Of a stretch of DNA of 64,000 bases, positions 1-64,000 are shown one piece after another. The notes below the pieces were generated by a model that saw only the letters and a program-made list of their open reading frames with translations, was not told the DNA's origin and did no database searches. Source of the DNA: Paenibacillus kyungheensis (GTDB taxonomy: Bacteria > Bacillota > Bacilli > Paenibacillales > Paenibacillaceae); contig NZ_CP117416.1 in the NCBI RefSeq assembly GCF_028606985.1, positions 4,961,001-5,025,000 of the forward strand. Reading direction: 5' to 3'. Position numbers and translations under genes: made by a program. Position 1 is the stretch's first letter. The number at the start of each line of letters is the position of its first letter.

Positions 1-113
1 TCCAGCGCAAGCTCCATTTTATACGTACGCAGTACCTCTTGATAACACTCAAACCACACACTTTCGGTATCCAATATTAACCCATCAAAATCAAAAACAA
101 CTGCTTTTATCAT
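1..113 (-). CDS. HAD-superfamily hydrolase, N-terminal fragment cut by window edge
   Basis: Only the first 37 or so codons are inside the window. The translated start reads MIKAVVFDFDGLILDTESVW, which carries the HAD motif I nucleophile segment DFDGLILDTE (first Asp the likely phospho-acceptor, second Asp the acid/base). This form is typical of beta-phosphoglucomutase-like and phosphoglycolate-phosphatase-like members that act on small phosphorylated metabolites in the cytosol. An AAGGGGAG ribosome binding site lies just upstream on the minus strand. The cap domain and motifs II-IV are outside the window, so the substrate cannot be guessed. Confidence 0.85.
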   Translation of the reverse strand, partial: MIKAVVFDFDGLILDTESVWFECYQEVLRTYKMELAL

Positions 114-258
114 TCCCTTTTCTCCCCTTTAGTCCAAGTATTTATCTACATCTATTTAGTCGTTAAATCGTTTATCACATCAGCTATTTCCCTATCTCTT
201 TTCTTTTTAAACATTTTGTCTGTTCATGTAATCTTTTGTCAAACGATTAAGACAGATT

Positions 259-284
259 GTTTAAATCACAATGCTGTCGGGTAA
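259..284 (+). promoter_or_regulatory. Sigma-B-type promoter for the CsbD gene
   Basis: GTTTAA (259-264) and GGGTAA (279-284) are separated by 14 bp, which fits the general-stress sigma-B consensus GTTTAA-N13-15-GGGTAT with one mismatch. The next gene encodes a CsbD-family protein, whose Bacillus subtilis namesake belongs to the sigma-B regulon. The leader to the start codon is about 100 nt. The match is seen; use by sigma-B is inference. Confidence 0.6.
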
Positions 285-395
285 TGTTAACTATCAGCGA
301 GTTCGAGCTAAAGCATAGACGGCTTGTTGATCATTTAAAAATGATTCCTTTACATTAAATACAAATTTATTCTATTTGAACAGGAGATGTTAATG

Positions 396-584
396 ATGAG
401 TAACGATAACGGTTTGGGCGATAAAGTAAAAGGTGCAGTATCTAAAGCTAAAGGCGAAGTGAAAGATCAAGTAGGTAATGCTACAAATAACACTTCTCTA
501 CAAGCAGAAGGTAAAGTAGATAAAGCTAAAGGCGCAGTACAACAAAAAGTCGGCGAAGCAAAAGACGATCATAACCGCCACTAA
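396..584 (+). CDS. CsbD family stress protein
   Basis: Small, highly charged, Lys/Ala/Gly-rich protein of 62 residues with repeated GDKVKGAVSKAKGE-like and KVDKAKGAVQQKVGEAK segments, the hallmark of the CsbD family. These cytosolic, probably partly disordered helical proteins are induced by general stress; their molecular role is not known. Three in-frame ATGs lie at 387, 393 and 396. The CAGGAG site at 381-386 overlaps the first, so 396 (9-nt spacing) or 393 is the real start. A sigma-B-like promoter lies upstream and a bidirectional terminator downstream. The gene stands alone. Confidence 0.88.
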   Translation: MSNDNGLGDKVKGAVSKAKGEVKDQVGNATNNTSLQAEGKVDKAKGAVQQKVGEAKDDHNRH

Positions 585-638
585 AATTAAATTTCACCAC
601 AATCCCCTATAGCATATGCAGTCATAAATATATTTTAT

Positions 639-677
639 AAAAAAACTCACCTCATTTGATACGAGGTGAGTTTTTTG
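639..677. terminator. Bidirectional terminator between csbD-like gene and 694-1002 gene
   Basis: Inverted repeat AAAAAACTCACCTC / GAGGTGAGTTTTTT with a 9-nt loop. A-rich and T-rich flanks on both sides allow it to end both convergent genes. Confidence 0.85.
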
Positions 678-693
678 TTGCTATTAATTAGTC

Positions 694-1002
694 TTATTCT
701 TTCCCTTTTACAAAAGTACCCGAATCCATCATGATCACAGTAGTAGAAGCATCTACATCGGCATCATCATATACAGTATGCGTATATTCAGGAGCAGGAA
801 GCGGATGACTAGCATCTACTCGATAAAAAACACCGTATTCGTTGTAAATCGTGCCCACTCTGTTTTGCAGTTCTTCCATTTGTGTAGAACTTGCCAATTG
901 TTGATCTGTAACTCCATTAGCACTTGCAAAGCTATGCACAGCTACACCAGCAGTCAATACAAGCGCACTTGCTACTGTAATGACACTTAACTTCTTCATC
1001 AT
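694..1002 (-). CDS. Small exported protein of unknown function
   Basis: A 102-residue protein with a clear Sec signal peptide: MMKKLS, a hydrophobic stretch to about residue 22, then SFASANG with a likely cleavage after ASA. The mature part is about 75 residues with no cysteines and no family I recognise. It holds a predicted helix around LASSTQMEELQNRVGTIYNEY and an acidic segment near VYDDADVDAST. Start ATG at 1002 or 999 follows AGGTGA. The gene is monocistronic, with a shared terminator at its 3' end. It is probably secreted or wall-associated; no function can be assigned. Confidence 0.7.
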   Translation of the reverse strand: MMKKLSVITVASALVLTAGVAVHSFASANGVTDQQLASSTQMEELQNRVGTIYNEYGVFYRVDASHPLPAPEYTHTVYDDADVDASTTVIMMDSGTFVKGKE

Positions 1003-1101
1003 AAACGCATCACCTACTTTATTTTATATGTACTTTTTAAATTTAACATTTATTAGATAATAATACCATTTTAAGGTTAATGATTTTCGACAATAAACTA
1101 T

Positions 1102-1284
1102 TTAAGATCTTTCTTGGCGATCTGCAAACAAGAAAATGACAAATACTATGAAAGAAATTAATACGAAATACATATTTTCTACCCAATCGAGTTTATATAA
1201 TGTATCTGTAAACAAGCGATAGAGCACAATCAAAATACCGGATACCACCATAGACAAAATAAAGCTGATAATTTTCTTTTTCAT
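1102..1284 (-). CDS. Small two-helix membrane protein, hypothetical
   Basis: A 60-residue ORF beginning MKKKIIS, with two hydrophobic segments (about residues 7-24 and 38-54) joined by a short loop TDTLYKLDWVENM and ending in a charged ADRQERS tail. This pattern suggests a small integral membrane protein with both ends in the cytosol. I recognise no family. No strong ribosome binding site precedes the ATG, only a purine-rich GAGATGG well upstream, so expression is less certain than for its neighbours. It stands alone between two minus-strand genes. Confidence 0.5.
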   Translation of the reverse strand: MKKKIISFILSMVVSGILIVLYRLFTDTLYKLDWVENMYFVLISFIVFVIFLFADRQERS

Positions 1285-1397
1285 ATATTATATTTGCATC
1301 CATCTCATGATGTCATTGTGGGATGTCCTTTCTTCTAGTTTGTTGAAGTTTTCATTCTAAACTTGTCATCTATATAAATCAAATACCTTCTCAAACA

Positions 1398-1427
1398 AAA
1401 AAAGACCCAATTTCTTGGGTCTTTTCG
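1398..1427 (-). terminator. Terminator of the nitroreductase gene
   Basis: AAAAGACCCAA / TTGGGTCTTTT around a TTTC loop. On the minus strand it is followed by a T-rich run and lies directly downstream of the stop codon at 1454. Confidence 0.85.
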
Positions 1428-1453
1428 TATATTTAGCAGTGATATTCTGTTTC

Positions 1454-2125
1454 TTATTTAACCCATTGTACGATTTCGTCTAGAGATCTTCTTGCTTTAG
1501 GGCGTAATTCTTTTTCTGTACGGTAGCCAAAAGCAGCCATAACACTTACGCCGTACTCGCCGCTACCCATTAGACCTGCATCGCTCAAAATTTGTTCAAC
1601 TGCTTCTTTTTGGAAGCCTTCGATCGGACAAGAGTCGATACCGATTTCTGCCGCAGCCGTCATCATATTACCTAGTGCAATATAGGTTTGTTTGGAAGCC
1701 CAGTCAAAAAGAGCACGTTCGCTTTCCAACAAGTTCAAGTCTCTTTCTTGGAACTCTTTATAACGTGGAAGAATTGTTTCGAACATTTCTGCTGGCATTT
1801 GTTTTACTTCGATCATTTGATCACGCAAATAATCAGAATCATAACGTACATCTGTACGCGCCAAAATGACTACAAAGTGACTTGCTGTTGGTAATTGACC
1901 TTGTGCACCCCATGTAAATTCACGTAATTTCTCACGCAATTCCGGGCTTTGGATTACTAGAAATTTCCAGGGCTCTGAGCCCACAGAACTTGGTGACAAG
2001 CGACCTGTTTCTAAAATAAATTCAAAATCGTCTTCGGAAATTTTTTGCTCTGGATCAAATGCTTTGGTAGCATGTCTTGCTTCATAAGCTTGCAAAATCT
2101 CTTGTTTGCGTTGTTCTTTATTCAT
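1454..2125 (-). CDS. NAD(P)H-dependent nitroreductase family flavoprotein (YfkO-like)
   Basis: A 223-residue protein of the FMN-dependent nitroreductase fold. The N-terminal RHATKAFD segment and LSPSSVGSEPWKFLVI (about residues 43-58) match the FMN-phosphate-binding and active-site parts of the NfsB/YfkO group. The C-terminal GYGV...AFGYR..KELRPKARR matches the second FMN contact. Members are cytosolic homodimers that reduce nitroaromatics, quinones or enals with NAD(P)H. Length agrees with B. subtilis YfkO. A GGAGAG site precedes the ATG, and a near-consensus sigma-A promoter lies upstream (2208-2236). The gene is monocistronic. The natural substrate is unknown. Confidence 0.9.
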   Translation of the reverse strand: MNKEQRKQEILQAYEARHATKAFDPEQKISEDDFEFILETGRLSPSSVGSEPWKFLVIQSPELREKLREFTWGAQGQLPTASHFVVILARTDVRYDSDYLRDQMIEVKQMPAEMFETILPRYKEFQERDLNLLESERALFDWASKQTYIALGNMMTAAAEIGIDSCPIEGFQKEAVEQILSDAGLMGSGEYGVSVMAAFGYRTEKELRPKARRSLDEIVQWVK

Positions 2126-2207
2126 GGATATCTCTCCTATGCCTATAATTTATTCTCTATTGTAATATGCACGATATATAACATACTTACTTTTAAATAC
2201 CAAAGAT

Positions 2208-2236
2208 AGTATACCGTTTATATCGTTTGTCGTCAA
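2208..2236 (-). promoter_or_regulatory. Sigma-A promoter of the nitroreductase gene
   Basis: On the minus strand TTGACG and TATACT are spaced by exactly 17 bp, about 80 nt before the start codon. The motif match is seen; activity is inferred. Confidence 0.65.
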
Positions 2237-2325
2237 TTGGATCACATTCAATTTGTAGCGATTGGTTTAATATATACATAAGCCTGTTATGATATACGTT
2301 AGACATGCTGTAAAGGAGATGAATT

Positions 2326-2733
2326 ATGAATACATATCCAACCACAGTGCCACGTACGATTGCACGTTTTATCTTTGCACTCTTTTTTATAGCGGCGTGT
2401 GTAGCTCACTTTGTTGAAGTTGATGGATTTGCCAAATTATTACCTGCCTTTGTTCCTTTCAAAAGTACATTAATTATTTTGACAGGGATTATCGAATTAG
2501 CATTAGCGATTCTGATCTTGATTCCTGCCTGGCGTCAACGTGCGGGTGTATGGACAGCATGGTATCTAGTGCTGATTTTCCCAGCAAATATTTATGCGGC
2601 GATTTACCAGATTCCAGCACCGGGTCAAGCGTATACTGATCCTGCGGCTCTATGGATTCGCTTGATTTTTCAGCCATTAATGATCTGGTGGATTCTATGG
2701 TGTACCCGCCCACCGAAGCCACGTACAGACTAA
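2326..2733 (+). CDS. DoxX-like small membrane protein
   Basis: A 135-residue integral membrane protein with four predicted helices (about residues 11-29, 44-66, 73-93 and 107-127). The arrangement, with ARFIFALFFIAACVAHF early and GIIELALAILILIP in the middle, matches the DoxX/DoxD-like family of quinol-linked or redox-related membrane proteins. In most bacteria these have no proven reaction. Start ATG follows AAAGGAGATGAATT. The gene is transcribed divergently from the nitroreductase, which may hint at a shared redox role, but that is only context. A bidirectional terminator follows. Confidence 0.75.
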   Translation: MNTYPTTVPRTIARFIFALFFIAACVAHFVEVDGFAKLLPAFVPFKSTLIILTGIIELALAILILIPAWRQRAGVWTAWYLVLIFPANIYAAIYQIPAPGQAYTDPAALWIRLIFQPLMIWWILWCTRPPKPRTD

Positions 2734-2751
2734 GTCTATCCCAATCCAAAC

Positions 2752-2789
2752 AAAAAGCACTGGTGAAAGAAAGATGCCAGTGCTTTTTC
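2752..2789. terminator. Bidirectional terminator between DoxX-like and AAA ATPase genes
   Basis: AAAAAGCACTGG / CCAGTGCTTTTT with a 13-nt loop. It can serve both converging transcripts. Confidence 0.85.
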
Positions 2790-2793
2790 TTAT

Positions 2794-3612
2794 TTATACA
2801 TATGCATGCACTTTAGGATTGTATTCCTGATACGCTGTCTGTAACTGATTCAGTGTTAATGCGCTATCTTCGATAATAGCTTTACGCTTTGCTTTGAGTA
2901 CAATCTGTTCAATATCTGCAAAGCTACATCCATGTAGCATCGCTGACGCTGATTGTTCCAGACTTCCTATCGTAGCAAATGAACCGATCAGTAAATGAAT
3001 ATACTGCTGACGATCCTGCTCGGACGGCATACCATAATCCATCTTCGTATCAAAACGACGCCACACTGCATGATCTAACTCATCTGCTAGATTGGTCGCC
3101 GCTACCAGAATACTTTCTCCTTCAAATTCATCCATACATTGCAGTAGCGTATTAACGACCCGTGACATCTCTTTTACTTCATCGTTGTTATCACGAGTAC
3201 GTGCAATCGCATCGAATTCATCCAGAAATAACACACAAGGTGAAAGACGGGCAAAATCAAATATTTTGCGAATATTCGAAGCTGTTTCTCCTAAATGGCT
3301 ATGAATAATCGTATCCAAACGCACGAGCACTAGCGGCAATTGTAGTCGCTCTGCTATATAAAAAGCAGTTAGCGTTTTGCCTGTTCCCGGAGGCCCTGAC
3401 ATCACTAATTTGTTAGGCATAGGTACATCTTGTTCGATAAACTTTTCTTTCATATCCAGGATCATCATAAATTCATCTATAATACGTTGATTGCACTCAT
3501 TTAAAACGATATGTCTTACTTTGCGAGCACATTCTTTAGGCATATATACAGTCGCCATATCTGTTCCTTTTGCTTTGGGCAAACGGCTGTTATTTTTATT
3601 CGTTTTGTTCAT
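2794..3612 (-). CDS. AAA-family ATPase, single domain
   Basis: A 272-residue protein with one classical AAA module. Walker A SGPPGTGKT is near residues 72-80, Walker B is VLFLDEFDAIA, the sensor-1 region is VAATNLADELD, and WRRFD carries the expected arginine finger. The C-terminal helical lid follows. The N-terminal part is short, with no recognisable substrate domain. It resembles cytosolic ATP-dependent remodelers of the SpoVK/CbbX/spastin-like groups. The ATG at 3612 is preferred: AAGGAG (3625-3630) sits 12 nt before it, while the TTG at 3624 abuts the site. A 21-bp palindrome lies just upstream. No peptidase or other partner gene is adjacent, so the target is unknown. Confidence 0.85.
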   Translation of the reverse strand: MNKTNKNNSRLPKAKGTDMATVYMPKECARKVRHIVLNECNQRIIDEFMMILDMKEKFIEQDVPMPNKLVMSGPPGTGKTLTAFYIAERLQLPLVLVRLDTIIHSHLGETASNIRKIFDFARLSPCVLFLDEFDAIARTRDNNDEVKEMSRVVNTLLQCMDEFEGESILVAATNLADELDHAVWRRFDTKMDYGMPSEQDRQQYIHLLIGSFATIGSLEQSASAMLHGCSFADIEQIVLKAKRKAIIEDSALTLNQLQTAYQEYNPKVHAYV

Positions 3613-3642
3613 ACAGGTTAACAACTCCTTGCTCCACTTTAT

Positions 3643-3663
3643 TAATAGTAATTATTACTATTA
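3643..3663. promoter_or_regulatory. Palindrome upstream of the AAA ATPase gene
   Basis: Two perfect 9-bp arms, TAATAGTAA and TTACTATTA, are separated by 3 bp. The element lies 12 bp upstream of the AAA gene ribosome binding site, and the same 10-mer TAATAGTAAT recurs in the promoter region of the adjacent exported-protein gene. A repressor or activator site is the simplest reading; no regulator is identified. Confidence 0.5.
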
Positions 3664-3719
3664 AACAGTTTAACAAGTTTTGCACTGAAGAACCAGTCTT
3701 TTCTTTATAGTTGTATCGT

Positions 3720-4670
3720 TTATTTGGTAGTAACGATAGTGTAATTGCCTGATAAATGGGTAGCAAATTGAATCGCTTTGGTCGTCGGATTGTAGTTGGT
3801 TAATTTGCCTTTCAAATATTGCTGTGTTCCATCTGCATATTCTGCACAGACAGAGAGATGATTCAGTTGAGACGCTGTTAATTTTTTGTCAGGCAATGGA
3901 AGAGCGATCCATACATCTTGAGGCGAACTGGTATCAGGGATCACGACTTGTAAGGTAGTTCCTACTGCTCCTTGTGGGGAAATCGTTTGACGGTCGCTAC
4001 CTAACCGAATCGTCATATCTGTATGATCAGATTGCAATGCTTGGCGAGGAATCGTCATTCTACCATGCCAGGCTTGGATACTAATTCCCAGTTGGGAGTC
4101 GGCAAACAATTTTTGAGCACGTGATGTTAATACTACAGCTAATTCAGCCGCAGGAGGCATTTCTGGAGGAGCAGGCATACTCAAGTAAGCTGTATTTCCT
4201 GTATCTCTACGCAACATATCTACTGTTAAAGCAGCTTCTTTCACATCAATTTTGGCGGTATCTTGCAGATATTCATTATCTTTTAGTAGACGTTGTACTT
4301 GCATAGAAACAGGATGCCCTTTTTGATCGGTATGCATAAGCGCTTCAGATACAATTGTTCCAACAATAGATTCATCTGCTGAAGGATTCACCATATGTTC
4401 GTCTGGCATAATATCGGTCATACTTGGTGCTTCTGTCGGAATAGTTACAGCAGGTTCAGGCTCGGATCTATATTCATCCTGAACTTCAGTCACTTTACCG
4501 GATTCATCGGTACTCATCATCGCATACGCTTTATTTTGTTGATGTTCATTCGTCAATTGTATAGGTAAAAAAGAAGTTGTCGTTATGGCTACAATAGATA
4601 AGGATGCCATCATCGCCACAGGGGTATGAATATATTTGTTCATTTTTTGAATGAATAAGCGTAATTTCAT
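3720..4670 (-). CDS. Exported or membrane-anchored surface protein, unknown
   Basis: A 316-residue protein with an N-terminal hydrophobic segment (VAMMASLSIVAITTTSFLPI, about residues 14-33) after a basic start, so it is exported or signal-anchored. The mature part has a Pro/Glu/Thr-rich linker, a central region and a C-terminal stretch ADGTQQYLKG...YNPTTKAIQFATHLSGNYTIV. That ending resembles the terminal beta-repeat of many Paenibacillus surface-layer-type proteins, whose role there is structural. No catalytic motif is visible. The start at 4670 is chosen because GGAGG (4679-4683) stands 8 nt before it. Its promoter has tandem repeats in the -35 region, suggesting activator control. Confidence 0.7.
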   Translation of the reverse strand: MKLRLFIQKMNKYIHTPVAMMASLSIVAITTTSFLPIQLTNEHQQNKAYAMMSTDESGKVTEVQDEYRSEPEPAVTIPTEAPSMTDIMPDEHMVNPSADESIVGTIVSEALMHTDQKGHPVSMQVQRLLKDNEYLQDTAKIDVKEAALTVDMLRRDTGNTAYLSMPAPPEMPPAAELAVVLTSRAQKLFADSQLGISIQAWHGRMTIPRQALQSDHTDMTIRLGSDRQTISPQGAVGTTLQVVIPDTSSPQDVWIALPLPDKKLTASQLNHLSVCAEYADGTQQYLKGKLTNYNPTTKAIQFATHLSGNYTIVTTK

Positions 4671-4722
4671 CCTGATAACCTCCATTAATAAATGTTATAA
4701 TCTGGAATATCAGATTACTATT

Positions 4723-4760
4723 AGTATAATATATTCCGCTGAACATTTCCTGAACATTCC
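4723..4760 (-). promoter_or_regulatory. Candidate activator-dependent promoter with tandem 11-bp repeats
   Basis: Read on the minus strand, two adjacent 11-bp repeats (GGAATGTTCAG, GAAATGTTCAG; 4739-4760) end 10 bp before a TATACT -10 box (4723-4728) that overlaps a TAATAGTAAT motif. No good -35 hexamer exists where one is expected. Direct repeats with one-turn spacing at -35 are typical of OmpR/PhoB-type activators. The repeat is seen; the regulator class is inference. Confidence 0.45.
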
Positions 4761-4929
4761 TACTTTTAGTAAATACTTCCTATTCCTAATTTCAACTTTT
4801 TTCCCCTCCTATATCGCTTAATTTCCGAATATAAAACCACCGAAATTTGACTTCTTATTTACAGTTATTGTTTAATTTAAGTGTAAACGGGTAATTACAA
4901 AGGAACTCTCTTTGAGGAGGTACAAACTA

Positions 4930-5733
4930 ATGGGATTTATGGAAAATTGGAAAGCACTTCAGAAGTACTCTGCTAATGCAGCAGAACGGTTTTTGACCAT
5001 CTATCTGAACACCGAACCAACTGCCAACACCCAGCCGGAATGGAAGCTACACCTCAAGAACGGTTTCAAAAAGCTTGCTGAATACACTGAAGCCGGTGAC
5101 GAACGTAGACATTTAGATAGCCTACTTGCTCTACAGTCCAAAGTCGAAGAACGCGTAGAAAACAGTCGGAATGATATGAAAAAAGGTCTGATTATCGTAG
5201 CGGATTCATCTGGTGGATTATTCTTTTGTGAAAAAGTACAGATTGGATTATCAAATGCTTTTTATTATGAGGCAGAACCACGTTTAGAAGAATTACATGC
5301 GATTACGTCCAAATGCCCTGCTGCGGGTATCGTGCAATTAAGCAGTGATTCGGTAACTATTATTGATAGTCTACTATGTGAGATTAACAATGAATATTAT
5401 TTTGAATGGGATATTGTGAATGATGAGTGGCGTGAACGTCCAAGTCAGAGTACAAGCGATCTCAAGTCAACGGTGAACAAGCAACGTGAGGATTACAAAG
5501 AACGTTGGGAAGTTGATCAAGCTCGTTGGGTCAAACGATTGACTCCGATCATTGAACGTATGGCTAGAGAAAAGCAGTGGGAAGAAATTATTTTAAGCGG
5601 TGAAAAAGCTGCTGCTTCTCATGTGAAAGAAGCTCTGCATACAACCACACCGATTCATATTGTTCCTAAAAATCTAAACAATATGAAATCACGTGAAGTG
5701 TTACAAGAAGCTTATGCTGTTCTTCAATCGTAA
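4930..5733 (+). CDS. VLRF1-family aeRF1-type release factor-like protein
   Basis: A 267-residue soluble protein. Its order of segments agrees with bacterial eRF1-domain proteins of the VLRF1 group: an N-terminal FLTIYLNTEP strand, KGLIIVADSSGGLFF, a central DSVTIIDSLLCEINNEYYF, and a C-terminal RMAREKQWEEIILSGEKAAA...L / HIVPKNLNNM module. These are thought to bind ribosomes and release or rescue stalled peptides; the function of most bacterial members is untested. Start 4930 has GAGGAGG 9 nt upstream; the upstream in-frame codons overlap that site. The gene is monocistronic with a terminator after it. The assignment rests on remembered family similarity. Confidence 0.7.
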   Translation: MGFMENWKALQKYSANAAERFLTIYLNTEPTANTQPEWKLHLKNGFKKLAEYTEAGDERRHLDSLLALQSKVEERVENSRNDMKKGLIIVADSSGGLFFCEKVQIGLSNAFYYEAEPRLEELHAITSKCPAAGIVQLSSDSVTIIDSLLCEINNEYYFEWDIVNDEWRERPSQSTSDLKSTVNKQREDYKERWEVDQARWVKRLTPIIERMAREKQWEEIILSGEKAAASHVKEALHTTTPIHIVPKNLNNMKSREVLQEAYAVLQS

Positions 5734-5808
5734 ATGCATATGTAATCTATGATTTGATTTCTAATAAGCATAATCATAATGGATCATTGACATGATAGTG
5801 AAAATAAC

Positions 5809-5856
5809 AGCCCTCTATTTGCTGGTTCTTAACCATAGATAGAGGGCTTTTTTAGT
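5809..5856 (+). terminator. Terminator of the aeRF1-like gene
   Basis: AGCCCTCTAT / ATAGAGGGCT hairpin followed by TTTTTT. Confidence 0.85.
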
Positions 5857-5915
5857 ATATATTTATAGGAACATTTGTTCTTATTATTATTTTGTGATAA
5901 GGTGGATATCATAGC

Positions 5916-5932
5916 AGTGTATCGTATACACT
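5916..5932. promoter_or_regulatory. Palindrome upstream of the DUF4132 operon
   Basis: AGTGTAT-CGT-ATACACT is a perfect 7-3-7 inverted repeat about 90 bp before the first gene. Its core 8-mer recurs inverted as GTATACGA at 5985-5992. It is a possible operator; no regulator gene is next to it. Confidence 0.4.
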
Positions 5933-6024
5933 TAATAGCAAAAGGCTAATCATCACTTAACAACGGATATAGCTTGTTTGCATAGTATACGATTGATAAT
6001 GATGATAAGTAAGGAGGATAGTAT

Positions 6025-6444
6025 ATGCGTATTTATGTGACTGTCAAAAGTCTGGGCAAACGCAAAAATGCTCTAACTCGTGAACCTCTAGATATTCTTA
6101 ATGTGCCTGGCACATTGCGCGACTTTTTAACTGAAGTTGTTCAAGAAAATGTACGTGCTTTTACAGAGCGTCAGAGCAATTCTTCATTGCTCTCCTATTT
6201 AACACCAGAGCAGGTTAATGAACAAGGCGAAACAGGTAAAGTTGGATTTGGTCATATGCATGATGATCGTATTCCTAACGAGGCAAATGCTGTTCAAGCT
6301 GCATTGTTGGCTTTTGAAGATGGACTGTATAAAGTATTTATTCGTGAACAAGATATTGAACATCTGGATGATGTTATTCAACTCTCTGATGGGGATGATG
6401 TTGCTTTTATTCGATTTACAATGCTGGCTGGACGCCTATGGTAA
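6025..6444 (+). CDS. Conserved small protein preceding a DUF4132 giant, unknown
   Basis: A 139-residue, mildly acidic cytosolic protein with no signal peptide, membrane helix or cysteine. It opens with a strand-rich MRIYVTVKSLGKRKN and carries a central EQGETGKVGFGHMHDDRIPNEANAVQAALLAFEDGLYKVFI segment that reads like an alpha/beta module. I do not recognise a named domain. It starts behind TAAGGAGGATAGTAT and is followed after only 18 bp by the 1663-residue gene, with its own AAAGGGGAG site between. The two are surely co-transcribed, and the small protein is a likely partner or adaptor of the large one. Confidence 0.75.
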   Translation: MRIYVTVKSLGKRKNALTREPLDILNVPGTLRDFLTEVVQENVRAFTERQSNSSLLSYLTPEQVNEQGETGKVGFGHMHDDRIPNEANAVQAALLAFEDGLYKVFIREQDIEHLDDVIQLSDGDDVAFIRFTMLAGRLW

Positions 6445-6462
6445 GAAAGGGGAGTATCGATA

Positions 6463-9400
6463 ATGAGTGAACGCAATTATTATGGTGAATATCTTGAACA
6501 TTTGCAATCAGTGACTGCTGAACTAACAGGTCAACAACAGCAGATTGCTAAGTGCTGTGTACACTTTTACGAGCATACGTATATTAGTAATAGTGAGGAT
6601 GAAGTCGAACAATTAAAACAGATATTAGGGGTGAAAAGTGATCAAGAACATTTGTCATTTGAACCTTTAATTGAAGTCGTGAAACATTTATCAGATCAAG
6701 CGACTGCGGATAAATTCCGTTATATTACAGAACATGCGACCGAATATCCGTATAGTGTAGGTTATTATCGTCGTCCTTATCGTACAAACGATATCTCTTT
6801 ACATATAGAAGCTATCTTATCTCAACTTGTGTCTCTCTTTTTCCTGAATGCTTATGAGTTCGATCTGATGACGTATTTGACTGATCGCAATTATCCGCTA
6901 AATCAGGATTATCGTGTACAAAAAGATGCGATTGCTATTCATATTGCTTACGCATGGGATCACGATCAAGCTGAAGTGAAGCAAGCGTTACATGACATTA
7001 TTTATGGAGACAATCAGACTGCTCTATTCGATCGCTTGATGATTGAAGGAATGCTGATGAGTCATCAACCTGAAGCATATCAGATGATTAGCGAGTTACT
7101 GGTAGCGGCTCGTCTGCAAGAAGGTCTACGTCAAAGTATCGTCGAGCAACTGGATGAAGGTACTTTAGAAGCGACGATGACTATACTTCGTACTATTATT
7201 GAAAATGATCTGATTCGTTACAGCTCTATCGTGCGTGCATTAGGAACATGGACAGGTATTAATCTGGAAGCGACCAATCCACGTCTATCCAAGCAACTCA
7301 TCATACAAGCGTATGAAGCATTAACAGACAGCTCCGTACGAGAAGAATGGTTAAGCAGTGAGAATGCGAATCATATCTATATGAGCCTTTGGGCAACTGC
7401 TGTACATGAAGAACAAGATGTCTATGATCGGATTCAACATCTAATGAATACAGGAGCGCGTTATCAAAAGATTGTAGCGCTCTATGTTCTTCGAAATAGT
7501 CAGAATAAAGATTTGCGTCTACGCATTGCACAGCCTCATCTGGCTGAAGAAGATGATGAATTACGCTACTGGGTACTGGTGAACTATGATTATGAATGTA
7601 ACTACTCATGGCAAACGATCAATGATACGTCCGCTCTTCAATTGGTTGTTCCTCGTACCCCATTATTAGAAGATAAAGACGTACGCAGACGTGATTTTGA
7701 ACATTTTCGCCATCTATTTTTAAGTCTCAATGGACGTGAGATCTCATTCCAATCGAGCGTACTTGATTTTGTACAGGTGAGTTATTCTGCAGATCTGCCT
7801 GTCAGAAAAATGCTGTATCTAGCGGCTTATGATATGGATGAACAATGGATCAGTGAGATTTTGCAATTAAAAGATAAATTAAGCCCTGATCTACGGGGAG
7901 CTATACTACAACATTATCTTTCCAATACAAATGCACCGGAACAACGTCAATTTGTGTTTGCTTCGCTGTCTGATAAAAGTATGTCTAATCGGGAGTTAGC
8001 ACTCAAACAAGCTAAAAAGCTTACTTTAACCGATCCTGAATTACAAAATATCGAAAATCTACTCAAACTCAAAACAGGTTCATTGCGTCAGGGTTCTATT
8101 CAATTGCTACTGAATCAACCTGCGGACTCATTAGATGCTACAGTGGAACGTCTGATCCAAAGTAAAAGCGAATTGCAACGTCTAGCTGGACTGGAGACGA
8201 TCAGCGAATTACAAAGCAAACCAGAACGTTCTGAGCAGTATGAACGTTTACTTCCATTGATCGAAAAAATCTCCAAACCAACAGCCAAAGAACAAGTATT
8301 GATCGACAAATTAGGGGCTTCCGAGGAATATAACGAAACCAATGGCTTTGGATTGTTTGATCCGCAAATGATCGATACATGGTTAAAAGAAAAGCCAGAA
8401 CAACCTGATTTCCAGTTGAATCGTGATGTATTTACAATTGAACCGAAGCGCATCACCGATTTTCTACAAGGATTAAATGATCTAATACATGAACATCGAG
8501 ATCATGAATATACAGTCGAATACTATAGCGGTTATAACGAAACGATGTTAATTGGTAATCGACTCGATGGAGGTTGGTACAATCGTAATGAGGATGTAAC
8601 AACGCCTCAAATCGAACGCTATCCTTTACCAGAGGTATGGCAACACTATCTACAACAAAGTGAACTGCCAGCAGAAGGTATATTGCAGTTATATTTGTAC
8701 ACTCAGGCTGAAATGTATGAGCAGACATTGCGCGATTTATACAGTTATTTCTCCGATCAAATGGATTATATGGAGTTAGGCAAACATACCTTATTAGAAG
8801 GCTGGCGCAAAACATTTATCGAATCGATTTATCCATTAGAACAAATCTTAGAAGTACAGACATTCTACAAAAATCTTCCTTATCGCCAACAATTAGATGA
8901 GCTGATCCGAGCTTATTTGGAAGATAGTGATAAACAGGCTACTTTCGCTATGGTTCGGGATGCATTGATTACAATGATCTATACGTTCCCGCAAGAAAAA
9001 CTACAAGAAGAAAGTGGTCTTTTTAAATTTTTGATTTCACCGTGGCGTTTGTTAGTGCGCAGTCGTCTTTATGATCAAGAATCGTCGATGCAAATGTTCC
9101 ATATCTTTTATACATTGGAATTTTATTATGGTCAGGATGGCCTACTGGGCACAACCGATTATGCACGTGCTTATGAATGGGACAAAATCAGCGATAACGA
9201 AATCTACTCCAAAATTATGAGCAGCGATCTGAGCCGTCAGTTTATTCGAGAATTAACATCTCAAAATATCAAATATGCTAGCCATATCAATCTCAAAGAA
9301 TATCCTAAAATGATTCCGATACGAGATAATGTCCTCTCTCGTATTCTAGAAATCGAACTTAGCCGTGGAGAATTGGTAACTGGCGTGACTTCACTGGCAA

Positions 9401-11454
9401 TGAATATTGAACGTGTAGAAGGTACTGAAATATTTATTCGTATTTTATCGAATCTACAAAAAGAAACGTTTGTACGAGGATATATTTACGGGTATGGCAA
9501 TAGTATTACGAAAAAAGAAACGTTCAGTCATTTGCTCAAAAATACGTATCCTCTAGAAGGCGAAGATGAGCACAAGCTAGAGTCGTTACTTCAGCAACAC
9601 CCTATTGATGATAAAAAGTTACTCGAAGCGGCAATGTATGCTCCGCAATGGATCGAACTGATCGCCAAACATCTAGGTTGGAAAGGTCTACGTAGTGCGG
9701 CATGGTATTTCCATGCGCATATCAATGAGACATTTTCGGCGGAAAAAGAAACGATTGTAGCTCACTATTCACCGATCTCACCACAGGAATTTAACGATGG
9801 TGCGTTTGATATTGTCTGGTTCCGACAAGCTTATGATGAATTAGGAGCAGAACGATTCGATATTTTATATGAATGTGCTAAATATATCTCGGCAGGTTCG
9901 AATCATCGTCGCAGTCAACTGTTTGCAGATGCTGTACTTGGTAAGCTTGATCTGGCATCGATTCAGCAATCGGTAGCCGATAAGCGTAACAAAGACCAGT
10001 TGCTGGCTTATAGCTTGATTCCACTCGCTTCCGGTACCAAGCGTGATGCTGATATTCGTCAGCGTTATGAATTTATCCAATTGTTCCTGAAGCAAAGTAA
10101 AACATTCGGTGCACAACGTCGTGCTAGTGAAGGCACAGTGTCTGCCATTGCTTTAGATAATTTGGCACGTAATGCAGGTTATACCGATGTTACCCGTCTA
10201 CAATGGGATATGGAATCACGCAAATTGGATGATTTGCTCAGTTATTTTGAACCACACGAGATTGAGGAAGGACTGAATGTCTCTCTTGTTATTGATAGCG
10301 AAGGACAGACTAGCTTAACAGCGATCAAGCAAGATAAGCCGCTTAAGTCAGTTCCATCACGTCTGAACAAAAATGAATATATTATTCGTTTAAAAGAAGT
10401 CAAATCCGAACTGACCGACCAATATCGTCGTGCCCGTCAAGAATTAGAACGTTCCATGACGAACAGCACCACCTTTACAGCAGATGAACTGATCAAATTA
10501 TCACATAATCCGGTTCTTGCTCCACTGGTCAACAGTCTGGTATTACAAACAGACAACAAGCTTGGTTATATAGATGGAGCATCTTCTGTATTGCGAAGTC
10601 CTGACGGCACAGAGCATCCGTTACAATTAGACGATCAAGTGATTATCGCTCACCCTGTTCATCTTTATGAAAGTGGTCAATGGAGTCTATATCAACGTGA
10701 TCTGTTTGACCGTCAACAACGTCAGCCATTTAAGCAAGTATTCCGCGAATTGTATATCCCTAACGAAGATGAGAAAGCTAACGGTACACTATCTCGTCGT
10801 TATGCGGGTTATCAGATTCAACCGAACAAAGCGGTCGCTTTATTACGTGGAAGAGGTTGGACAGTGAGTTATGAAGAAGGATTGCAGAAAGTGTATTACA
10901 AAGAAAATATTATTGCGAATCTGTATGCACTCGCAGATTGGTTCTCACCTGCGGATACCGAAGCACCTACACTGGAGACTGTACAATTTTATAATCGTGC
11001 TACGTATGAAATGTTGCCATTTGATCAAGTATCGCCACTTATTTTCTCTGAAATTATGCGCGATGTTGATCTAGTCGTAAGTGTGGCTCATGTTGGCGGT
11101 GTAGATCCAGAAACAAGCTTAACTACGATTGAAATGCGTCGTGTGATTGTTGAAGAATCGCTACGTTTACTTCGTATCGATAATGTACAAGTTGAAGGCA
11201 ATCATGCTCGCATAAAAGGAAGTCTGGGCAATTACAGTGTGCATCTTGGTAGTGCGATTGTGTATCAACAAGCGGCTAGTGCTCTGCATATTATTCCTGT
11301 ACATTCTCAGCATCGTGGACGATTATTTTTACCATTTATGGATGAAGACCCGAGAACAGCAGAGATTTTGTCCAAAATCGTAATGCTTGCTCAAGATAAT
11401 AAAATCAAAGATCCACAGATTCTAGCACAATTACAACCGCAACAATCTTCATAA
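6463..11454 (+). CDS. DUF4132/DUF5724 (MolR-type) giant protein
   Basis: A 1663-residue cytosolic protein with no signal peptide or membrane segment. About the first 1300 residues are helical, with HEAT/ARM-like repetition such as LIQSKSELQRLAGLETISELQ and LKLKTGSLRQGSIQLLL. The C-terminal 350 residues (RLNKNEYIIRLKEVKSELTDQYR... PFKQVFRELYIP... LLRGRGWTVSYEEGLQKVYY... VVSVAHVGGVDPETSLTTIEMR... RGRLFLPFMDEDPRTAEILSKIVMLA) match the DUF4132 region known from E. coli YehI/MolR, with a DUF5724-like middle. In other bacteria such genes often sit with MoxR-type ATPases and VWA proteins; here the only partner is the 139-residue upstream gene. The biochemical role is unknown. Confidence 0.82.
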   Translation: MSERNYYGEYLEHLQSVTAELTGQQQQIAKCCVHFYEHTYISNSEDEVEQLKQILGVKSDQEHLSFEPLIEVVKHLSDQATADKFRYITEHATEYPYSVGYYRRPYRTNDISLHIEAILSQLVSLFFLNAYEFDLMTYLTDRNYPLNQDYRVQKDAIAIHIAYAWDHDQAEVKQALHDIIYGDNQTALFDRLMIEGMLMSHQPEAYQMISELLVAARLQEGLRQSIVEQLDEGTLEATMTILRTIIENDLIRYSSIVRALGTWTGINLEATNPRLSKQLIIQAYEALTDSSVREEWLSSENANHIYMSLWATAVHEEQDVYDRIQHLMNTGARYQKIVALYVLRNSQNKDLRLRIAQPHLAEEDDELRYWVLVNYDYECNYSWQTINDTSALQLVVPRTPLLEDKDVRRRDFEHFRHLFLSLNGREISFQSSVLDFVQVSYSADLPVRKMLYLAAYDMDEQWISEILQLKDKLSPDLRGAILQHYLSNTNAPEQRQFVFASLSDKSMSNRELALKQAKKLTLTDPELQNIENLLKLKTGSLRQGSIQLLLNQPADSLDATVERLIQSKSELQRLAGLETISELQSKPERSEQYERLLPLIEKISKPTAKEQVLIDKLGASEEYNETNGFGLFDPQMIDTWLKEKPEQPDFQLNRDVFTIEPKRITDFLQGLNDLIHEHRDHEYTVEYYSGYNETMLIGNRLDGGWYNRNEDVTTPQIERYPLPEVWQHYLQQSELPAEGILQLYLYTQAEMYEQTLRDLYSYFSDQMDYMELGKHTLLEGWRKTFIESIYPLEQILEVQTFYKNLPYRQQLDELIRAYLEDSDKQATFAMVRDALITMIYTFPQEKLQEESGLFKFLISPWRLLVRSRLYDQESSMQMFHIFYTLEFYYGQDGLLGTTDYARAYEWDKISDNEIYSKIMSSDLSRQFIRELTSQNIKYASHINLKEYPKMIPIRDNVLSRILEIELSRGELVTGVTSLAMNIERVEGTEIFIRILSNLQKETFVRGYIYGYGNSITKKETFSHLLKNTYPLEGEDEHKLESLLQQHPIDDKKLLEAAMYAPQWIELIAKHLGWKGLRSAAWYFHAHINETFSAEKETIVAHYSPISPQEFNDGAFDIVWFRQAYDELGAERFDILYECAKYISAGSNHRRSQLFADAVLGKLDLASIQQSVADKRNKDQLLAYSLIPLASGTKRDADIRQRYEFIQLFLKQSKTFGAQRRASEGTVSAIALDNLARNAGYTDVTRLQWDMESRKLDDLLSYFEPHEIEEGLNVSLVIDSEGQTSLTAIKQDKPLKSVPSRLNKNEYIIRLKEVKSELTDQYRRARQELERSMTNSTTFTADELIKLSHNPVLAPLVNSLVLQTDNKLGYIDGASSVLRSPDGTEHPLQLDDQVIIAHPVHLYESGQWSLYQRDLFDRQQRQPFKQVFRELYIPNEDEKANGTLSRRYAGYQIQPNKAVALLRGRGWTVSYEEGLQKVYYKENIIANLYALADWFSPADTEAPTLETVQFYNRATYEMLPFDQVSPLIFSEIMRDVDLVVSVAHVGGVDPETSLTTIEMRRVIVEESLRLLRIDNVQVEGNHARIKGSLGNYSVHLGSAIVYQQAASALHIIPVHSQHRGRLFLPFMDEDPRTAEILSKIVMLAQDNKIKDPQILAQLQPQQSS

Positions 11455-11542
11455 CGTTATCGTAAATAGTAAATTTAAATTGGGTAACAATCCAACGTAT
11501 ATCCCAAAGTATGTAAGTCTCTACTTCATCTAAACAAATCTA

Positions 11543-11600
11543 AAAAACCTCTGATGACTCTTTCTAATGTATCTCTAGAAAGAAGATCAGAGGTTTTTTT
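11543..11600. terminator. Terminator between DUF4132 and ROK genes
   Basis: Long hairpin with outer arms AAAAAACCTCTGAT / ATCAGAGGTTTTTT and a second inner pair CTTTCT / AGAAAG. It can act on both converging transcripts. Confidence 0.85.
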
Positions 11601-11603
11601 CAC

Positions 11604-12803
11604 TTACAACTCCATCTCATGCCAGACCATAACTGCGGCTCCGGTAGCGACTGCATTTTCTTCTAATATTCCTTTAGAAAACACAGGGCGATAACTATTT
11701 GAATAATAGATATTCTGCTGAGCTACCGCAATAGCTGTATTGTAGAACAGATCATGTGAATTGATCAGTACACCGCCAAGAATAATCTTTTCAGGATGCA
11801 AAATATTGATCAGATTAGCCAGCCCTATGCCCATGTAAGCCGCAGATTGTGCAAAGATTTCTTTGATATAGTCATTACCTGTTTCTAGCGATTGTACCAG
11901 TGTAGTGAAATTAATCGCTTCCGGCTTGACTGCTACATGTCCATCCCACACATCGCGTCCCATTTTACTACGTGCTCGAACTTGTTGTTCTAATGCTTGT
12001 ACCGAGGCAAAAGCTTCTAACGCTCCATAATTACCTGCACCATGAAGTCGCGGGCCGTCTGTCTGAATAATCATCTGTCCGATTGAGCCTTCCATATCTA
12101 CAGCGCCATGTACGACATGTCCGTTAGACATCATCGCAGACCGTAGACCTGTACCGACATGCACATACAACATATGCTGGATATGTTCATCACGCACCAT
12201 CCAGTGCTCTCCTGTCAAAGCGGTATTGGCTCCATTTTCAAGCGTAACCGACAATCCTGTTGCTTCTTCTAACCAGCGCCGAAGAGGAACATCTTTCCAA
12301 CCCGGAGCGGCAAAGTATAGGGGGTTAAGTATTTTTCCTTGCTCACGACTAAGCGGGCCTACAGCACCTACGCCCATTCCTATCACTAATTCTGGTGCTA
12401 TTCCTTGCTCGGCTAACATCTGTGCTACTTGCCCTTGAACATGTTGAACTAACCGCTGAGGTGTCATACTTTCATCCATAGACCAACGCACCATTGCTAA
12501 CGGTTGCATCCGCATATCATACAAGCCTAACACCGAATAAATACGTGAAATATCCAGACCAAAAATATAGCGGAAATTCGCATTGATTCGATACAAAATC
12601 GGTCGTCTTCCACCTGTCGATTGACCGAATCCAGACTCCATAATCCAGCCTTCATTGGTCATTTCTTCAAGCAGACGGGTTAGACTACTGCTAGTCATCT
12701 GAAATTCATTCATAATTTCTGCTTTGGATATATCGTCCTGCATCGCGATTCGGTCATAGACTGCTTTTTTGATGGAGGTTACGCCTTTCATATGCTTACC
12801 CAT
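11604..12803 (-). CDS. ROK-family transcriptional regulator (NagC/XylR type)
   Basis: A 399-residue protein with an N-terminal winged helix-turn-helix (about residues 10-75; SKAEIMNEFQMTSSSLTRLLEEM) followed by a ROK sugar-kinase-like domain. The domain shows GLDISRIYSVLGLYD, GVGAVGPLSREQGKILNP, ENGANTALTGEHWM, VHVGTGLRSAMM and a C-terminal ILHPEKIILGG. Members are sugar-responsive repressors. The usual zinc-binding CxCGxxGC segment is replaced by DGPRLHGAGNYGALEAFAS, with no cysteines, which is unusual for a regulator of this family. The start ATG at 12803 has only a GGTGGG-like site. No sugar gene is adjacent, so the target is unclear. Confidence 0.87.
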   Translation of the reverse strand: MGKHMKGVTSIKKAVYDRIAMQDDISKAEIMNEFQMTSSSLTRLLEEMTNEGWIMESGFGQSTGGRRPILYRINANFRYIFGLDISRIYSVLGLYDMRMQPLAMVRWSMDESMTPQRLVQHVQGQVAQMLAEQGIAPELVIGMGVGAVGPLSREQGKILNPLYFAAPGWKDVPLRRWLEEATGLSVTLENGANTALTGEHWMVRDEHIQHMLYVHVGTGLRSAMMSNGHVVHGAVDMEGSIGQMIIQTDGPRLHGAGNYGALEAFASVQALEQQVRARSKMGRDVWDGHVAVKPEAINFTTLVQSLETGNDYIKEIFAQSAAYMGIGLANLINILHPEKIILGGVLINSHDLFYNTAIAVAQQNIYYSNSYRPVFSKGILEENAVATGAAVMVWHEMEL

Positions 12804-12920
12804 AATAATCCCACCGTTTTCCCTACAATTCTGATCGGAATTGTTTTTTCACTTATTATATATGGTTTTTACAGGGAATGCTATGTATTTATTGCATTAA
12901 AATAGAGAAATATAACGATA

Positions 12921-12955
12921 AAAAAACCTCTTTTCTATAAGCAGAAAAGAGGTCG
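12921..12955 (-). terminator. Terminator of the 13049-13690 oxidoreductase gene
   Basis: CCTCTTTTCT / AGAAAAGAGG with a 6-nt loop, followed on the minus strand by TTTTTTT. Confidence 0.85.
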
Positions 12956-13048
12956 GTACTATCATGCTAATGTTCTAACAAACGATTATATCTAAAAAGA
13001 TACGATCAGTCATAGATGTTCATTTGCAAAAATGGTTATTAGAAATGA

Positions 13049-13690
13049 TTACTTCGCTTCGCCCACTACACTAAAGCGTGCGTTCACATGTGCTGCTTTT
13101 TCCGCTTCGTCTACAATTGCAATCGCATAATCAGCATAACTGATATAGCTGTTACCTTCATTGTTAACGATCATTTTCTCTCCACCCGCTGTGTAAGAAC
13201 CGGTACGTGGGCCTTGTGCATCAAAAAAGGCAGCAGGGCTTAAAAATGTCCATTGAATACCGCTTGATGCTTTCAAATCGTCCAAGTTTTTACCCTGGTT
13301 AGATGCTGTTGGTTTGTAAGCATCAGGGAAGTCCGGTGTATCGATAAGGCGTACAGAATGAGCATCATCTACATAAAGGCTACCTGCACCACCTACAACG
13401 ATTAAGCGAGTATCAGGAGCACCTTTCAAAATGTTGATCAACGATTGACCTACAGTGATATGAGATTCTTCTTGTCCTTGTGGAGCAGCATAAGCATTGA
13501 CTAGAATATCGTATCCTTTAATATCTTCGGTTGTAATATCCAATACTTCTTTTTCGATTACATTTACTTTGTCATTTTGCACTTTAGAAGCGTTACGTAC
13601 GATAGCTGTAACTTCGTGTCCTCTGCTCAAAGCTTCTTCAACGATCAATGATCCTGCTTTACCTGTTGCACCGATAACTGCGATTTTCAT
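13049..13690 (-). CDS. NAD(P)-binding oxidoreductase (atypical SDR, YwnB/NmrA-like)
   Basis: A 213-residue Rossmann protein. The dinucleotide-binding loop is IGATGKAGSLIVEEA near residues 6-20, followed by an acidic/basic strand end VTAIVRNASKV that favours NADP(H). LIVVGGAGSLYVD and WTFLSPAAFF mark the active-site strands of the atypical short-chain family. Substrates of these proteins are mostly unknown; several respond to oxidative or electrophile stress. Start 13690 is set by GGAGG 9 nt upstream; an earlier in-frame ATG overlaps that site. The promoter has perfect sigma-A hexamers and a 19-bp operator over its -10 box. Confidence 0.85.
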   Translation of the reverse strand: MKIAVIGATGKAGSLIVEEALSRGHEVTAIVRNASKVQNDKVNVIEKEVLDITTEDIKGYDILVNAYAAPQGQEESHITVGQSLINILKGAPDTRLIVVGGAGSLYVDDAHSVRLIDTPDFPDAYKPTASNQGKNLDDLKASSGIQWTFLSPAAFFDAQGPRTGSYTAGGEKMIVNNEGNSYISYADYAIAIVDEAEKAAHVNARFSVVGEAK

Positions 13691-13783
13691 ACTTAAAACC
13701 TCCATGTTGTATTAGTTGATGTATTGTAATGCTTATTACTATATGTGTAGCTCTAAAGCTTGTACTGTGTATTTCGCCTTACA

Positions 13784-13819
13784 TGTAACAATTATAGTTA
13801 CAGGATGAAATAATGTCAA
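13784..13819 (-). promoter_or_regulatory. Consensus promoter with operator over the -10 box
   Basis: On the minus strand a perfect TTGACA (13814-13819) and TATAAT (13791-13796) are spaced by 17 bp. TGTAAC-N7-GTTACA (13784-13802) spans the -10 box, an ideal place for a repressor. A full-consensus promoter would be very strong if not repressed. Sequence is seen; repression is inferred. Confidence 0.7.
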
Positions 13820-13969
13820 CTGTTCTGGTCGGATTACCAATAAGTATTTATTATAAAGTATAGATAGCAGCGAAATTGGGTATTCATACATTAGTACCTT
13901 TAGCGCGGTTATTCTAAACAAACGATAACGTCAATTACACGATAGTATCCAAAACTAAGGAGTGTCATT

Positions 13970-14851
13970 ATGAAAAATATAGCGTGGATCGGAACAGGGC
14001 ATATGGGTTTACCGATGGCTCATAATTTGCTGAAAGAAGGATATACATTACATGTCTACAATCGCACCAGTGAGCGTGCGAAGCCGTTAGAACGTGCAGG
14101 AGCAACACTGTATGCTACGCCTGCCGAAGCGACTGCTCAAGCTGAAGTGGTATTTGTGATGTTAACCAAAAAAGATGCAATTTATGATGTATTAAGCGGC
14201 GAACAAGGCATTCTTAGTCAGCTACGTGCAGGTATGTATGTGATCAATATGAGTACGATCAGCCCTGAAGAAGCCAAAGCATTTGCGAAGCAGATTACAG
14301 ACAAAGGCGCAATTTATGTAGATGCTCCGGTATCTGGCTCTGTCGCTCCAGCAGAACAAGGAAATCTGGTTATTCTTGCAGGAGGTCAGGCTGAAGATAT
14401 TCAAGCTTGCCAACCGTTTTTTGATATTTTAGGTAAAAAAACGATCCATTTCGGCGAAATTGGTCATGGTAGTTCTGCCAAATTATCTATCAATCTATTG
14501 TTAGGCATTTCGACACAAGCGATTGCCGAATCACTATTAATCGCTGAACGTTCAGGACTGCAACGTGAACAAGTATTAGAAATGTTCGGTGAATCTGCTG
14601 TAGCCACTCCGTTATTAGCAGGCAAAAAAGACATGTTTATCAACAACGAATTTCCAGCGGCATTTATGTTAAGTCTAATCTCCAAAGATCTAGGCTTACT
14701 CACTAATGAAGCCAAACGATTACATGTACAATTGCCTCTAGCTGAAGCAGCAGATCAGACATATCGTGAAGCTAACGAGAACGGTAAAGGTGAACTTGAT
14801 CTAGCCGCTATCTGGCTTGAATTGCAAGAACGTCATCCCAATCAATCATAA
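13970..14851 (+). CDS. NAD(P)-dependent beta-hydroxyacid dehydrogenase family protein
   Basis: A 293-residue cytosolic enzyme of the 3-hydroxyisobutyrate / tartronate-semialdehyde dehydrogenase family. It shows WIGTGHMGLPMAHNLL at the N-terminus (dinucleotide fold), the substrate signature VDAPVSGSVAPAEQGNLVILAGG near residue 120, and GHGSSAKLSINLLLG, whose Lys is the catalytic residue. The C-terminal all-helical domain follows. Expected reaction: NAD(P)-linked oxidation or reduction of a small beta-hydroxy acid or a semialdehyde such as glyoxylate or succinic semialdehyde. Start ATG follows AAGGAGTGTCATT. It is monocistronic with a terminator; substrate cannot be fixed from sequence. Confidence 0.9.
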   Translation: MKNIAWIGTGHMGLPMAHNLLKEGYTLHVYNRTSERAKPLERAGATLYATPAEATAQAEVVFVMLTKKDAIYDVLSGEQGILSQLRAGMYVINMSTISPEEAKAFAKQITDKGAIYVDAPVSGSVAPAEQGNLVILAGGQAEDIQACQPFFDILGKKTIHFGEIGHGSSAKLSINLLLGISTQAIAESLLIAERSGLQREQVLEMFGESAVATPLLAGKKDMFINNEFPAAFMLSLISKDLGLLTNEAKRLHVQLPLAEAADQTYREANENGKGELDLAAIWLELQERHPNQS

Positions 14852-14889
14852 AACTTAACGATTCTTAAGATGATTCTATAGATATACGA

Positions 14890-14938
14890 AAGCCTCCAAT
14901 AAAGTCAGCCATCTATACTCACTTTATTGGAGGCTTTT
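14890..14938 (+). terminator. Terminator of the beta-hydroxyacid dehydrogenase gene
   Basis: AGCCTCCAATAAAGT / ACTTTATTGGAGGCT, a 15-bp stem followed by TTTT. Confidence 0.85.
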
Positions 14939-15002
14939 ATCTAGTTATTATGACATCAATCATCCTACTTCTATTGATCTTCATGCTAGCGAGAACATGA
15001 AT

Positions 15003-15560
15003 TTATTTGCGTGCTGTACGAGTAATACCTTCTCGAATATAGTCGATTACCTTTTCCGCTGTACGCAATTGTCCTTCTGAATTATGAATAATTAGATCAC
15101 ACTCCGATAATGCCGCTCGTTCCTGATCATAGCTCTGAAGACGTTGCTTTTGTTCATCAATACTCACTTTACGATCGAATAATCGCTTTGCCAGTTGCTC
15201 ACGATCTGCTAGCACTCCGATTAACAATACCCGATCGCCCCATTTTTCTTTGACCAGCTTAGCTCCTGGCGGGTCCATTACTGTCGAACGTACCTGTCCA
15301 TCTTTTCCTGCATCTTCAATCGAACTGATCGAAGTTCCGTACAGATTGTTACGGTATTCGCTCATTTCTAACATCAATCCCTGACGAAACATAAGCTCAA
15401 TTTGTTCTCTAGTCGCAAAATGATAATCAACCCCATCTTGCTCGCCTGCTCTGGGTTGACGGGATGTCCATGTGACAATTTTGGGTACTCCTAATCGTGC
15501 TTGTAATGTGCTTTTACCTGATGCACTGGGCCCTTGAAAAACAACGATTGAAAATGACAT
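15003..15560 (-). CDS. Guanylate-kinase-like P-loop protein
   Basis: A 185-residue protein with P-loop GPSASGKST at the N-terminus and TSRQPRAGEQDGVDYHF, the GMP-binding signature of guanylate kinases. A lid/C-terminal part carries DREQLAKRLFDRK. The segment that in true Gmk reads DIDVQGA is here MDPPGAK, and the P-loop is shifted from the usual GPSGxGK, so it may be a divergent paralogue rather than the housekeeping enzyme. Start 15560 is fixed by GGAGG 9 nt upstream. It lies divergent from the FetAB-like genes. The likely activity is nucleoside monophosphate phosphorylation, unproven. Confidence 0.78.
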   Translation of the reverse strand: MSFSIVVFQGPSASGKSTLQARLGVPKIVTWTSRQPRAGEQDGVDYHFATREQIELMFRQGLMLEMSEYRNNLYGTSISSIEDAGKDGQVRSTVMDPPGAKLVKEKWGDRVLLIGVLADREQLAKRLFDRKVSIDEQKQRLQSYDQERAALSECDLIIHNSEGQLRTAEKVIDYIREGITRTARK

Positions 15561-15704
15561 ATTACATCCTCCTGCATCTGTAGTTCTTCTTTTTTTGTAC
15601 AATTAGTATACCAAAAGATACACTGCATGATCTTTCTGTTGTGCAATACGCATTTATACTACAATAATACTTAGCCAAAACCCGAAAGGATGCTTGATCC
15701 ACAG

Positions 15705-16451
15705 ATGACATTATCACCATCACCTACATATGCAGTTCAATTCCAACATATCTCTAAATCTTTTCCCAGTGCACAACATGCTAGACCTGTATTAGACCAG
15801 ATTAACGGCAATATCGAACAGGGCTCGATCACCACACTGGTAGGCCCTTCCGGTTCAGGCAAAAGCACATTGTTATCGCTGTGCAATCTATTACTTACAC
15901 CAGACTCCGGACAATTATATATTCAAGGCAAAGAGATACAGACATGGTCGATTACTAAATTACGCCGAAAAGTTGGCATCGTATTTCAAGATGCTCCGAT
16001 GGTGCAAGGAACCGCACTTTACAATTTGCAGATTGCGCAACGATTACATGGGATTGATATTGGCGATCCTTCGACTCTTATCGAACAAGTAGGATTGTCT
16101 GCTCATGTGCTTCATCAGCAAGTACAAGACCTTTCAGGCGGGCAAAAACAACGGCTAGCTCTAGCGCGCACCCTTGCGAATCAACCTCAGATTTTACTGC
16201 TGGATGAGATTACTTCTGCACTTGATCCTTCTTCTGTACGGGAGGTTGAGCAATTGCTACTAGATATCCAACGCACATCAGGCATTACACTCATCTGGGT
16301 CACACATCAGATGGAACAAGCGCAACGTGTCGGACAACAAACATGGTTTTTGATGAATGGACAATTGCTAGAACAACGACCAACCGCAGACTTTTTTGCA
16401 CATCCACAGACCGAAGAAGCACAGCGATTTATAAAAGGGGAACTCCAATGA
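15705..16451 (+). CDS. fetA: ABC transporter ATP-binding protein, FetA (YbbL)-like
   Basis: A 248-residue ABC ATPase (253 if ATG 15690 is used, but that codon overlaps GAAAGGA). Walker A VGPSGSGKST lies near residues 46-55, with signature LSGGQKQRLALART, Walker B ILLLDEITSALD and the switch His in WVTHQM. The next gene is a FetB-type permease overlapping by 4 bp (ATGA), so the pair forms one exporter. In E. coli FetAB expels iron and protects against oxidative stress. The iron role here is inferred from homology and pairing. Confidence 0.82.
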   Translation: MTLSPSPTYAVQFQHISKSFPSAQHARPVLDQINGNIEQGSITTLVGPSGSGKSTLLSLCNLLLTPDSGQLYIQGKEIQTWSITKLRRKVGIVFQDAPMVQGTALYNLQIAQRLHGIDIGDPSTLIEQVGLSAHVLHQQVQDLSGGQKQRLALARTLANQPQILLLDEITSALDPSSVREVEQLLLDIQRTSGITLIWVTHQMEQAQRVGQQTWFLMNGQLLEQRPTADFFAHPQTEEAQRFIKGELQ

Positions 16452-17209
16452 CGATTATTGCATTAACGCTGTCTTTATGTTTTGTGTTATTTGCTGTAGT
16501 GTTGTCTCGTTCGTTCAAGTTAGGTCTGGAAAAAGATGTGCTGATCGCCACATTACGAGCCACGATCCAACTGCTAATTATCGGCTATGTGTTGAATTTT
16601 ATTTTCGGCTTAGAGCAGTTATGGGTCGTCAGCTTATTTCTATTAGTGATGATCACTGTCGCGTCGCTCAATGTATCTAAAAAAGGAAAATCGGTTCCTT
16701 ATATGACGATCAAAGTGTTTTTGACACTGGTGATTGTGGAGATCGTAACACAGGCGCTATTGTTAGGATTTGGGATTATTCCGGCAACAGCACGTTATAT
16801 TATTCCAATCAGCGGTATGATTATCGGCAATTCTATGATTCTAGGCAGTCTATTAGTGACTCGGTTACGTTCGGAAGTGACGTTGCGACAGCGTGAAATT
16901 ATTTTGCTATTGTCGCTTGGAGGTACACCCAGACAAGCGATTTTGCCGGTGCTCAAAAGCGCTGTTCGTTCCAGTATGATTCCAACGATAGACGGACAGA
17001 AAACACTCGGTCTGGTGCAGTTACCTGGTATGATGACCGGACAGATTATCGCTGGCGCTGATCCGATTACAGCAGTGCGTTTTCAATTGTTGATTGTGTT
17101 CACGACGATGACTTCGGCGATTATTACAAGTATTTTGCTTAGTTTATTTATTGCGCCTAGCTTGTTTAACAAACAACAACAGTTGCAGACCGAACCGTTA
17201 GAACAATAG
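16448..17209 (+). CDS. fetB: Iron export ABC transporter permease, FetB (YbbM)-like
   Basis: A 253-residue integral membrane protein with about seven hydrophobic segments. Conserved stretches ATLRATIQLLIIGYVL, ARYIIPISGMIIGNSMILGSL and TIDGQKTLGLVQLPGMMTGQIIAGADPITAVRFQ, given here as separate blocks, are diagnostic of the UPF0014/FetB family. The start at 16448 makes an ATGA overlap with the ATPase stop, giving translational coupling; a longer in-frame ORF runs back into the ATPase gene but has no reason to be used. The terminator is shared with the converging EamA gene. Confidence 0.85.
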   Translation: MTIIALTLSLCFVLFAVVLSRSFKLGLEKDVLIATLRATIQLLIIGYVLNFIFGLEQLWVVSLFLLVMITVASLNVSKKGKSVPYMTIKVFLTLVIVEIVTQALLLGFGIIPATARYIIPISGMIIGNSMILGSLLVTRLRSEVTLRQREIILLLSLGGTPRQAILPVLKSAVRSSMIPTIDGQKTLGLVQLPGMMTGQIIAGADPITAVRFQLLIVFTTMTSAIITSILLSLFIAPSLFNKQQQLQTEPLEQ

Positions 17210-17220
17210 ATAGGCATACA

Positions 17221-17263
17221 AAAAAGACTCCTCAGTGCATGATGATGCGTAGAGGAGTCTTTG
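17221..17263. terminator. Bidirectional terminator between fetB-like and EamA genes
   Basis: AAAGACTCCTC / GAGGAGTCTTT hairpin with A- and T-rich flanks. Confidence 0.8.
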
Positions 17264-17291
17264 CTTATAGTAATCATAGATCAGATGGTGA

Positions 17292-18218
17292 TTACGAATG
17301 AACTTCTTTGGTATCGATATTAACGATAGTCGTATGACCGGACTTTTCTTTTGGTGTACGATTTACCAGCAAGATACTAATAACGATCAAGACCAACCCG
17401 ATAATCAGATTCACGGTGACCGATTCACCCATAAATAACACACTAAGAATAATAGATACTAACGGAATCAAAAACGTATATGAACCGACTGTACTCGCTT
17501 CGCCTGAACCAACAAGGCGGAAGAAGCATAACCAGCTAAGAGCGATAGCGAAAATACAGATAAACAGCAATACTCCGATAAATGTAGCGTTCCACGTAAT
17601 ATCTGACCAGCTTTCGGTACCTGTACCCACAGCTGTCATTACGACCCCACCCATAATCAATTGAATCGTGACTAACCAGATTGGATCAACACGATCGCCT
17701 ACTTTTTTCACATAGACTGTTCCTACACCCCAGCTAACCGCAGATGCTAATGCAAGTACGATACCAATCACCGAGATCGAACCAGAGAATCCTCCTGCAC
17801 TAATCGTGGCTACACCTGCGCAACCTAATACAAGACCTATCGCTTTGAGCGGATTCATCGATTCTCCTACCCATAACCAGGATAAGAATCCGACTAATAC
17901 CGGCTGTAAAAAGACAATCGCCGAGAACAATCCAGCAGGCATATAAGCGATACCGATCGTCTGACAACCGTAAAACAAAATAATATTTAGAATGGCAGAG
18001 ATTGCATAGATTTTCCATGTCTGCTTCCAGCGAAGATCACGCAAACGTGGTAAAGCAACAATCAATAACAACAACCCTGCAATCAATGTCCGAATACCGG
18101 AAAATAAAATAGGTGGTGCATAATTTAACGCGAACTTGGATAACGGCCAGTTCACGCCCCACATTAAGATCAAAAATGCTAAAAACAGAGCAGTCTGCCC
18201 TTTGGATAACGCCTTCAT
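17292..18218 (-). CDS. DMT-superfamily (EamA) transporter
   Basis: A 308-residue membrane protein with ten predicted helices formed by two EamA repeats. The first begins LFLAFLILMWGVNWPLSKFAL, the second around IGIVLALASAVSWGVGTVYVKK. Members export amino acids, nucleobases or other small metabolites, but substrate cannot be told from sequence. The C-terminal tail after VNRTPKEK is hydrophilic and cytosolic. Start 18218 is supported by AGGAGA 10 nt upstream; the longer ORF lacks a site. It stands alone and converges on the fetAB-like pair. Confidence 0.87.
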   Translation of the reverse strand: MKALSKGQTALFLAFLILMWGVNWPLSKFALNYAPPILFSGIRTLIAGLLLLIVALPRLRDLRWKQTWKIYAISAILNIILFYGCQTIGIAYMPAGLFSAIVFLQPVLVGFLSWLWVGESMNPLKAIGLVLGCAGVATISAGGFSGSISVIGIVLALASAVSWGVGTVYVKKVGDRVDPIWLVTIQLIMGGVVMTAVGTGTESWSDITWNATFIGVLLFICIFAIALSWLCFFRLVGSGEASTVGSYTFLIPLVSIILSVLFMGESVTVNLIIGLVLIVISILLVNRTPKEKSGHTTIVNIDTKEVHS

Positions 18219-18491
18219 TCTATTTCTCTCCTCTAAGCCAATCTGGATGACGATCACTTGCGACAAAGCTGACATGTCATGTATCTTTCGAGTATACAAT
18301 GCTTTTTACAATTGTTCAATAGACATTAAACATTTGTTCAAGTAAAAAGAAATTACTACTTTCACTATCCTCTACTTCCTAGCAATCGTGCTATAATAAG
18401 ACTTCACTGGACAATGACAGTGCACTTCGTATGTACATCATGATTAGAATAATATAAGCGCATCTTTGCTAGATGCAGGAGGAATAGAATA

Positions 18492-18788
18492 ATGGAAATA
18501 ACAAGTTATCAAGTAGAAATGATTAAAGACCCTTTTGAAATTTTGGTGGGCACACGTTACGAATTTTTTATTGATTTTGAAGTCGATGAAGAGGACGATA
18601 TCTATTCCGTAAACGGTTTATATATTCGTGCCATTTATAAAGTTCAAGAAACAGGCAATGGTATTGTGAGCTACGATATTATGGAAAAAGGCACAGAACG
18701 TGTACTCGATTTTGATCTGGAAGAAGAGGAAGAGCAAGAGTTAGCAGCGTTTTGTGAGCAAAACTGGAAAAACGCTGAGAGTAACTAA
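18492..18788 (+). CDS. DUF6509-like acidic protein
   Basis: A 98-residue, strongly acidic protein with no export signal. MEITSYQVEMIKDPFEILVGTRYEFFIDFEVDEEDD and the C-terminal ...EEEEEQELAAFCEQNWKNA agree with a Bacillales family (DUF6509) of unknown role. It starts behind GCAGGAGGAATAGAATA, and its TAA stop overlaps the ATG of the next gene by one base (TAATG), so the two are translationally coupled. The acidic, beta-rich sequence suggests a small soluble binding protein, but nothing more can be supported. Confidence 0.75.
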   Translation: MEITSYQVEMIKDPFEILVGTRYEFFIDFEVDEEDDIYSVNGLYIRAIYKVQETGNGIVSYDIMEKGTERVLDFDLEEEEEQELAAFCEQNWKNAESN

Positions 18789-19489
18789 TGCGTATTTTAC
18801 TGCTTGGTGCGACAGGTCGCGTCGGACAATCGGTTCTCCAATATGCGCTGCATGATGGTCATGAAGTGACTGTATTGGTACGTTCTCTGGATAAGTTAAA
18901 TGCACAATTGGAAGAATATGCAGACAAATTGGTCGCTACGTATGACTCTGTATCCGATATTGATCGATCGCTACCGATTAGCGAACAGTTGCCTAATCTA
19001 CATGTGCATGTGGGCGATGTATTAAGCAGCGATGATCTATATCAAGCTTTGGACGGAGTAGAGGCTGTTATGAGTACACTGAATACAGATAAAACAACGA
19101 CATTGTCTGTTAGTACTCCTATCCTTGTTGATTTAATGCAGAAGAAGTCGATTGCACGTATTATTACAGTAGGCACAGCAGGTATTCTGCAAAGCCGTAT
19201 TGAAGCGGATAAGTATCGCTATGAATCTTCTGAATCCAAGCGCAAAAGCACCCGTGCTGCAGAAGAACATCGGATGATGTATGAGACGTTGCGAGATTCC
19301 GGGCTGGACTGGACAGTAGTCTGTCCGACGTATTTGCCTGAGGGAGAATACACCGGTGTCTATCGTGATGAGCAAGATGTTCTACCTGAAGATGGAACAT
19401 CGATTTCCACAGGAGATACAGCCTATTTCACATATCAGCAATTAAGCGATCTTCGTTATATTGGACATCGAGTAGGACTAGCTTATTAG
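18788..19489 (+). CDS. NAD(P)-binding atypical SDR / NmrA-like protein
   Basis: A 233-residue Rossmann protein starting MRILLLGATGRVGQSVLQYA, the glycine-rich GATGRVG loop of the atypical short-chain family, followed by VLVRSLDKL as the NADP-selecting strand end. The central IARIITVGTAGILQ and WTVVCPTYLPEGEYTG complete the pattern. Members include biliverdin-reductase-B-like and nucleoside-diphosphate-sugar epimerase-like proteins of unknown substrate. It overlaps the DUF6509-like stop by one base and has no separate Shine-Dalgarno, so translation probably depends on the first gene. A terminator follows. Confidence 0.83.
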   Translation: MRILLLGATGRVGQSVLQYALHDGHEVTVLVRSLDKLNAQLEEYADKLVATYDSVSDIDRSLPISEQLPNLHVHVGDVLSSDDLYQALDGVEAVMSTLNTDKTTTLSVSTPILVDLMQKKSIARIITVGTAGILQSRIEADKYRYESSESKRKSTRAAEEHRMMYETLRDSGLDWTVVCPTYLPEGEYTGVYRDEQDVLPEDGTSISTGDTAYFTYQQLSDLRYIGHRVGLAY

Positions 19490-19540
19490 ACTAGGCGGTA
19501 GTATTCGTTTTTTTATCAATTAAATAAAAGTGCTACACAC

Positions 19541-19579
19541 AAAAAGACCTGACTTTTATACAAAGTTAGGTCTTTTTTA
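19541..19579. terminator. Terminator after the SDR gene
   Basis: AAAAGACCTGACT / AGTTAGGTCTTTT with one G-T pair, followed by T-run; can also serve the converging 19610-19969 gene. Confidence 0.8.
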
Positions 19580-19609
19580 TTTTATATGTATATTGATACG
19601 AATATTTTA

Positions 19610-19969
19610 TTATTTTAATCTAGTGTCTGCTTTACTAATCATCAGCTTTTTTGCATATCCATAGAAAAGACATCCTTCTAACACCCAGAATATTAATTTA
19701 ATGATGATCCATTGATGAACCCAAAATAAATACACAATGATCAACAAAGACGAGACCGTCACAAACACGTTAAACCATCTGTGTTCAGTGCTCGTCTGAT
19801 TGTTATAATCATGTATATATTTGATAATAGCTTGTAACGTAAGCATCCCCATTAAGATAACTGAACCTATCGAAACAGTATTCAACGGCTGCGAAAAATA
19901 GATCAGTGCTACACCCAACACAATGAGTAGAATAATATTAAACATACTCTTTTCTGACGTAGACATCAT
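19610..19969 (-). CDS. Four-helix membrane protein, unknown
   Basis: A 119-residue protein with four hydrophobic segments (about residues 9-26, 33-49, 66-84 and 88-106) and a basic C-terminus KKLMISKADTRLK. No family is recognised. The start is well supported by AAAGGGGGTGA before ATGATG. It lies just 49 bp after the response-regulator gene on the same strand and may receive read-through from it, but it has its own strong translation signal. It could be a small membrane accessory; nothing links it to the transporter beyond position. Confidence 0.6.
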   Translation of the reverse strand: MMSTSEKSMFNIILLIVLGVALIYFSQPLNTVSIGSVILMGMLTLQAIIKYIHDYNNQTSTEHRWFNVFVTVSSLLIIVYLFWVHQWIIIKLIFWVLEGCLFYGYAKKLMISKADTRLK

Positions 19970-20018
19970 TCACCCCCTTTATATTCTGATTGATCTCTAT
20001 TCTGTGATACAGTCACAC

Positions 20019-21200
20019 TCATGTATTCAAGATTTTTTCCTGCATTCGATATTCGGTCGGGGTAACCATAAACTTCTTGCGAAATACTTGGGTGAAATGC
20101 CCTACATTGGTGTAGCCGATCTGTTCTGCAATATCAGCCAGCTTGAGCTTCGGGTTGTGCAGTAGCACTTTGGCTTGTTCCATGCGCAGGCAGATCACAT
20201 AATCTTTGTATCCTTGCCCTGTTTTCTGCTTGAACAATTGACTGAAATAAATTGGATTAAGAAATACAACAGCCGCTACCTTTTCTAAAGACAACTCTTC
20301 ATTAAAATGAGCACGAATATATTGAAGAGCGACTTGGATCGCATGATCGCTACTGCTTCCTTCTTCTGGCGCATCCACCTGTGCTGTCTTTTCTTCACGT
20401 AAGCGATTTACTTCAACAGCAACATGTTCAATCTCTTGGTGAGGGCCAGAATGTCTGGTCGCAAACGGGACTTTCAAATACTTTTGCAAATGTCCTTGTA
20501 GCGGTTCTAACAGTTGCTCAATCTGGATATGATTATGCAGTGTGACCAGCCCTAATAGACTATTGCGATCAAAGCTCACGACGAACCCTTGACCTGATTG
20601 ATCGATCAATTCATTTAATACATTTTCAACGATAAAATGCTCCAAATGGGTACTCCGTTGATCTTGTTCGATATTGACCAGAATAAGATAGAATTCAGGA
20701 TAGTCCGCGATAAAGGTATCTAGACTGATTTTGCCCATACTAAGCCCTGCGGCTAATCTTTGAAATACAGCTTCACGCAAATAATTTAGCCCATCTTTGA
20801 GCGCTTCTTCCCCTTTAGAGACTACTCGCTCCTGACGAATCTCGATTGTGAGCGATTCCATTAATTCTACCAATTTCTTTTTGCCGATCGGTTTGAGTAG
20901 ATAGTCTCGTGCACCTAGATGCATCGCTTGTTGAGCATAGGAAAATTCCGAATGTGCCGAGATAACGATCCATTTGGCTTGTGGCTGACTATGACGGGAA
21001 ATACGCATCAGTTCCAGACCATTGATACCAGGCATCAGAATATCGGTCAAAATAATATCGATTCGGTGCTCACTCATCATCAACACCGCTTCTTCAGCAG
21101 ATGAAGCCAGATGAACATGATAATTAGGAAAAACACTTTCGATGGTACGTTTGATTCCTTCACGAATAAAACTTTCATCGTCTGTAATCAGAATGTGCAC
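20019..21200 (-). CDS. Response regulator with AraC-type DNA-binding domain (YesN-like)
   Basis: A 393-residue regulator. The N-terminal receiver has acidic DDE near residues 8-10, phospho-acceptor Asp in ILTDILMPGINGLEL, and Lys in YLLKPIGKKKL. A middle region of unknown fold follows. Two AraC helix-turn-helix motifs form the C-terminus (LEKVAAVVFLNPIYFSQLFKQKTG and LADIAEQIGYTNVGHFTQVFRKK). It answers the adjacent sensor kinase and probably switches on the upstream sugar importer. GTG at 21200, 8 nt after AGGAGG, is the likely start; TTG at 21206 is too close to the site. It overlaps the kinase gene by 26 nt. Confidence 0.9.
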   Translation of the reverse strand: MHILITDDESFIREGIKRTIESVFPNYHVHLASSAEEAVLMMSEHRIDIILTDILMPGINGLELMRISRHSQPQAKWIVISAHSEFSYAQQAMHLGARDYLLKPIGKKKLVELMESLTIEIRQERVVSKGEEALKDGLNYLREAVFQRLAAGLSMGKISLDTFIADYPEFYLILVNIEQDQRSTHLEHFIVENVLNELIDQSGQGFVVSFDRNSLLGLVTLHNHIQIEQLLEPLQGHLQKYLKVPFATRHSGPHQEIEHVAVEVNRLREEKTAQVDAPEEGSSSDHAIQVALQYIRAHFNEELSLEKVAAVVFLNPIYFSQLFKQKTGQGYKDYVICLRMEQAKVLLHNPKLKLADIAEQIGYTNVGHFTQVFRKKFMVTPTEYRMQEKILNT

Positions 21201-23052
21201 GAACAATACCTCCTTTATCGATCGAAATAGGTTGATCTGAATATTCAGACTCTACAGTCTGTGAAGATAATTGAGCGACAGCGGAAGCATCGGATAATGG
21301 CAATACCAATTTGACTGCTGTTCCTTTGTCGAGAGCGCTCTCAATATGTATCCCGTTCGTGATCCCGAACATATGAGAAAGTCGCTGATGTAGATTTTGC
21401 AAACCGATACTTTTGCGTTCACGATGAATAGGATCGGTGGGGTGAAGCAAAGAATCTCGTAGTCGTTCCAATGTAGATTCATTCATCCCTTTGCCATTAT
21501 CTGAAATAATAATATTAAGATATTTCCGATCCGGTATCGCTCTTACTCGCAAAACGCCCGGTCGATCTAACGCTTCCAGACCATGCTTGACTGCATTTTC
21601 GATAATCGGTTGTAATAACATCTTCGGCACATGCAGATCCATCCACTGCTCTTCGACATCGATCTCTACGCTCAATCGACCATCCAGTCGCATCGTAATA
21701 ATCGTCAGGTAATGACTAATCTGCTCTATCTCTTCACGTAACGTCACCAGTGCATGATCTTCCCAATGACTGCTATACCGGAACATATGCGATAACGATA
21801 ACACTACATCGCCTAGCTCATCATTTCCTTTTTCATCTAGCATCCAGTAGATCATATCCAGTGTGTTGTAGAGAAAGTGAGGATTCACCTGTGATTGAAG
21901 CGCATGAAGTTCTGCATTTTTTTCACTGACTGAAGAGACTTTGACCCGTTCGATCAGTTCTTCGATTCGAGCGACCATATGGTTAAACGATACTACAAGC
22001 GAATTGATTTCTTCGTAAGAAGTCACAGTAACCATCCCGCGAAAGTTTCCATTTTCCACTTGCTTCATTTCTCGAATTAGTCGCTTTAACGGAGAAGAAA
22101 TGGTACGTGATACGATAAAAGCGATCAGCGCAGACACTACAATCAGCACAGTAACCACGATAAATAAATACCGCTTCGTCTGCGTCAGTTCGACATTGAG
22201 ATCACGATCCGGCGTTGAACTGACAATCGTCCAATTGGTGGTGCCCAGCTTGGAAGCGGCAATCAGACGGCTATTATTCTGCTGTACATTCACCTGACCT
22301 GGTATCTGTGGCAACGAAATATTCGGCGGTAGTGAACCGGGCTTACTATTCGGTTCGATCGAAGTTGGCATATGTTTACCGTCTCCGGTTACGATATTCA
22401 CTTCGCTATGCGGGCCTAATTTCAAATTATTCATCGCTGTCAAAAACGTATCTGCCCGTGCTTCGATCAGTACAATTCCGATCTGATGTTGTTCATTGAG
22501 ATTGAATATCGGACGACCGAAAGCAAATACAGGTTGATCTTCCGCCTGATCAATAATGGAATGAGGAAATACACCCAACCAGACCATCTGACCGGACGAA
22601 CCACTAATCTGCTGATACCATGATGACTTAGTATATTCAGGATCGATCACATTCATCGAATTGCTATAATCGTAGATTTTGCCATTTTCACCGATCACAT
22701 GAATACCTACCAGATCGTCTCTGGAAAAGTAAATCGCTCCCATAATCGTTGTAATATAATTCTGATTAATATATTCAACCTGCGGTGAACTTGCTGACTT
22801 CTGACCGAGCAGGCGCACAATATCCACATTGGCACTAATCGACTTGGACAGGCTATCATAACTACCGAGTAGAAGATCAAGCAATCCCACCGTTTGCGAT
22901 ACATTTTTCTGCGCAATCTCGCCTAATTTTTCATGAAATTGAGTGGTTGTACGGTTATAAAAAAGGATACTGACCAGCAGTACAATCCCTGCCATACAGA
23001 ATAGAAACAAAATAAACAATCGATTATGGATCGAATGCAGACTACGTGACAA
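21175..23052 (-). CDS. Sensor histidine kinase (YesM-like) with dCache-type sensor
   Basis: A 625-residue membrane kinase. TM1 is at about residues 12-32, an extracellular dCache-like region covers 35-290, TM2 is near 295-316, then a HAMP linker. The His_kinase domain carries the phospho-accepting His in QSQVNPHFLYNTLDMIYW (about residue 392), followed by an HATPase with ENAVKHG and DNGKGM boxes. This LytS/YesM class typically senses sugars, often with help of the binding protein. Start is a TTG at 23052 with AAAGGAG 9 nt upstream; the longer ORF crosses the preceding hairpin. It is coupled to the response regulator. Confidence 0.9.
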   Translation of the reverse strand: MSRSLHSIHNRLFILFLFCMAGIVLLVSILFYNRTTTQFHEKLGEIAQKNVSQTVGLLDLLLGSYDSLSKSISANVDIVRLLGQKSASSPQVEYINQNYITTIMGAIYFSRDDLVGIHVIGENGKIYDYSNSMNVIDPEYTKSSWYQQISGSSGQMVWLGVFPHSIIDQAEDQPVFAFGRPIFNLNEQHQIGIVLIEARADTFLTAMNNLKLGPHSEVNIVTGDGKHMPTSIEPNSKPGSLPPNISLPQIPGQVNVQQNNSRLIAASKLGTTNWTIVSSTPDRDLNVELTQTKRYLFIVVTVLIVVSALIAFIVSRTISSPLKRLIREMKQVENGNFRGMVTVTSYEEINSLVVSFNHMVARIEELIERVKVSSVSEKNAELHALQSQVNPHFLYNTLDMIYWMLDEKGNDELGDVVLSLSHMFRYSSHWEDHALVTLREEIEQISHYLTIITMRLDGRLSVEIDVEEQWMDLHVPKMLLQPIIENAVKHGLEALDRPGVLRVRAIPDRKYLNIIISDNGKGMNESTLERLRDSLLHPTDPIHRERKSIGLQNLHQRLSHMFGITNGIHIESALDKGTAVKLVLPLSDASAVAQLSSQTVESEYSDQPISIDKGGIVRAHSDYRR

Positions 23053-23096
23053 AGTGAAATGCTCCTTTCTACAACAGTCGCTAAAAAAGCCAAAGG

Positions 23097-23141
23097 GCGG
23101 TAACCATAAAAAGGATTGGGTCCTCTTTATGATTACCGCCA
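23097..23141 (-). terminator. Hairpin between transporter and two-component genes
   Basis: A stem of GGCGGTAA-type arms with a near-continuous extension (GGCGGTAATCATAAAGAGGA pairing with TCCTTTTTATGGTTACCGCC) is followed on the minus strand by CTTTGGCTTTTTT. It probably stops part of the transcription from the permease genes before the kinase gene, so that transporter is made in excess over sensor. Confidence 0.6.
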
Positions 23142-23200
23142 AGTCCCTATACAGAGATAGTACCAATAAAGGTAGCTTCTGGCAAAATCATTTTATACAA

Positions 23201-24025
23201 TTATCCTTTAACTGCTCCTGCTACCATACCTTTAGTGATACGTTCAGACAAAATAAAGTAGAAAATAATAACCGGTAATGCACCCATGACAAGGAATGCT
23301 CCGATATTTCCGTAATTGACCGAATACTGACTGACAAACGTATACACCCCGAACGGCAATGTTTTGAGTTCTTCGGATGAAATAAACGTCGCCGCTACAA
23401 TATACTCATTCCAGATATTGATAAACGTCAGAATACATACAGTCATCACAGGTGGAACCGAGATCGGCAAAATAATACTACGGAAAATCCGGTATACACT
23501 TGCTCCATCCATAAACGCAGATTCTTCAATATCTGTCGGAATCGACCGCATAAATCCACTTAAAATAAATACAGCAATCGGCAACGCAAACGCGGTATAC
23601 GGAATAATGATCGACCAGCGTGTATTCAGTAAATCTAGATTTTTGAAAATAATCATCAGTGGTAATAATGTCGCTTGTAGTGGAATCATCATCCCTAGTA
23701 AAAATAACAACATCACATACTGCCCGTATTTCCACTTAAATCGAGTAATCGCATAAGCGGTCATGGAGCTCAAAATAACAACTGCAAACAAACTAACTGC
23801 TGTAACCAGTACACTATTTCCCAGATATTTCAGATAACTACCGGAAGTATAAGCATCTGCATAGTTATGCCACTGTGGAATATTCGGAAGAGCGAAAAAG
23901 CTACCTCCCAGAATTTCTTCGTTCGTTTTGAGTGAGTACATCACTAACCATAATAGCGGATATAACTGTGTAACGATCAGGATCGCGAAGAGTAGATACA
24001 CGAACCATTTTTTCACATTATTCAT
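23201..24025 (-). CDS. Carbohydrate ABC transporter permease (MalG/AraQ type)
   Basis: A 274-residue permease of the CUT1 carbohydrate family with six membrane helices. The EAA loop, EESAFMDGASVYRIFRSIILPISVPPVM (given as a landmark near residues 180-207), contacts the ATPase. It ends with the family motif LSERITKGMVAGAVKG. The start is fixed by GGAGGAGAGCACGAT. It is the second permease of a binding-protein-dependent importer encoded just upstream. No ATPase is in the cluster, so it probably uses a shared MsmK/MsmX-type ATPase encoded elsewhere. Confidence 0.92.
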   Translation of the reverse strand: MNNVKKWFVYLLFAILIVTQLYPLLWLVMYSLKTNEEILGGSFFALPNIPQWHNYADAYTSGSYLKYLGNSVLVTAVSLFAVVILSSMTAYAITRFKWKYGQYVMLLFLLGMMIPLQATLLPLMIIFKNLDLLNTRWSIIIPYTAFALPIAVFILSGFMRSIPTDIEESAFMDGASVYRIFRSIILPISVPPVMTVCILTFINIWNEYIVAATFISSEELKTLPFGVYTFVSQYSVNYGNIGAFLVMGALPVIIFYFILSERITKGMVAGAVKG

Positions 24026-24041
24026 ATCGTGCTCTCCTCCT

Positions 24042-24932
24042 CTACGTCACTTTACGTTCGATTTTGTTAAATACGCCATTAATAATCACAGTAATGACCA
24101 GACAGAAAATAACAAGGAATGTAGCTACTGCACTACCATAACCGTACTTCTGAGATAAGAACGACATGTTATACATATGCGTCGCTATCGTATCGGTCGC
24201 ATGTGCAGGGCCACCGCCTGTCATAACCATGACCAACTCGAATGCTTGTAATGATCCGATAAATGCTAGCACAACCGAGATTTTGAAAATAGGTACCACC
24301 ATCGGGAACGTGATATAACGGTCTGCTTTGAATCCATCTGCACCATCAATTTTGGCAGCTTCATAGATTTCATCCGGTATATTTTGTACCCCTGTAAATT
24401 GAATAAGTAAATGGTAACCAAAGTACTGCCATAGCGATACAAAGTAAATCGCATACATCGCAATCGCAGGCTCCGTTAACCAGCTATGTGTCCAGCTATC
24501 CAGACCTAACTTGATCAATACGCCATTTAACATCCCGCCCATTGAAGCCGGGTTGTAGATCGTTTTCCACAATTGTCCTAGAATAACGTTAGACAAAATA
24601 ACGGGTACGAAATAGATCGTCACCAGACGATTTCCTTTACGTACATAGCGATTCAGCAAAATAGCAAATAATAAACAAAAAGGAATCTCAATAATGGAGA
24701 AGACGGCATACATAATCGTACGCTTCACCGACATCCAGAAGTTCGGATCGTCGAACAGTAATATTTTGAAATTCGCAAGACCGACAAACTTAGCGTCCGA
24801 AATCCCATTCCAGTCCAACATCGCAGTATAAAAAGAAACCAGAATAGGAACAAACACCGTCCCTATGTAAAGGATAAGACAAGGAAGTACAAAAATAGCG
24901 ATCGTGCGAGCAGGTACTTTTAGTACATTCAT
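24042..24932 (-). CDS. Carbohydrate ABC transporter permease (MalF/UgpA type)
   Basis: A 296-residue permease with six predicted helices and an EAA loop (DEIYEAAKIDGADGFKADRY) typical of the sugar family. The GGPAHATDTIATHMYN block after TM5 is another family landmark. Start 24932 is chosen because GGAGGGAGAAGCC precedes it; the longer frame has no site. It lies between the binding protein and the second permease, with a 16-bp gap to the latter. It imports a mono- or oligosaccharide whose identity is not visible from sequence. Confidence 0.92.
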   Translation of the reverse strand: MNVLKVPARTIAIFVLPCLILYIGTVFVPILVSFYTAMLDWNGISDAKFVGLANFKILLFDDPNFWMSVKRTIMYAVFSIIEIPFCLLFAILLNRYVRKGNRLVTIYFVPVILSNVILGQLWKTIYNPASMGGMLNGVLIKLGLDSWTHSWLTEPAIAMYAIYFVSLWQYFGYHLLIQFTGVQNIPDEIYEAAKIDGADGFKADRYITFPMVVPIFKISVVLAFIGSLQAFELVMVMTGGGPAHATDTIATHMYNMSFLSQKYGYGSAVATFLVIFCLVITVIINGVFNKIERKVT

Positions 24933-24992
24933 GGCTTCTCCCTCCTTCCAACTCAAAAGTGTATTTTCTCTCTTTAGCCCTATTCTACTCAT

Positions 24993-25024
24993 AGCGAAGG
25001 GGACGCTGTTGACGCCCCCTCGCT
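24993..25024 (-). other. Intercistronic hairpin after the binding-protein gene
   Basis: AGCGAGGGGGCG / CGTCCCCTTCGCT pairs tightly on the minus strand, but no T-run follows. Such hairpins after a binding-protein gene usually protect the upstream mRNA and raise the amount of binding protein over permease. Confidence 0.55.
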
Positions 25025-25049
25025 GCTACATATCCGTCTCTATGTTGAT

Positions 25050-26369
25050 TTAAGGATTCGCTTCAAATGCAGCTTGGTGCTCTTGTGCAATTTGTTTTGG
25101 ATCAACTTGTTGTACAAATAGACTTTGGATACTGCTCAAATGTACTTGAGATACCGCTGGATTCATCGTGTTATCGAATGACAGGTCGCCACCTTTTACA
25201 TTTTTGAACAGATCCAGTACATCAATCGCTAGTGGAGAATATCCAGCCGCTTTGAAGTCACCGTCTACTTTTTGACCTAGACCAACTGCATTTTTCAATT
25301 CAAATGATACTTTAGGTAAGTTCAGTGCAAAGTAGTTTAAGAAATCTTTCGTTTCTTGTAAATGTTCGCTGTTCGCAGATACGGCAAATGCACTACCTGG
25401 AGCAAGCATGAACTCATCTGGATTTCCTTTGCCATTGACTGTTGGGAATTTGAATACGCTCACGTCTTTACCTACTGTTGAACCATCATTCGCACCAGTC
25501 TCCCATGTTCCGATAAAGAACATCGCTGCTTGACCTGTACGGAACATATTACCGCCTGCTGTAGCATCAATCGATGTTGCTCCTTCAGGGAAAGCTCCAG
25601 CTTGAACTAATTTTTGGAAAGCATCGACAGCTTCGACAAAAGCAGGATCATTAAATGTCTTTTTGCCATCAGCTACATCTTGCAAGAATCCAGGACCACC
25701 GTTAGTGCGAAGCAAGATGTTCATAAATAGGAATGAACCTGTCCATGAATCTTTTTCACCGATCGCGATAGGTGTGATACCTGCATCTTTAAGCTTTTTC
25801 ACATCAGCTAATAGCTCATCAAATGTTGTTGGTGGAGCAGCAATACCTGCTTTGGCAAATAGAGCTTTGTTATAAAAGCCAACTTCGATATTATTACCAT
25901 CTGGAAGAGCGTACACTTTTCCATCTTTGCTGTAATAATCAAGCAGTCCTTCTTGATATGTATCTTTTAGACCGCCTTTGTCAATGACATCGTTTAATGG
26001 AGCAAGCAAGCCTGCATCAATATATGGTTTCATCTGAGCTGCTGGATTCACAATCGTGATATCAGGAATTTCTTTCGAAGCAGCTTGTGTTTTAAGTTTG
26101 AGCTTTTGTTGATCTGTATTTAGTGTATCCAGTTCGATATCAATATTTGGATGTTCTTTCTCATATTGATCAACGATCTGGTGAATCATTTTGTACGTTG
26201 GTGTGGTTGGATCAGGATAAATATTTTGGAATGTGATTTTTGTTTTGTCACCACTGTCTCCACTTGCTCCTGAACCGCTTGAACTTGAATCGCTGTTCCC
26301 ACAACCTGCAAGTCCGAACGCCATTGCTCCTGCTAATAACAGAGCTACTGTTTTACTTGGCATTTTCAT
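25050..26369 (-). CDS. Extracellular sugar-binding lipoprotein of an ABC importer
   Basis: A 439-residue lipoprotein. The signal peptide MKMPSKTVALLLAGAMAFGL ends in lipobox LAGC (about residue 23), followed by a Ser/Gly linker. The body fits solute-binding family 1 (UgpB/MalE-like), with YALPDGNNIEVGFYNKALF and NGGPGFLQDVADGKKTF-type segments that line the sugar cleft. It is anchored outside the membrane and delivers sugar to the two downstream permeases. The start has GGGGGA 11 nt upstream. A cre-like operator lies about 65 bp upstream, pointing to carbon catabolite control. Confidence 0.92.
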   Translation of the reverse strand: MKMPSKTVALLLAGAMAFGLAGCGNSDSSSSGSGASGDSGDKTKITFQNIYPDPTTPTYKMIHQIVDQYEKEHPNIDIELDTLNTDQQKLKLKTQAASKEIPDITIVNPAAQMKPYIDAGLLAPLNDVIDKGGLKDTYQEGLLDYYSKDGKVYALPDGNNIEVGFYNKALFAKAGIAAPPTTFDELLADVKKLKDAGITPIAIGEKDSWTGSFLFMNILLRTNGGPGFLQDVADGKKTFNDPAFVEAVDAFQKLVQAGAFPEGATSIDATAGGNMFRTGQAAMFFIGTWETGANDGSTVGKDVSVFKFPTVNGKGNPDEFMLAPGSAFAVSANSEHLQETKDFLNYFALNLPKVSFELKNAVGLGQKVDGDFKAAGYSPLAIDVLDLFKNVKGGDLSFDNTMNPAVSQVHLSSIQSLFVQQVDPKQIAQEHQAAFEANP

Positions 26370-26433
26370 ATCTTTTAATATCCCCCTCAATGGATAATTT
26401 GTACAAAACGTACTGTTTATGACTTTATTATGA

Positions 26434-26447
26434 TGTTAGCGCTTACT
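26434..26447 (-). promoter_or_regulatory. Catabolite responsive element (cre) candidate
   Basis: On the minus strand AGTAAGCGCTAACA agrees with 13 of 14 positions of the CcpA consensus TGWAANCGNTNWCA. It lies 65-78 bp before the start of the sugar-binding protein gene. Confidence 0.65.
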
Positions 26448-26534
26448 TTTAACAATGTGTGAAATTAAGATTTATAGTTTGTATTTTCAAGGTATTCGCT
26501 TTTCTTATATTTTTCTTTATTTTGCCAACCACAA

Positions 26535-26564
26535 AAAAAGCTGCCCTTTATAGAGGACAGCTTG
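26535..26564 (-). terminator. Terminator of the potABCD operon
   Basis: AGCTGTCC / GGGCAGCT hairpin with an 8-nt loop, followed on the minus strand by TTTTTTT; it starts right after the potD stop codon. Confidence 0.75.
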
Positions 26565-26580
26565 CTTACTACATATCAGA

Positions 26581-27651
26581 TCACTTATTCATTTTAAACT
26601 GTAAAAACAGTTCATTATAATGCACCAACATCTTTTTCCCCAAATTATCATACACTTCAAGCTTATCAGTCAGCTCTTGTGGCGGGTAAAAGCGTTCATC
26701 GCCAGAGATGTCTTTGGGCAATAATTTGAGTGCTTCGGCATTCGGAGTCGAATAACCGACATATTCTGTATTTTGCTCGGCGATTTTAGGATCTAGCATA
26801 AAGTTAATAAATTTATGAGCGGCATCGACATTGGCGGCTGTTTTGGGAATTACCATATTATCGAACCATAGATTCGTACCTTCTTTGGGAACGACAAAAT
26901 CCAATTGATCATTTTCGCTCATAATCTCAGAAGCATCACCGGAAAAGACCAATCCTGCTGCCGCTTCATTATTCGCTAACAACATTTTAATTTCATCCCC
27001 GACTATCGCTTTGACATTAGGAGTTAACGTTTTGAGCTTGGTTAGAGCTTGTTGTAAATGTTGCTCATTGGTATCATTCAGCGAATATCCTAGACTGTTG
27101 AGCGACATCCCGATCACTTCGCGTGCACCATCGGTGAGCAGTACATTGTTACGTAGCTTGGGATTCCAGAGATCATCCCAGCTATCGAACTTGATGCCTT
27201 GAGCTAGATTCGGATTATAGACAATCCCTACCGTTCCCCAGAAGTAAGGTGCAGAGTATTTATTGTCTGGATCGAACGATTGATTCATAAATTTAGGATC
27301 GATATTTTTCAAATTCGGCAATTTGCTATGATCGAGCGGAATCAACAGATTTTCTTCACGCATTTTAGAAATCGCATAATCCGACGGAATCGCTACATCG
27401 AATGTTGTTCCACCTTGTTCGATCTTCGTCAACATCGCTTCATTGGAATCAAAGGTCTGATAGATCACCGTAATACCGGTTTCTTTTTGAAATTGAGCCA
27501 GAATATCTGGATCGATATAATCGCCCCAATTGTAGATTGTCAGCGTATTGCCACTGGAATAGCCTTCGCTCACATTTAAGCGTGATGCAGTGTACATTAA
27601 GATCAGCGCTACCACAATAATACTGAGAAACATTCGGGTAAGAGTCTTCAT
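26581..27651 (-). CDS. potD: Spermidine/putrescine-binding protein PotD
   Basis: A 356-residue exported substrate-binding protein of the PotD/PotF family. A hydrophobic N-terminal segment (about residues 9-24) acts as signal or anchor, and no lipobox Cys is present. Core landmarks are LTIYNWGDYIDPDIL, QTFDSNEAMLTKIEQGGTTFDV, PSDYAISKM and SAPYFWGTVGIVYN, all typical of polyamine binders. Family members clamp putrescine or spermidine outside the membrane and pass it to PotBC. Last gene of potABCD; its start overlaps potC by 4 nt (27648-27651). Confidence 0.93.
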   Translation of the reverse strand: MKTLTRMFLSIIVVALILMYTASRLNVSEGYSSGNTLTIYNWGDYIDPDILAQFQKETGITVIYQTFDSNEAMLTKIEQGGTTFDVAIPSDYAISKMREENLLIPLDHSKLPNLKNIDPKFMNQSFDPDNKYSAPYFWGTVGIVYNPNLAQGIKFDSWDDLWNPKLRNNVLLTDGAREVIGMSLNSLGYSLNDTNEQHLQQALTKLKTLTPNVKAIVGDEIKMLLANNEAAAGLVFSGDASEIMSENDQLDFVVPKEGTNLWFDNMVIPKTAANVDAAHKFINFMLDPKIAEQNTEYVGYSTPNAEALKLLPKDISGDERFYPPQELTDKLEVYDNLGKKMLVHYNELFLQFKMNK

Positions 27652-28469
27652 CTTGGACCTCCTACTGCGATCGGTTCTTCGCGGCGTGGTTTGTTCGTGG
27701 CACGTCGATTAATCATATAGTAGCCAACTACCAGCATAACAGTGAATAAGAAGATTAATGTAGACAACGCATTGATCGATAACGCTACCCCTTGTCTAGC
27801 GCGAGAATAGATTTCAACCGATAATGTCGAATATCCATTCCCTGTTACAAAAAAGGTCACCGCAAAATCATCTAACGAATACGTAAACGCCATAAAAAAT
27901 CCTGCAAAAATACCGGGCTTGATAAATGGCAAAATGACTTTGCTCAGTACATCACGACGACTTGCGCCTAGATCACGCGCTGCATCAATCAAAGAAGGGC
28001 TCATTTCTTGCAATCTCGGCAGAATCATCAGTACCGTAATCGGAATACTAAAGGCGATATGCGAGATAAGTACCGAAGCAAAGCCTAATTTGATACCGAT
28101 CATCGTAAATAAGATCAGAAATGATGCACCAATAATAACATCAGGGCTAACGATCAATACATTATTGAGCGACAACACCGTATCTTTCAACCGACGACGA
28201 CGAATCCGATCGATTGCGAGTGCCCCGATAATCCCGATCATTGTTGCAATTGTTGAAGATAGTAAAGCAATTACTAATGTGTTAATTACAATAATAATCA
28301 GCCTTGTATCTTGAAAAACTTCGCCATACCATTCCCATGTAAATCCTTCAAATTCATGCATATTGCCTGCACTATTGAACGAATAATACATCAGATACAG
28401 AATCGGCGCATATAATAGAGCAAACACAAATACAAGATACAGATTGCCCCAACCATTTTTGTTAGTCAT
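27648..28469 (-). CDS. potC: Spermidine/putrescine ABC transporter permease PotC
   Basis: A 273-residue permease with six predicted membrane helices and an EAA loop ([20 protein letters not shown]). The N-terminal LVFVFALLYAPILYLMYYSFN is characteristic of PotC. Start 28469 follows AAGGAGG by 6 nt and overlaps the potB stop by 8 nt; the longer frame runs inside potB. It imports polyamines with PotB, using energy from PotA. Confidence 0.93.
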   Translation of the reverse strand: MTNKNGWGNLYLVFVFALLYAPILYLMYYSFNSAGNMHEFEGFTWEWYGEVFQDTRLIIIVINTLVIALLSSTIATMIGIIGALAIDRIRRRRLKDTVLSLNNVLIVSPDVIIGASFLILFTMIGIKLGFASVLISHIAFSIPITVLMILPRLQEMSPSLIDAARDLGASRRDVLSKVILPFIKPGIFAGFFMAFTYSLDDFAVTFFVTGNGYSTLSVEIYSRARQGVALSINALSTLIFLFTVMLVVGYYMINRRATNKPRREEPIAVGGPR

Positions 28470-29271
28470 GACGTACCTCCTTGCCGAAGCCGCCACTTAG
28501 AATCATGATCACAGCCATCGCAATAATTAAGACTACCGCTACTGTCGAACCCATTCCCCAGTCCTGTGTCACAAGGAAATGCTGTTCAATCGCTGTACCG
28601 AGCGTAATGACTTTATTCCCTGCTATCAACCTTGTAATCATAAAGAGCGACAGTGATGGAATAAAGACAGCCATACAGCCAGATTTCACTCCTGCCATCG
28701 TTAACGGCAAAATAACACGTCGAAATGTTACCCAACCGGATGCGCCTAGATCACGTGCCGCAGATACCAGAGTAGGATTCATTTCTTCCAGTGCATTATA
28801 AATTGGCAAAATCATAAACGGAATAAAAATATACACCGATACAAATACAAAACTAGGCGCATTAAATAACAACTGTTGCTCACCGAATCCAAGTGTACCC
28901 AGTAACGCATTAATCGGGCCATACGTTCCAAAAATACCGATAAACGCATACGTTTTGAGCAATAGATTAATCCATGTCGGCAAAATAATCAACAGAATCC
29001 ATAACTGCCGATGTTTGGTACGAGTCAGCAGATAAGCCGCAGGATAGGCGACTAATAGTGAAAACAATGTTACTAGAAAAGCATACCAGAACGAACTGAT
29101 CGTCATTTGCAAATAAGTCGGGGTAAAAAACGTCCGATAATTCTGAAGCGTCAAATTCCCATCGACATCAAAAAAAGAATAATATCCTACCAGCACCACC
29201 GGTGCGATAACAAATAACACGATCCATATATAATAAGGCAGCATATAAATGCTGCGTGTATTAGCCTGCAT
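28462..29271 (-). CDS. potB: Spermidine/putrescine ABC transporter permease PotB
   Basis: A 269-residue permease with six predicted helices. It starts [18 protein letters not shown] and has the EAA loop [20 protein letters not shown]. The start codon lies within the last codons of potA (11-nt overlap), behind GAAGGTGGGG, indicating tight coupling. A longer in-frame extension inside potA has no ribosome binding site. Partner of PotC in the membrane channel. Confidence 0.93.
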
Positions 29272-30370
29272 AGACCCCACCTTCTTCATAACCTTCAAGG
29301 CGACGATCAAAGTCTTCTTCACTTTCACCAAAACGCATAACATGAATCGCTTCTGCTTCAAAATCAAGCCCGATTTCACTACCTGGATCAGCTTTGCGAG
29401 TCGAATGTACCAACCATTCATGACCGGAATCATCATAACAGCTAATCTCATAGTGAACGCCACGGAATAATTGGGTATCTACACGCACTTTGAGCTTGCC
29501 TTTTTCAACCGTCGTCAGTTCCAGATCTTCCGGACGAATAACCACTTCAATACTTTCATTATCACGTAGACCCTGATCGACACAGTGGAATCGCTTGCCG
29601 TTAAATTCCACCAAAAAATCTTCGATCATACGTCCGGGAACAATATTCGATTCTCCGATAAAATCAGCGACAAAGCGGTTAATTGGCTCATCATAGATAT
29701 CATTAGGCGTTCCACTTTGTTCGATTTTCCCTTTGTTCATCACAAAAATCTCATCAGACATTGCCAGTGCTTCTTCTTGATCATGTGTAACAAAGATAAA
29801 TGTAATCCCTAGACGTTGCTGAATTTCACGCAATTCATATTGCATTTCTGTACGTAACTTCAGATCCAGTGCAGACAATGGTTCATCAAGCAACAGCACT
29901 TCTGGTTCATTCACCAGTGCACGTGCGATCGCTACCCGTTGCTTCTGTCCACCAGACATTTCACTGATCGAACGTTGATCATATCCTTCAAGATTGACGA
30001 ATTGCAGAGCTTCTTTGACTTTGGTCGTCACTTCGTCTTTTTTCATTTTTTTGATCCGCAATCCGAAAGCTACATTTTCAAATACATTCAAATGTGGAAA
30101 AAGGGCATAATCTTGAAATACCGTATTCACTTGACGTTTATTTGCAGGTACTTTGTTGATCACCTGACCGTTAAAATAAATCGAACCTCCTGTCGGTTCA
30201 GTAAAGCCAGCGATCATACGCAAAATCGTTGTTTTCCCGCAACCGGAAGGGCCGAGTAACGTGTAAAACTTACCGCGTTCTACTTCAAACTCTATATTCT
30301 CAAGCACTACTGTTCCATCTTCATAGCGCTTGGATACTCCGTCAAATCGAATAATTGTATTGTCCCCCAT
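29261..30370 (-). CDS. potA: Spermidine/putrescine ABC transporter ATPase PotA
   Basis: A 369-residue ATPase. Walker [10 protein letters not shown] is at residues 40-48, signature [15 protein letters not shown], Walker [13 protein letters not shown], switch His in [11 protein letters not shown]-terminal TOBE-like regulatory region ([20 protein letters not shown] and on) follows, as in PotA/MalK-type ATPases. First gene of the operon, behind GGAGGCTGTT. Energises uptake of polyamines through PotBC. Nothing in its leader shows specific control. Confidence 0.94.
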
Positions 30371-30477
30371 AACAGCCTCCTTTAATAACCTCTATCTCTT
30401 ATTATAACCAATAGATGTCACAACGATTAAAGTATTGTATCCCCTATGTTAAATAGCGATCTGCTAAACATAAATAA

Positions 30478-30509
30478 AATCCAATCCGCAATTCTCAAGA
30501 TTGGATTAC
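30478..30509 (-). terminator. Terminator of the small membrane-protein ORF
   Basis: On the minus strand ATCCAATC / GATTGGAT with a 12-nt loop is followed by TTTTATTTAT. It sits just past the stop at 30518, which supports that ORF as real. Confidence 0.55.
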
Positions 30510-30517
30510 GATATACT

Positions 30518-30742
30518 TTATAATTGACGTTTTCTACCTAACCAGCTATCCAATAGACCAAATATCATCGTATAAAATGGTGCTATTTTCCATTCCGAGC
30601 ATTCTATCCATATCCCTATAAAATAAAGGTTCAATGCAATTATAAAGAAAACAGCCAGAATTGCAATTACATTATCAGTCAAAAGCCTTACAATAAAAGA
30701 AATAACAGCTCCGCCCACCCATACAAAACAATAATCGAACAC
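30518..30742 (-). CDS. Small membrane protein, hypothetical
   Basis: A 74-residue ORF with two or three hydrophobic stretches (about residues 5-20, 24-46 and a weaker 56-66), charged only at its end (LGRKRQL). It begins at a GTG with no clear ribosome binding site, so the start is uncertain and the gene may begin at another GTG 8 codons in. No family recognised. A hairpin-T element directly after the stop argues that it is transcribed. Divergent from the beta-helix gene. Confidence 0.42.
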   Translation of the reverse strand: MFDYCFVWVGGAVISFIVRLLTDNVIAILAVFFIIALNLYFIGIWIECSEWKIAPFYTMIFGLLDSWLGRKRQL

Positions 30743-30838
30743 CCAATCTGTATGTACTTCTGTATTATCTTGCGATGACTTAACCTGTCCAAATGTTCAA
30801 GTCCCCAATCCATGTTCTATCCACAAGGAGGAATTAAC

Positions 30839-32089
30839 CTGCACACCCTTTCTATGAAGCGATGGGTCATCCTATCCATTTCTGTTCTTATCTTATTCTT
30901 TGTACCTGCTATCTTTTCACATGCAGACTCTGCTACATCACTTTCTAGTACACCTAATGAAAGTATTGTCGATGCTTCTGGAAAAGGGGATTATGTCTCT
31001 CTTGAGCAAGCCATTCAAGCGCAAGCTACTGATATTTATATACGGAATGGGATCTATGATGTAAACACTACGCTTCAAATTGATCTGGACGACACAATCA
31101 TACGTGGACAATCCCGGGATGGTGTTGTTCTTCGTCAGACACAAGCACCTAACGATCTAGTAGTGATCCGCGCAGATCGTGTACATATTTCTAATCTTAC
31201 ACTGGATACGTATACCTATAATGCAGGAGCAACTCTAGTCGTTGCCGATGCGAATCAAGTAATAGTGCAAGATTCTTTGTTTAAAGGTTCAGAACGTATT
31301 TTTGCTGTTTATTTTGCAGGGCCTTCAGTTGCCGCAGGTCAGGATACACTAGCCGCTGTCGAATCAGGAACACTTGATGATGGCAACCAATTTTTGCACA
31401 ATGAAGTGTATTCTCATTATGCAGGCGACGGATTGTCTTTTTCATTACAAAAAAATGGGCTGGTACAACATAATACTCTTCATAACGCTGTACTCGCTTT
31501 TTATATGTGCCGTAATAGCAAAGTGTCCAACAATCTGATCAACGATTCACCTGGCGTTGGTATTCATTATTCGATGCCTGCGTATGACAATATCATTCGA
31601 GATAATGAGATCTCTCGTTCACTAGGATCAGGGATACGTGCTTCTGCTAATCTAGAACACCCTGTACCAACAACCGCTCTATACGAAGGATTGCTGATTG
31701 AGCATAACATTATTAAAGATACCCGTTCATTTGGAATAGAACTCGATCAAGTAGGTAGTCGTACACGAATTCAACGCAATACGATTCGCCAGACTGACTT
31801 TTCTGGAATCATCGTTCTTCGTTCCTATGATCTACGGATTCATAATAATCAGTTATCAAACAATGCGTATTATCGTGTACGTGGCAAAATTCATGATTGG
31901 ACAGGTAACAGCGGTGGCATTGATTTGGAAAACACCGTTACTGCTACCAAAATCACATACAATACGATCACCTCTAATGGAAAAAGTGATTTTGGGATTC
32001 GTTTTTCACCGATACAAGGAAAAAATACGATCTACAAAAACAAACTTGTAGGTACAACTGTAATGACGGATATTATTCGTTTACCTTAA
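30839..32089 (+). CDS. Secreted right-handed beta-helix protein
   Basis: About 416 residues. A signal peptide (MKRWVILSISVLILFFVPAIFSHA) precedes FTR-type beta-helix coils with many NxI/HN repeats such as LLIEHNIIKDTRSFGIELDQ and TRIQRNTIRQTDFSGIIVL. Such proteins are polysaccharide lyases, C5-epimerases or binding scaffolds at the cell surface; catalytic residues cannot be named here. The AAGGAGG at 30825-30831 is 7 nt from an in-frame CTG (30839) but 22 nt from the first ATG (30854), so either a CTG start is used or the site is not the real one. It precedes another secreted glycan-directed protein. Confidence 0.78.
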   Translation: MHTLSMKRWVILSISVLILFFVPAIFSHADSATSLSSTPNESIVDASGKGDYVSLEQAIQAQATDIYIRNGIYDVNTTLQIDLDDTIIRGQSRDGVVLRQTQAPNDLVVIRADRVHISNLTLDTYTYNAGATLVVADANQVIVQDSLFKGSERIFAVYFAGPSVAAGQDTLAAVESGTLDDGNQFLHNEVYSHYAGDGLSFSLQKNGLVQHNTLHNAVLAFYMCRNSKVSNNLINDSPGVGIHYSMPAYDNIIRDNEISRSLGSGIRASANLEHPVPTTALYEGLLIEHNIIKDTRSFGIELDQVGSRTRIQRNTIRQTDFSGIIVLRSYDLRIHNNQLSNNAYYRVRGKIHDWTGNSGGIDLENTVTATKITYNTITSNGKSDFGIRFSPIQGKNTIYKNKLVGTTVMTDIIRLP

Positions 32090-32145
32090 AAATTCCTACT
32101 ATATATAGCTATATTCCTTCTCTCTATCACTTATCCTTTTCAAGC

Positions 32146-32186
32146 GACTCCTACTCTACAGTAAGCTGAGTAGGAGTTTTGTTTTT
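32146..32186 (+). terminator. Terminator of the beta-helix gene
   Basis: ACTCCTACTC / GAGTAGGAGT hairpin with an 11-nt loop and a T-rich tail. Confidence 0.85.
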
Positions 32187-32226
32187 TCAAGAATTTTAGT
32201 TACAATTCCTTGATTATCCATATTGA

Positions 32227-32240
32227 CGTAAGCGCTTCCA
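32227..32240 (+). promoter_or_regulatory. Catabolite responsive element (cre) candidate
   Basis: CGTAAGCGCTTCCA matches 12 of 14 positions of the CcpA consensus, about 137 bp before the secreted CBM56-like protein gene. A sugar-use gene controlled by CcpA is plausible. Confidence 0.5.
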
Positions 32241-32376
32241 TAAGTAAAAATGAGTGAGATAAATGCTACATAATGGAAAAAAGTGTGGGTTTTGGAACTT
32301 TGATCAAATGAGTGTGAAACCTTCCTTTTTAGTATTTTATGCTTCATTTATCTACTATCCTTGAGGAGGAATATGG

Positions 32377-33981
32377 ATGAAAAAGAAATTCACTCACTTG
32401 TTGCTCACAGCAGTACTGGTTGTAGGTGCGACTTTACCATCAGCAGGCATTGTGAGAGCAGACGCGGCAAGTGATGCTTCTAACCGGGCATTAACATGGT
32501 TAGAGACACAACAAGATGCTACAGCAGGGCTGGCTTTTGACGGATTAGTAGATAGTTTCGAAGATTTCTGGGGCCCTAATAATCCGAAACAGATCGTCTA
32601 TACTTATGATCAGGCGGTAGCCGCGATAGCATTTATCGTAAAAGGCGAGCGTGGTCGTGCTGAAAAAGTACTTAACAAAATGCGAGATATTCAAGATCCT
32701 ACAGGCTACTGGCTCAATTCGTACTGGTACAACAATGGTGCAGGCGAAGAGATTCGTGAACATGTAGGCCCTGTTGTATGGATGGCAATGGCAGCGATGG
32801 CTTATGAGAAACAATACAACGATACTCGTTACCGTCCTATGGCGCTCAAAGCACTGGATTGGTCATTACAGTATCAACAAGCGAATGGTGGCGTAGCTGG
32901 CGGTTGGAGTGCTTGGAGCAACTCTAATGAACCATGGAGCTCTACCGAGCACAATATTGATATTTATCGGGTATTGCAATATTATGCATCTGTCGATTCA
33001 ACCAAAGCTGCTAAATATAATGCGGCAGCTACTAAAGTGAAAAGCTTCCTTGATACTAAAGTATGGGACGATGCTAACAAACGCTTTACCGGTGGATGGA
33101 AAAACGATACCAATCTGATCGATCCTAAACTCCCACTTGATGTGAATCCATGGGGCGTATTAGCACTGGGTACAACAGGTACGCATAATTATGGAGCAAG
33201 CTTAGATTATGTTGAAAATGCTAACGGTGTTCCGGGTACACTGGCGAATCCTCGTTACAAACAGACGCTGACTTACAATGATGCTGGCAATACATTAACC
33301 GGTTATGATTTTGACTGGACTGATGAAGTGAAGCCTGCTTATGACGACAATGGCAATCAGATCGGTAATACAGGAGCAGACGTATGGTTTGAAGGATCAG
33401 CCTTTATGTCACTGGCGTATTATATGAGAGGCGATGTCTCCAAAGCCAATGCGATTAATACTGAAATTATCAAAAAACAAGGAACTAGCGGAGCTTCATT
33501 AGGCGGTATTCCGTATTCTCTTAAAGGTACAAGTAATAGCTATTGGGTGATGGCGCAACAGAACTGTGTATCCAGTACAGGTTGGTTGATCTTGTCACTT
33601 GCTCATTTCAACCCGTTCACAGGTCAGTATCTGACAGGTGGGAATCCGACGAACCCGACAACACCTACTGATCCAACCACACCTACACCTGATCCGGGCA
33701 CAGGTGATCATACAACCGCAGATTATACAGCAGGTGTAACCAAATCATCTGCTACAGCGATCAGTATCAATATTAAGCCTGTAACTACTGCTAAATATGT
33801 AGATGTTCATTACAAAATCAATGGTGGCACTCAGCTTAATTACCGTATGACCAACAGCTCGGGAACATGGAAACAAAGTGTGACCGGACTGAGCGCAGGT
33901 ACCAAAATCGAATACTGGTTTACGTATGAAAAATCAGGCCCTCAATACGATTCAGCTCATTATACGTATACCTTGAATTAA
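32377..33981 (+). CDS. Secreted alpha/alpha-toroid protein with CBM56-like C-terminal domain
   Basis: A 534-residue exported protein. Signal peptide to about residue 29 (...AGIVRADA). Residues 30-420 are helix-rich with repeated aromatic/Gly turns (NRALTWLETQQ, YDQAVAAIAFI, PVVWMAMAAMAYE, DVWFEGSAFMSLAYY), like (alpha/alpha)6 glycosidase or lyase folds; I recognise no numbered family. A Pro/Thr linker (NPTTPTDPTTPTPDPGTG) leads to about 90 residues starting DYTAGVTKSSATAISI, with YVDVHYKINGG, NYRMTNSSGTWK and YWFTYEKSGPQYDS, which I recall as CBM56 (beta-1,3-glucan binding). GAGGAGG start and upstream cre-like box. A glucan-active enzyme is likely but unproven. Confidence 0.78.
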   Translation: MKKKFTHLLLTAVLVVGATLPSAGIVRADAASDASNRALTWLETQQDATAGLAFDGLVDSFEDFWGPNNPKQIVYTYDQAVAAIAFIVKGERGRAEKVLNKMRDIQDPTGYWLNSYWYNNGAGEEIREHVGPVVWMAMAAMAYEKQYNDTRYRPMALKALDWSLQYQQANGGVAGGWSAWSNSNEPWSSTEHNIDIYRVLQYYASVDSTKAAKYNAAATKVKSFLDTKVWDDANKRFTGGWKNDTNLIDPKLPLDVNPWGVLALGTTGTHNYGASLDYVENANGVPGTLANPRYKQTLTYNDAGNTLTGYDFDWTDEVKPAYDDNGNQIGNTGADVWFEGSAFMSLAYYMRGDVSKANAINTEIIKKQGTSGASLGGIPYSLKGTSNSYWVMAQQNCVSSTGWLILSLAHFNPFTGQYLTGGNPTNPTTPTDPTTPTPDPGTGDHTTADYTAGVTKSSATAISINIKPVTTAKYVDVHYKINGGTQLNYRMTNSSGTWKQSVTGLSAGTKIEYWFTYEKSGPQYDSAHYTYTLN

Positions 33982-33993
33982 ATCATCTCACAG

Positions 33994-34028
33994 AGCATCT
34001 AATAGAGTATTCTATTAGGTGCTTTTTG
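33994..34028 (+). terminator. Terminator of the CBM56-like gene
   Basis: AGCATCTAATAG / CTATTAGGTGCT with a G-T pair, followed by TTTTT. Confidence 0.8.
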
Positions 34029-34104
34029 CTGTTCGCGGGCAACCTTTTCGTCTATGATTTAGATAGAGTATGATATACATATTATTGTTCAAGAAAGGAA
34101 CTGG

Positions 34105-35262
34105 ATGATGGAACATTTAATCAATGCTTCAGTCAAAGATATTCAAATTAGCGGTATTCGCAAAATTGCTAATGCAGCAGCGCAGTATCCGAATGCAATC
34201 TCACTTACGATTGGACAACCTGACTTTCCTACACCTCAACATATTATTGACGCGGCTGAAGTCGCAATGAATAATGGAAAAACAGTCTATACGCCTAATG
34301 CAGGTCTACCTGCTCTACGACGTGCAGCAGCACATTTTGTCAGACAAAAATACGGGCAAGATTATAACCCGGATACTGAAGTGATCGTAACCAACGGAGC
34401 AAGTGAAGCGCTGGATATCACGCTACGGACGATTATTACACCGGGAGATGAAGTGATTTTGCCCGGGCCAATCTATCCGGGATATGAGCCGTTGATTCGC
34501 TTATCCGGTGGGATTCCTGTATATGTAGATACTCGCTCGACTGACTTCAAATTAACTGCCGATTTGATCGAAAAACATCTATCGACACGTACGAAAGCCA
34601 TTATTTTAGGTTATCCTTCTAACCCTACTGGACGGGTCATGAGCGGTACAGAATTACAGGATATCGCTACATTATTGCGGGAACGTGAAGTGTTTATCAT
34701 TTCCGATGAAATATATAGTGAATTGATCTATGATACCCCTCATCAGTCAATTGCTTTATTCGATGGTATGCGTGACCAAACGATTGTGATTAACGGATTG
34801 TCCAAGTCTCATTCGATGACAGGCTGGCGGATCGGCTTTACTTTTGCACCTGCTGAGCTGACACAACATATGCTTAAAGTGCATCAATACAATGTCACCT
34901 GCGCCAGTTCAGTGAGTCAATATGCTGCACTCGAAGCACTTACACAAGGCATCGACGATGCGCTTTCGATGAAACAGGAATATCAGCAACGGCGTGATTA
35001 TGTGTATGATCGCTTAATCGCTATGGGGCTAACGTTAACCAAGCCAGAAGGCGCTTTTTATTTGTTCCCTTCGATTGCTCATTTGAATATCGGATCAATG
35101 GAATTTGCTTTACGTTTATTGGAGGAAGCAGGATTAGCTGTTGTTCCCGGAGACGCTTTTTCTGAATACGGAGAAGGATATATTCGTATTTCTTATGCTT
35201 ATTCGCAAGATGTTTTGAGCAGAGGATTAGATCGGTTGGAACAATTTATACAGCAATTATAA
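34105..35262 (+). CDS. patA: PatA-type class I aminotransferase
   Basis: A 385-residue PLP enzyme. It opens (second Met) MEHLINASVKDIQISGIRK, near-identical in style to B. subtilis PatA, and continues with SLTIGQPDFPTP, TNGASEALDITLRTI (phosphate-binding region), DEIYSEL and NGLSKSHSMTGWRIGF with the PLP-binding Lys. The C-terminal Arg is in GYIRISY. PatA acts on N-acetyl-LL-diaminopimelate in the acetylated lysine route in some Bacillales; the dapH and deacetylase genes are about 6 kb away on the other strand. The ATG at 34105 or 34108 follows GAAAGGAACTGG. Monocistronic with terminator. Confidence 0.9.
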   Translation: MMEHLINASVKDIQISGIRKIANAAAQYPNAISLTIGQPDFPTPQHIIDAAEVAMNNGKTVYTPNAGLPALRRAAAHFVRQKYGQDYNPDTEVIVTNGASEALDITLRTIITPGDEVILPGPIYPGYEPLIRLSGGIPVYVDTRSTDFKLTADLIEKHLSTRTKAIILGYPSNPTGRVMSGTELQDIATLLREREVFIISDEIYSELIYDTPHQSIALFDGMRDQTIVINGLSKSHSMTGWRIGFTFAPAELTQHMLKVHQYNVTCASSVSQYAALEALTQGIDDALSMKQEYQQRRDYVYDRLIAMGLTLTKPEGAFYLFPSIAHLNIGSMEFALRLLEEAGLAVVPGDAFSEYGEGYIRISYAYSQDVLSRGLDRLEQFIQQL

Positions 35263-35283
35263 TATGCACCAAACAGTATAAAT

Positions 35284-35334
35284 AAAAACAGGTATCTTTG
35301 GAGCGATTTTGGCACCTAGAGATACCTGTTTTTG
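35284..35334 (+). terminator. Terminator of patA
   Basis: AAAAACAGGTATCT / AGATACCTGTTTTT, 14-bp stem. Confidence 0.85.
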
Positions 35335-35481
35335 CATTTACAATTAGAGATAATCAGATGTAAAACGACTTTTTTTAGTAACAATCGTTGCTACTATGAC
35401 ACAGATATGAAATGAGAATTTGAGTTTCATGAAAAATCTTTAATATTTTCATGCTCTACTCTATTTCTTTAAGCGATATTT

Positions 35482-35489
35482 GCCGATGT
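35482..35489 (+). promoter_or_regulatory. Sigma-D-like -10 element of a chemoreceptor gene
   Basis: GCCGATGT matches 7 of 8 bases of the motility sigma-D -10 (GCCGATAT), 43 bp before the start codon. No clear TAAA -35 is seen. Similar CCGATA boxes precede the two other chemoreceptor genes in the window. Confidence 0.45.
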
Positions 35490-35531
35490 TAGTATAAGAA
35501 TAAATATGCAGATATTATTAGGAGTGGAGTT

Positions 35532-37571
35532 ATGAAAAATATTAAACAATTTTTGAAATGTCAAACGATTGGCAGTAAATTAATCATTTCTTTCTTTATT
35601 GTGATGATTTTAGCTTTGGGTACTTCTAGCTTCACTTCGTATTGGTTAGCTCAAAAAACGCTAAGTAATGAAATGATCAATAGCGCTTCTTCGAGCGTCG
35701 AAACATTGAATTCAACCGTCAATACTGAAATGCAGCAAAATATAGATATTGTTGATTATTTCGCCAGTCAGGTAGCTCAAGCTAATTATGCAGATAGAGA
35801 TACTCTTGTGAACGGATTTAGAAGCTATTCTACTTCTCTCAAAAAAATAGAGTCACTGTATGTAGGAAATACAACTGGTCAATTTTTTACTTCTTCTGAC
35901 AAACCTAATCCTGCCGGATACGATCCTCGTGAACGTGACTGGTACAAGCAAGCTTTGACTTCACCTGGAAAAGCTATTATTACGAATCCTTACATTTCTG
36001 CTTCTACCAAGAAGCTAACCGTTACGATTGCTAAGCAAACAGCCGATCAAAGCGGAGTTATCGGATTAGATATTAATCTAGAAGCATTACAAGCAACAAC
36101 AGCAACAGTCAAAATCGGTAAAGAAGGATATGCTTTTATCGTAGGGAAAGACAGCAACTTTATTTCCCATCCTACAGCAATTGGACAGAAAAATGCTTCT
36201 TCCGAAGAATTGATGGCTCGTCCAGATGCCAAAGGTAGCTATACCTATCTTTATCAAGATAAACAAAAAGAATTAGTCTATACGACAAGTGATCTGACTG
36301 GATGGCGGATTGCAGGTAGTTTTTATCAAAATGAAATCAATGAAGCAACACAACCTATCTTATACAAAATGGTGATTGTTCTATTACTTTCTCTTATTGT
36401 AGGTGGTATTGTGGTTGCACTGGTTACTCGCTCTATTACCAAGCGTCTAAGTAATATTGTCGTTGTAGCTGAAGCGATTAGTGATGGCGACCTAACACAC
36501 CATATCGTAGACCGTAGCAAAGACGAGATTGGCAGATTGTCGCATACCTTTAACAATATGAACGCATCGCTAAGTTCATTGATCCACTCTATTAACGATT
36601 CCGTCAGTGACGTTGTCTCTTCTTCAGAGCAATTGAATGCAAGTTCAGAACAAACTAGCCATGCAACCGTACAGATTACGACAGCGATCGAACAATTCTC
36701 GGTCGGTAATGAACGTCAAAATAAAAATGTAAATCAAAGCGCAGAGCAATTAACTCAAGTCGCCAATTGGTTACAAACGGTCAAAACCAATTCCAACTCA
36801 TTACTTTCATTGTCTGAATCATCGAATTATTTAGCAGATAGTGGAGACCGCTTAATGCAACAAACTGTAGGTCAGATTCAACATATTGATCAATCGGTGC
36901 ATCAAGCGAATGAAGTAGTCACGAATCTTTCTCGCAAATCCGAAGAAATTTCGGTTATTCTACAAACGATCAATGATATTGCCAAACAGACCAATCTATT
37001 GTCTCTTAATGCGGCAATCGAAGCAGCGCGCGCAGGCGAACATGGCAAAGGATTCAATGTCGTTGCAGGTGAAGTGCAGAAGTTAGCCGAACAGTCCCGT
37101 TCTTCTTCTCAACATATCGAGAATCTGTTGAAAGAAATTACAGACGAGATTGGGCGTTCCTTGTCTACCTTTACCGATATTCATGGTTCTGTTGCCGAAG
37201 GGATGATGACGGTCCAACAAGCAGCCGATCAGTTCCAACAGCTACGTACATCGTCACATCAGATTTCTTCAAGTCTGACTGAAATGAATACGTTAGTGCA
37301 AGAAGTGAATGGCAATGCTGTAGAAGTGGCTCAATCGGTACATGAGATCAGTGAAATTTCCAATGTAAATACCGCTTCTACCCATGAGATTGCGGCTTCA
37401 GCAGAAGAGCAATTAGCAGCAATGGAAGAAATCACTGCATCCGCTCACGCTCTAGCTTCATTGGCAGAAAATTTACAACAAGAAATTCACCGCTTCAAAA
37501 CAACCGATTCGGTAGCTAGTCCATCAGCGTCTCACGCTACAGCAAGCACTGAGAACGATACTGTAGAATAA
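35532..37571 (+). CDS. Methyl-accepting chemotaxis protein with dCache sensor
   Basis: A 679-residue transmembrane chemoreceptor. TM1 is at about 17-37, an extracellular dCache_1-type domain spans 40-275 with [16 protein letters not shown] and [12 protein letters not shown], which often binds amino acids, TM2 is near 277-300, then HAMP and a long coiled-coil signalling domain. Its hairpin tip holds the invariant [29 protein letters not shown]. Sits in the membrane and controls CheA-CheW. Start follows TTAGGAGTGGAGTT. A sigma-D-like -10 lies upstream. A terminator follows. Confidence 0.93.
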
Positions 37572-37606
37572 CAGCTATTATGATCTGATTTGAATACGAT
37601 TAGTAC

Positions 37607-37655
37607 AAAAAAAGCCTTACCGCTTCTATGATTGCATAGACGGTAAGGCTTTTTA
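37607..37655. terminator. Bidirectional terminator between chemoreceptor and YitT genes
   Basis: AAAAAGCCTTACCG / CGGTAAGGCTTTTT with a 20-nt loop that itself can pair (TCTATG / CATAGA). Confidence 0.85.
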
Positions 37656-37707
37656 GTTGTGCTTTGTGATTGGCTATTGGCTATCGCTTGTTGCATATCA
37701 CCGAGCA

Positions 37708-38544
37708 TTATTTAGATAATTCAAGGAACCCTTCACCAAATACATCCCGTACATCATGAATCGTGATAAACGCATTAGGATCAGCCGCTTTGACGATCTT
37801 TTTGAGTACCGATACTTCTTGCTTGCTAATCACGATATACAGTACTTCTTTCGGTGTCTTTGTATAATATCCATGACCGGATAATACCGTCACTCCGCGA
37901 TCCATCACTGTAATGACTTTTTCCGCGATCTTATCTTGCTGTGCGGAAATGATCATCACAGCTTTTTTCGGATTCAATCCTTCAATAATAAAGTCCATCG
38001 TTTTGGTACCAATATACAACATTACAATCGTTAACATCAGGCTTTGTGCCCCGATAATAAAGTAAGACGAGAACGCTACAATCAGATCGAAGAAGAGCAA
38101 CCCGTAACTAATATTCCAGTCCAGATATTTGTTCGCAATCCGCGCCAGAATCACTGTTCCTGCTGTTGTGCCACCTGCTCTAATAATCAGCCCGATCCCT
38201 ACACCTGTAAACAATCCACCGAATATCGTATTAATCATAATTTCACTCGAATCGATCCGCCAGTCTGCGGTCAGATGAAGAAAAAATGAGTTAAATGCAA
38301 CTGCCAGAATTGTATAGATCGTGGTCGTTTTATCCAGAAATTTGTAACCAATAATCAATAGAAATGCATTAATCACCAAGTTCATCAGCCCAGGTGACAA
38401 TTGCCATACATAAAATAAGATAATCGTAACCCCGGTTACGCCACCTTCACCCAGTTCATTCGGTATCACAAATAAATTGATTGCTAACGCAAAAATAAAT
38501 GCACCCAGTGCTATAAAAGCAATATCAATAATCCTTTTTTTCAT
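37708..38544 (-). CDS. YitT family membrane protein
   Basis: A 278-residue protein. Five or six membrane helices make up the first 180 residues (YitT_membrane, DUF161; VIPNELGEGGVTGVTIILFYVWQ and NTIFGGLFTGVGIGLIIRAGGTTAGT are signatures). A soluble C-terminal DUF2179 domain (VMDRGVTVLSGHGYYTKTPKEVLYIVI) follows. Role in most bacteria unknown; some relatives are needed for sporulation or metal handling. Start ATG follows AAAAGGGGAG by about 10 nt. Monocistronic, with a promoter at 38585-38614. Confidence 0.9.
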   Translation of the reverse strand: MKKRIIDIAFIALGAFIFALAINLFVIPNELGEGGVTGVTIILFYVWQLSPGLMNLVINAFLLIIGYKFLDKTTTIYTILAVAFNSFFLHLTADWRIDSSEIMINTIFGGLFTGVGIGLIIRAGGTTAGTVILARIANKYLDWNISYGLLFFDLIVAFSSYFIIGAQSLMLTIVMLYIGTKTMDFIIEGLNPKKAVMIISAQQDKIAEKVITVMDRGVTVLSGHGYYTKTPKEVLYIVISKQEVSVLKKIVKAADPNAFITIHDVRDVFGEGFLELSK

Positions 38545-38584
38545 CTATTTATACTCCCCTTTTATCCAACCCTAACAAATGAGT

Positions 38585-38614
38585 ATTGTAAGCGATAAAA
38601 CCTTGACAAGTCAA
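38585..38614 (-). promoter_or_regulatory. Promoter of the yitT-like gene
   Basis: On the minus strand TTGACT and TACAAT are spaced by 18 bp, with a leader of about 34 nt to the start codon. The -35 overlaps a small TTGAC-N2-GTCAA inverted repeat. Confidence 0.5.
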
Positions 38615-38827
38615 AGCTTTTTTAAGTTACTGTCCTCTGCTATTTCGGTAGTCTATCACCGTTAAAAAGCACGTTGTTAGGTGAAAAATAATGCCGTTTG
38701 GATAGGCAGTGTATATTTATGCTGGAAAGGGGAATATTTTGTTTATTTTTTAAATAAATCTTGTATATCGAATGTATATCAATAAAACGTAGCCCATGAT
38801 CATGCGATGTATTTATCTTTTAAAATA
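38615..38827. other. Intergenic region without a recognised gene
   Basis: Part of the 408-bp gap between the yitT-like and NTF2-like genes. AT-rich; I see no ORF with a ribosome binding site, no structural RNA and no long repeat. The functional parts of the gap are the promoters listed on either side. Confidence 0.5.
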
Positions 38828-38883
38828 ATTCCAGACCAATCATTCCGAATATTATTGACTATTTAGTCTGGAATGATTATAGT
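38828..38883 (+). promoter_or_regulatory. Sigma-A promoter with nested inverted repeats, NTF2/NmrA operon
   Basis: TTGACT (38855-38860) and TATAGT (38878-38883) are spaced by 17 bp. Two inverted-repeat pairs share this region: ATTCCAGAC (38828-38836) with GTCTGGAAT (38866-38874), and AATCATTCC (38838-38846) with GGAATGATT (38870-38878). The right arms fill the spacer. The operon ends next to a TetR gene, the best candidate to bind here. Confidence 0.6.
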
Positions 38884-38952
38884 AAATGTATCGCTTCTGA
38901 ATTTTAGCCAATTTATTAACTACATTCACTCATTCGAAAGGCAGGTATCCCT

Positions 38953-39387
38953 ATGGAAAATCAATCTCTACATGAATCTTCAACATTATCTATTGAGGCT
39001 TATCATGAACAGGCTATGCAGATGATGAATACGTTTAGTCAAGCGATGCTAAATGAGGATATTGATTTATTCCTTAGTCTTTTTAGCTCAAATATTGTTT
39101 TTGAATTCCCGTATGCACCTGAGGAATATGCCAAGCAATTGGATGGCATTGATGCTCTACGACAACATCTGGAATCGTTAAAAGGAATGATCGCTTTTAC
39201 TCATTTCACTACTCCAGTGATTCATATTTCTGCGGATACTTCCACTTTTATTGCTCAATTTCAAGGTTTGGGTACTTTTGTTGCTACAGGCTTACCTTAT
39301 GAGCAAGATTATATCTCAGTCGTGACTACTCTGAACGGGCAAGTTACCCGTTATCAAGATTATTGGAATCCACTTCAAGTATCTTAA
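38953..39387 (+). CDS. NTF2-like (SnoaL) fold protein
   Basis: A 144-residue cytosolic protein with the NTF2/SnoaL cone-fold pattern: an N-terminal helix pair (AYHEQAMQMMNTFSQAMLNEDIDLFLSLFSSNIVFEFPYAPEE, given as a landmark region), a helix with DALRQHLESLKG, and a curved sheet ending in VTRYQDYWNPLQV. Family members are small isomerases, hydrolases or binding proteins; no catalytic pair is identifiable. It is the first gene of a two-gene operon with an NmrA-like oxidoreductase, followed after 51 bp. Start after AAAGGCAGGTATCCCT. Probably TetR-controlled. Confidence 0.8.
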   Translation: MENQSLHESSTLSIEAYHEQAMQMMNTFSQAMLNEDIDLFLSLFSSNIVFEFPYAPEEYAKQLDGIDALRQHLESLKGMIAFTHFTTPVIHISADTSTFIAQFQGLGTFVATGLPYEQDYISVVTTLNGQVTRYQDYWNPLQVS

Positions 39388-39438
39388 TCTTATGTCATTT
39401 CAATTTACTATCTGAATAGCATCATAAAGGAGTATATT

Positions 39439-40314
39439 ATGAAATCTATTGAGCGCATTTTAGTTACTGGCGGACAAGGTAAAACGTCTTCTCGTATTAC
39501 ATCTCTTCTTCTGACAGAGGGTTATCACGTTCGTACAGCAGGTAGAAGATCTTCTTCATTGCCACATCCTCACGCCGAACATGTGCTTTTTGATTGGCAT
39601 GATTCATCAACGTATGCACAAGCTTTGCAAGATATAGATGCTATTTATGTCGTTATTCCTGTCACGATGTATCCCGAACCTATCGTTATTCCTTTTATTG
39701 AGCTTGCCCTTGCTCAAGGTATCCAACGGGTTGTGTTACTATCCAGTGCATCTATTCATATTGATGAACCTGTTTTTGGACATATACATCGCTGGATCAG
39801 TGAACACGTACCACAGTGGGCAGTATTACGACCTTCTTATTTTATGCAAAATTTTACCGAAGCACAGCAAGCCGACTTGATTCACCAACATAGAATAATT
39901 GCTAGCGCTACACATAAAGGCAAAATTGGATTTGTCGATGCTGATGATATCGCTGCTGTGGCTGTAAAAGCATTAACAGATATCACTCCTCATAATACTG
40001 AACATCTGATTACAGGTCCTCAATCACTCACTTATGAGGAAGTAGCGACTATAATTACAGAAGTGACAGGCGTACCGATTACGTATCATGCCACCAGTGA
40101 ATCAGAGTTGCAACAGCAATTGATAGAGGCTGGAATCGCACCAGATTATGCTAGTTTTCTAGCTCATTTGGATACACGAATTGCTGTAGAAGGGATCGAA
40201 GATCAGGTAAGCGATAGTGTTGAGCGTGTCACAGCTAGACCCCCAAGATCTTTCCGCCAATATATTGAGGATCATAGACATTTATTTGTAAATACAACAA
40301 AAGGCAGCGCTTAA
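39439..40314 (+). CDS. NmrA-family NAD(P)-binding protein
   Basis: A 291-residue Rossmann protein of the NmrA/ergot-alkaloid-biosynthesis (AgnL4/FgaFS)-like type. The N-terminal loop ILVTGGQGKTSSRITSLLL has a GGQGKTS variant of the usual GATGxxG; then VRTAGRRSS (NADP-selecting), VVLLSSASIHIDE, and WAVLRPSYFMQNF. It may reduce quinones or act as a redox sensor. Start after ATAAAGGAGTATATT. Its final codons form half of a bidirectional terminator and overlap the converging TetR gene by 4 bp. Confidence 0.83.
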   Translation: MKSIERILVTGGQGKTSSRITSLLLTEGYHVRTAGRRSSSLPHPHAEHVLFDWHDSSTYAQALQDIDAIYVVIPVTMYPEPIVIPFIELALAQGIQRVVLLSSASIHIDEPVFGHIHRWISEHVPQWAVLRPSYFMQNFTEAQQADLIHQHRIIASATHKGKIGFVDADDIAAVAVKALTDITPHNTEHLITGPQSLTYEEVATIITEVTGVPITYHATSESELQQQLIEAGIAPDYASFLAHLDTRIAVEGIEDQVSDSVERVTARPPRSFRQYIEDHRHLFVNTTKGSA

Positions 40315-40329
40315 TGCTGCCTTTTTGTT
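40296..40329. terminator. Terminator embedded in two overlapping gene ends
   Basis: CAAAAGGCAGC / GCTGCCTTTTTG with a 7-nt loop containing both stop codons. It serves both the NmrA-like gene and the converging TetR gene. Confidence 0.75.
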
Positions 40330-40913
40330 TTTGCATATAATACGGATAATGCGATCTCTGTAATTGTGTTCAATTTAGCCTGATCGGCACCCAACTTGGT
40401 CGTAAAAATCAGTGCTGTTCGTTCATGGACTAGATACTGTGCCATCGCAGTCAAATTTACCTCTGATCCTAATTCTCCTTGCTCTACAGCACGTTCTAAT
40501 AAACGGTAAAATCCTGCTTCAATCTGTGCGTTATTATCCTGCAAATATTGATGTAATTCTGTATCATGTGGAGCATACTCTATAGCACTTGCGATAATAA
40601 AACATTCTTGAGCTAATTCGTTATCAATCAGTACACTAATCATCTTTTGAAAAATCTGCTCGATTAATGGCAAGACTTCACCAGATTGCTCTAACAATGA
40701 TAATAAATCTGCTGTTTTATGATCCATATAGTGCTTAACCGCAAGAATAAATAGATCACGCTTGGTTCCATACGTATCATATAGACTCTGACGAGCAATC
40801 CCTAATTCTTGCAACAGATCAGGTAACGTCGTTCCTTCATATCCCCGACTGCCAAACGTCTTCATCGCTCGATGCAACACGATAGTCGTATCAAAAGCTT
40901 TCGTACGTGCCAC
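40311..40913 (-). CDS. TetR-family transcriptional regulator
   Basis: A 200-residue repressor. N-terminal helix-turn-helix (about residues 10-55; GYEGTTLPDLLQELGIARQSLYDTYGTKRDLF) is typical of the TetR family, in the group with C-terminal TetR_C_ domain near LAQECFIIASAIEYAPHD. It begins with GTG behind a weak GAAAGAT-like site. It converges on and overlaps the NTF2/NmrA operon, whose promoter carries nested inverted repeats; regulators of this type commonly control adjacent oxidoreductases in answer to small electrophiles or drugs. Target and ligand are inferred, not shown. Confidence 0.87.
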   Translation of the reverse strand: MARTKAFDTTIVLHRAMKTFGSRGYEGTTLPDLLQELGIARQSLYDTYGTKRDLFILAVKHYMDHKTADLLSLLEQSGEVLPLIEQIFQKMISVLIDNELAQECFIIASAIEYAPHDTELHQYLQDNNAQIEAGFYRLLERAVEQGELGSEVNLTAMAQYLVHERTALIFTTKLGADQAKLNTITEIALSVLYAKTKRQH

Positions 40914-40958
40914 TATCTTTCACATCCTCTATCTTTCACTCTACCCTATAAGCTAACC

Positions 40959-42089
40959 TTACACCGCATCCTGCCCTGATTTCCAGCTTAAATAATCGGT
41001 AATCGTCGTGATCGCTACGTCAATCGCATCTTCACTCGGCTCAAGCTTCGCATGATGCAATCCATAAGGCGTGTCCACACCTAACCAGAACATAAATCCC
41101 GGAATACGATCCAGAAAATAACCAAAATCTTCGCCGGTCATCGCTTCTGTACATTCTACTAGATTCACATCAGAACGTTGTCCTAACCAATCCATAAATT
41201 CATGGGTCAATGTCGCTTCGTTAAACACTTGCAAGTAATTGGAGCCCCAATCGATCTCTGCCTGACATTCAAATCCGGCTTCGATTCCTTTGACCAGTGC
41301 TTCTATACGAGATTTAACAGCGACCATCGTATCCGCTGACAGTGTACGAATTGTGCCTTCCAGACGAGCGCGCTCGGCGATGATATTTTGCTTGGTTCCG
41401 CCTTCGACTTTACCAATCGTCACAACAGCGGAGTCTAACGGATTGATATTACGGGCGATAATCGTCTGCAACTGTCCTACCAACTGACAACCTGCAACGA
41501 CCATATCATTGGCTTTGTGCGGATAAGCGGCATGTCCTCCTGTACCGATCAGATCGATAAACAATTCAGATGTATTGGCAAATAAAATCCCTGCACGGGT
41601 CGCAATCGTACCAACAGGATATTCAGGGGCCACATGAAGTCCGATCATCTGATCTGGCATCCAATCGGCTAATTCTGCACTGGCTAACATCGGTTTGGCT
41701 CCGCCCGGGCCTTCTTCTGCTGGCTGGAAAATAACCACAAGATCATCTGTCATTTGATGAGTCGCAAAATGAGTCAATACGCCGAGTCCAATCGTCATAT
41801 GTAGATCGTGTCCACAAGCGTGCATATATCCTTCATGTTCACTTTGAAAATCGTAAGACGTCTGCTCGACAATTGGCAACCCATCCATATCGGCACGATA
41901 ACCAAAACGGCGCTTCGGTGCACTGCCATGAATATAGATTAAAATCCCTGTACGCCATGTGCGAATTTCCAAATGGTTTTGCGGAAGAGTAGCGATATAA
42001 TCAAGCAAATACTGTTGCGTTTTGAACTCTTGAAATCCTGGTTCAGGAATACGATGAAGATCACGCCGAATCTGAGTAAAAGTAGTCAT
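40959..42089 (-). CDS. N-acetyldiaminopimelate deacetylase (M20 family)
   Basis: A 376-residue M20D metallopeptidase-like enzyme. Metal and catalytic landmarks: [11 protein letters not shown] (Cys/His metal ligands), [14 protein letters not shown] (general-base Glu), a dimerisation domain with [20 protein letters not shown], and a C-terminal TGEDFGYFL plus [11 protein letters not shown]. It closely resembles B. subtilis YkuR, which removes the acetyl group from N-acetyl-LL-diaminopimelate in lysine/peptidoglycan synthesis. The first step of this route, DapH, is encoded just upstream with a terminator between. Start 42089 follows AAAGGAGATTCAG. Confidence 0.88.
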
Positions 42090-42207
42090 CTGAATCTCCT
42101 TTTTCTTTCTCATTCTATACGAATAGTTATAATACATAGCGTCAGTATACCACCCAAAGTAGCACCAAAAACAAACTCAATACCAAGCTCAAAGGATGAA
42201 AGAAAGA

Positions 42208-42236
42208 CCCAGCATGTGCGGGGTCTCCAGATCGAA
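42208..42236 (-). terminator. Terminator between dapH and the deacetylase gene
   Basis: AGACCCC / GGGTCT hairpin with a 9-nt loop followed on the minus strand by TTCTTTC. Moderate strength; some read-through into the deacetylase gene is likely. Confidence 0.6.
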
Positions 42237-42261
42237 ATATATAGTTATACCTAATTATAAA

Positions 42262-42975
42262 TTACAGTGTACGTAGATCTTGCAAAATTTCTGTTTTAGA
42301 CTTCGTTTTGTCGTCTACTTGCTTGATTACACGTGCTGGAGTACCTGCTACAACAGAGAAAGGAGGAACGTCTTGCGTTACCACAGCGCCAGCCGCTACA
42401 ACAGCACCTTCACCGATACGTACGCCTTCAAGTACAACTACGTTCGCACCGATCAATACATCATCTTCAACGGTTACAGGTTGAGCAGAAGGTGGCTCAA
42501 TGACGCCAGCAAGAACAGAACCTGCTCCGATATGACACATTTTACCGACTTGTACACGTCCACCTAGAACAGCGCCCATATCGATCATTGTACCTTCACC
42601 GATCACAACACCGATATTGATAACAGCGCCCATCATAATAACAGCGTTATCGCCGATAGATACCATTTCACGAATAAATGCGCCTGGCTCAATACGTGCA
42701 TTGATGTTTTTCATATCTAACAAAGGAATCGCAGAGTTACGACGGTCGCTTTCGATCACTTGGTCTGCAATTTTGCTTGCATTTTCAGTCAAAACGCCTT
42801 GAATATCTGCCCAATCGCCGAAAATAACACCTGTGTTGCCAGTGATAAATGTCTGTACGTCTTCAGGGAATGTAATGCTGTCCAATTCACCTTTAAGGTA
42901 TACTTTGACTGGAGTTTTCTTTTTGCTCGTTTTGATCAAGTTAATAATTTCGTGTGTATTCATTTCCGTGGACAT
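42262..42975 (-). CDS. dapH: Tetrahydrodipicolinate N-acetyltransferase DapH
   Basis: A 237-residue left-handed beta-helix acyltransferase with many hexapeptide repeats ([22 protein letters not shown] and [22 protein letters not shown], separate blocks). An N-terminal domain [14 protein letters not shown] and [24 protein letters not shown] match DapH. It acetylates tetrahydrodipicolinate using acetyl-CoA, opening the acetylase branch to meso-diaminopimelate for cell wall and lysine. Length equals B. subtilis DapH (236). Start follows AAAAGGAG. No L-box riboswitch is visible in the leader. Confidence 0.95.
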
Positions 42976-43164
42976 GTATAAAGGCTCCTTTTATATAACT
43001 GCATGTATTTTTAAATGGATCATCAGACAAAAATCTGAGCTACATCCTTTATAGCACAATCAAAGGTGCAGTCGCAATGGACACAAGGCTTCCAAATGTT
43101 CACTACGTATGGAATAACTATACCATATGCACTCTATAAGTTCGCCCTAATCCGCAAAAGATAC

Positions 43165-43203
43165 AAAAAAATAGAGAAGAAGTACAAATGCACTCTTCTC
43201 TCC
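43165..43203 (-). terminator. Terminator of the cobalamin-uptake operon
   Basis: AGAGAAGAGT / ACTTCTTCTCT imperfect hairpin followed on the minus strand by TATTTTTTT, directly after the S-component stop. Confidence 0.7.
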
Positions 43204-43206
43204 TTT

Positions 43207-43896
43207 TTAACCGCTATCCAGTAACCCGTATTTTTTGCGAAAACGTTCTAATACTTTGATCCATCCACCTGCCAGAATCGCAAGGAAAAAGACATTGGAT
43301 AACGCATGAGCTAGATCAAAATAAAAGCTTTGTACATATACCGCTAGCACGGCTTTCCATTCCAAAGCAACTGCAAGATCGATCACAACCCACAGATTCA
43401 TAATCCAGCCAAATAAAAAGCCCCAGATCAGCCCGAATGCAAGTAAGCCGAGTCGCTTCTTCATCCACCATGTCTGACGAAGTAAACCTGCACTTACGCC
43501 CATCATCCCCCATGCAAACATCTGCCATGGTGTCCAAGGGCCTTGTCCGAAATAGATATTCGATACAAGCGCCGCCATCGCGCCCACAATAAAGCCTGCT
43601 TCAGAGCCAAATACCAGTGCCGACAGAATGACGATTGCCGAGACAGGCTTCACACTGGGTAAAGCGGCAAAAGGAATCCGGCTGACTGCTGCAATCGCCG
43701 CTAACATCGCCAGCAGAACCAATTCACGCGCTTCAAGCTTACGCCGTTCAAAGCGGACAAATAACGGCAACATCACCGCCAATAACAATACAAAACTGAG
43801 CAACATATAATGATCACTCAGCACTGCATTAGACAATGCCAATACTAAAATACTTAGACCTACTGCAATCATCAGCCAGAGGCGGGAACGCGCCAT
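43207..43896 (-). CDS. ECF transporter S component, likely cobalamin (CbrT-like)
   Basis: A 229-residue substrate-capture membrane subunit with about six to seven helices. LPSVKPVSAIVILSALVFG and FIVGAMAALVSNIYFGQGPWTPWQMFAWGMMG (two landmarks) are typical of ECF S components of the CbrT type. Start 43896 has GGAGG about 10 nt upstream and lies inside the ATPase gene end (25-nt overlap), so the genes are coupled. Last gene of an operon led by a cobalamin riboswitch, which makes vitamin B12 the most likely substrate. A corrinoid or other B12 precursor cannot be excluded. Confidence 0.85.
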   Translation of the reverse strand: MARSRLWLMIAVGLSILVLALSNAVLSDHYMLLSFVLLLAVMLPLFVRFERRKLEARELVLLAMLAAIAAVSRIPFAALPSVKPVSAIVILSALVFGSEAGFIVGAMAALVSNIYFGQGPWTPWQMFAWGMMGVSAGLLRQTWWMKKRLGLLAFGLIWGFLFGWIMNLWVVIDLAVALEWKAVLAVYVQSFYFDLAHALSNVFFLAILAGGWIKVLERFRKKYGLLDSG

Positions 43897-45560
43897 ACAT
43901 CCAGTACCTCCTCTGCGGTGAGTACACCTGGTAACCAATCACGTACAACTCGATTAACAGCTGTCGTATAAAATACATTTTCGCTAAAAAAGATCGAAGG
44001 TATATCTGTCGTAGTAATCATGCCATCAAATAACATCGCACAACGGCTGCTATAACTTGCTGCAAATTCTACATCATGAGTCACGATCACAATCGTATGT
44101 CCGGCTTGACGAAGCTCTAGTAATTGCTGGGCTAAAGCGATTTTGGCAAGTGGATCAAGCCCTTTGGTAGGCTCGTCTAATAGCAGAATATCTGGATTGA
44201 GCAGTAACACAATCGCTAACGCTGTTTTCTGCTGTTGTCCACCGCTAATATCATGTGGATGCTTCTGTTCTAATCCTTCTAATTGTAGTTGCTTCATCAG
44301 CTTCGCAATCGCAAGCTCTGGTTCTGCAATACCTGCATGTTGAGCTGCTGTCGATAATTCTTCTGCCACTGTATCATGACTGAAATACAGCAGTGGATTT
44401 TGCGCGAGATAGCCGATGTTTAGCTTATTGGCTTTTTTGATTGTTCCTCTTCGTGGTTGAAGTAGCCCTGCTAGCAATTGAAGTAGTGTCGATTTACCTG
44501 CTCCATTGCCTCCTAGAATCGCTAACATTTCTCCCTGAACAATCTGCAAATCTAACTTTTTCAACACTTCATCACTTTTCTTTTCATATTGAAAAGTGAC
44601 TTCACGACATTCTAGCAGTATCTGTTCTTTGGCAAAAGAAGTCGTAAGCGGTGCTGAATCAGCTAATGGTGCTACCGTGTCCGCCAAAGAGCGATCCCAG
44701 TCCAACGTCTGCAACCACTGCTTTCCTTCACGCACTGTAAAAGGAACAGCAGATAGAGTAGATAGAACAGGTACCTTTTCGGTTATTTGCTTGTTATGCA
44801 TCGTCCAGAATAACTGTGTAACCGAAGGCAAATATTTAAAATCATCGGGATCATGACGCTGTATCTGTTCACTCACTTCACGAGGAGAACCGCTGTATTT
44901 CAGCTTCCCTTTTTCCAACAGAATCATCTGATCAGCCAAAGGAATGACTTCTTCTAAGCGATGCTCACTAATAATAACAGTCGTTGAAAATTCTCGATTC
45001 AATCGGTAGACCATCGAAATAAATTCACGTGCCGCTACCGGATCAAGTTGTGAAGTCGGTTCATCCAATAACAGTAATTTCGGTTGTAACAGCAACACAG
45101 AAGCTAGATTAAGCAATTGCTTTTGCCCGCCCGATAATTCGTGAATTGGCTTGTATAATAAAGGCTCTAATCCAAAAAACTGCGCAATTTCTGCTAATCG
45201 ACTGCGCATCACTGGAAGAGAATAGCCCAGATTTTCCATCCCAAATGATAGTTCATGCCAGACTACATCCATCACAATACTGTTATCTGGATTTTGAAAA
45301 ACCATTCCGATCTCTTGCGCTGACTGATGTGCTGGTAATTCATTTAACATATTGCCGTTATAATAGATCGTGCCGCCGATTTGACCAACAGGCGTTAATT
45401 CAGGCTTGAGTTGGCTTAACAATGTCGTTTTGCCACAGCCTGACGCTCCGCACAATACAACAAAATCTCCTGCATGGACAGTGAAATGAATATCACTTAA
45501 TACCTGATGTGGTTCGTCAGGATAAGCAAAAGAAAGTTGATTTACTTGGAGTATTTCCAT
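43872..45560 (-). CDS. ECF transporter ATPase with two fused ABC domains
   Basis: A 562-residue protein carrying both ATPase halves of an ECF module. Domain 1 (about residues 1-240): Walker A LCGASGCGKTTLL, LSGGQKQLLNLASVLL, LLLLDEPTSQLD. Domain 2 (about 320-560): Walker A LGGNGAGKSTLL, ISGGQQQKTALAIVLL, ILLLDEPTKGLD. EcfA1 and EcfA2 are usually separate; this YkoD-like fusion suits a dedicated (group I) ECF transporter with its own S subunit. Start ATG 45560 (or 45569) follows GAAAGGA and lies inside the ecfT gene end. Powers uptake through EcfT. Confidence 0.92.
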   Translation of the reverse strand: MEILQVNQLSFAYPDEPHQVLSDIHFTVHAGDFVVLCGASGCGKTTLLSQLKPELTPVGQIGGTIYYNGNMLNELPAHQSAQEIGMVFQNPDNSIVMDVVWHELSFGMENLGYSLPVMRSRLAEIAQFFGLEPLLYKPIHELSGGQKQLLNLASVLLLQPKLLLLDEPTSQLDPVAAREFISMVYRLNREFSTTVIISEHRLEEVIPLADQMILLEKGKLKYSGSPREVSEQIQRHDPDDFKYLPSVTQLFWTMHNKQITEKVPVLSTLSAVPFTVREGKQWLQTLDWDRSLADTVAPLADSAPLTTSFAKEQILLECREVTFQYEKKSDEVLKKLDLQIVQGEMLAILGGNGAGKSTLLQLLAGLLQPRRGTIKKANKLNIGYLAQNPLLYFSHDTVAEELSTAAQHAGIAEPELAIAKLMKQLQLEGLEQKHPHDISGGQQQKTALAIVLLLNPDILLLDEPTKGLDPLAKIALAQQLLELRQAGHTIVIVTHDVEFAASYSSRCAMLFDGMITTTDIPSIFFSENVFYTTAVNRVVRDWLPGVLTAEEVLDVWRVPASG

Positions 45561-46420
45561 GATAGCCATTCCTTTCCTTCTACAATCACTGGAATCAGCA
45601 GATACAGACCAAAGCATAAATATAGTAGCCAATCCTGCATACTAAATACCATGGACTGCATACGCGGATAGATGACAGCTCGTCCCCATCCAAGCGCACT
45701 GCCGATCATAATAACGATAATCAATACAGACAGACATCCGGTTAACCAGCGATCTCTGCGATCCATACGATGGACTACATACGCTGTACGCTTGGTTGTA
45801 CCATATCCGCGTGCTTTCATCGAGTCTGCACTTTGGAGCGCTTCTTCTAATGACCAGACCAGCAGTACTTTGACAAGAGTCATCCCATCTCTCATACGCT
45901 TAGTGAGCGATCCTTCATGAACGCTGATTCCACGTGTACGTTGCACCAGCGTGATCTGAGTTAATCTTCGGCGCAATAATGGCACAAACCGTAATGCCAT
46001 CATCACTACCAGTGCACTTTGAGGCACAAATTTGGCAAACAAATACATAAATTTATCAGTCGTTACATTATAGTTATACGATAGACTGGTCAGCAGAATC
46101 AGCGTGAGCGATAACAACATAGTCACGCCATACAATACGGATTCCAACGTAATCGGCTGATCCATAAAGTAAAATAAAATATGTTGACCTCGGTGTGAAA
46201 TCAATGGATTAATCACTACAATCGCTATACCGATCAGCAGATAAAAAGGCAACATCCGCACAATAGTACCTGCATGCTTTTGTATACTAATTAACACAAT
46301 CAGCAAAATGATACCTGTCAGCAAAAAGACAGGATGAAATAGCAACATCCCGCTCAATAACAATCCTCCATAAAACAAAAACAATGTGATGGGATGCAGA
46401 GCACGAAATCCGCTGTTCAA
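45542..46420 (-). CDS. ECF transporter transmembrane subunit EcfT (CbiQ-like)
   Basis: A 292-residue membrane protein with five or more helices. ALRFVPLLRRRLTQITLVQRTRG and SMKARGYGTTKRT hold the two conserved Ala-Arg-Gly type coupling motifs that contact the ATPases (ARG in ADSMKARGYG). It starts with TTG, behind AGGAGC, in a 4-bp overlap (TTGA) with the stop of the DUF4430 lipoprotein gene. It links the S component to the double ATPase. Specificity comes from the S subunit and operon context. Confidence 0.9.
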   Translation of the reverse strand: MNSGFRALHPITLFLFYGGLLLSGMLLFHPVFLLTGIILLIVLISIQKHAGTIVRMLPFYLLIGIAIVVINPLISHRGQHILFYFMDQPITLESVLYGVTMLLSLTLILLTSLSYNYNVTTDKFMYLFAKFVPQSALVVMMALRFVPLLRRRLTQITLVQRTRGISVHEGSLTKRMRDGMTLVKVLLVWSLEEALQSADSMKARGYGTTKRTAYVVHRMDRRDRWLTGCLSVLIIVIMIGSALGWGRAVIYPRMQSMVFSMQDWLLYLCFGLYLLIPVIVEGKEWLSWKYSK

Positions 46421-47490
46421 TTTTTAGCTCCTATATCTTTTCCAAGATCAGTCGTATACAACCAGTCAATCTGATCTCCCGCTTGCACTTTGTATGCGCC
46501 TGCGCTCATATTTGGAAAATTGCCATTAACTTTGAACATCCATCCACTGGTAGGCCCTTCGTCAAATTCATACAGATTATCGATTCCTTCTACATAAGCG
46601 AACCCACTAGACCCTTGATACTCCATAGGTATTCCTTTGCTACGGGTTACACGCTTCAGTAAATCCAGCGCGCTTTCCCCTGCTTCTACTGGCACAGAGG
46701 TAGATCCCAGTATGTTACTGTCGCCTGTAATCGATAATGTAACTGTAGACGCTTGAGGTTGTGGCTTAGGTGCTGATGGTGTTGTAGGCGTTGCTGTTGT
46801 ACCCGAGCCTTTAGCTGTATTGCTAGATGGCTTGGATGTACTGGTTGATGGTTTGGAATCTTTTGTCGTTGTTTTGGTGTTGTCTTTGGTGCTCTTTGTA
46901 GATGTATCTTTGGTACTGCTTTTAGACTGATTGTCAGAAGTTGCTGTTGATTTTTGAGATGATGGAGTATCTGAATCACTAGATGTCGAACTGGATTTTT
47001 CTTTGGTATTACTGGTCGATGGTGTGCTAGTTGAAGTCGATGATTGGTCTTTGTTGGTATTTGTCTTCGTTGAAGCACCATCAGTCGTGTTCTCTTTGGG
47101 ATCAGCCGTCTTTTGTGTGTCGTTCATTGTCTGCTGATCTGCTTCTTTTGCCCCAGTAGAAGCTTGAGAATCAGTAACTGGTGTAGCGTCTTTATCTGTT
47201 GGTGCTGTCGCAGAATCGGATTGATCTTTAGTTACAGTCTTATCTTGAGAAGCAACTTCATCCGAAGTTGGCGGTGACTCTGTGATCGTAGCTGTTGAAG
47301 AATCGGTAGCCGATGATTGATTAGTCGGTGCAGTAGAAGAACAACCACTGATCAATAACAACGTCAACAACATCGCCATGATAGCTACTGGCAAGTGTGA
47401 ATATTTGCCTGAATGCTGAGCAGAAGTTGGTGTTGGCACAGTATGATGATGCTGTTGCTGACAATCTCTACGCGGATGTTGATTGCTCAT
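46417..47490 (-). CDS. DUF4430 lipoprotein, candidate membrane-tethered B12 binder
   Basis: A 357-residue lipoprotein: basic/His-rich start, hydrophobic segment LPVAIMAMLLTLLL, and lipobox ISGC (about residue 59). A 180-residue Ser/Thr/Lys/Asp-rich linker, strongly low in complexity, acts as a stalk across the wall. The C-terminal 105 residues form a DUF4430 domain (VTLSITGDSNILGSTSVPVE, SALDLLKRVTRSKGI, GPTSGWMFKVNG, YKVQAGDQIDWLYTTD), the fold found at the C-terminus of animal intrinsic factor and transcobalamin. Second in the B12-riboswitch operon; start behind GGAGGG. Probably hands cobalamin to the ECF transporter. Confidence 0.8.
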   Translation of the reverse strand: MSNQHPRRDCQQQHHHTVPTPTSAQHSGKYSHLPVAIMAMLLTLLLISGCSSTAPTNQSSATDSSTATITESPPTSDEVASQDKTVTKDQSDSATAPTDKDATPVTDSQASTGAKEADQQTMNDTQKTADPKENTTDGASTKTNTNKDQSSTSTSTPSTSNTKEKSSSTSSDSDTPSSQKSTATSDNQSKSSTKDTSTKSTKDNTKTTTKDSKPSTSTSKPSSNTAKGSGTTATPTTPSAPKPQPQASTVTLSITGDSNILGSTSVPVEAGESALDLLKRVTRSKGIPMEYQGSSGFAYVEGIDNLYEFDEGPTSGWMFKVNGNFPNMSAGAYKVQAGDQIDWLYTTDLGKDIGAKN

Positions 47491-47513
47491 CTTGATCGAT
47501 ACCCTCCTTACAT

Positions 47514-47562
47514 ACACAAAACGGAACGCTGGACACTATGATCCCCGTTCCGCTATTTGTGT
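47514..47562 (-). other. Intercistronic hairpin after the giant surface-protein gene
   Basis: ACACAAA-(TAG)-CGGAACG pairs with CGTTCCG-T-TTTGTGT around a 16-nt loop, with no T-run. It sits between the surface-protein stop (47594) and the lipoprotein start. It may protect the 3' end of the large mRNA or lower expression of later genes. Confidence 0.55.
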
Positions 47563-47593
47563 AATCTATTATTTCTTTTAGTTTACCGTAAAA

Positions 47594-50500
47594 TTAGTTC
47601 GCTTGCGCCATCTTCTGTACATTGATCGCCACCACAGCTGCCATCTCACGTGTTACTTTGGCTTGAGGATCAAATTTGTTATTGGCACCCACCATAATTC
47701 CATTATTTACTACAGCGCTGACTGCGCTACGTGCATAACTACCGATTTTCGCTTGATCTGCAAAAGAAGCAGTCGATGTGCCTTGAAGTGCAAATGCACG
47801 AGTTAACATCACAGCCATATCTTGACGGGATACCGGCTGATTTGGTTGGAATGATGTTGCGCTAATGCCTGTGATAATGCCTTTATTTTGGGCGGTCATA
47901 ATTGCATTATAATACCACTGATTAGCCGATACGTCTTTAAATGTCGATTTACTAGTAGAGGTATTTCCTGACTCTGTTGCTCCGGTCAAACGAACTACTA
48001 ATGCAGCAAATTGAGCACGTGTTAATTGTTGTTTAGGAGCAAATACAAGTTCCTGATCACTCACACCTAACATCAACCCTGCATCATAAGCACGATGTAC
48101 AGAATCAGAAGCCCATGCTGAAATGGTATTTTCATCTGCAAATGTAACTGTTGTACTTGTACCTGTATCTACAGGCTTAGTAGCAGTATTTGCTAAATTA
48201 TAAATCGTATTTCCACTGTTCATATACTGCTGATATGCAACCAGAGCAAGTAATGCTTGTTCGGTAGCAATATTGTCGCTTGCACCGCCTACCGTATGGC
48301 TATAAGTGCCATTAGTTTGACGGAACTGGCTTAGACGCGTAATTAGGTCACCATTGGACTTGGTAAAACGTGCGTCTTTCGGATTGATACCTGCTGATGT
48401 TAGCGCAACGATTACTTGAGAGACACTTTCGCTACTATCATCGTTATAAGCAGAATATCCTCCGTTAGCTTGCTGTTGTGCAGATAGATATTGAACAGCT
48501 TGGTCGATCGCTGTTTGGACTTTGGCCTGTGTGCGTTCAGGTGCAAGTGCAGCAACTGCCATTGCTGTCATATCTACACTGCTCGCTTCACCTGTTGCCA
48601 GTGGGAATCCACCATCGCTATTTTGCGCGCTTAACAACCATGTCACTAGCTTGTCTTGGTTCCATGTAGCTGTTGAAGGCATTGTATACTTATCACTATT
48701 TAGCGCAATCAAAGCAAAGATAGGTCCATTGGTTCCTTGAGCTGTCATTTTCTCATGGTTGACCATTTTGTCGATTAAGTTCACACCGCTCACAGATGTT
48801 GGATCGCCACCTGCTGCTTTGATCCCTAAAATCAATCGTTCCAGATCAGTCACTTTGCGGAATGTACCTGCTGATTGTTTGACTTGAGCTGTTGCATTAG
48901 TTAGGTAACTAGCTGGCAAAGTTCCACCTGCACGTACAATTCCTACTGCTTCCCATTCGGTTAATGGGTTATGAGAAAGCACATTTTTGACTGTTGCATT
49001 GATATCTGTTGTTAATTGTTGCTGGTCTGCTGAGCTTGCTAATACATCTTTGTTGATGACCGCATATTGGGTAAAGTGAGAGACTGCTCCGGTGATAATA
49101 CCAGTTTTGGCATCCAAAGCTGTTGGAACAGGTACCCATTGCTTAGTTTCTTCATTTAGCCACGCAATCGTCAGGCTAGACATTGTATTAGCATAGACTG
49201 GAATTTTGAATGAAAGGTATACAGGCTTTTCGAACTGTTGCCCTTTTGGCGTAAATTCATACAGACTGGATACAAGCTCTGGACGACTAGCCATTTCTTC
49301 TTCAATTCCAATCGTAGTGTTACTCTTCACACTATTGGCTGGCACAATAAATTGTACTTTACCTGCTGGATCAGCAAGTGTTGCTTTCTGATCAGCGGTC
49401 ACTTCTGCACTGACACTTACTTTTGCCGCAGATGCTAAAGCTTTGGCTATCGAATTGGCTGTACTAGCAGTCATTGGAGAACCCGAGTTGAGTACTGTAC
49501 TCGACTGCCCTGCTTCATTCACAGCCAGTTGATTATTGGATTTGATTTTCAGTTGAGACAATTCACTTTCTACTTGAGAAGGAATGATTGTCGGGAAAGG
49601 AACTCCCAGACTGTTATTCGCACTTCCTCCACCGCCACCAGAAACAGTAGCTGTGCCATCACTATAGCGCCATGCTAGATTGTCTCCAGCTTTTAACGTA
49701 TAGGCTCCGGCTCCTGTGTTCGGTTGTTGTCCATTGACTGTGTACACCCAACCGCTTAATGGCCCTTTATCAAATTCACTTAATCCATCAATAGCTGTTA
49801 CATAAGCAGTAGCACCGCTACCTCTGTAACTTACACGACTGGAACCTAACTGACGTAATAATACGCTAAAAGCAGTATCTCTATTTTGCAATGTAATCGA
49901 AGTCGTAGGCAGAATCGTACTATCACCTGTGACGGACATCGTAATCGTATTGGCAGTAGGTGTCGTTGTACTGCCACCTGTACTGTTATCGTTCGCTACA
50001 ATTAAGGTAGAAGTACTGCGTACAATCGAAGGTACATTGTTATTCTGGTATCCTGTCACAGCCACAGTATAGGAACCTGAACTCATTTTGTTAAATGAAG
50101 CTACACCCTGTGCGTTGGTTGTTACTGTTTGGTTACCGACTTGTACTTGTACATTTGCCGCAGGACTGACTACTTTGTCGCTAGTAAATGTATCGTTATT
50201 CCATATCCAATCGGCTTTTTGTACCGTAATATCGAAGCCACTGCTTGCTTTTGGCACCGCAGGCGATGTCGTTACAGACTCTACTAATGAGATTCCATAA
50301 GCTCCGAAATACACATATACTTGATCCGAAGGTTGTAATACAAATGCATCCATACCCACATCCGGTGATATCCACTGGCCATTACGTTTTACCGCGAACA
50401 ACCAACCACTAGATGGATCAAGATCACCACTATTGATGCCTGCGATTCCTGTTACATATTTACCAAATGAAGCAGATGCAATCGTTAGCTTTACTTCATG

Positions 50501-51667
50501 TTGTGAAGCAACATTTTGTAATGCATCTAGTGCATAGACAGCTTCAGTCACGCCTGTGGTTACAGGAGCAGAAGGGCCTTCTACGATAACACTTGCTTGT
50601 ACTTTGGTGCCCTGCCCTGGCTCAGGAGTAGGCGTTGGTTCTGGCTCAGGCTGTGGTGCTACAGGAGGATTAGGATTGGTATACAGCACTCCTGCATTTT
50701 TTGTATACAGATCATACGCTACTAATGCTCGTAATGCTTGATCTGTTGAAAAAGCTTTGTCCGATGCACTTGCAGTCAATTCATGACGGAAACCACCATC
50801 ACTATTTTGAAAAGCAAGTAAACGGTCGATTAACGATTTTCCATTTTTCTCAAATTGTACATCGGTTGGATCGATTCCAAATGAAGCTAGTCCAATAATC
50901 TCCTGTGCAATCGATTCACTGCTTGAATCGTCTGATTTTTGGATCAACCAATTCACTGCTTTTTGCCCTGCTGTCTGTACATCTGCACGATCTTTATACG
51001 GAGCTAGAGCACTAAGTGCCATTCCATAATAATCTGTCGACATTTGCGGGCCATTGATCGCTGCAACTACACTATCGATCAGTGTATCGCGTCCTTGCTT
51101 GGCATCATTAGGCACTTGATATGTACCAGAATCTAATGCGATCAATGCAAACATCGGGCCATTAACACCTTGTTGATTGATATTCGCATGATTGTATAAT
51201 TTTTCGATCAAATTACAATCGGAAATATTCGTAGCATTTAAACCTACCGATGCGCCTGCAATCGCCATTCGTGCTAATTCGGTTACCGAAGGCTTCGCTT
51301 GAGCACACAGATTTTTTACTTCTGTTCTTAAACTACTGTAGTAGCTAGCAGGAATGGCTTTGCCTGTACGTGCATAGCTGACTGCAATCCAATCGCCATC
51401 GACTCCACCATTAGCGTCGATATATTGCATCGCTTGCGTGATAGCCTGACCATATACAGATTGGGTGACGTTCGTATTGACGGTTGAATCGTTAGTAGAA
51501 GAATCATTCGAAGTGTAGACCGCTTGAGATACAGTGGTTGTCGTAGGATTCGGTTCATCTGCTGCATACGCAGAAGCAGAGAATACACCGGACGGTACTA
51601 ATGTAGCGATCGTAAGCACCAGTGTTAAGATCGTAGCGATCCACTGACGGGATAGAGATGATTTCAT
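47594..51667 (-). CDS. SLH-anchored giant with toroid-like and DUF4430 domains, candidate surface B12 binder
   Basis: A 1357-residue exported protein. Signal peptide MKSSLSRQWIATILTLVLTI... ends near ASAYA. In order: a prenyltransferase/transcobalamin-like helical toroid (about 60-320, with QGVNGPMFALIALDSGTYQVP and ESIAQEIIGLASFGIDP); DUF4430 copy 1 (about 350-460); a CarboxypepD-regulatory-like beta domain; DUF4430 copy 2 (about 580-680, GPLSGWVYTVNG); a ZU5-like beta region ending SHFTQYAVI; a second toroid (about 880-1150, TNGPIFALIALNSDKYTMP); three SLH motifs. The SLH domains bind wall polymer. First gene of the B12-riboswitch operon. Binding of cobalamin is inferred from fold and context. 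Confidence 0.85.
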   Translation of the reverse strand: MKSSLSRQWIATILTLVLTIATLVPSGVFSASAYAADEPNPTTTTVSQAVYTSNDSSTNDSTVNTNVTQSVYGQAITQAMQYIDANGGVDGDWIAVSYARTGKAIPASYYSSLRTEVKNLCAQAKPSVTELARMAIAGASVGLNATNISDCNLIEKLYNHANINQQGVNGPMFALIALDSGTYQVPNDAKQGRDTLIDSVVAAINGPQMSTDYYGMALSALAPYKDRADVQTAGQKAVNWLIQKSDDSSSESIAQEIIGLASFGIDPTDVQFEKNGKSLIDRLLAFQNSDGGFRHELTASASDKAFSTDQALRALVAYDLYTKNAGVLYTNPNPPVAPQPEPEPTPTPEPGQGTKVQASVIVEGPSAPVTTGVTEAVYALDALQNVASQHEVKLTIASASFGKYVTGIAGINSGDLDPSSGWLFAVKRNGQWISPDVGMDAFVLQPSDQVYVYFGAYGISLVESVTTSPAVPKASSGFDITVQKADWIWNNDTFTSDKVVSPAANVQVQVGNQTVTTNAQGVASFNKMSSGSYTVAVTGYQNNNVPSIVRSTSTLIVANDNSTGGSTTTPTANTITMSVTGDSTILPTTSITLQNRDTAFSVLLRQLGSSRVSYRGSGATAYVTAIDGLSEFDKGPLSGWVYTVNGQQPNTGAGAYTLKAGDNLAWRYSDGTATVSGGGGGSANNSLGVPFPTIIPSQVESELSQLKIKSNNQLAVNEAGQSSTVLNSGSPMTASTANSIAKALASAAKVSVSAEVTADQKATLADPAGKVQFIVPANSVKSNTTIGIEEEMASRPELVSSLYEFTPKGQQFEKPVYLSFKIPVYANTMSSLTIAWLNEETKQWVPVPTALDAKTGIITGAVSHFTQYAVINKDVLASSADQQQLTTDINATVKNVLSHNPLTEWEAVGIVRAGGTLPASYLTNATAQVKQSAGTFRKVTDLERLILGIKAAGGDPTSVSGVNLIDKMVNHEKMTAQGTNGPIFALIALNSDKYTMPSTATWNQDKLVTWLLSAQNSDGGFPLATGEASSVDMTAMAVAALAPERTQAKVQTAIDQAVQYLSAQQQANGGYSAYNDDSSESVSQVIVALTSAGINPKDARFTKSNGDLITRLSQFRQTNGTYSHTVGGASDNIATEQALLALVAYQQYMNSGNTIYNLANTATKPVDTGTSTTVTFADENTISAWASDSVHRAYDAGLMLGVSDQELVFAPKQQLTRAQFAALVVRLTGATESGNTSTSKSTFKDVSANQWYYNAIMTAQNKGIITGISATSFQPNQPVSRQDMAVMLTRAFALQGTSTASFADQAKIGSYARSAVSAVVNNGIMVGANNKFDPQAKVTREMAAVVAINVQKMAQAN

Positions 51668-51718
51668 AGGAGACCTTCTTTCTTGGTTTAGTAAAATAGA
51701 CATAACGACAGTACAACA

Positions 51719-51748
51719 TAAAAAAGCCACTTCAACGGAAGTGACTTC
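51719..51748 (-). terminator. Intrinsic terminator of the B12 riboswitch
   Basis: AGTCACTTC / GAAGTGGCT with a 4-nt loop and TTTTTT on the minus strand, between the riboswitch and the start codon at 51667. It is the likely off-switch formed when cobalamin is bound. Confidence 0.75.
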
Positions 51749-51844
51749 AAAGGCATAACAGCACAACCATTCACCACCTATGACGATACAGGCTTAGAAT
51801 GCTAGGACTGTTTCTCCTCTTTGCTCCGAAGATGATAGAAACGA

Positions 51845-52005
51845 TTGCTCGCAAGGCAGGTCTCCTGGCTATGCTTCATCACATCCTCCTACCTTCCCAT
51901 CGCTTCATGCAACAGTGGCTCGATTCAGGAGTTGTTCAGCATTTACAGTGGCGGGACCGCGCCGGAATACACCGGACTTCCCTTTTAAGCGGATACAAAA
52001 TCATA
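51845..52005 (-). promoter_or_regulatory. Cobalamin (B12) riboswitch
   Basis: On the minus strand the diagnostic elements occur in order: AAAAGGGAAGTCCGGTG, CGCGGTCCCGCCACTGTAA, GAGCCACTG, and the B12 box AGCCAGGAGACCTGCC (51855-51870). These match the conserved core of adenosylcobalamin-type aptamers. Limits at the P1 stem are approximate. A terminator lies downstream, so control is probably by premature termination. It governs the five-gene operon 51667-43207 and points to vitamin B12 as the transported compound. Confidence 0.95.
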
Positions 52006-52124
52006 TTCGTATCTGCACCTTGGACAATAAATTATATAGATTTGTAGTATTTATCATAGCGATAGCACCGGGCTTTGTCTACGAATTCTAGCAAATTACT
52101 TATCGGAAACATGTGAAAAAATAA
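52006..52124. other. Leader/promoter region upstream of the B12 riboswitch
   Basis: The stretch between the aptamer and the ilvE terminator. It must contain the operon promoter on the minus strand; AT-rich hexamers are present, but none is a clear match I can single out. No ORF. Confidence 0.4.
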
Positions 52125-52154
52125 AAGCGCATCCTGATCCACAGGACACGCTCA
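52125..52154 (-). terminator. Terminator of ilvE
   Basis: AGCG-TG-TCCTG / CAGGA-TG-CGCT hairpin followed on the minus strand by TTTTATTTTTT. Confidence 0.8.
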
Positions 52155-52175
52155 TAAATAACGATACGATTTAGC

Positions 52176-53252
52176 TTACGCTTTAACTTCTAACGTCCAA
52201 CCAAATGGATCTTCGGCTACACCTTTTTGGATACCGGTCAATGTCTCATACAACTTGGCAGACAATTCGCCTGTTTTACCTTCGTTGATAACCATTTTCT
52301 CACCTTGCCAGTTCAATTCGCCCATAGGAGAAATAACGGCTGCGGTACCTGTACCGAAAGCTTCTTCTAACTTGCCTTCTTTGTGCGCTTCTTCCAATTC
52401 ATCAATCGAAAGAATACGTTCTTCGACAGGAATATCCCAATGCTTCAGCAATTGGATAATCGAATCACGCGTAATCCCGCTTAAGATACTGCCGTTGAGC
52501 GCAGGTGTTACGACGATACCGTTAATTTTGAAAAAGACGTTCATACTACCCACTTCTTCAATATATTTACGATGTACACCATCTAACCATAGTACTTGAG
52601 AATAACCCAGTTCTGTAGCGCCTTCTTGCGCTTTGAGTCCAGCTGCATAGTTACCTGCTGTTTTTGCCATTCCTACGCCGCCGGGAACAGCACGTACATA
52701 TTTGGATTCCACGAAAATTTTAACCGGATTGATGCCTTCTGCATAATAAGCACCTACAGGTGAAAGGATAATCATAAATTTATATTGACGTGAAGGTGAT
52801 ACGCCTAGTGTTGGTTCTGTTGCAATAACAAATGGACGTACATAGAGTGAATTACCTTCACCTTCTGGAATCCATTCACGATCGGTAAGAATCAGCTGAC
52901 GCAAGGCTTCAAGCGCCAATTCAGGATCCACTTCTGGAATACTCATACGCTCGTTAGAGATATTAAGACGCTCTATATTTTTAGTAGGACGGAACATAAG
53001 CACACGTCCATCTTCTGTTGCATATGCTTTGAGTCCTTCAAAAATCGTTTGTCCATAATGGAATACTTTAGCTGCCGGGTCCATCATAATCGGTTGATAA
53101 GGAACGATACGTGCATCATGCCAACCTTGTCCAGCATCATAGTCCAGAATAAACATATGATCTGTAAATTGTGTACCAAATACTACCCCATCCATGGATG
53201 CCGGTTTCTCTTTTTTATTCGTTGTGTGTTCGATCTTGATCTCTATAGTCAT
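52176..53252 (-). CDS. ilvE: Branched-chain amino acid aminotransferase
   Basis: A 358-residue class IV PLP aminotransferase. Landmarks: FHYGQTIFEGLKAY, RPTKNIERLN, YVRPFVIATEPTLGV, the PLP Lys in MAKTAGNYAAGLKAQ, QVLWLDG and EEVGSMNVFF, all of the longer eukaryotic-like BCAT II group. It exchanges amino groups between Leu/Ile/Val and 2-oxoglutarate in the cytosol, the last step in making and first in breaking these amino acids. Start behind AAGGAG. Monocistronic; I see no T-box or leader peptide in the 230-bp upstream region. Confidence 0.95.
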   Translation of the reverse strand: MTIEIKIEHTTNKKEKPASMDGVVFGTQFTDHMFILDYDAGQGWHDARIVPYQPIMMDPAAKVFHYGQTIFEGLKAYATEDGRVLMFRPTKNIERLNISNERMSIPEVDPELALEALRQLILTDREWIPEGEGNSLYVRPFVIATEPTLGVSPSRQYKFMIILSPVGAYYAEGINPVKIFVESKYVRAVPGGVGMAKTAGNYAAGLKAQEGATELGYSQVLWLDGVHRKYIEEVGSMNVFFKINGIVVTPALNGSILSGITRDSIIQLLKHWDIPVEERILSIDELEEAHKEGKLEEAFGTGTAAVISPMGELNWQGEKMVINEGKTGELSAKLYETLTGIQKGVAEDPFGWTLEVKA

Positions 53253-53402
53253 GGTTTATGTCTCCTTAAACAATTATTCCTTAAATCATATCACTTCTTA
53301 TCCCAAATCGAAAATACTTAAAAACAATAAGTTGATAGGCAATATGTCAATAGACATACTATAGTTTAATTTATGTACCATATATAATGTAAAAAAACTC
53401 TA

Positions 53403-53440
53403 TAAAAAAACTAAGAGCGGTCGCTGACAGCGACCGCTCG
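53403..53440 (-). terminator. Terminator of the Abi gene
   Basis: GAGCGGTCGCT / AGCGACCGCTC, an 11-bp GC-rich stem with 3-nt loop, then TTAGTTTTTTT on the minus strand. Far richer in GC than the gene it ends. Confidence 0.85.
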
Positions 53441-53483
53441 TACAAACCACAAAAGTGATTTTTTCCTTAGACTTATTTTAAGC

Positions 53484-54407
53484 TTAGTCTACAATAAAAT
53501 CAACCAGTTTATGAATGTAATCAAAAATACTTTGTAGTAATTGATTTTTATTATAATAATGAATATTTTTCTTGATTCTCTGCATAATTAATTGTAATTC
53601 ATCATTTCGTTTTTTCCTAACTCCGCTACTGAGCACATATGTTGAGTGACAATATAACAAAGCTGATAGATCATGTATTCTTTGATTTTCTAATCTTTTC
53701 TTCCTTGTATGTTTGCTAATATTCGGGACTTTTCCAACAAATAATTTAATATACTTTGATTGTCTATCATGTGTTAAAGTTTGCTCATTTAATTTTATTA
53801 AAATAGGGCTGCTGTGAGCACATATATTTCTAATATTCTTTACGTATCTTATAATAGAGGCAATTTCTATATATTCATTTTGATGCTCATGTTCGTAATA
53901 AAACTCCACAAATCTAACAAATTCTCCAAAAGTTATAATTTCAAATAATACCCATATCGATAAATCGTTTTTTCTTTTTAGATAAAGATCATAATTATAA
54001 TGTCTACTTGCGTATCTAATATGATCAAAAAAAGATTCTGAACTTTTACCTATTTTTTGCGAAAACCTATCTATAATGGTATATCCATCTTCCTGACTCT
54101 TAGTAATATCAGCTAATATTTTCGTTTTTAAAAAGTGTTCAATATCAAGCGTCATTTGAAGAAGAGTATACCTAAGTTGCATATCAATACTTGCTAAATC
54201 AACAAGATGTTGAAAGTCTAAATGAATATATTTTCCTTTATTATCCTTAGGAAAATTACTTCGATAAGCAGATAACTTATAATAGTAATTTGAGTACTCC
54301 AGAATATGCTCTGGTGTTTCTAAAGAAGGAAGATTAAACTGAATTCCTTTATCCTTCATATGAACTATTAACTCTGAAAAATCAAGCTTTTTCTTGTTCC
54401 CAATAAT
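53484..54407 (-). CDS. Abi-family (Abi_2/AbiD-F) protein with HEPN-like motif
   Basis: About 307 residues, AT-rich and Lys/Tyr/Ile-rich compared with its neighbours. NYYYKLSAYRSNF near the start and KNIRNICAHSSPIL (an Arg-Asn-x-x-Ala-His, HEPN-type RNase motif) mark the Abi_2 family, whose members abort phage infection; the role here is untested. The first ATG (54359) has no ribosome binding site. AGGAGG (54415-54420) is 7 nt before an in-frame ATT (54407), which adds NKKKLDFSELIVHM, the part expected at the family N-terminus. So an AUU start is proposed. Base composition suggests a horizontally acquired gene. Confidence 0.8.
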   Translation of the reverse strand: MIGNKKKLDFSELIVHMKDKGIQFNLPSLETPEHILEYSNYYYKLSAYRSNFPKDNKGKYIHLDFQHLVDLASIDMQLRYTLLQMTLDIEHFLKTKILADITKSQEDGYTIIDRFSQKIGKSSESFFDHIRYASRHYNYDLYLKRKNDLSIWVLFEIITFGEFVRFVEFYYEHEHQNEYIEIASIIRYVKNIRNICAHSSPILIKLNEQTLTHDRQSKYIKLFVGKVPNISKHTRKKRLENQRIHDLSALLYCHSTYVLSSGVRKKRNDELQLIMQRIKKNIHYYNKNQLLQSIFDYIHKLVDFIVD

Positions 54408-54582
54408 ATTCAGTCCTCCTTTCGATATAAATCATATATAGCCCTTATTCTTTAATATATTATACGACTTTTATAAGTGTAAAAAATTATTTTTGCATAT
54501 TATTTCTATTTTCCCTGTAGAGCTGTTTCTTTCTCCTTTATAATAGAACAAAGTACATTCAAACAAGGAGGCAATATCTGTT

Positions 54583-55407
54583 ATGACTATTCCTGAAAAT
54601 AATTCTATCAACAATATCGAACGATTTTCCGGTTTTGAAGATGTGTATGATCAGTATCGTCCGACGGCGCCTAGTCTTGTGGTAGATATTCTTTCGAACT
54701 ATTTGCAAAAGAAACCTGGATTGGTCGTGGATGTAGGCTGTGGCACAGGGTTATCTTCTTTTATTTGGCGGGATCGAGCAGATCGTATTATTGGGGTAGA
54801 ACCCAATCAAGATATGTTAAATAAAGCACGCTATAAGCTAAGTCTGACGACTCAAGCAGATCACCTTTCGTTTGAACAAGGATATTCCAATCAGCTTTCG
54901 CTGGATTCCAATAGTACAGATATCGTTACTTGTTCGCAGTCTTTTCACTGGATGGAACCGAAAAGCACATTAAAAGAAATTGCTCGTGTACTGGTACCGG
55001 GCGGAATTTTTGCTGCTTATGATTGTGATTGGCCACCAACTGTGAACTGGCAATTGGAGCGCGAATATATCCATCTATTAGCGATCTCGGAACGGATTAT
55101 TGCAGAGCAAGCGAACCCCGAGCAAGTCGCTCGTAAGCGAGATAAAGACAATCATCTACAACAGATTGAGCAAAGCGGACATTTTCGTTTTACTAAAGAA
55201 ATTGTATTCCATCATATTGAACCCTGTAGTGCAGAACGGTATGTAGGTATTTTGCTTAGTCAGGGCGGGATTCAAGCAGCATTGAAGTTGAACTCCGATT
55301 ATTTGAAGTCTGAAATTCAGATTTTCCAAGCGATGGCAGATGATTACTTCCGTGGTGGAGTCACCAATGTAATGTTCAGCTATCGACTAAGACTTGGCAT
55401 ACACTGA
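54583..55407 (+). CDS. Class I SAM-dependent methyltransferase
   Basis: A 274-residue cytosolic enzyme of the Methyltransf_11/25 type. The SAM-binding motif I is VVDVGCGTGLSSF (about residues 48-60), followed by IIGVEPNQDML (acidic ribose-binding Glu) and FSQ-type motif ...CSQSFHWMEPKSTLKEIARVLVPGG given as a landmark block. The DQYRPTAPSLV start resembles bacterial small-molecule methyltransferases like the UbiE-related YcgJ group. Acceptor unknown. Start behind AAGGAGGCAATATCTGTT. Monocistronic. Confidence 0.88.
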   Translation: MTIPENNSINNIERFSGFEDVYDQYRPTAPSLVVDILSNYLQKKPGLVVDVGCGTGLSSFIWRDRADRIIGVEPNQDMLNKARYKLSLTTQADHLSFEQGYSNQLSLDSNSTDIVTCSQSFHWMEPKSTLKEIARVLVPGGIFAAYDCDWPPTVNWQLEREYIHLLAISERIIAEQANPEQVARKRDKDNHLQQIEQSGHFRFTKEIVFHHIEPCSAERYVGILLSQGGIQAALKLNSDYLKSEIQIFQAMADDYFRGGVTNVMFSYRLRLGIH

Positions 55408-55454
55408 TCTTATTCTGGTAAACTTCAAGCAGAAAATGATACTTGTAATAGAAC

Positions 55455-55491
55455 AAAAAAAGGCACTGAACATATGTTCAGTGCCTTTTTC
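55455..55491. terminator. Terminator between methyltransferase and DUF4309 genes
   Basis: AAAAAGGCACTGAACAT / ATGTTCAGTGCCTTTTT, a long almost loopless stem that works both ways. Confidence 0.85.
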
Positions 55492-55545
55492 GGTTCAAAA
55501 ATGAGAGTATAATCCAGCTCATCTTCAATTCAGTTGAAGTTTGAT

Positions 55546-56148
55546 TTATACGCCTTTTTCACGCAAATTGATATGATCTAGCTCTGTACTACTGTTGAAA
55601 ATAAATTCTAACTGATACGCTCCACGAACATACGTCACTTTGGTTTGTTTCAGTTTACCGTTTTTGATCGTAGTAGTAGATGTTGGTGTATACCAGTTTT
55701 TGAGCAACATTTTCATCGTAATCCCGCCAATATTCGTCTGGCGTTCTACACTTGTGCCCATATAACGCATTTCACGAATCTTTGTTAATTTGTAATTGAA
55801 TGCATAACCAGGGTTACCCATCTCTGCATGATACACATCAAATCCATCAGAGTCTTTCATCGCTTGATCAGGCTTACCGAAAGCTTTGACTACTTCATTT
55901 CTTGTCGTTTTACCCACAGTAAATGCACTGGCATTGCCCGGGAATTGACCTTTCAATGCTGGCTTGTAAAAGCTATTTAATGTTTTCAAAGCCATTTGAC
56001 TATCGCTAGCAGTGACTTTACTCGTTGTAGCAGCAGATGCTGTCTGTACCGGAGATATTCCACTGGTTACTCCAAGTGTACCCACAGCTAATACTCCTGT
56101 CAGTGTTGCTGTACATATCATTTGTTTGATCGATTTCTGAGTCTTCAT
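55546..56148 (-). CDS. YjgB-family (DUF4309) exported protein
   Basis: A 200-residue exported protein. The signal peptide (MKTQKSIKQMICTATLTGVL...) ends near QTASA. The mature part has FTVGKTTRNEVVKAFGKPD and TNIGGITMKMLLKNWYTPTS, signatures of the DUF4309/YjgB family of Bacillales, whose fold recalls beta-lactamase-inhibitor-like SmpA/BLIP repeats. Function unknown; it is probably found outside the membrane. Start 56148 is set by AAGGAGG; the longer ORF has no site. A perfect 20-bp palindrome lies about 120 bp upstream. Confidence 0.85.
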   Translation of the reverse strand: MKTQKSIKQMICTATLTGVLAVGTLGVTSGISPVQTASAATTSKVTASDSQMALKTLNSFYKPALKGQFPGNASAFTVGKTTRNEVVKAFGKPDQAMKDSDGFDVYHAEMGNPGYAFNYKLTKIREMRYMGTSVERQTNIGGITMKMLLKNWYTPTSTTTIKNGKLKQTKVTYVRGAYQLEFIFNSSTELDHINLREKGV

Positions 56149-56270
56149 GTTCTTTTCCTCCTTGTAGATAAGGTATTTCAAGTGCTCATACTTGCCTAAT
56201 TCTAATACATTCCAGTTCTACTTCTTGTCTCTTTATTCAAATACTAACATAATAAAGTATCGCATTTCAA

Positions 56271-56290
56271 AAGTATAAGCGCTTATACTT
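56271..56290. promoter_or_regulatory. Perfect 20-bp palindrome, candidate LacI-family operator or cre
   Basis: AAGTATAAGCGCTTATACTT reads the same on both strands. Its centre AAGCGCTT is the core favoured by LacI/CcpA-type regulators; against the cre consensus it matches 12 of 14 bases. It lies between divergent genes, closer to the DUF4309 gene. Confidence 0.5.
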
Positions 56291-56445
56291 AACGATTTTG
56301 AGTATACTTTTTAACGTGTTCTTTTGTCAATCAAATAGGACTTTGGTCGCTGTATCAATCTATTAACATGAGGTTGAAGTGCTACAAAAAAGGGTATGTA
56401 AAAGCTACAGACTTTTAAATGAACAGGGGTGTGGAGACAATGGAT

Positions 56446-57990
56446 ATGGAGACAACTGCAAGCGAAGAAACGACTATACAACACCGTCCTAAAATTGCCT
56501 TAACAGGAGCAAGTGGTTATATCGGGCACAATTTGCTGAAGCGGTTAACAGATGAGTATGATGTGATTGCTTTATCCAGACATGGCGATGACAAAGAAAA
56601 TAGTGAGCATGTTGAATGGCGTTCTTGTGAGCTATTCTCGATATCTGATGCAGAGAAGGCACTCAAAGGTGCAGATTATGCTATTTATCTTGTGCATTCT
56701 ATGATGCCTACTGCCAAGTTGACCCAGGCTCATTTTGAAGATATGGACGTGATTTTAGCAGACCATTTTGCCAGAGCAGCCAAAAAGAATGGTATCAAAC
56801 AAATTGTGTATTTAAGCGGCATTATTCCTGAAGGTGTACCACGGGAAAATTTATCGCGTCATCTACGCAGTCGTCTAGAAGTAGAGCAAATTCTAGGTTC
56901 TTATGGAGTACCTGTGACAACGATTCGGGCTGGATTGATTGTGGGACCGCAAGGTTCTTCGTTCCCGATTCTAGCGAAGTTGGTTCAGCGTCTACCGATT
57001 ATGACACTACCAACATGGACACGCACCGAGACGCATCCGATTGCACTATCTGATGTATTGCAAGCTTTGAAAAAGAGTATCGGCAGTGATGAGTTATACG
57101 ATCGGGCAATCGATGTTGGTGGTCCTGATATTATGACCTACAAACAAATGATGATGAAAACCGCAGAAGTGATGGAGAAAAAGCGTTCGTTCCATGATGT
57201 TCCTTTTCTAACGATCCATCTTTCTCGTCTCTGGGTGACATTGGTTACCGGTATGCCTAAAGAAATGGTTTATCCTTTGGTAGAAAGTTTAGCGCATCCG
57301 ATGGTCGCTAATCCTGAACGCAAAGTAGAAGGCATTAGCGATGGACAGATTACTTTTGAAGAGTCTGCCAAATCTGCACTTGAAGAAGAAGAGAAGGAAA
57401 AAGAAAAAGCACAAGAGAAAAAGGAACAATCTGGTTCTTCTCCTGAACACAAAACCGAATCGGTATCCGATGTGCGTTCGATTCAACGTGTTGTTTTGCC
57501 GGATGGTAAAAATGCCGATTGGGCTGGTAAATACTATATGAAATGGCTGGGTGGAATCGCCAAATGGTTGATTCGCACCGAGTACGATGGTAGCAGTATT
57601 TATCGCGTCTATATCCGCCCTTCCAGTCAACCTATTTTGGAGTTAACATATTCTCCTGAATTGAGTAGCGAAGATAGTGCCGTCTACCATATTACAGGTG
57701 GTGCATTTACCAAAACGAAAGAAAATCATGAAGGACGATTGGAATTTCTACAAGTTCCTGGCACACAGGATTGTGTTATTGCTATTCATGATTATCTTCC
57801 ATCATTACCATGGTTTATTTACAAATTCACGCAAGCCAAAGTCCATCTATGGGTTATGTATGCATTCCGCCGTCATTTAAAACGGATGATCAAAAGTGGC
57901 AAGCAACATGAATTCCCAGAAGGTCATCAATCTCAAGATTCACAACATCCGGCTACTCATACGATGAGCAGTTCACATAGTACGCCGTAA
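56446..57990 (+). CDS. NAD(P)H-binding SDR protein with charged linker and C-terminal domain
   Basis: A 514-residue soluble protein. The N-terminal atypical SDR/NmrA domain (about 25-300) has LTGASGYIGHNLLKRL, YLVHSMMPT, VYLSGIIPEG and TIRAGLIVGPQGSSF. A highly charged Glu/Lys linker (EEEEKEKEKAQEKKEQ, about residues 318-333) joins a second domain of about 150 residues of unknown type containing MKWLGGIAKWLIRTEYDG. Similar two-part proteins (YbjT-like with extra domain) occur widely without known function. ATG 56446 is 9 nt from GGAG and is preferred over 56419 and 56440. A terminator follows. Confidence 0.78.
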   Translation: METTASEETTIQHRPKIALTGASGYIGHNLLKRLTDEYDVIALSRHGDDKENSEHVEWRSCELFSISDAEKALKGADYAIYLVHSMMPTAKLTQAHFEDMDVILADHFARAAKKNGIKQIVYLSGIIPEGVPRENLSRHLRSRLEVEQILGSYGVPVTTIRAGLIVGPQGSSFPILAKLVQRLPIMTLPTWTRTETHPIALSDVLQALKKSIGSDELYDRAIDVGGPDIMTYKQMMMKTAEVMEKKRSFHDVPFLTIHLSRLWVTLVTGMPKEMVYPLVESLAHPMVANPERKVEGISDGQITFEESAKSALEEEEKEKEKAQEKKEQSGSSPEHKTESVSDVRSIQRVVLPDGKNADWAGKYYMKWLGGIAKWLIRTEYDGSSIYRVYIRPSSQPILELTYSPELSSEDSAVYHITGGAFTKTKENHEGRLEFLQVPGTQDCVIAIHDYLPSLPWFIYKFTQAKVHLWVMYAFRRHLKRMIKSGKQHEFPEGHQSQDSQHPATHTMSSSHSTP

Positions 57991-58032
57991 TTCGATAACC
58001 TATTCAACTGTAAAACATATGATGTTATCTAG

Positions 58033-58082
58033 CAGGTCTGAACGCTCTTCATCTTCGTGATGAGTAGCTTCAGACCTTTTTA
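58033..58082 (+). terminator. Terminator of the SDR gene
   Basis: AGGTCTGA / TCAGACCT outer stem with inner GAAGAGC-type pairing, followed by TTTT. Confidence 0.7.
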
Positions 58083-58205
58083 GGTATAGCCTATTTCGAT
58101 ATCAACATAGTTGGAATCTCAATCTCCTTTTGGGATGATCCGCCAATTCATGATAAAATGAACACATACGATTGATACCACAAGCCGAAGGGAGCTTTTT
58201 ATACT

Positions 58206-59444
58206 GTGAAAAACGAACTGATTGATCGCTTAACTTCTTATGTGCAAATAGATACACAATCCAATGAGGATAGTGAGACATGCCCTTCTACACCCGGACA
58301 ATGGACGCTTCTTCATCAATTGGTAGAAGAATTAGAACAGATCGGTATGGAAGATGTCACATTAGATGGTAACGGTTATGTGATGGCGACTTTACCTTCA
58401 AATACAGATCAACCAGCACCTGTTATTGGCTTTTTAGCTCATGTGGATACAGCGACTGATTTTACAGGGAAAAATGTAAAACCTCAACTGCTTGAAAATT
58501 ACAACGGTGGCGATATTCTACTTAACCAGAATGAAGGGATTGTGTTATCCCCAAAAGACTTTCCTGAATTGGAGCAATATAAAGGTCATACATTGATCAC
58601 TACTGATGGAACTACACTTCTTGGTGCAGATAACAAAGCAGGGATTGCTGAGATTATGACAGCGATGCACTATCTGATCGATCATCCAGAGATTAAGCAT
58701 GGCAAGATCAGAGTTGCTTTTACACCGGATGAAGAGATTGGTAGAGGTCCTCATTTGTTCGATGTAGCTAAGTTCGGTGCCGAATATGCGTACACAGTAG
58801 ACGGTGGCCCTCTTGGAGAACTGGAGTACGAGACATTTAATGCCGCAGCAGCCAAAGTCACGTGCAAAGGTAGTAATGTGCATCCAGGTACTGCCAAAAA
58901 TAAAATGGTAAATGCTGCGAAAATCGCGATGGAATTGCATCGTCGTCTACCTGCAGGAGAAGCGCCTGAATTTACAGAAGGCTATGAAGGATTCTTCCAT
59001 CTGTCTTCGATCAATGGTGATGTAGAAGAAACGCAATTGTCTTATATTATTCGTGACTTCAAACGGGAAGACTTCGATCATAAGAAAAATCTTCTGAATA
59101 GCATTGTCGAAGAATTCAGACAAACCTATGGCGAGAACAATATCTTGATCGATATGAAAGATCAGTACTATAATATGCGTGAAAAAATCGAACCTGTAAA
59201 ACATATCGTTGATATTGCAGGACAAGCGATGAAAAACGTAGGGGTTGAACCTCATATTACACCGGTTCGCGGTGGTACAGATGGTGCTCAATTATCGTAT
59301 ATGGGTCTGCCTACACCGAATATTTTTACAGGTGGCGAAAATTATCATGGCAAATTCGAGTATGTATCTGTCAACAATATGGTGAAAGCTACAGAAGTGA
59401 TTGTAGAAATCACTCAACTGTTTGCTAAGCCCAATCAGGCGTAA
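58206..59444 (+). CDS. pepT: Peptidase T (tripeptide aminopeptidase)
   Basis: A 412-residue M20B zinc metallopeptidase. Landmarks of Pep[14 protein letters not shown] (metal ligand His and Asp), [21 protein letters not shown] (bridging Asp), [12 protein letters not shown] (catalytic Glu-Glu), [14 protein letters not shown], and C-terminal [31 protein letters not shown] in separate parts. It cleaves N-terminal residues from tripeptides in the cytosol. Starts with GTG, with AGGGAG about 12 nt upstream. Length is the family norm. Monocistronic or read through into the MetE-like gene 62 bp later. Confidence 0.95.
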
Positions 59445-59506
59445 ACCTATCCTACGTTTTGATATTTTAACGTTCTTACATTATATAGAAAGCAGGTAAT
59501 GATACG

Positions 59507-60625
59507 ATGACATTTTCGACTTCTCTTCAACGCACAGTAGCGCCTTTTCGCGCAGATCAAGTAGGCAGTCTATTACGCACAGATAAGATCAAGCAAGCTC
59601 GTCTGGACTTGACTAACGGTACACTGGATGCAGAACAACTACGCATGATAGAAAATGAAGAAATTCGCCGCATTGTTGCCAAACAAGAAGAAATCGGTCT
59701 ATTGTCGATAACAGATGGTGAATTCCGCCGAGCTTGGTGGCACTTTGACTTTCTAGAACGTTTGGATGGTGTAGAAGGCTATGATACCGAAGGTGGTATT
59801 CAATTCCACAATACAACGACCAAAGCACATGGTGTCAAAGTCACAGGCAAAATCGACTTTACTACTCACTCGCATCTAGAAGATTACAAATTTCTTCATA
59901 GTGTTGTGAGTACAGGTCATACTGCCAAAATGACGATTCCAAGTCCAAATATGTTGTTATTCCGCGGACAAATTCAGACCGATCTGTATCGTGATCCTGA
60001 AGTGTTATTACATGATCTAGCTGAAGCATACAAAAAAGCGATTCGTGCTTTTTACGATGCAGGTTGTCGTTATCTGCAACTGGATGATACGTCCTGGGCT
60101 GCATTCTTTTCAGAAGAAGCCAAAGCCAAATTACGCAGTAATGGCAAAGACCCTGATCAAATGCTGGCTGATGCCGCTAAATTAATCAACCAATCAGTAG
60201 CTGATCGCCCGGCGGATATGACGATTACGATGCATATTTGCCGTGGTAACTTCCGCTCGACATGGGCAGCATCCGGTGGCTATGATGGTGCCGCTGAAAC
60301 GATTTTGGATGGACTGGATCTGGATGGATTATTTATGGAATACGATGATGAGCGTTCAGGATCATTCGATGCGTTGCGCTTTGTGAAGCGTCCGAACTTA
60401 CAGATTGTGCTTGGTCTGGTCACTTCTAAATATGGTGAATTAGAGAATCCTGATGATATCAAGCGCCGGATTGATGCTGCCTCCAAATTCGTTAATTTAG
60501 ATCAATTGTGCTTGAGTCCACAATGCGGATTTGCTTCAACTGAAGAAGGTAATTTGCTGACAGAAGAGCAACAATGGGATAAGTTACGTCATGTCATCCA
60601 TATTGCTCAGGATGTATGGAAATAA
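59507..60625 (+). CDS. Short MetE-like methionine synthase family protein (YxjG/YxjH type)
   Basis: A 372-residue protein corresponding to the C-terminal catalytic barrel of cobalamin-independent methionine synthase. FRADQVGSLLR near the start, ITDGEFRRAWWHFDFLE, YLQLDDTSWAAFF, the zinc ligands in TITMHICRGNFRS (His and Cys), and CLSPQCGFAS (Cys) are intact. The N-terminal MetE half is absent, as in B. subtilis YxjG and YxjH, which transfer methyl groups from donors other than polyglutamyl-folate. Start behind AAAGCAGG. It needs no B12, unlike the transporter-fed enzymes implied upstream. Confidence 0.9.
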   Translation: MTFSTSLQRTVAPFRADQVGSLLRTDKIKQARLDLTNGTLDAEQLRMIENEEIRRIVAKQEEIGLLSITDGEFRRAWWHFDFLERLDGVEGYDTEGGIQFHNTTTKAHGVKVTGKIDFTTHSHLEDYKFLHSVVSTGHTAKMTIPSPNMLLFRGQIQTDLYRDPEVLLHDLAEAYKKAIRAFYDAGCRYLQLDDTSWAAFFSEEAKAKLRSNGKDPDQMLADAAKLINQSVADRPADMTITMHICRGNFRSTWAASGGYDGAAETILDGLDLDGLFMEYDDERSGSFDALRFVKRPNLQIVLGLVTSKYGELENPDDIKRRIDAASKFVNLDQLCLSPQCGFASTEEGNLLTEEQQWDKLRHVIHIAQDVWK

Positions 60626-60662
60626 TTATAGTGTAGTGTATTAAATATTGGAGTGAATTATT

Positions 60663-60932
60663 ATGGAATGTCGGGTTGGCTGTGCCGCCTGTTGTATAGC
60701 AATCTCTATCTCTTCCCCAATCCCCGGTATGCCGAAAGGCAAGCCTGCTGGAGTTCCTTGTCCACAATTGACCGCAGAACGTCGTTGCGGATTGTTCGGT
60801 CGACCAGAACGTCCAGATGTATGTGGTGGGTTACCAGCTTCATTGGAAATGTGTGGCACTACCAATGAAGAAGCTTTTGCTTATCTAGAAGCCTTAGAGC
60901 AAGCTACTGCTCCAACAAAGCGTTCTCACTAA
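60663..60932 (+). CDS. YkgJ-family cysteine-cluster protein
   Basis: An 89-residue protein with the cysteine pattern of the YkgJ/CxxCxxCC group: C...CAACC near residues 3-11, then CPQL...RCGLF and C(G)GLP...MC later. The cysteines probably bind zinc or an iron-sulfur centre. Short members are of unknown role in the cytosol. Start behind TTGGAGTGAATTATT, 38 bp after the MetE-like gene, likely in the same transcript. An extended hairpin terminator follows. Confidence 0.82.
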
Positions 60933-60969
60933 CAACGCTAATATGTTTACGTTAAGACGGAATAGAATC

Positions 60970-61043
60970 CCTTTCATTGATTAAGAGTATACAGACATCT
61001 TTTATAGATGGATTTGCTCTTACGATATGAAAGGGATTTTTTT
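60970..61043 (+). terminator. Long interrupted hairpin ending the metE-like/ykgJ unit
   Basis: Outer arms AATCCCTTTCAT / ATGAAAGGGATT, then TAAGAG / CTCTTA, then CATCT / AGATG are nested, with short internal loops, and a TTTTTTT tail follows. It is about 74 nt, much larger than a usual terminator. Confidence 0.7.
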
Positions 61044-61227
61044 CTATGCTATTTTCTAATCGCTTCTAAATAAGTAATTCTACCGAAACATCTACATTTG
61101 TATTGTCCAAACAATTATATTACTTCTATTTATGTAAATAAATTTCTTTTACTATATAGAAAAGTTAAAATTTAAAATATAATTATGTATTTATTGCTAT
61201 TTTATCTGTTTTTCCGAGCAATTACCC
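61044..61227. other. AT-rich intergenic DNA without a recognised gene
   Basis: Part of the 371-bp gap before the first soluble chemoreceptor. Very AT-rich. I see no ORF with a ribosome binding site and no repeat; only promoter-like A/T hexamers. Confidence 0.45.
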
Positions 61228-61228
61228 T

Positions 61229-61255
61229 TAATTTCAACATTTAAAAGTCCGATAA
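61229..61255 (+). promoter_or_regulatory. Sigma-D-like promoter of the first soluble chemoreceptor
   Basis: TAAT-N15-TCCGATAA resembles the sigma-D form TAAA-N15-GCCGATAT and ends 48 bp before the start codon. The same TCCGATA core precedes the second receptor (62293-62300). Confidence 0.5.
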
Positions 61256-61303
61256 TATAGGAGTATGATGACTATAAAAATGAGATTAAAGGGTGATTGA
61301 CAC

Positions 61304-62146
61304 ATGAGTATGCTTGATTCTTTTTTACTATTTGTGCCGTACATTGGAAAAATTTTGAGAGAAAGAGCCACAGTATGTTTGTACGACAAGACACATATGC
61401 TTTACTATGAACAGTTAGATGGTATCGATCTTGGTTTCAAAACAGGTGATGTTCTTCCAGCCGGATTCGATAATTTCTCTTCCCTCCCCGACAAAGTCAA
61501 TCCTTCTATTAGTCATTATCCCAAAGAAATGTTCGGTGTGCCGTTAGAAGGAATCAACGTTCCTATCTATGATGGTAATACACTATTTGCTGTACTTTCT
61601 GTTAATTATGATAAGAGTACAAAAGAAAACCTGGATTCTGTGTTACAAGAAAATGTATCTGCTGCTGATGGTCTTGTTGATATGGTGCAACATGTTGCCG
61701 CTCATGCACAGCAACTACAAGCAACGAGCGAACAAATTTTGCAAAATAGCAAAATAACAGTTGAGAAATCAGGCAAAATTAATGAAGTCGCTACATTGAT
61801 CAAAGATATCTCTGAACAAACGAATTTGCTAGGTCTAAATGCCGCTATTGAAGCTGCTCGTGTAGGTGAATTGGGTGCAGGATTTGGTGTGGTTGCAACT
61901 GAAGTTCGTAAATTGTCAGTGAATGCCAAACAAGCCACTGGAGATATCGAAACCGCTCTTCGTGATGTACAACAATCGATTCGCCATATGGAAAATGAAA
62001 TTGCTCAAATTACAGCCTCTTCTCAAGAACAATCTTCTCTTGTTGGTTCATTTACAGACGTGATTGAACGCTTGCAATCCGCAAGTACAGAAATGAAATC
62101 GATCACCAACAATCTATACCGCTACAGCGTCCCTCTTAACAAATAA
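61304..62146 (+). CDS. Soluble chemoreceptor-like protein, first of a tandem pair
   Basis: A 280-residue cytosolic methyl-accepting-type protein without membrane helices, similar to B. subtilis YfmS. Residues 1-120 form a small sensor region ([52 protein letters not shown]-like). A short coiled-coil tip (about 125-270) follows with [29 protein letters not shown], the CheA/CheW-contact hairpin. It has no HAMP domain. Start behind AAAGGGTGATTGACAC. It is likely flagella-co-regulated and could tune chemotaxis or another CheW-type complex from inside the cell. Its paralogue follows 206 bp later. Confidence 0.85.
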
Positions 62147-62193
62147 TCTCAGCCTATCTACTTGCCTTATCACACTAGAGCCTATCCTGAATA

Positions 62194-62226
62194 AAAAGCT
62201 CTAATGTATGTTAGAGTTTTTTATTT
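62194..62226 (+). terminator. Terminator of the first soluble chemoreceptor gene
   Basis: AAAGCTCTAA / TTAGAGTTTT with a 6-nt loop and T-rich tail. Confidence 0.8.
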
Positions 62227-62292
62227 TTACAATTTGTTATCTTCTATACCACATTAACTCAAAAGATTAGTCTTTATTATAAGGCTCTTCTG

Positions 62293-62300
62293 TCCGATAG
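62293..62300 (+). promoter_or_regulatory. Sigma-D-like -10 element of the second soluble chemoreceptor
   Basis: TCCGATAG, preceded by TG as in the first receptor, lies 52 bp before the start at 62353. No good -35 TAAA is found at the usual spacing. Confidence 0.4.
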
Positions 62301-62352
62301 TAATACATATAGATACTATCAAAAATTGAGTAAGAAAAGGATGATTAGAACT

Positions 62353-63195
62353 ATGCCAGTAATGCAAGCACTTTTAACCGCTTTGCCATACATCGGAAAA
62401 CTTTTGCGCGAGCGCGCTACCATTTGCTTATATGATCATGAAAAGATCCTCTATTATGAACAATTTGGAGGTATTGATCTAGGATTTGTAGCAGACGGTC
62501 CTTTAGCTCCTGGCTTTGAAAACTTTGCTGGAATTGCGGATAAAGTGAACCCATCCATTACTCCTTTTCCTAAAGAAATGTTTGGTGTTTCTCTTGAAGG
62601 AATCAATGTGCCGATCCATGAAAATGGTCAAATCGTAGGTGTTATGACGATTAGCTATGATCAAAGAACGCAAGAAGATCTTCAAGGTGTTATGACAGAA
62701 AACGTGTCTGTATCTGAAAATCTTGTAGATATGGTGCAACATATTGCGGCTCATGCACAGCAACTACAAGCAACCAGTGAGCAAATTTTGCAAAACACGA
62801 AAACAACAGTTGAAAAATCAAGTAAGATCAATGAAGTAGCAATCCTAATCAAAGATATCTCTGAACAGACCAATTTGCTTGGTCTTAATGCTGCGATTGA
62901 AGCTGCTCGTGTAGGAGAATTGGGCGCAGGATTCGGTGTAGTTGCGACTGAAGTTCGTAAATTGTCTGTTAACTCCAAAAAAGCTACAGGCGATATTGAA
63001 ACAGCACTTCGTGATGTACAAGAATCAATCCGTCAAATGGAAAATGAGATCACTCAAATTACCACTTCTTCTCAAGAACAAGCGACACTTGTGGGTTCAT
63101 TTACAGAAGTAATCGACCGTCTTCAAGCTACAGGCGAAGCGATGAAAGATATCACTAAAAATATCTACTACTATAACAGTCAACCCAATAAATAA
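62353..63195 (+). CDS. Soluble chemoreceptor-like protein, second of a tandem pair
   Basis: Paralogue of the previous protein; with start at ATG 62353 it is also exactly 280 residues. AAAAGGA lies 11 nt upstream; an earlier TTG at 62326 has no site. Both share the sensor block ([48 protein letters not shown]) and a near-identical signalling tip ([20 protein letters not shown]). Differences cluster in the sensor half, which implies different ligands or partners. Separate promoters and terminators mean they can be used independently. Exact role unknown. Confidence 0.85.
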
Positions 63196-63217
63196 TTAGA
63201 TTCATTTTTCTATATTC

Positions 63218-63261
63218 CAAAAAGCTCTACAACCACATTCAGTGATTGTAGAGCTTTTTTT
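63218..63261. terminator. Bidirectional terminator between the chemoreceptor and GGDEF genes
   Basis: AAAAAGCTCTACAA / TTGTAGAGCTTTTT with a 13-nt loop. Confidence 0.85.
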
Positions 63262-63282
63262 CAATAGATAACCATATCACTC

Positions 63283-64000
63283 TTAGCCGCTCTCTTCTTG
63301 CACCATTACCAGACTTCGTGCTGTACGATTACGACCTGCATATTTGGCTTCATATAATGCTCGATCGCTGTGTTGATATAACATACTAAGCTGCGTCTCT
63401 TTGGTAGCAGATACTGTGACCACTCCTACACTAATCGTATACGACAACGGCAAAGCATGAAACCGATGATGCTCAATCGTAGAGCGTAGTTGTTCAGCGA
63501 TTTGACTGGATCGTTGTTCATCCGTATCAGGTAGCAGAATAGCAAATTCGTCACCACCATATCTTCCAAATATCGCTTGTTCCTCTAACTGCTCTGTCAC
63601 AAGTATCGCCATATCACGCAATACCCGATCGCCAATATGATGACCGTATGTATCGTTGATCGCTTTATAATGATCGATATCAAATAAAAGGTACGATACG
63701 GATTGCTGCTTTTTGGCTAATTCATAGATACAATTTTTACTTTCGATCATAAATGTCCGCCGATTTAGTATACCTGTTAGATCGTCATAACTGGCAATAC
63801 GCAGTAGATCGACATCTGCTTGCTCTTTGGATAACAGCACAAAACCGGTATTTCCCAAAATCATAATCAAATACAGCGACAGAAACGTAAACGTCTGATA
63901 CATCCCTGTTGTAAATAATCCAACAACAGCACCAAAATACATAGCAAACACAGTTCTAAACCATAGACTAATCACAACAATACTATACAAATAACCCATC
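63283..64000 (-). CDS. Membrane GGDEF diguanylate cyclase, N-terminus cut by window edge
   Basis: At least 238 residues visible; an ATG at 63997-63999 is probably internal because the sequence opens inside a membrane region. Two or three helices (about residues 4-20, 22-40, 42-56 of the visible part) precede a complete GGDEF domain: DDLTGILNRRTF, YLLFDIDHYKAINDTYGHHIGD, the intact active site RYGGDEFAILL, and YTISVGV. It should make cyclic di-GMP from two GTP. An RxxD inhibitory site is not evident before the active-site loop (LEEQAIFGRYGGDEF). Converges on the chemoreceptor gene. Confidence 0.9.
   Translation of the reverse strand, partial: MGYLYSIVVISLWFRTVFAMYFGAVVGLFTTGMYQTFTFLSLYLIMILGNTGFVLLSKEQADVDLLRIASYDDLTGILNRRTFMIESKNCIYELAKKQQSVSYLLFDIDHYKAINDTYGHHIGDRVLRDMAILVTEQLEEQAIFGRYGGDEFAILLPDTDEQRSSQIAEQLRSTIEHHRFHALPLSYTISVGVVTVSATKETQLSMLYQHSDRALYEAKYAGRNRTARSLVMVQEESG

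Follow-up and report, generated by a model that had tools for sequence, protein, structure and literature searches.

A candidate vitamin B12 capture operon of Paenibacillus kyungheensis combines a cobalamin riboswitch, transcobalamin-like surface proteins and an ECF importer

Paenibacillus kyungheensis harbours a locus in which a cobalamin riboswitch aptamer (RF00174) and a terminator precede five genes running in one direction on the minus strand. The genes code, in this order, for an SLH-anchored “giant”, a DUF4430 lipoprotein, EcfT, a double EcfA and a CbrT-like S component (Table 1; positions refer to the window, the whole stretch of 64,000 nucleotides that was analysed). The best overall explanation, which we consider probable, is a cobalamin-repressed uptake operon, where the giant and the lipoprotein feed the ECF importer. 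The gene context, the riboswitch, the homology of the S component to CbrT and the co-distribution with methionine synthase MetH in the genus point to B12 as the substrate. The reading of the locus as a B12 capture operon in a preliminary description of this DNA is supported.

Table 1. Features of the riboswitch-led locus, by position in the window
Feature	Position	Strand	Evidence
Cobalamin riboswitch aptamer RF00174	51838..52037	(-)	cmscan 101.9 bits, E 2.4e-24
Intrinsic terminator between aptamer and first gene (expression platform)	51723..51748	(-)	11-pair stem, 4-nt loop, U tail
SLH-anchored giant, 1357 aa	47594..51667	(-)	Pfam and domain mapping
Giant, alpha/alpha toroid A, residues 67-330	50678..51469	(-)	Homology to toroid B, AlphaFold helices
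Giant, DUF4430-A, residues 353-462	50282..50611	(-)	24.9 bits, over cut-off
Giant, DUF4430-B, residues 576-675	49643..49942	(-)	68.8 bits
Giant, alpha/alpha toroid B, residues 881-1155	48203..49027	(-)	PF00432 33.1 bits, cut-off 26.5
Giant, three SLH repeats, residues 1173-1357, wall anchor	47597..48151	(-)	PF00395 E 4e-30
Lipoprotein	46417..47517	(-)	C-terminal DUF4430 residues 260-359, PF14478 E 8e-20
EcfT	45542..46420	(-)	PF02361 E 1e-10
Fused EcfA-EcfA' double ATPase	43872..45632	(-)	Two ABC_tran stretches; ECF_ATPase_1 over cut-off
CbrT-like S component	43207..43938	(-)	phmmer to CbrT 6fnp_A, E 1.6e-17

The aptamer aligns with positions 1-189 of the 189-position model, exceeds the gathering threshold of 31.5 bits and is the sole RF00174 match of the whole genome. 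The textbook cobalamin aptamer and terminator described upstream of the five genes are present, but the aptamer extends 32 bases past the end of the region (43207-52005) within which it had been placed. The coupling of all five genes by overlaps applies to the last four open reading frames, counted from the first start codon, whereas a gap of 76 bases separates the giant from the lipoprotein gene. Terminator-like hairpins occur in 64 of 66 related leaders, compared to 8.4 expected from shuffled sequences. Promoter-like sites are not enriched over shuffles (23 observed, 21.8 in shuffles). The combination of riboswitch and terminator suggests that transcription of the operon would be terminated in a cobalamin-dependent manner.

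The ECF parts at the locus are complete, comprising EcfT, two EcfA modules and an S component, and all three proteins bear out their initial assignments. Residues 67-239 of the S component align with residues 6-178 of the 182-residue CbrT chain in 6FNP, and CbrT is its closest relative among solved S components (the next, 4hzu, scores E 0.083). The importer probably transports a corrinoid. The substrate might also be a different corrinoid or a precursor, such as cobinamide or other cobamides, or even cobalt, in which case the surface proteins would be transcobalamin-like in fold only. CbrT indeed accepts cobinamide, according to the available portion of PMC5997447, and in the accessible text of PMC1796856 Burroughs et al. 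wrote of B12 “or its precursors”. Yet, the S component resembles CbrT among the solved structures, and Pfam reported no cobalt subunit CbiM for it. Moreover, MetH and the operon co-occur in the genus, and CbiC was found in none of the 16 genus genomes, which leaves little reason to import cobalt for de novo synthesis. We regard a substrate other than B12 as quite improbable.

The two putative binders share the DUF4430 domain, as had been proposed, at scores over the Pfam cut-off in the giant and with high significance in the lipoprotein. Translation from the ATG at 51667 yields a giant of exactly the length described, and SLH (three stretches), DUF4430 (two stretches) and the Prenyltrans toroid all exceed their Pfam cut-offs. 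The domain order is toroid A, DUF4430-A, Ig-like, DUF4430-B, ZU5-like, toroid B and three SLH repeats; the Ig-like region rests on Pfam matches below cut-off, and “ZU5-like” is a tentative label of our own. The N-terminal toroid A is homologous to the C-terminal toroid B of the same protein, adopts an alpha-helical barrel in the AlphaFold model and is joined via a proline-rich linker to DUF4430-A, which in the model matches 5no0 and 3u7z. The N terminus of the giant is hydrophobic, as judged by reading the sequence, and its SLH region resembles the S-layer protein Sap (6bt4, E 2e-12). The lipoprotein features the lipobox ISGC with Cys59, numbered on the longest open reading frame with a provisional start codon, and a Ser/Thr-rich stalk of about 200 residues between lipobox and DUF4430.

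The link to the animal B12 carriers comes from structural models. The toroid+DUF4430 unit of the giant (396 residues) is modelled by AlphaFold with a pLDDT of 92.7, and in a Foldseek search of the PDB the first 15 ranks are occupied by transcobalamin, intrinsic factor and haptocorrin (E 2.7e-11 to 5.6e-9). These matches span both domains, an alpha/alpha barrel followed by a beta domain, as in the B12 carriers. Ranks 16-19 comprise 3u7z and lone transcobalamin beta domains, and the remainder scores E 2.4e-3 or weaker. The proposed two-domain, transcobalamin-like plan thus agrees with the predicted structures at the level of the fold. Over the whole chain, the ligand-free model superposes poorly on transcobalamin (TM about 0.42, rmsd about 14 A): while the modelled folds agree with transcobalamin, the modelled domain orientation does not. 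According to the accessible part of PMC5599065, separated transcobalamin domains assemble only upon addition of cobalamin. Compared to the mammalian proteins (2PMV, 2BB5, 4KKI), which likewise have an alpha/alpha barrel followed by a beta domain and are the best structural matches, the bacterial modules show an identity of about 12-15%, are wall-anchored and often tandem, and differ in modelled orientation. The lipoprotein domain (pLDDT 88.1) matches a transcobalamin beta domain best, and its PDB ranks 1-19 are all B12 carriers or 3u7z. It superposes on the carriers with Z 11.3-13.0 and rmsd 2.3-2.5 A (2.5-4.7 A in another comparison), whereas the best beta-grasp protein outside the carriers and 3u7z scores Z 7.9. 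Both the giant and the lipoprotein may bind corrinoids.

As another reading, the toroids might be terpene-cyclase-like enzymes or structural S-layer repeats, with the DUF4430 domains acting as generic beta-grasp adhesins. Squalene-hopene-cyclase-type proteins are the closest toroid matches by sequence, and also by structure if the toroid is considered by itself (VIA, Z 20.2): terpene cyclases then score slightly ahead of the B12 carriers (Z 20 versus 17.7, the latter for toroid A against the intrinsic factor alpha domain 2pmv_B, rmsd 3.3 A over 229 residues). With the complete unit, however, the carriers outrank all listed cyclases in Foldseek, because both domains match. Squalene-hopene-type cyclases use the acid motif DxDD, and this motif is missing at the corresponding place in all 21 rows of alignment A1, as inspected by eye. 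Together with the riboswitch and CbrT context, this renders an enzymatic or adhesive role very improbable indeed. Readings of the locus in terms of a cobalt transporter, a cyclase or an adhesin were all given a low rank.

A proof of the animal link by sequence only did not succeed. The DUF4430 profile reaches haptocorrin in the PDB at E 0.44, amid chance matches, and the A1 profile finds the beta domain of transcobalamin-2 at E 0.58. When 128 bacterial toroids were aligned by HHalign with the alpha domains of four mammalian proteins, including intrinsic factor, the probability was 7.7% and the register inconsistent, and an earlier global toroid profile alignment was worse. Since these profile comparisons failed, we make no claim of conserved pocket residues. 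As a lead only, D146 and Q244 of the bacterial unit (consensus DxTAM and ATEQAL) resemble by eye D153 (VDTGAM) and Q252 (SIAQIL) of intrinsic factor, which we take to be B12 contacts.

A transcobalamin-like clade of SLBB domains has been defined by a beta-grasp fold into which a beta-hairpin is inserted behind the helix (PMC1796856, as far as its available text goes). In the predicted model of the giant, helix 313-323 is followed by strands 328-333 and 336-342 and then by the core strands; the lipoprotein model is consistent with such a hairpin (helix 24-34, strands 39-42 and 49-53), its first strands being unassigned. The nearest structural relatives of the predicted domains are transcobalamin-type beta domains. 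The equation of this clade with Pfam DUF4430 is our own and is suggested by the hairpin in the models. Many Bacilli also carry DUF4430 in short open reading frames, about 130-200 amino acids long, and therefore, the domain alone does not mark the system.

A scan with the toroid+DUF4430 alignment alone yielded 78 loci in Bacillota. The complete set of ecfT, ecfA and cbrT is present at 70 of these, a separate small DUF4430 open reading frame at 73 (a strict lipobox was found in only 43/78 small DUF4430 frames), and a riboswitch-model match ending at most 1 kb upstream of an operon frame at 71; the other seven lack such a match within 1 kb. The latter scan used model R1, which contains only 24 base pairs and gives rough E-values. 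Firmer riboswitch evidence stems from the family loci scanned with Rfam, all 21 of which contain RF00174; the ECF set occurs in 25 of 29 family loci.

In one genome, giant and ECF genes reside at separate loci (L068 and L069), each with its own riboswitch, and L064 and L080 encode lipoprotein and ECF proteins, the giant being absent from the stretch examined. Such loci would fit an ECF-CbrT importer that works alone, while giant and lipoprotein hoard corrinoid at the wall for storage, denial to competitors or salvage from lysed neighbours, with no direct hand-off. Purified ECF-CbrT of Lactobacillus delbrueckii transports cobalamin, and the available text names no extracellular helper (PMC5997447). 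On the other hand, the small DUF4430 frame shares the locus with the surface protein in 73/78 cases, and it accompanies the ECF genes even at loci with no adjacent giant (L064, L069, L080); both patterns fit a relay. Hoarding without hand-off is in our judgement unlikely, and a relay, where the giant would catch the corrinoid and the lipoprotein would pass it on, remains the preferred reading.

Within the genus, the DUF4430 operon is found in two of 16 genomes, and B12-dependent MetH in the same two (Fisher p 0.008, relatedness ignored), while MetE is encoded by all 16. In ten sister genomes (L070-L079) the cobalamin riboswitch is instead located at a BtuFCD-like cassette (Pfam on three of the ten), and in none of the ten does it lie near the best IlvE match. 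A broader survey of 394 genomes does not bear out the operon as a general mark of B12 auxotrophs. Outside genus g9, the largest positive genus, CbiC is present in 2 of 94 DUF4430-positive but 68 of 200 negative genomes; within g9 the pattern is reversed (44/71 positive, 1/29 negative), and the 394 genomes taken together show no association (p 0.65; p values ignore relatedness). For these counts, eight of 173 DUF4430-positive genomes were treated as negative because their best E was >1e-10, so that 165 positives remained. An “auxotrophs only” rule is wrong given the reversal in g9 and the lack of an overall association, and genomes with the operon do not generally lack the genes for B12 synthesis. 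In G080, a strongly DUF4430-positive genome (85% complete), MetH had no match.

Relatives of the giant have been described before. Burroughs, Balaji, Iyer and Aravind (2007, Biol Direct 2:4; PMC1796856) reported surface proteins of Gram-positives with a toroid fused in either order to a transcobalamin-like SLBB domain, secreted or wall-anchored, in operons that also encode CbiO/CbiQ proteins and a second SLBB paralogue, and in the accessible text proposed B12 scavenging by organisms usually lacking B12 synthesis. The terms riboswitch, S-layer, Paenibacillus and CbrT do not occur in the main text, and tandem arrays as found here were not met in the portion available. The present analysis adds the riboswitch, the CbrT-like subunit, SLH anchoring and tandem expansion, the two-domain structural match and the presence/absence pattern. 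As far as the literature searched extends, B12 binding by bacterial toroid+SLBB proteins has been a prediction since 2007; no bench test of such a DUF4430/toroid protein was found in the open-licence PMC literature searched.

The importer shares with L. delbrueckii ECF-CbrT (6FNP) a CbrT-like S component, EcfT and two EcfA modules; CbrT binds cobalamin with a Kd of about 9 nM, and the Lactobacillus module is common to eight S components, with no extracellular binder named in the available text (PMC5997447). In contrast, the module here is encoded with its own S component, EcfA is fused, and two putative extracellular binders are alongside. The BtuFCD-like cassette of the sister genomes is also a riboswitch-led B12-type importer of the same genus, but a classical ABC importer with a substrate-binding protein rather than ECF. 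BtuG of Bacteroides is a beta-propeller and thus unrelated in fold. As proposed for the giant, it captures B12 at the cell surface on behalf of a transporter, yet, according to the part of PMC6143338 available, it is a surface lipoprotein partnered with outer-membrane BtuB.

At low intracellular B12, the riboswitch would let transcription proceed past the terminator. The giant, fixed to the cell wall via SLH, would display clamshells of toroid and DUF4430, built like intrinsic factor and transcobalamin, whose two domains may enclose B12 or related corrinoids. The membrane lipoprotein, whose single transcobalamin-like beta domain sits on a long stalk, would take the corrinoid inward and hand it to the CbrT-like S component of the dedicated importer. 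We hold it to be somewhat favoured by the evidence that Bacillota possess a full equivalent of the animal carrier route at the cell surface, leading extremely dilute corrinoid from wall-displayed clamshells, often in tandem, via the beta-domain lipoprotein to ECF-CbrT.

The locus lends itself to a clean experiment, with a single riboswitch and a single operon, close relatives that either carry or lack it, MetH for the readout and a 396-residue unit for purification. To our knowledge, ECF transporters are a class that works without extracellular binding proteins. If the proposed relay is true, an ECF importer can use extracellular binders, in a two-stage extracellular capture chain under one riboswitch that would be evolutionarily exchangeable with BtuFCD. 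It would explain in what way Gram-positive bacteria might compete for B12 at very low concentrations, and bear on the proposal, made in the accessible text of the 2007 study, that the B12 carriers of animals were obtained from such bacteria (PMC1796856).

The operon spans 52037-43207 on the minus strand and comprises a cobalamin riboswitch, a terminator and five genes. The riboswitch is the sole over-threshold Rfam match within the 64-kb window and RF00174 matches nowhere else in the 5.26 Mb genome. The preliminary description had placed a cobalamin aptamer and a terminator before genes for an SLH-anchored surface protein (the giant), a DUF4430 lipoprotein, EcfT, a double-ATPase EcfA and a CbrT-like S component, and these assignments all held. 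Pfam recognizes three stretches of SLH, two stretches of DUF4430 and one prenyltransferase-type toroid in the giant, a DUF4430 domain in the lipoprotein, and CbiQ/EcfT, two ABC modules and an ECF S component among the downstream products. Compared with solved S components, that of the operon is most similar to CbrT, whose role as a B12 S component in Lactobacillus delbrueckii has been characterised by experiment (E 1.6e-17 across 173 residues; second best, E 0.083). The operon very probably functions in B12/corrinoid uptake.

Leader elements and first gene of the operon (window positions)
Feature	Position	Strand	Details
RF00174 cobalamin riboswitch	51838-52037	-	Rfam 101.9 bits, E 2.4e-24
Terminator hairpin	51748-51723	-	11 pairs + U tail
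Giant	start ATG 51667	-	1357 residues

The giant had also been likened to transcobalamin in its two-domain plan. The model of its toroid-DUF4430 unit (residues 67-462, 40 sequences) has a mean pLDDT of 92.7 and a pTM of 0.72. In a Foldseek search of the PDB, ranks 1-15 are all transcobalamin, intrinsic factor or haptocorrin (E 2.7e-11 to 5.6e-9), followed by isolated transcobalamin beta domains and 3u7z, a bacterial protein of the DUF4430 type; other proteins score E 2.4e-3 or weaker. Aligned alone (VIA), the toroid has squalene-hopene-type cyclases on top (Z 20.2, rmsd 3.0) and reaches Z 17.7 against the alpha domain of intrinsic factor (229 residues, rmsd 3.3), and across both domains the carriers align at Z 16.5-18.0, but with an rmsd of at least 13 Å. 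The likeness thus stands for each fold and for the domain order, but not for the modelled relative orientation. The lipoprotein domain (49 sequences, pLDDT 88.1) best matches the transcobalamin beta domain 5no0 (E 6.8e-5, rmsd 2.7), with Z 11.3-13.0 against the carriers and 7.9 for the best protein outside the carriers and 3u7z. In the model of the unit, a helix is followed by a beta-hairpin, the insertion that marks the transcobalamin-like SLBB clade in PMC1796856, and the lipoprotein model is consistent with this. Since 5np4 is, per its PDB title, the isolated human beta domain with bound cyanocobalamin, a beta domain is able to hold the ligand on its own. According to the passage on domain assembly in PMC5599065, separated transcobalamin domains assemble only upon cobalamin addition, so that an open, ligand-free unit model is unsurprising, though this is not proof. 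Both the giant and the lipoprotein probably bind corrinoid.

Within the same taxonomic family, 29 loci around DUF4430 matches were hand-chosen from the listed matches and spread over genera, two of them from one genome. By profiles, the usual giant reads toroid, DUF4430, Ig-like, DUF4430, ZU5-like, toroid, SLH; the DUF4430 and Ig-like pair after the first toroid occurs one to three times, modules are missing from some giants, and SLH can lie ahead of the final toroid. The small giants of L081 (716 aa) and L087 (703 aa), built as toroid-DUF4430-Ig-SLH, are each a single intrinsic-factor-like unit on a wall anchor. EcfT, EcfA and CbrT-like genes accompany 25 of the 29 loci (exceptions L051, L067, L068 and L087). 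In the single genome that contributed L068 and L069, one locus holds the giant and a toroid-SLH protein and the other the lipoprotein, ECF and CbrT genes, each led by a separate cobalamin riboswitch. At L065, a ZMP/ZTP riboswitch (17180-17259, minus strand, 55.2 bits) lies about 3 kb upstream of that of the B12 operon.

Named genomes were further scanned with an alignment of the toroid-DUF4430 unit only, and the best 80 of 149 places yielded 78 loci, to which the following counts refer. They range over Paenibacillus, Oceanobacillus, Metabacillus, Neobacillus, Sporosarcina, Aneurinibacillus, Hazenella, Emergencia and Clostridium (C. ljungdahlii, C. carboxidivorans, C. magnum and others). The complete ecfT-ecfA-cbrT set is present in 70/78, one ORF with both toroid and DUF4430 in 71/78, a separate small DUF4430 ORF in 73/78 and SLH on a toroid ORF in 48/78. 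A strict lipobox pattern marks 43 of 78 small DUF4430 ORFs (starts unrefined); therefore, not all need be lipoproteins.

The Rfam scan covered 21 of the 29 family loci and placed RF00174 in every one of these. A covariance model from 22 family riboswitches (E-values rough) matched 74 of the 78 wider loci; in 71 the match ends at most 1 kb before a same-strand operon ORF (median 161 bases, tolerating up to 200 bases of overlap with the longest ORF). In three of the four loci lacking any match (L141, L146, L152) the first operon ORF lies less than 250 bases from the locus end. Among 66 leaders, author-picked as riboswitch matches upstream of the gene cluster, 64 carry a terminator-like hairpin after the aptamer, versus 8.4 in mononucleotide shuffles.

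SLH is missing from 38 toroid ORFs, 19 of which carry an LPxT-type motif within 60 residues of the C terminus; 18 of those 19 also have a hydrophobic tail, and many Bacillus versions therefore seem to be sortase-anchored. In Bacillus-type versions (L131, L133, L138, L144, L149, L151, L153 and others) the order is reversed, the toroid following the DUF4430s, and LPxTA tails take the place of SLH, likewise suggesting sortase anchoring. Clostridium loci L132 (carboxidivorans), L135 (ljungdahlii), L139 (ragsdalei), L142 (luticellarii) and L150 (magnum) encode toroid and DUF4430 partly on separate ORFs and have two or three cobalamin riboswitch matches each; L132 and L139 hold two CbrT-like genes. 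Calidifontibacillus oryziterrae (L147, 6977-13168, plus strand) encodes a surface protein of 2063 aa in which about nine weak DUF4430-like repeats precede toroid-DUF4430-ZU5-like-toroid-SLH.

Among 16 genomes of the genus, DUF4430 and the B12-dependent methionine synthase MetH occur in the same two (G000, G009), MetE in all 16 and CbiC in none; the Fisher p of 0.008 for DUF4430 and MetH is a guide only, because related genomes are not independent. RF00174 occurs in 12, namely the two operon genomes and ten others, whose downstream ORFs read by gene order as a BtuF-type binding protein and a FecCD-type permease (Pfam covered five proteins of three loci), with an ABC ATPase similar to EcfA in 10/10. 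These ten sister genomes (L070-L079) thus have a riboswitch-led BtuFCD-like operon, yet no MetH, DUF4430 or CbiC matches. The remaining four (G002, G004, G007, G015) gave no riboswitch match and are the nearest relatives by IlvE (87-88% versus 62-64% for the other ten). The same site lies between ilvE and dapH in all four (L188-L191), and tblastn of the operon proteins against the fetched ilvE-dapH stretches found nothing above 35% identity; ORFs within the interval were listed for two of the four. Taking G000 and G009 with these four, each of six close relatives has either all of riboswitch, operon and MetH or none of them. At this one conserved site, they appear to be gained or lost as a functional unit.

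The operon as a general marker of B12 auxotrophs was considered and rejected. Over 394 family genomes (165 of 173 DUF4430 positives strong), DUF4430 and CbiC show no association (p 0.65). Outside the DUF4430-positive genus with most genomes they tend toward exclusion (CbiC in 2/94 positive versus 68/200 negative genomes); inside that genus (100 genomes) the reverse holds (44/71 versus 1/29), and B12 makers can evidently retain the uptake operon too. MetH, present in 377/394 family genomes, is therefore informative in the genus only; one strong DUF4430 genome, G080 (85% complete), gave no MetH match. In a class sample of 151 genomes, DUF4430 occurs in 48, in many of them confined to short open frames (about 130-200 aa), and the domain is therefore distributed more widely than the operon.

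At the cell surface, B12 would pass sequentially from the giant to the lipoprotein and on to CbrT, a relay to which we give an even chance. Alternatively, the giant may mainly hoard corrinoid, given that some genomes separate the giant from the ECF parts.

Burroughs et al. 2007 (PMC1796856) defined the SLBB superfamily, which includes the transcobalamin C-terminal domain and many Gram-positive surface proteins, and described SLBB-toroid fusions in either order as well as operons that also encode CbiO/CbiQ and a second SLBB paralogue, whose hosts usually lack B12 synthesis; they put forward a role in B12 scavenging and a later transfer to animals. By that description, the present locus belongs to a kind already known. 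The main text of PMC1796856 nowhere uses the terms riboswitch, S-layer, Paenibacillus or CbrT. Added here are the riboswitch as regulatory evidence, the CbrT-like S component, SLH wall anchoring with tandem expanded modules predicted to bind, two-domain structural evidence from a model, and the presence/absence pattern. The locus offers strong and testable evidence for a kind of system already predicted in print.
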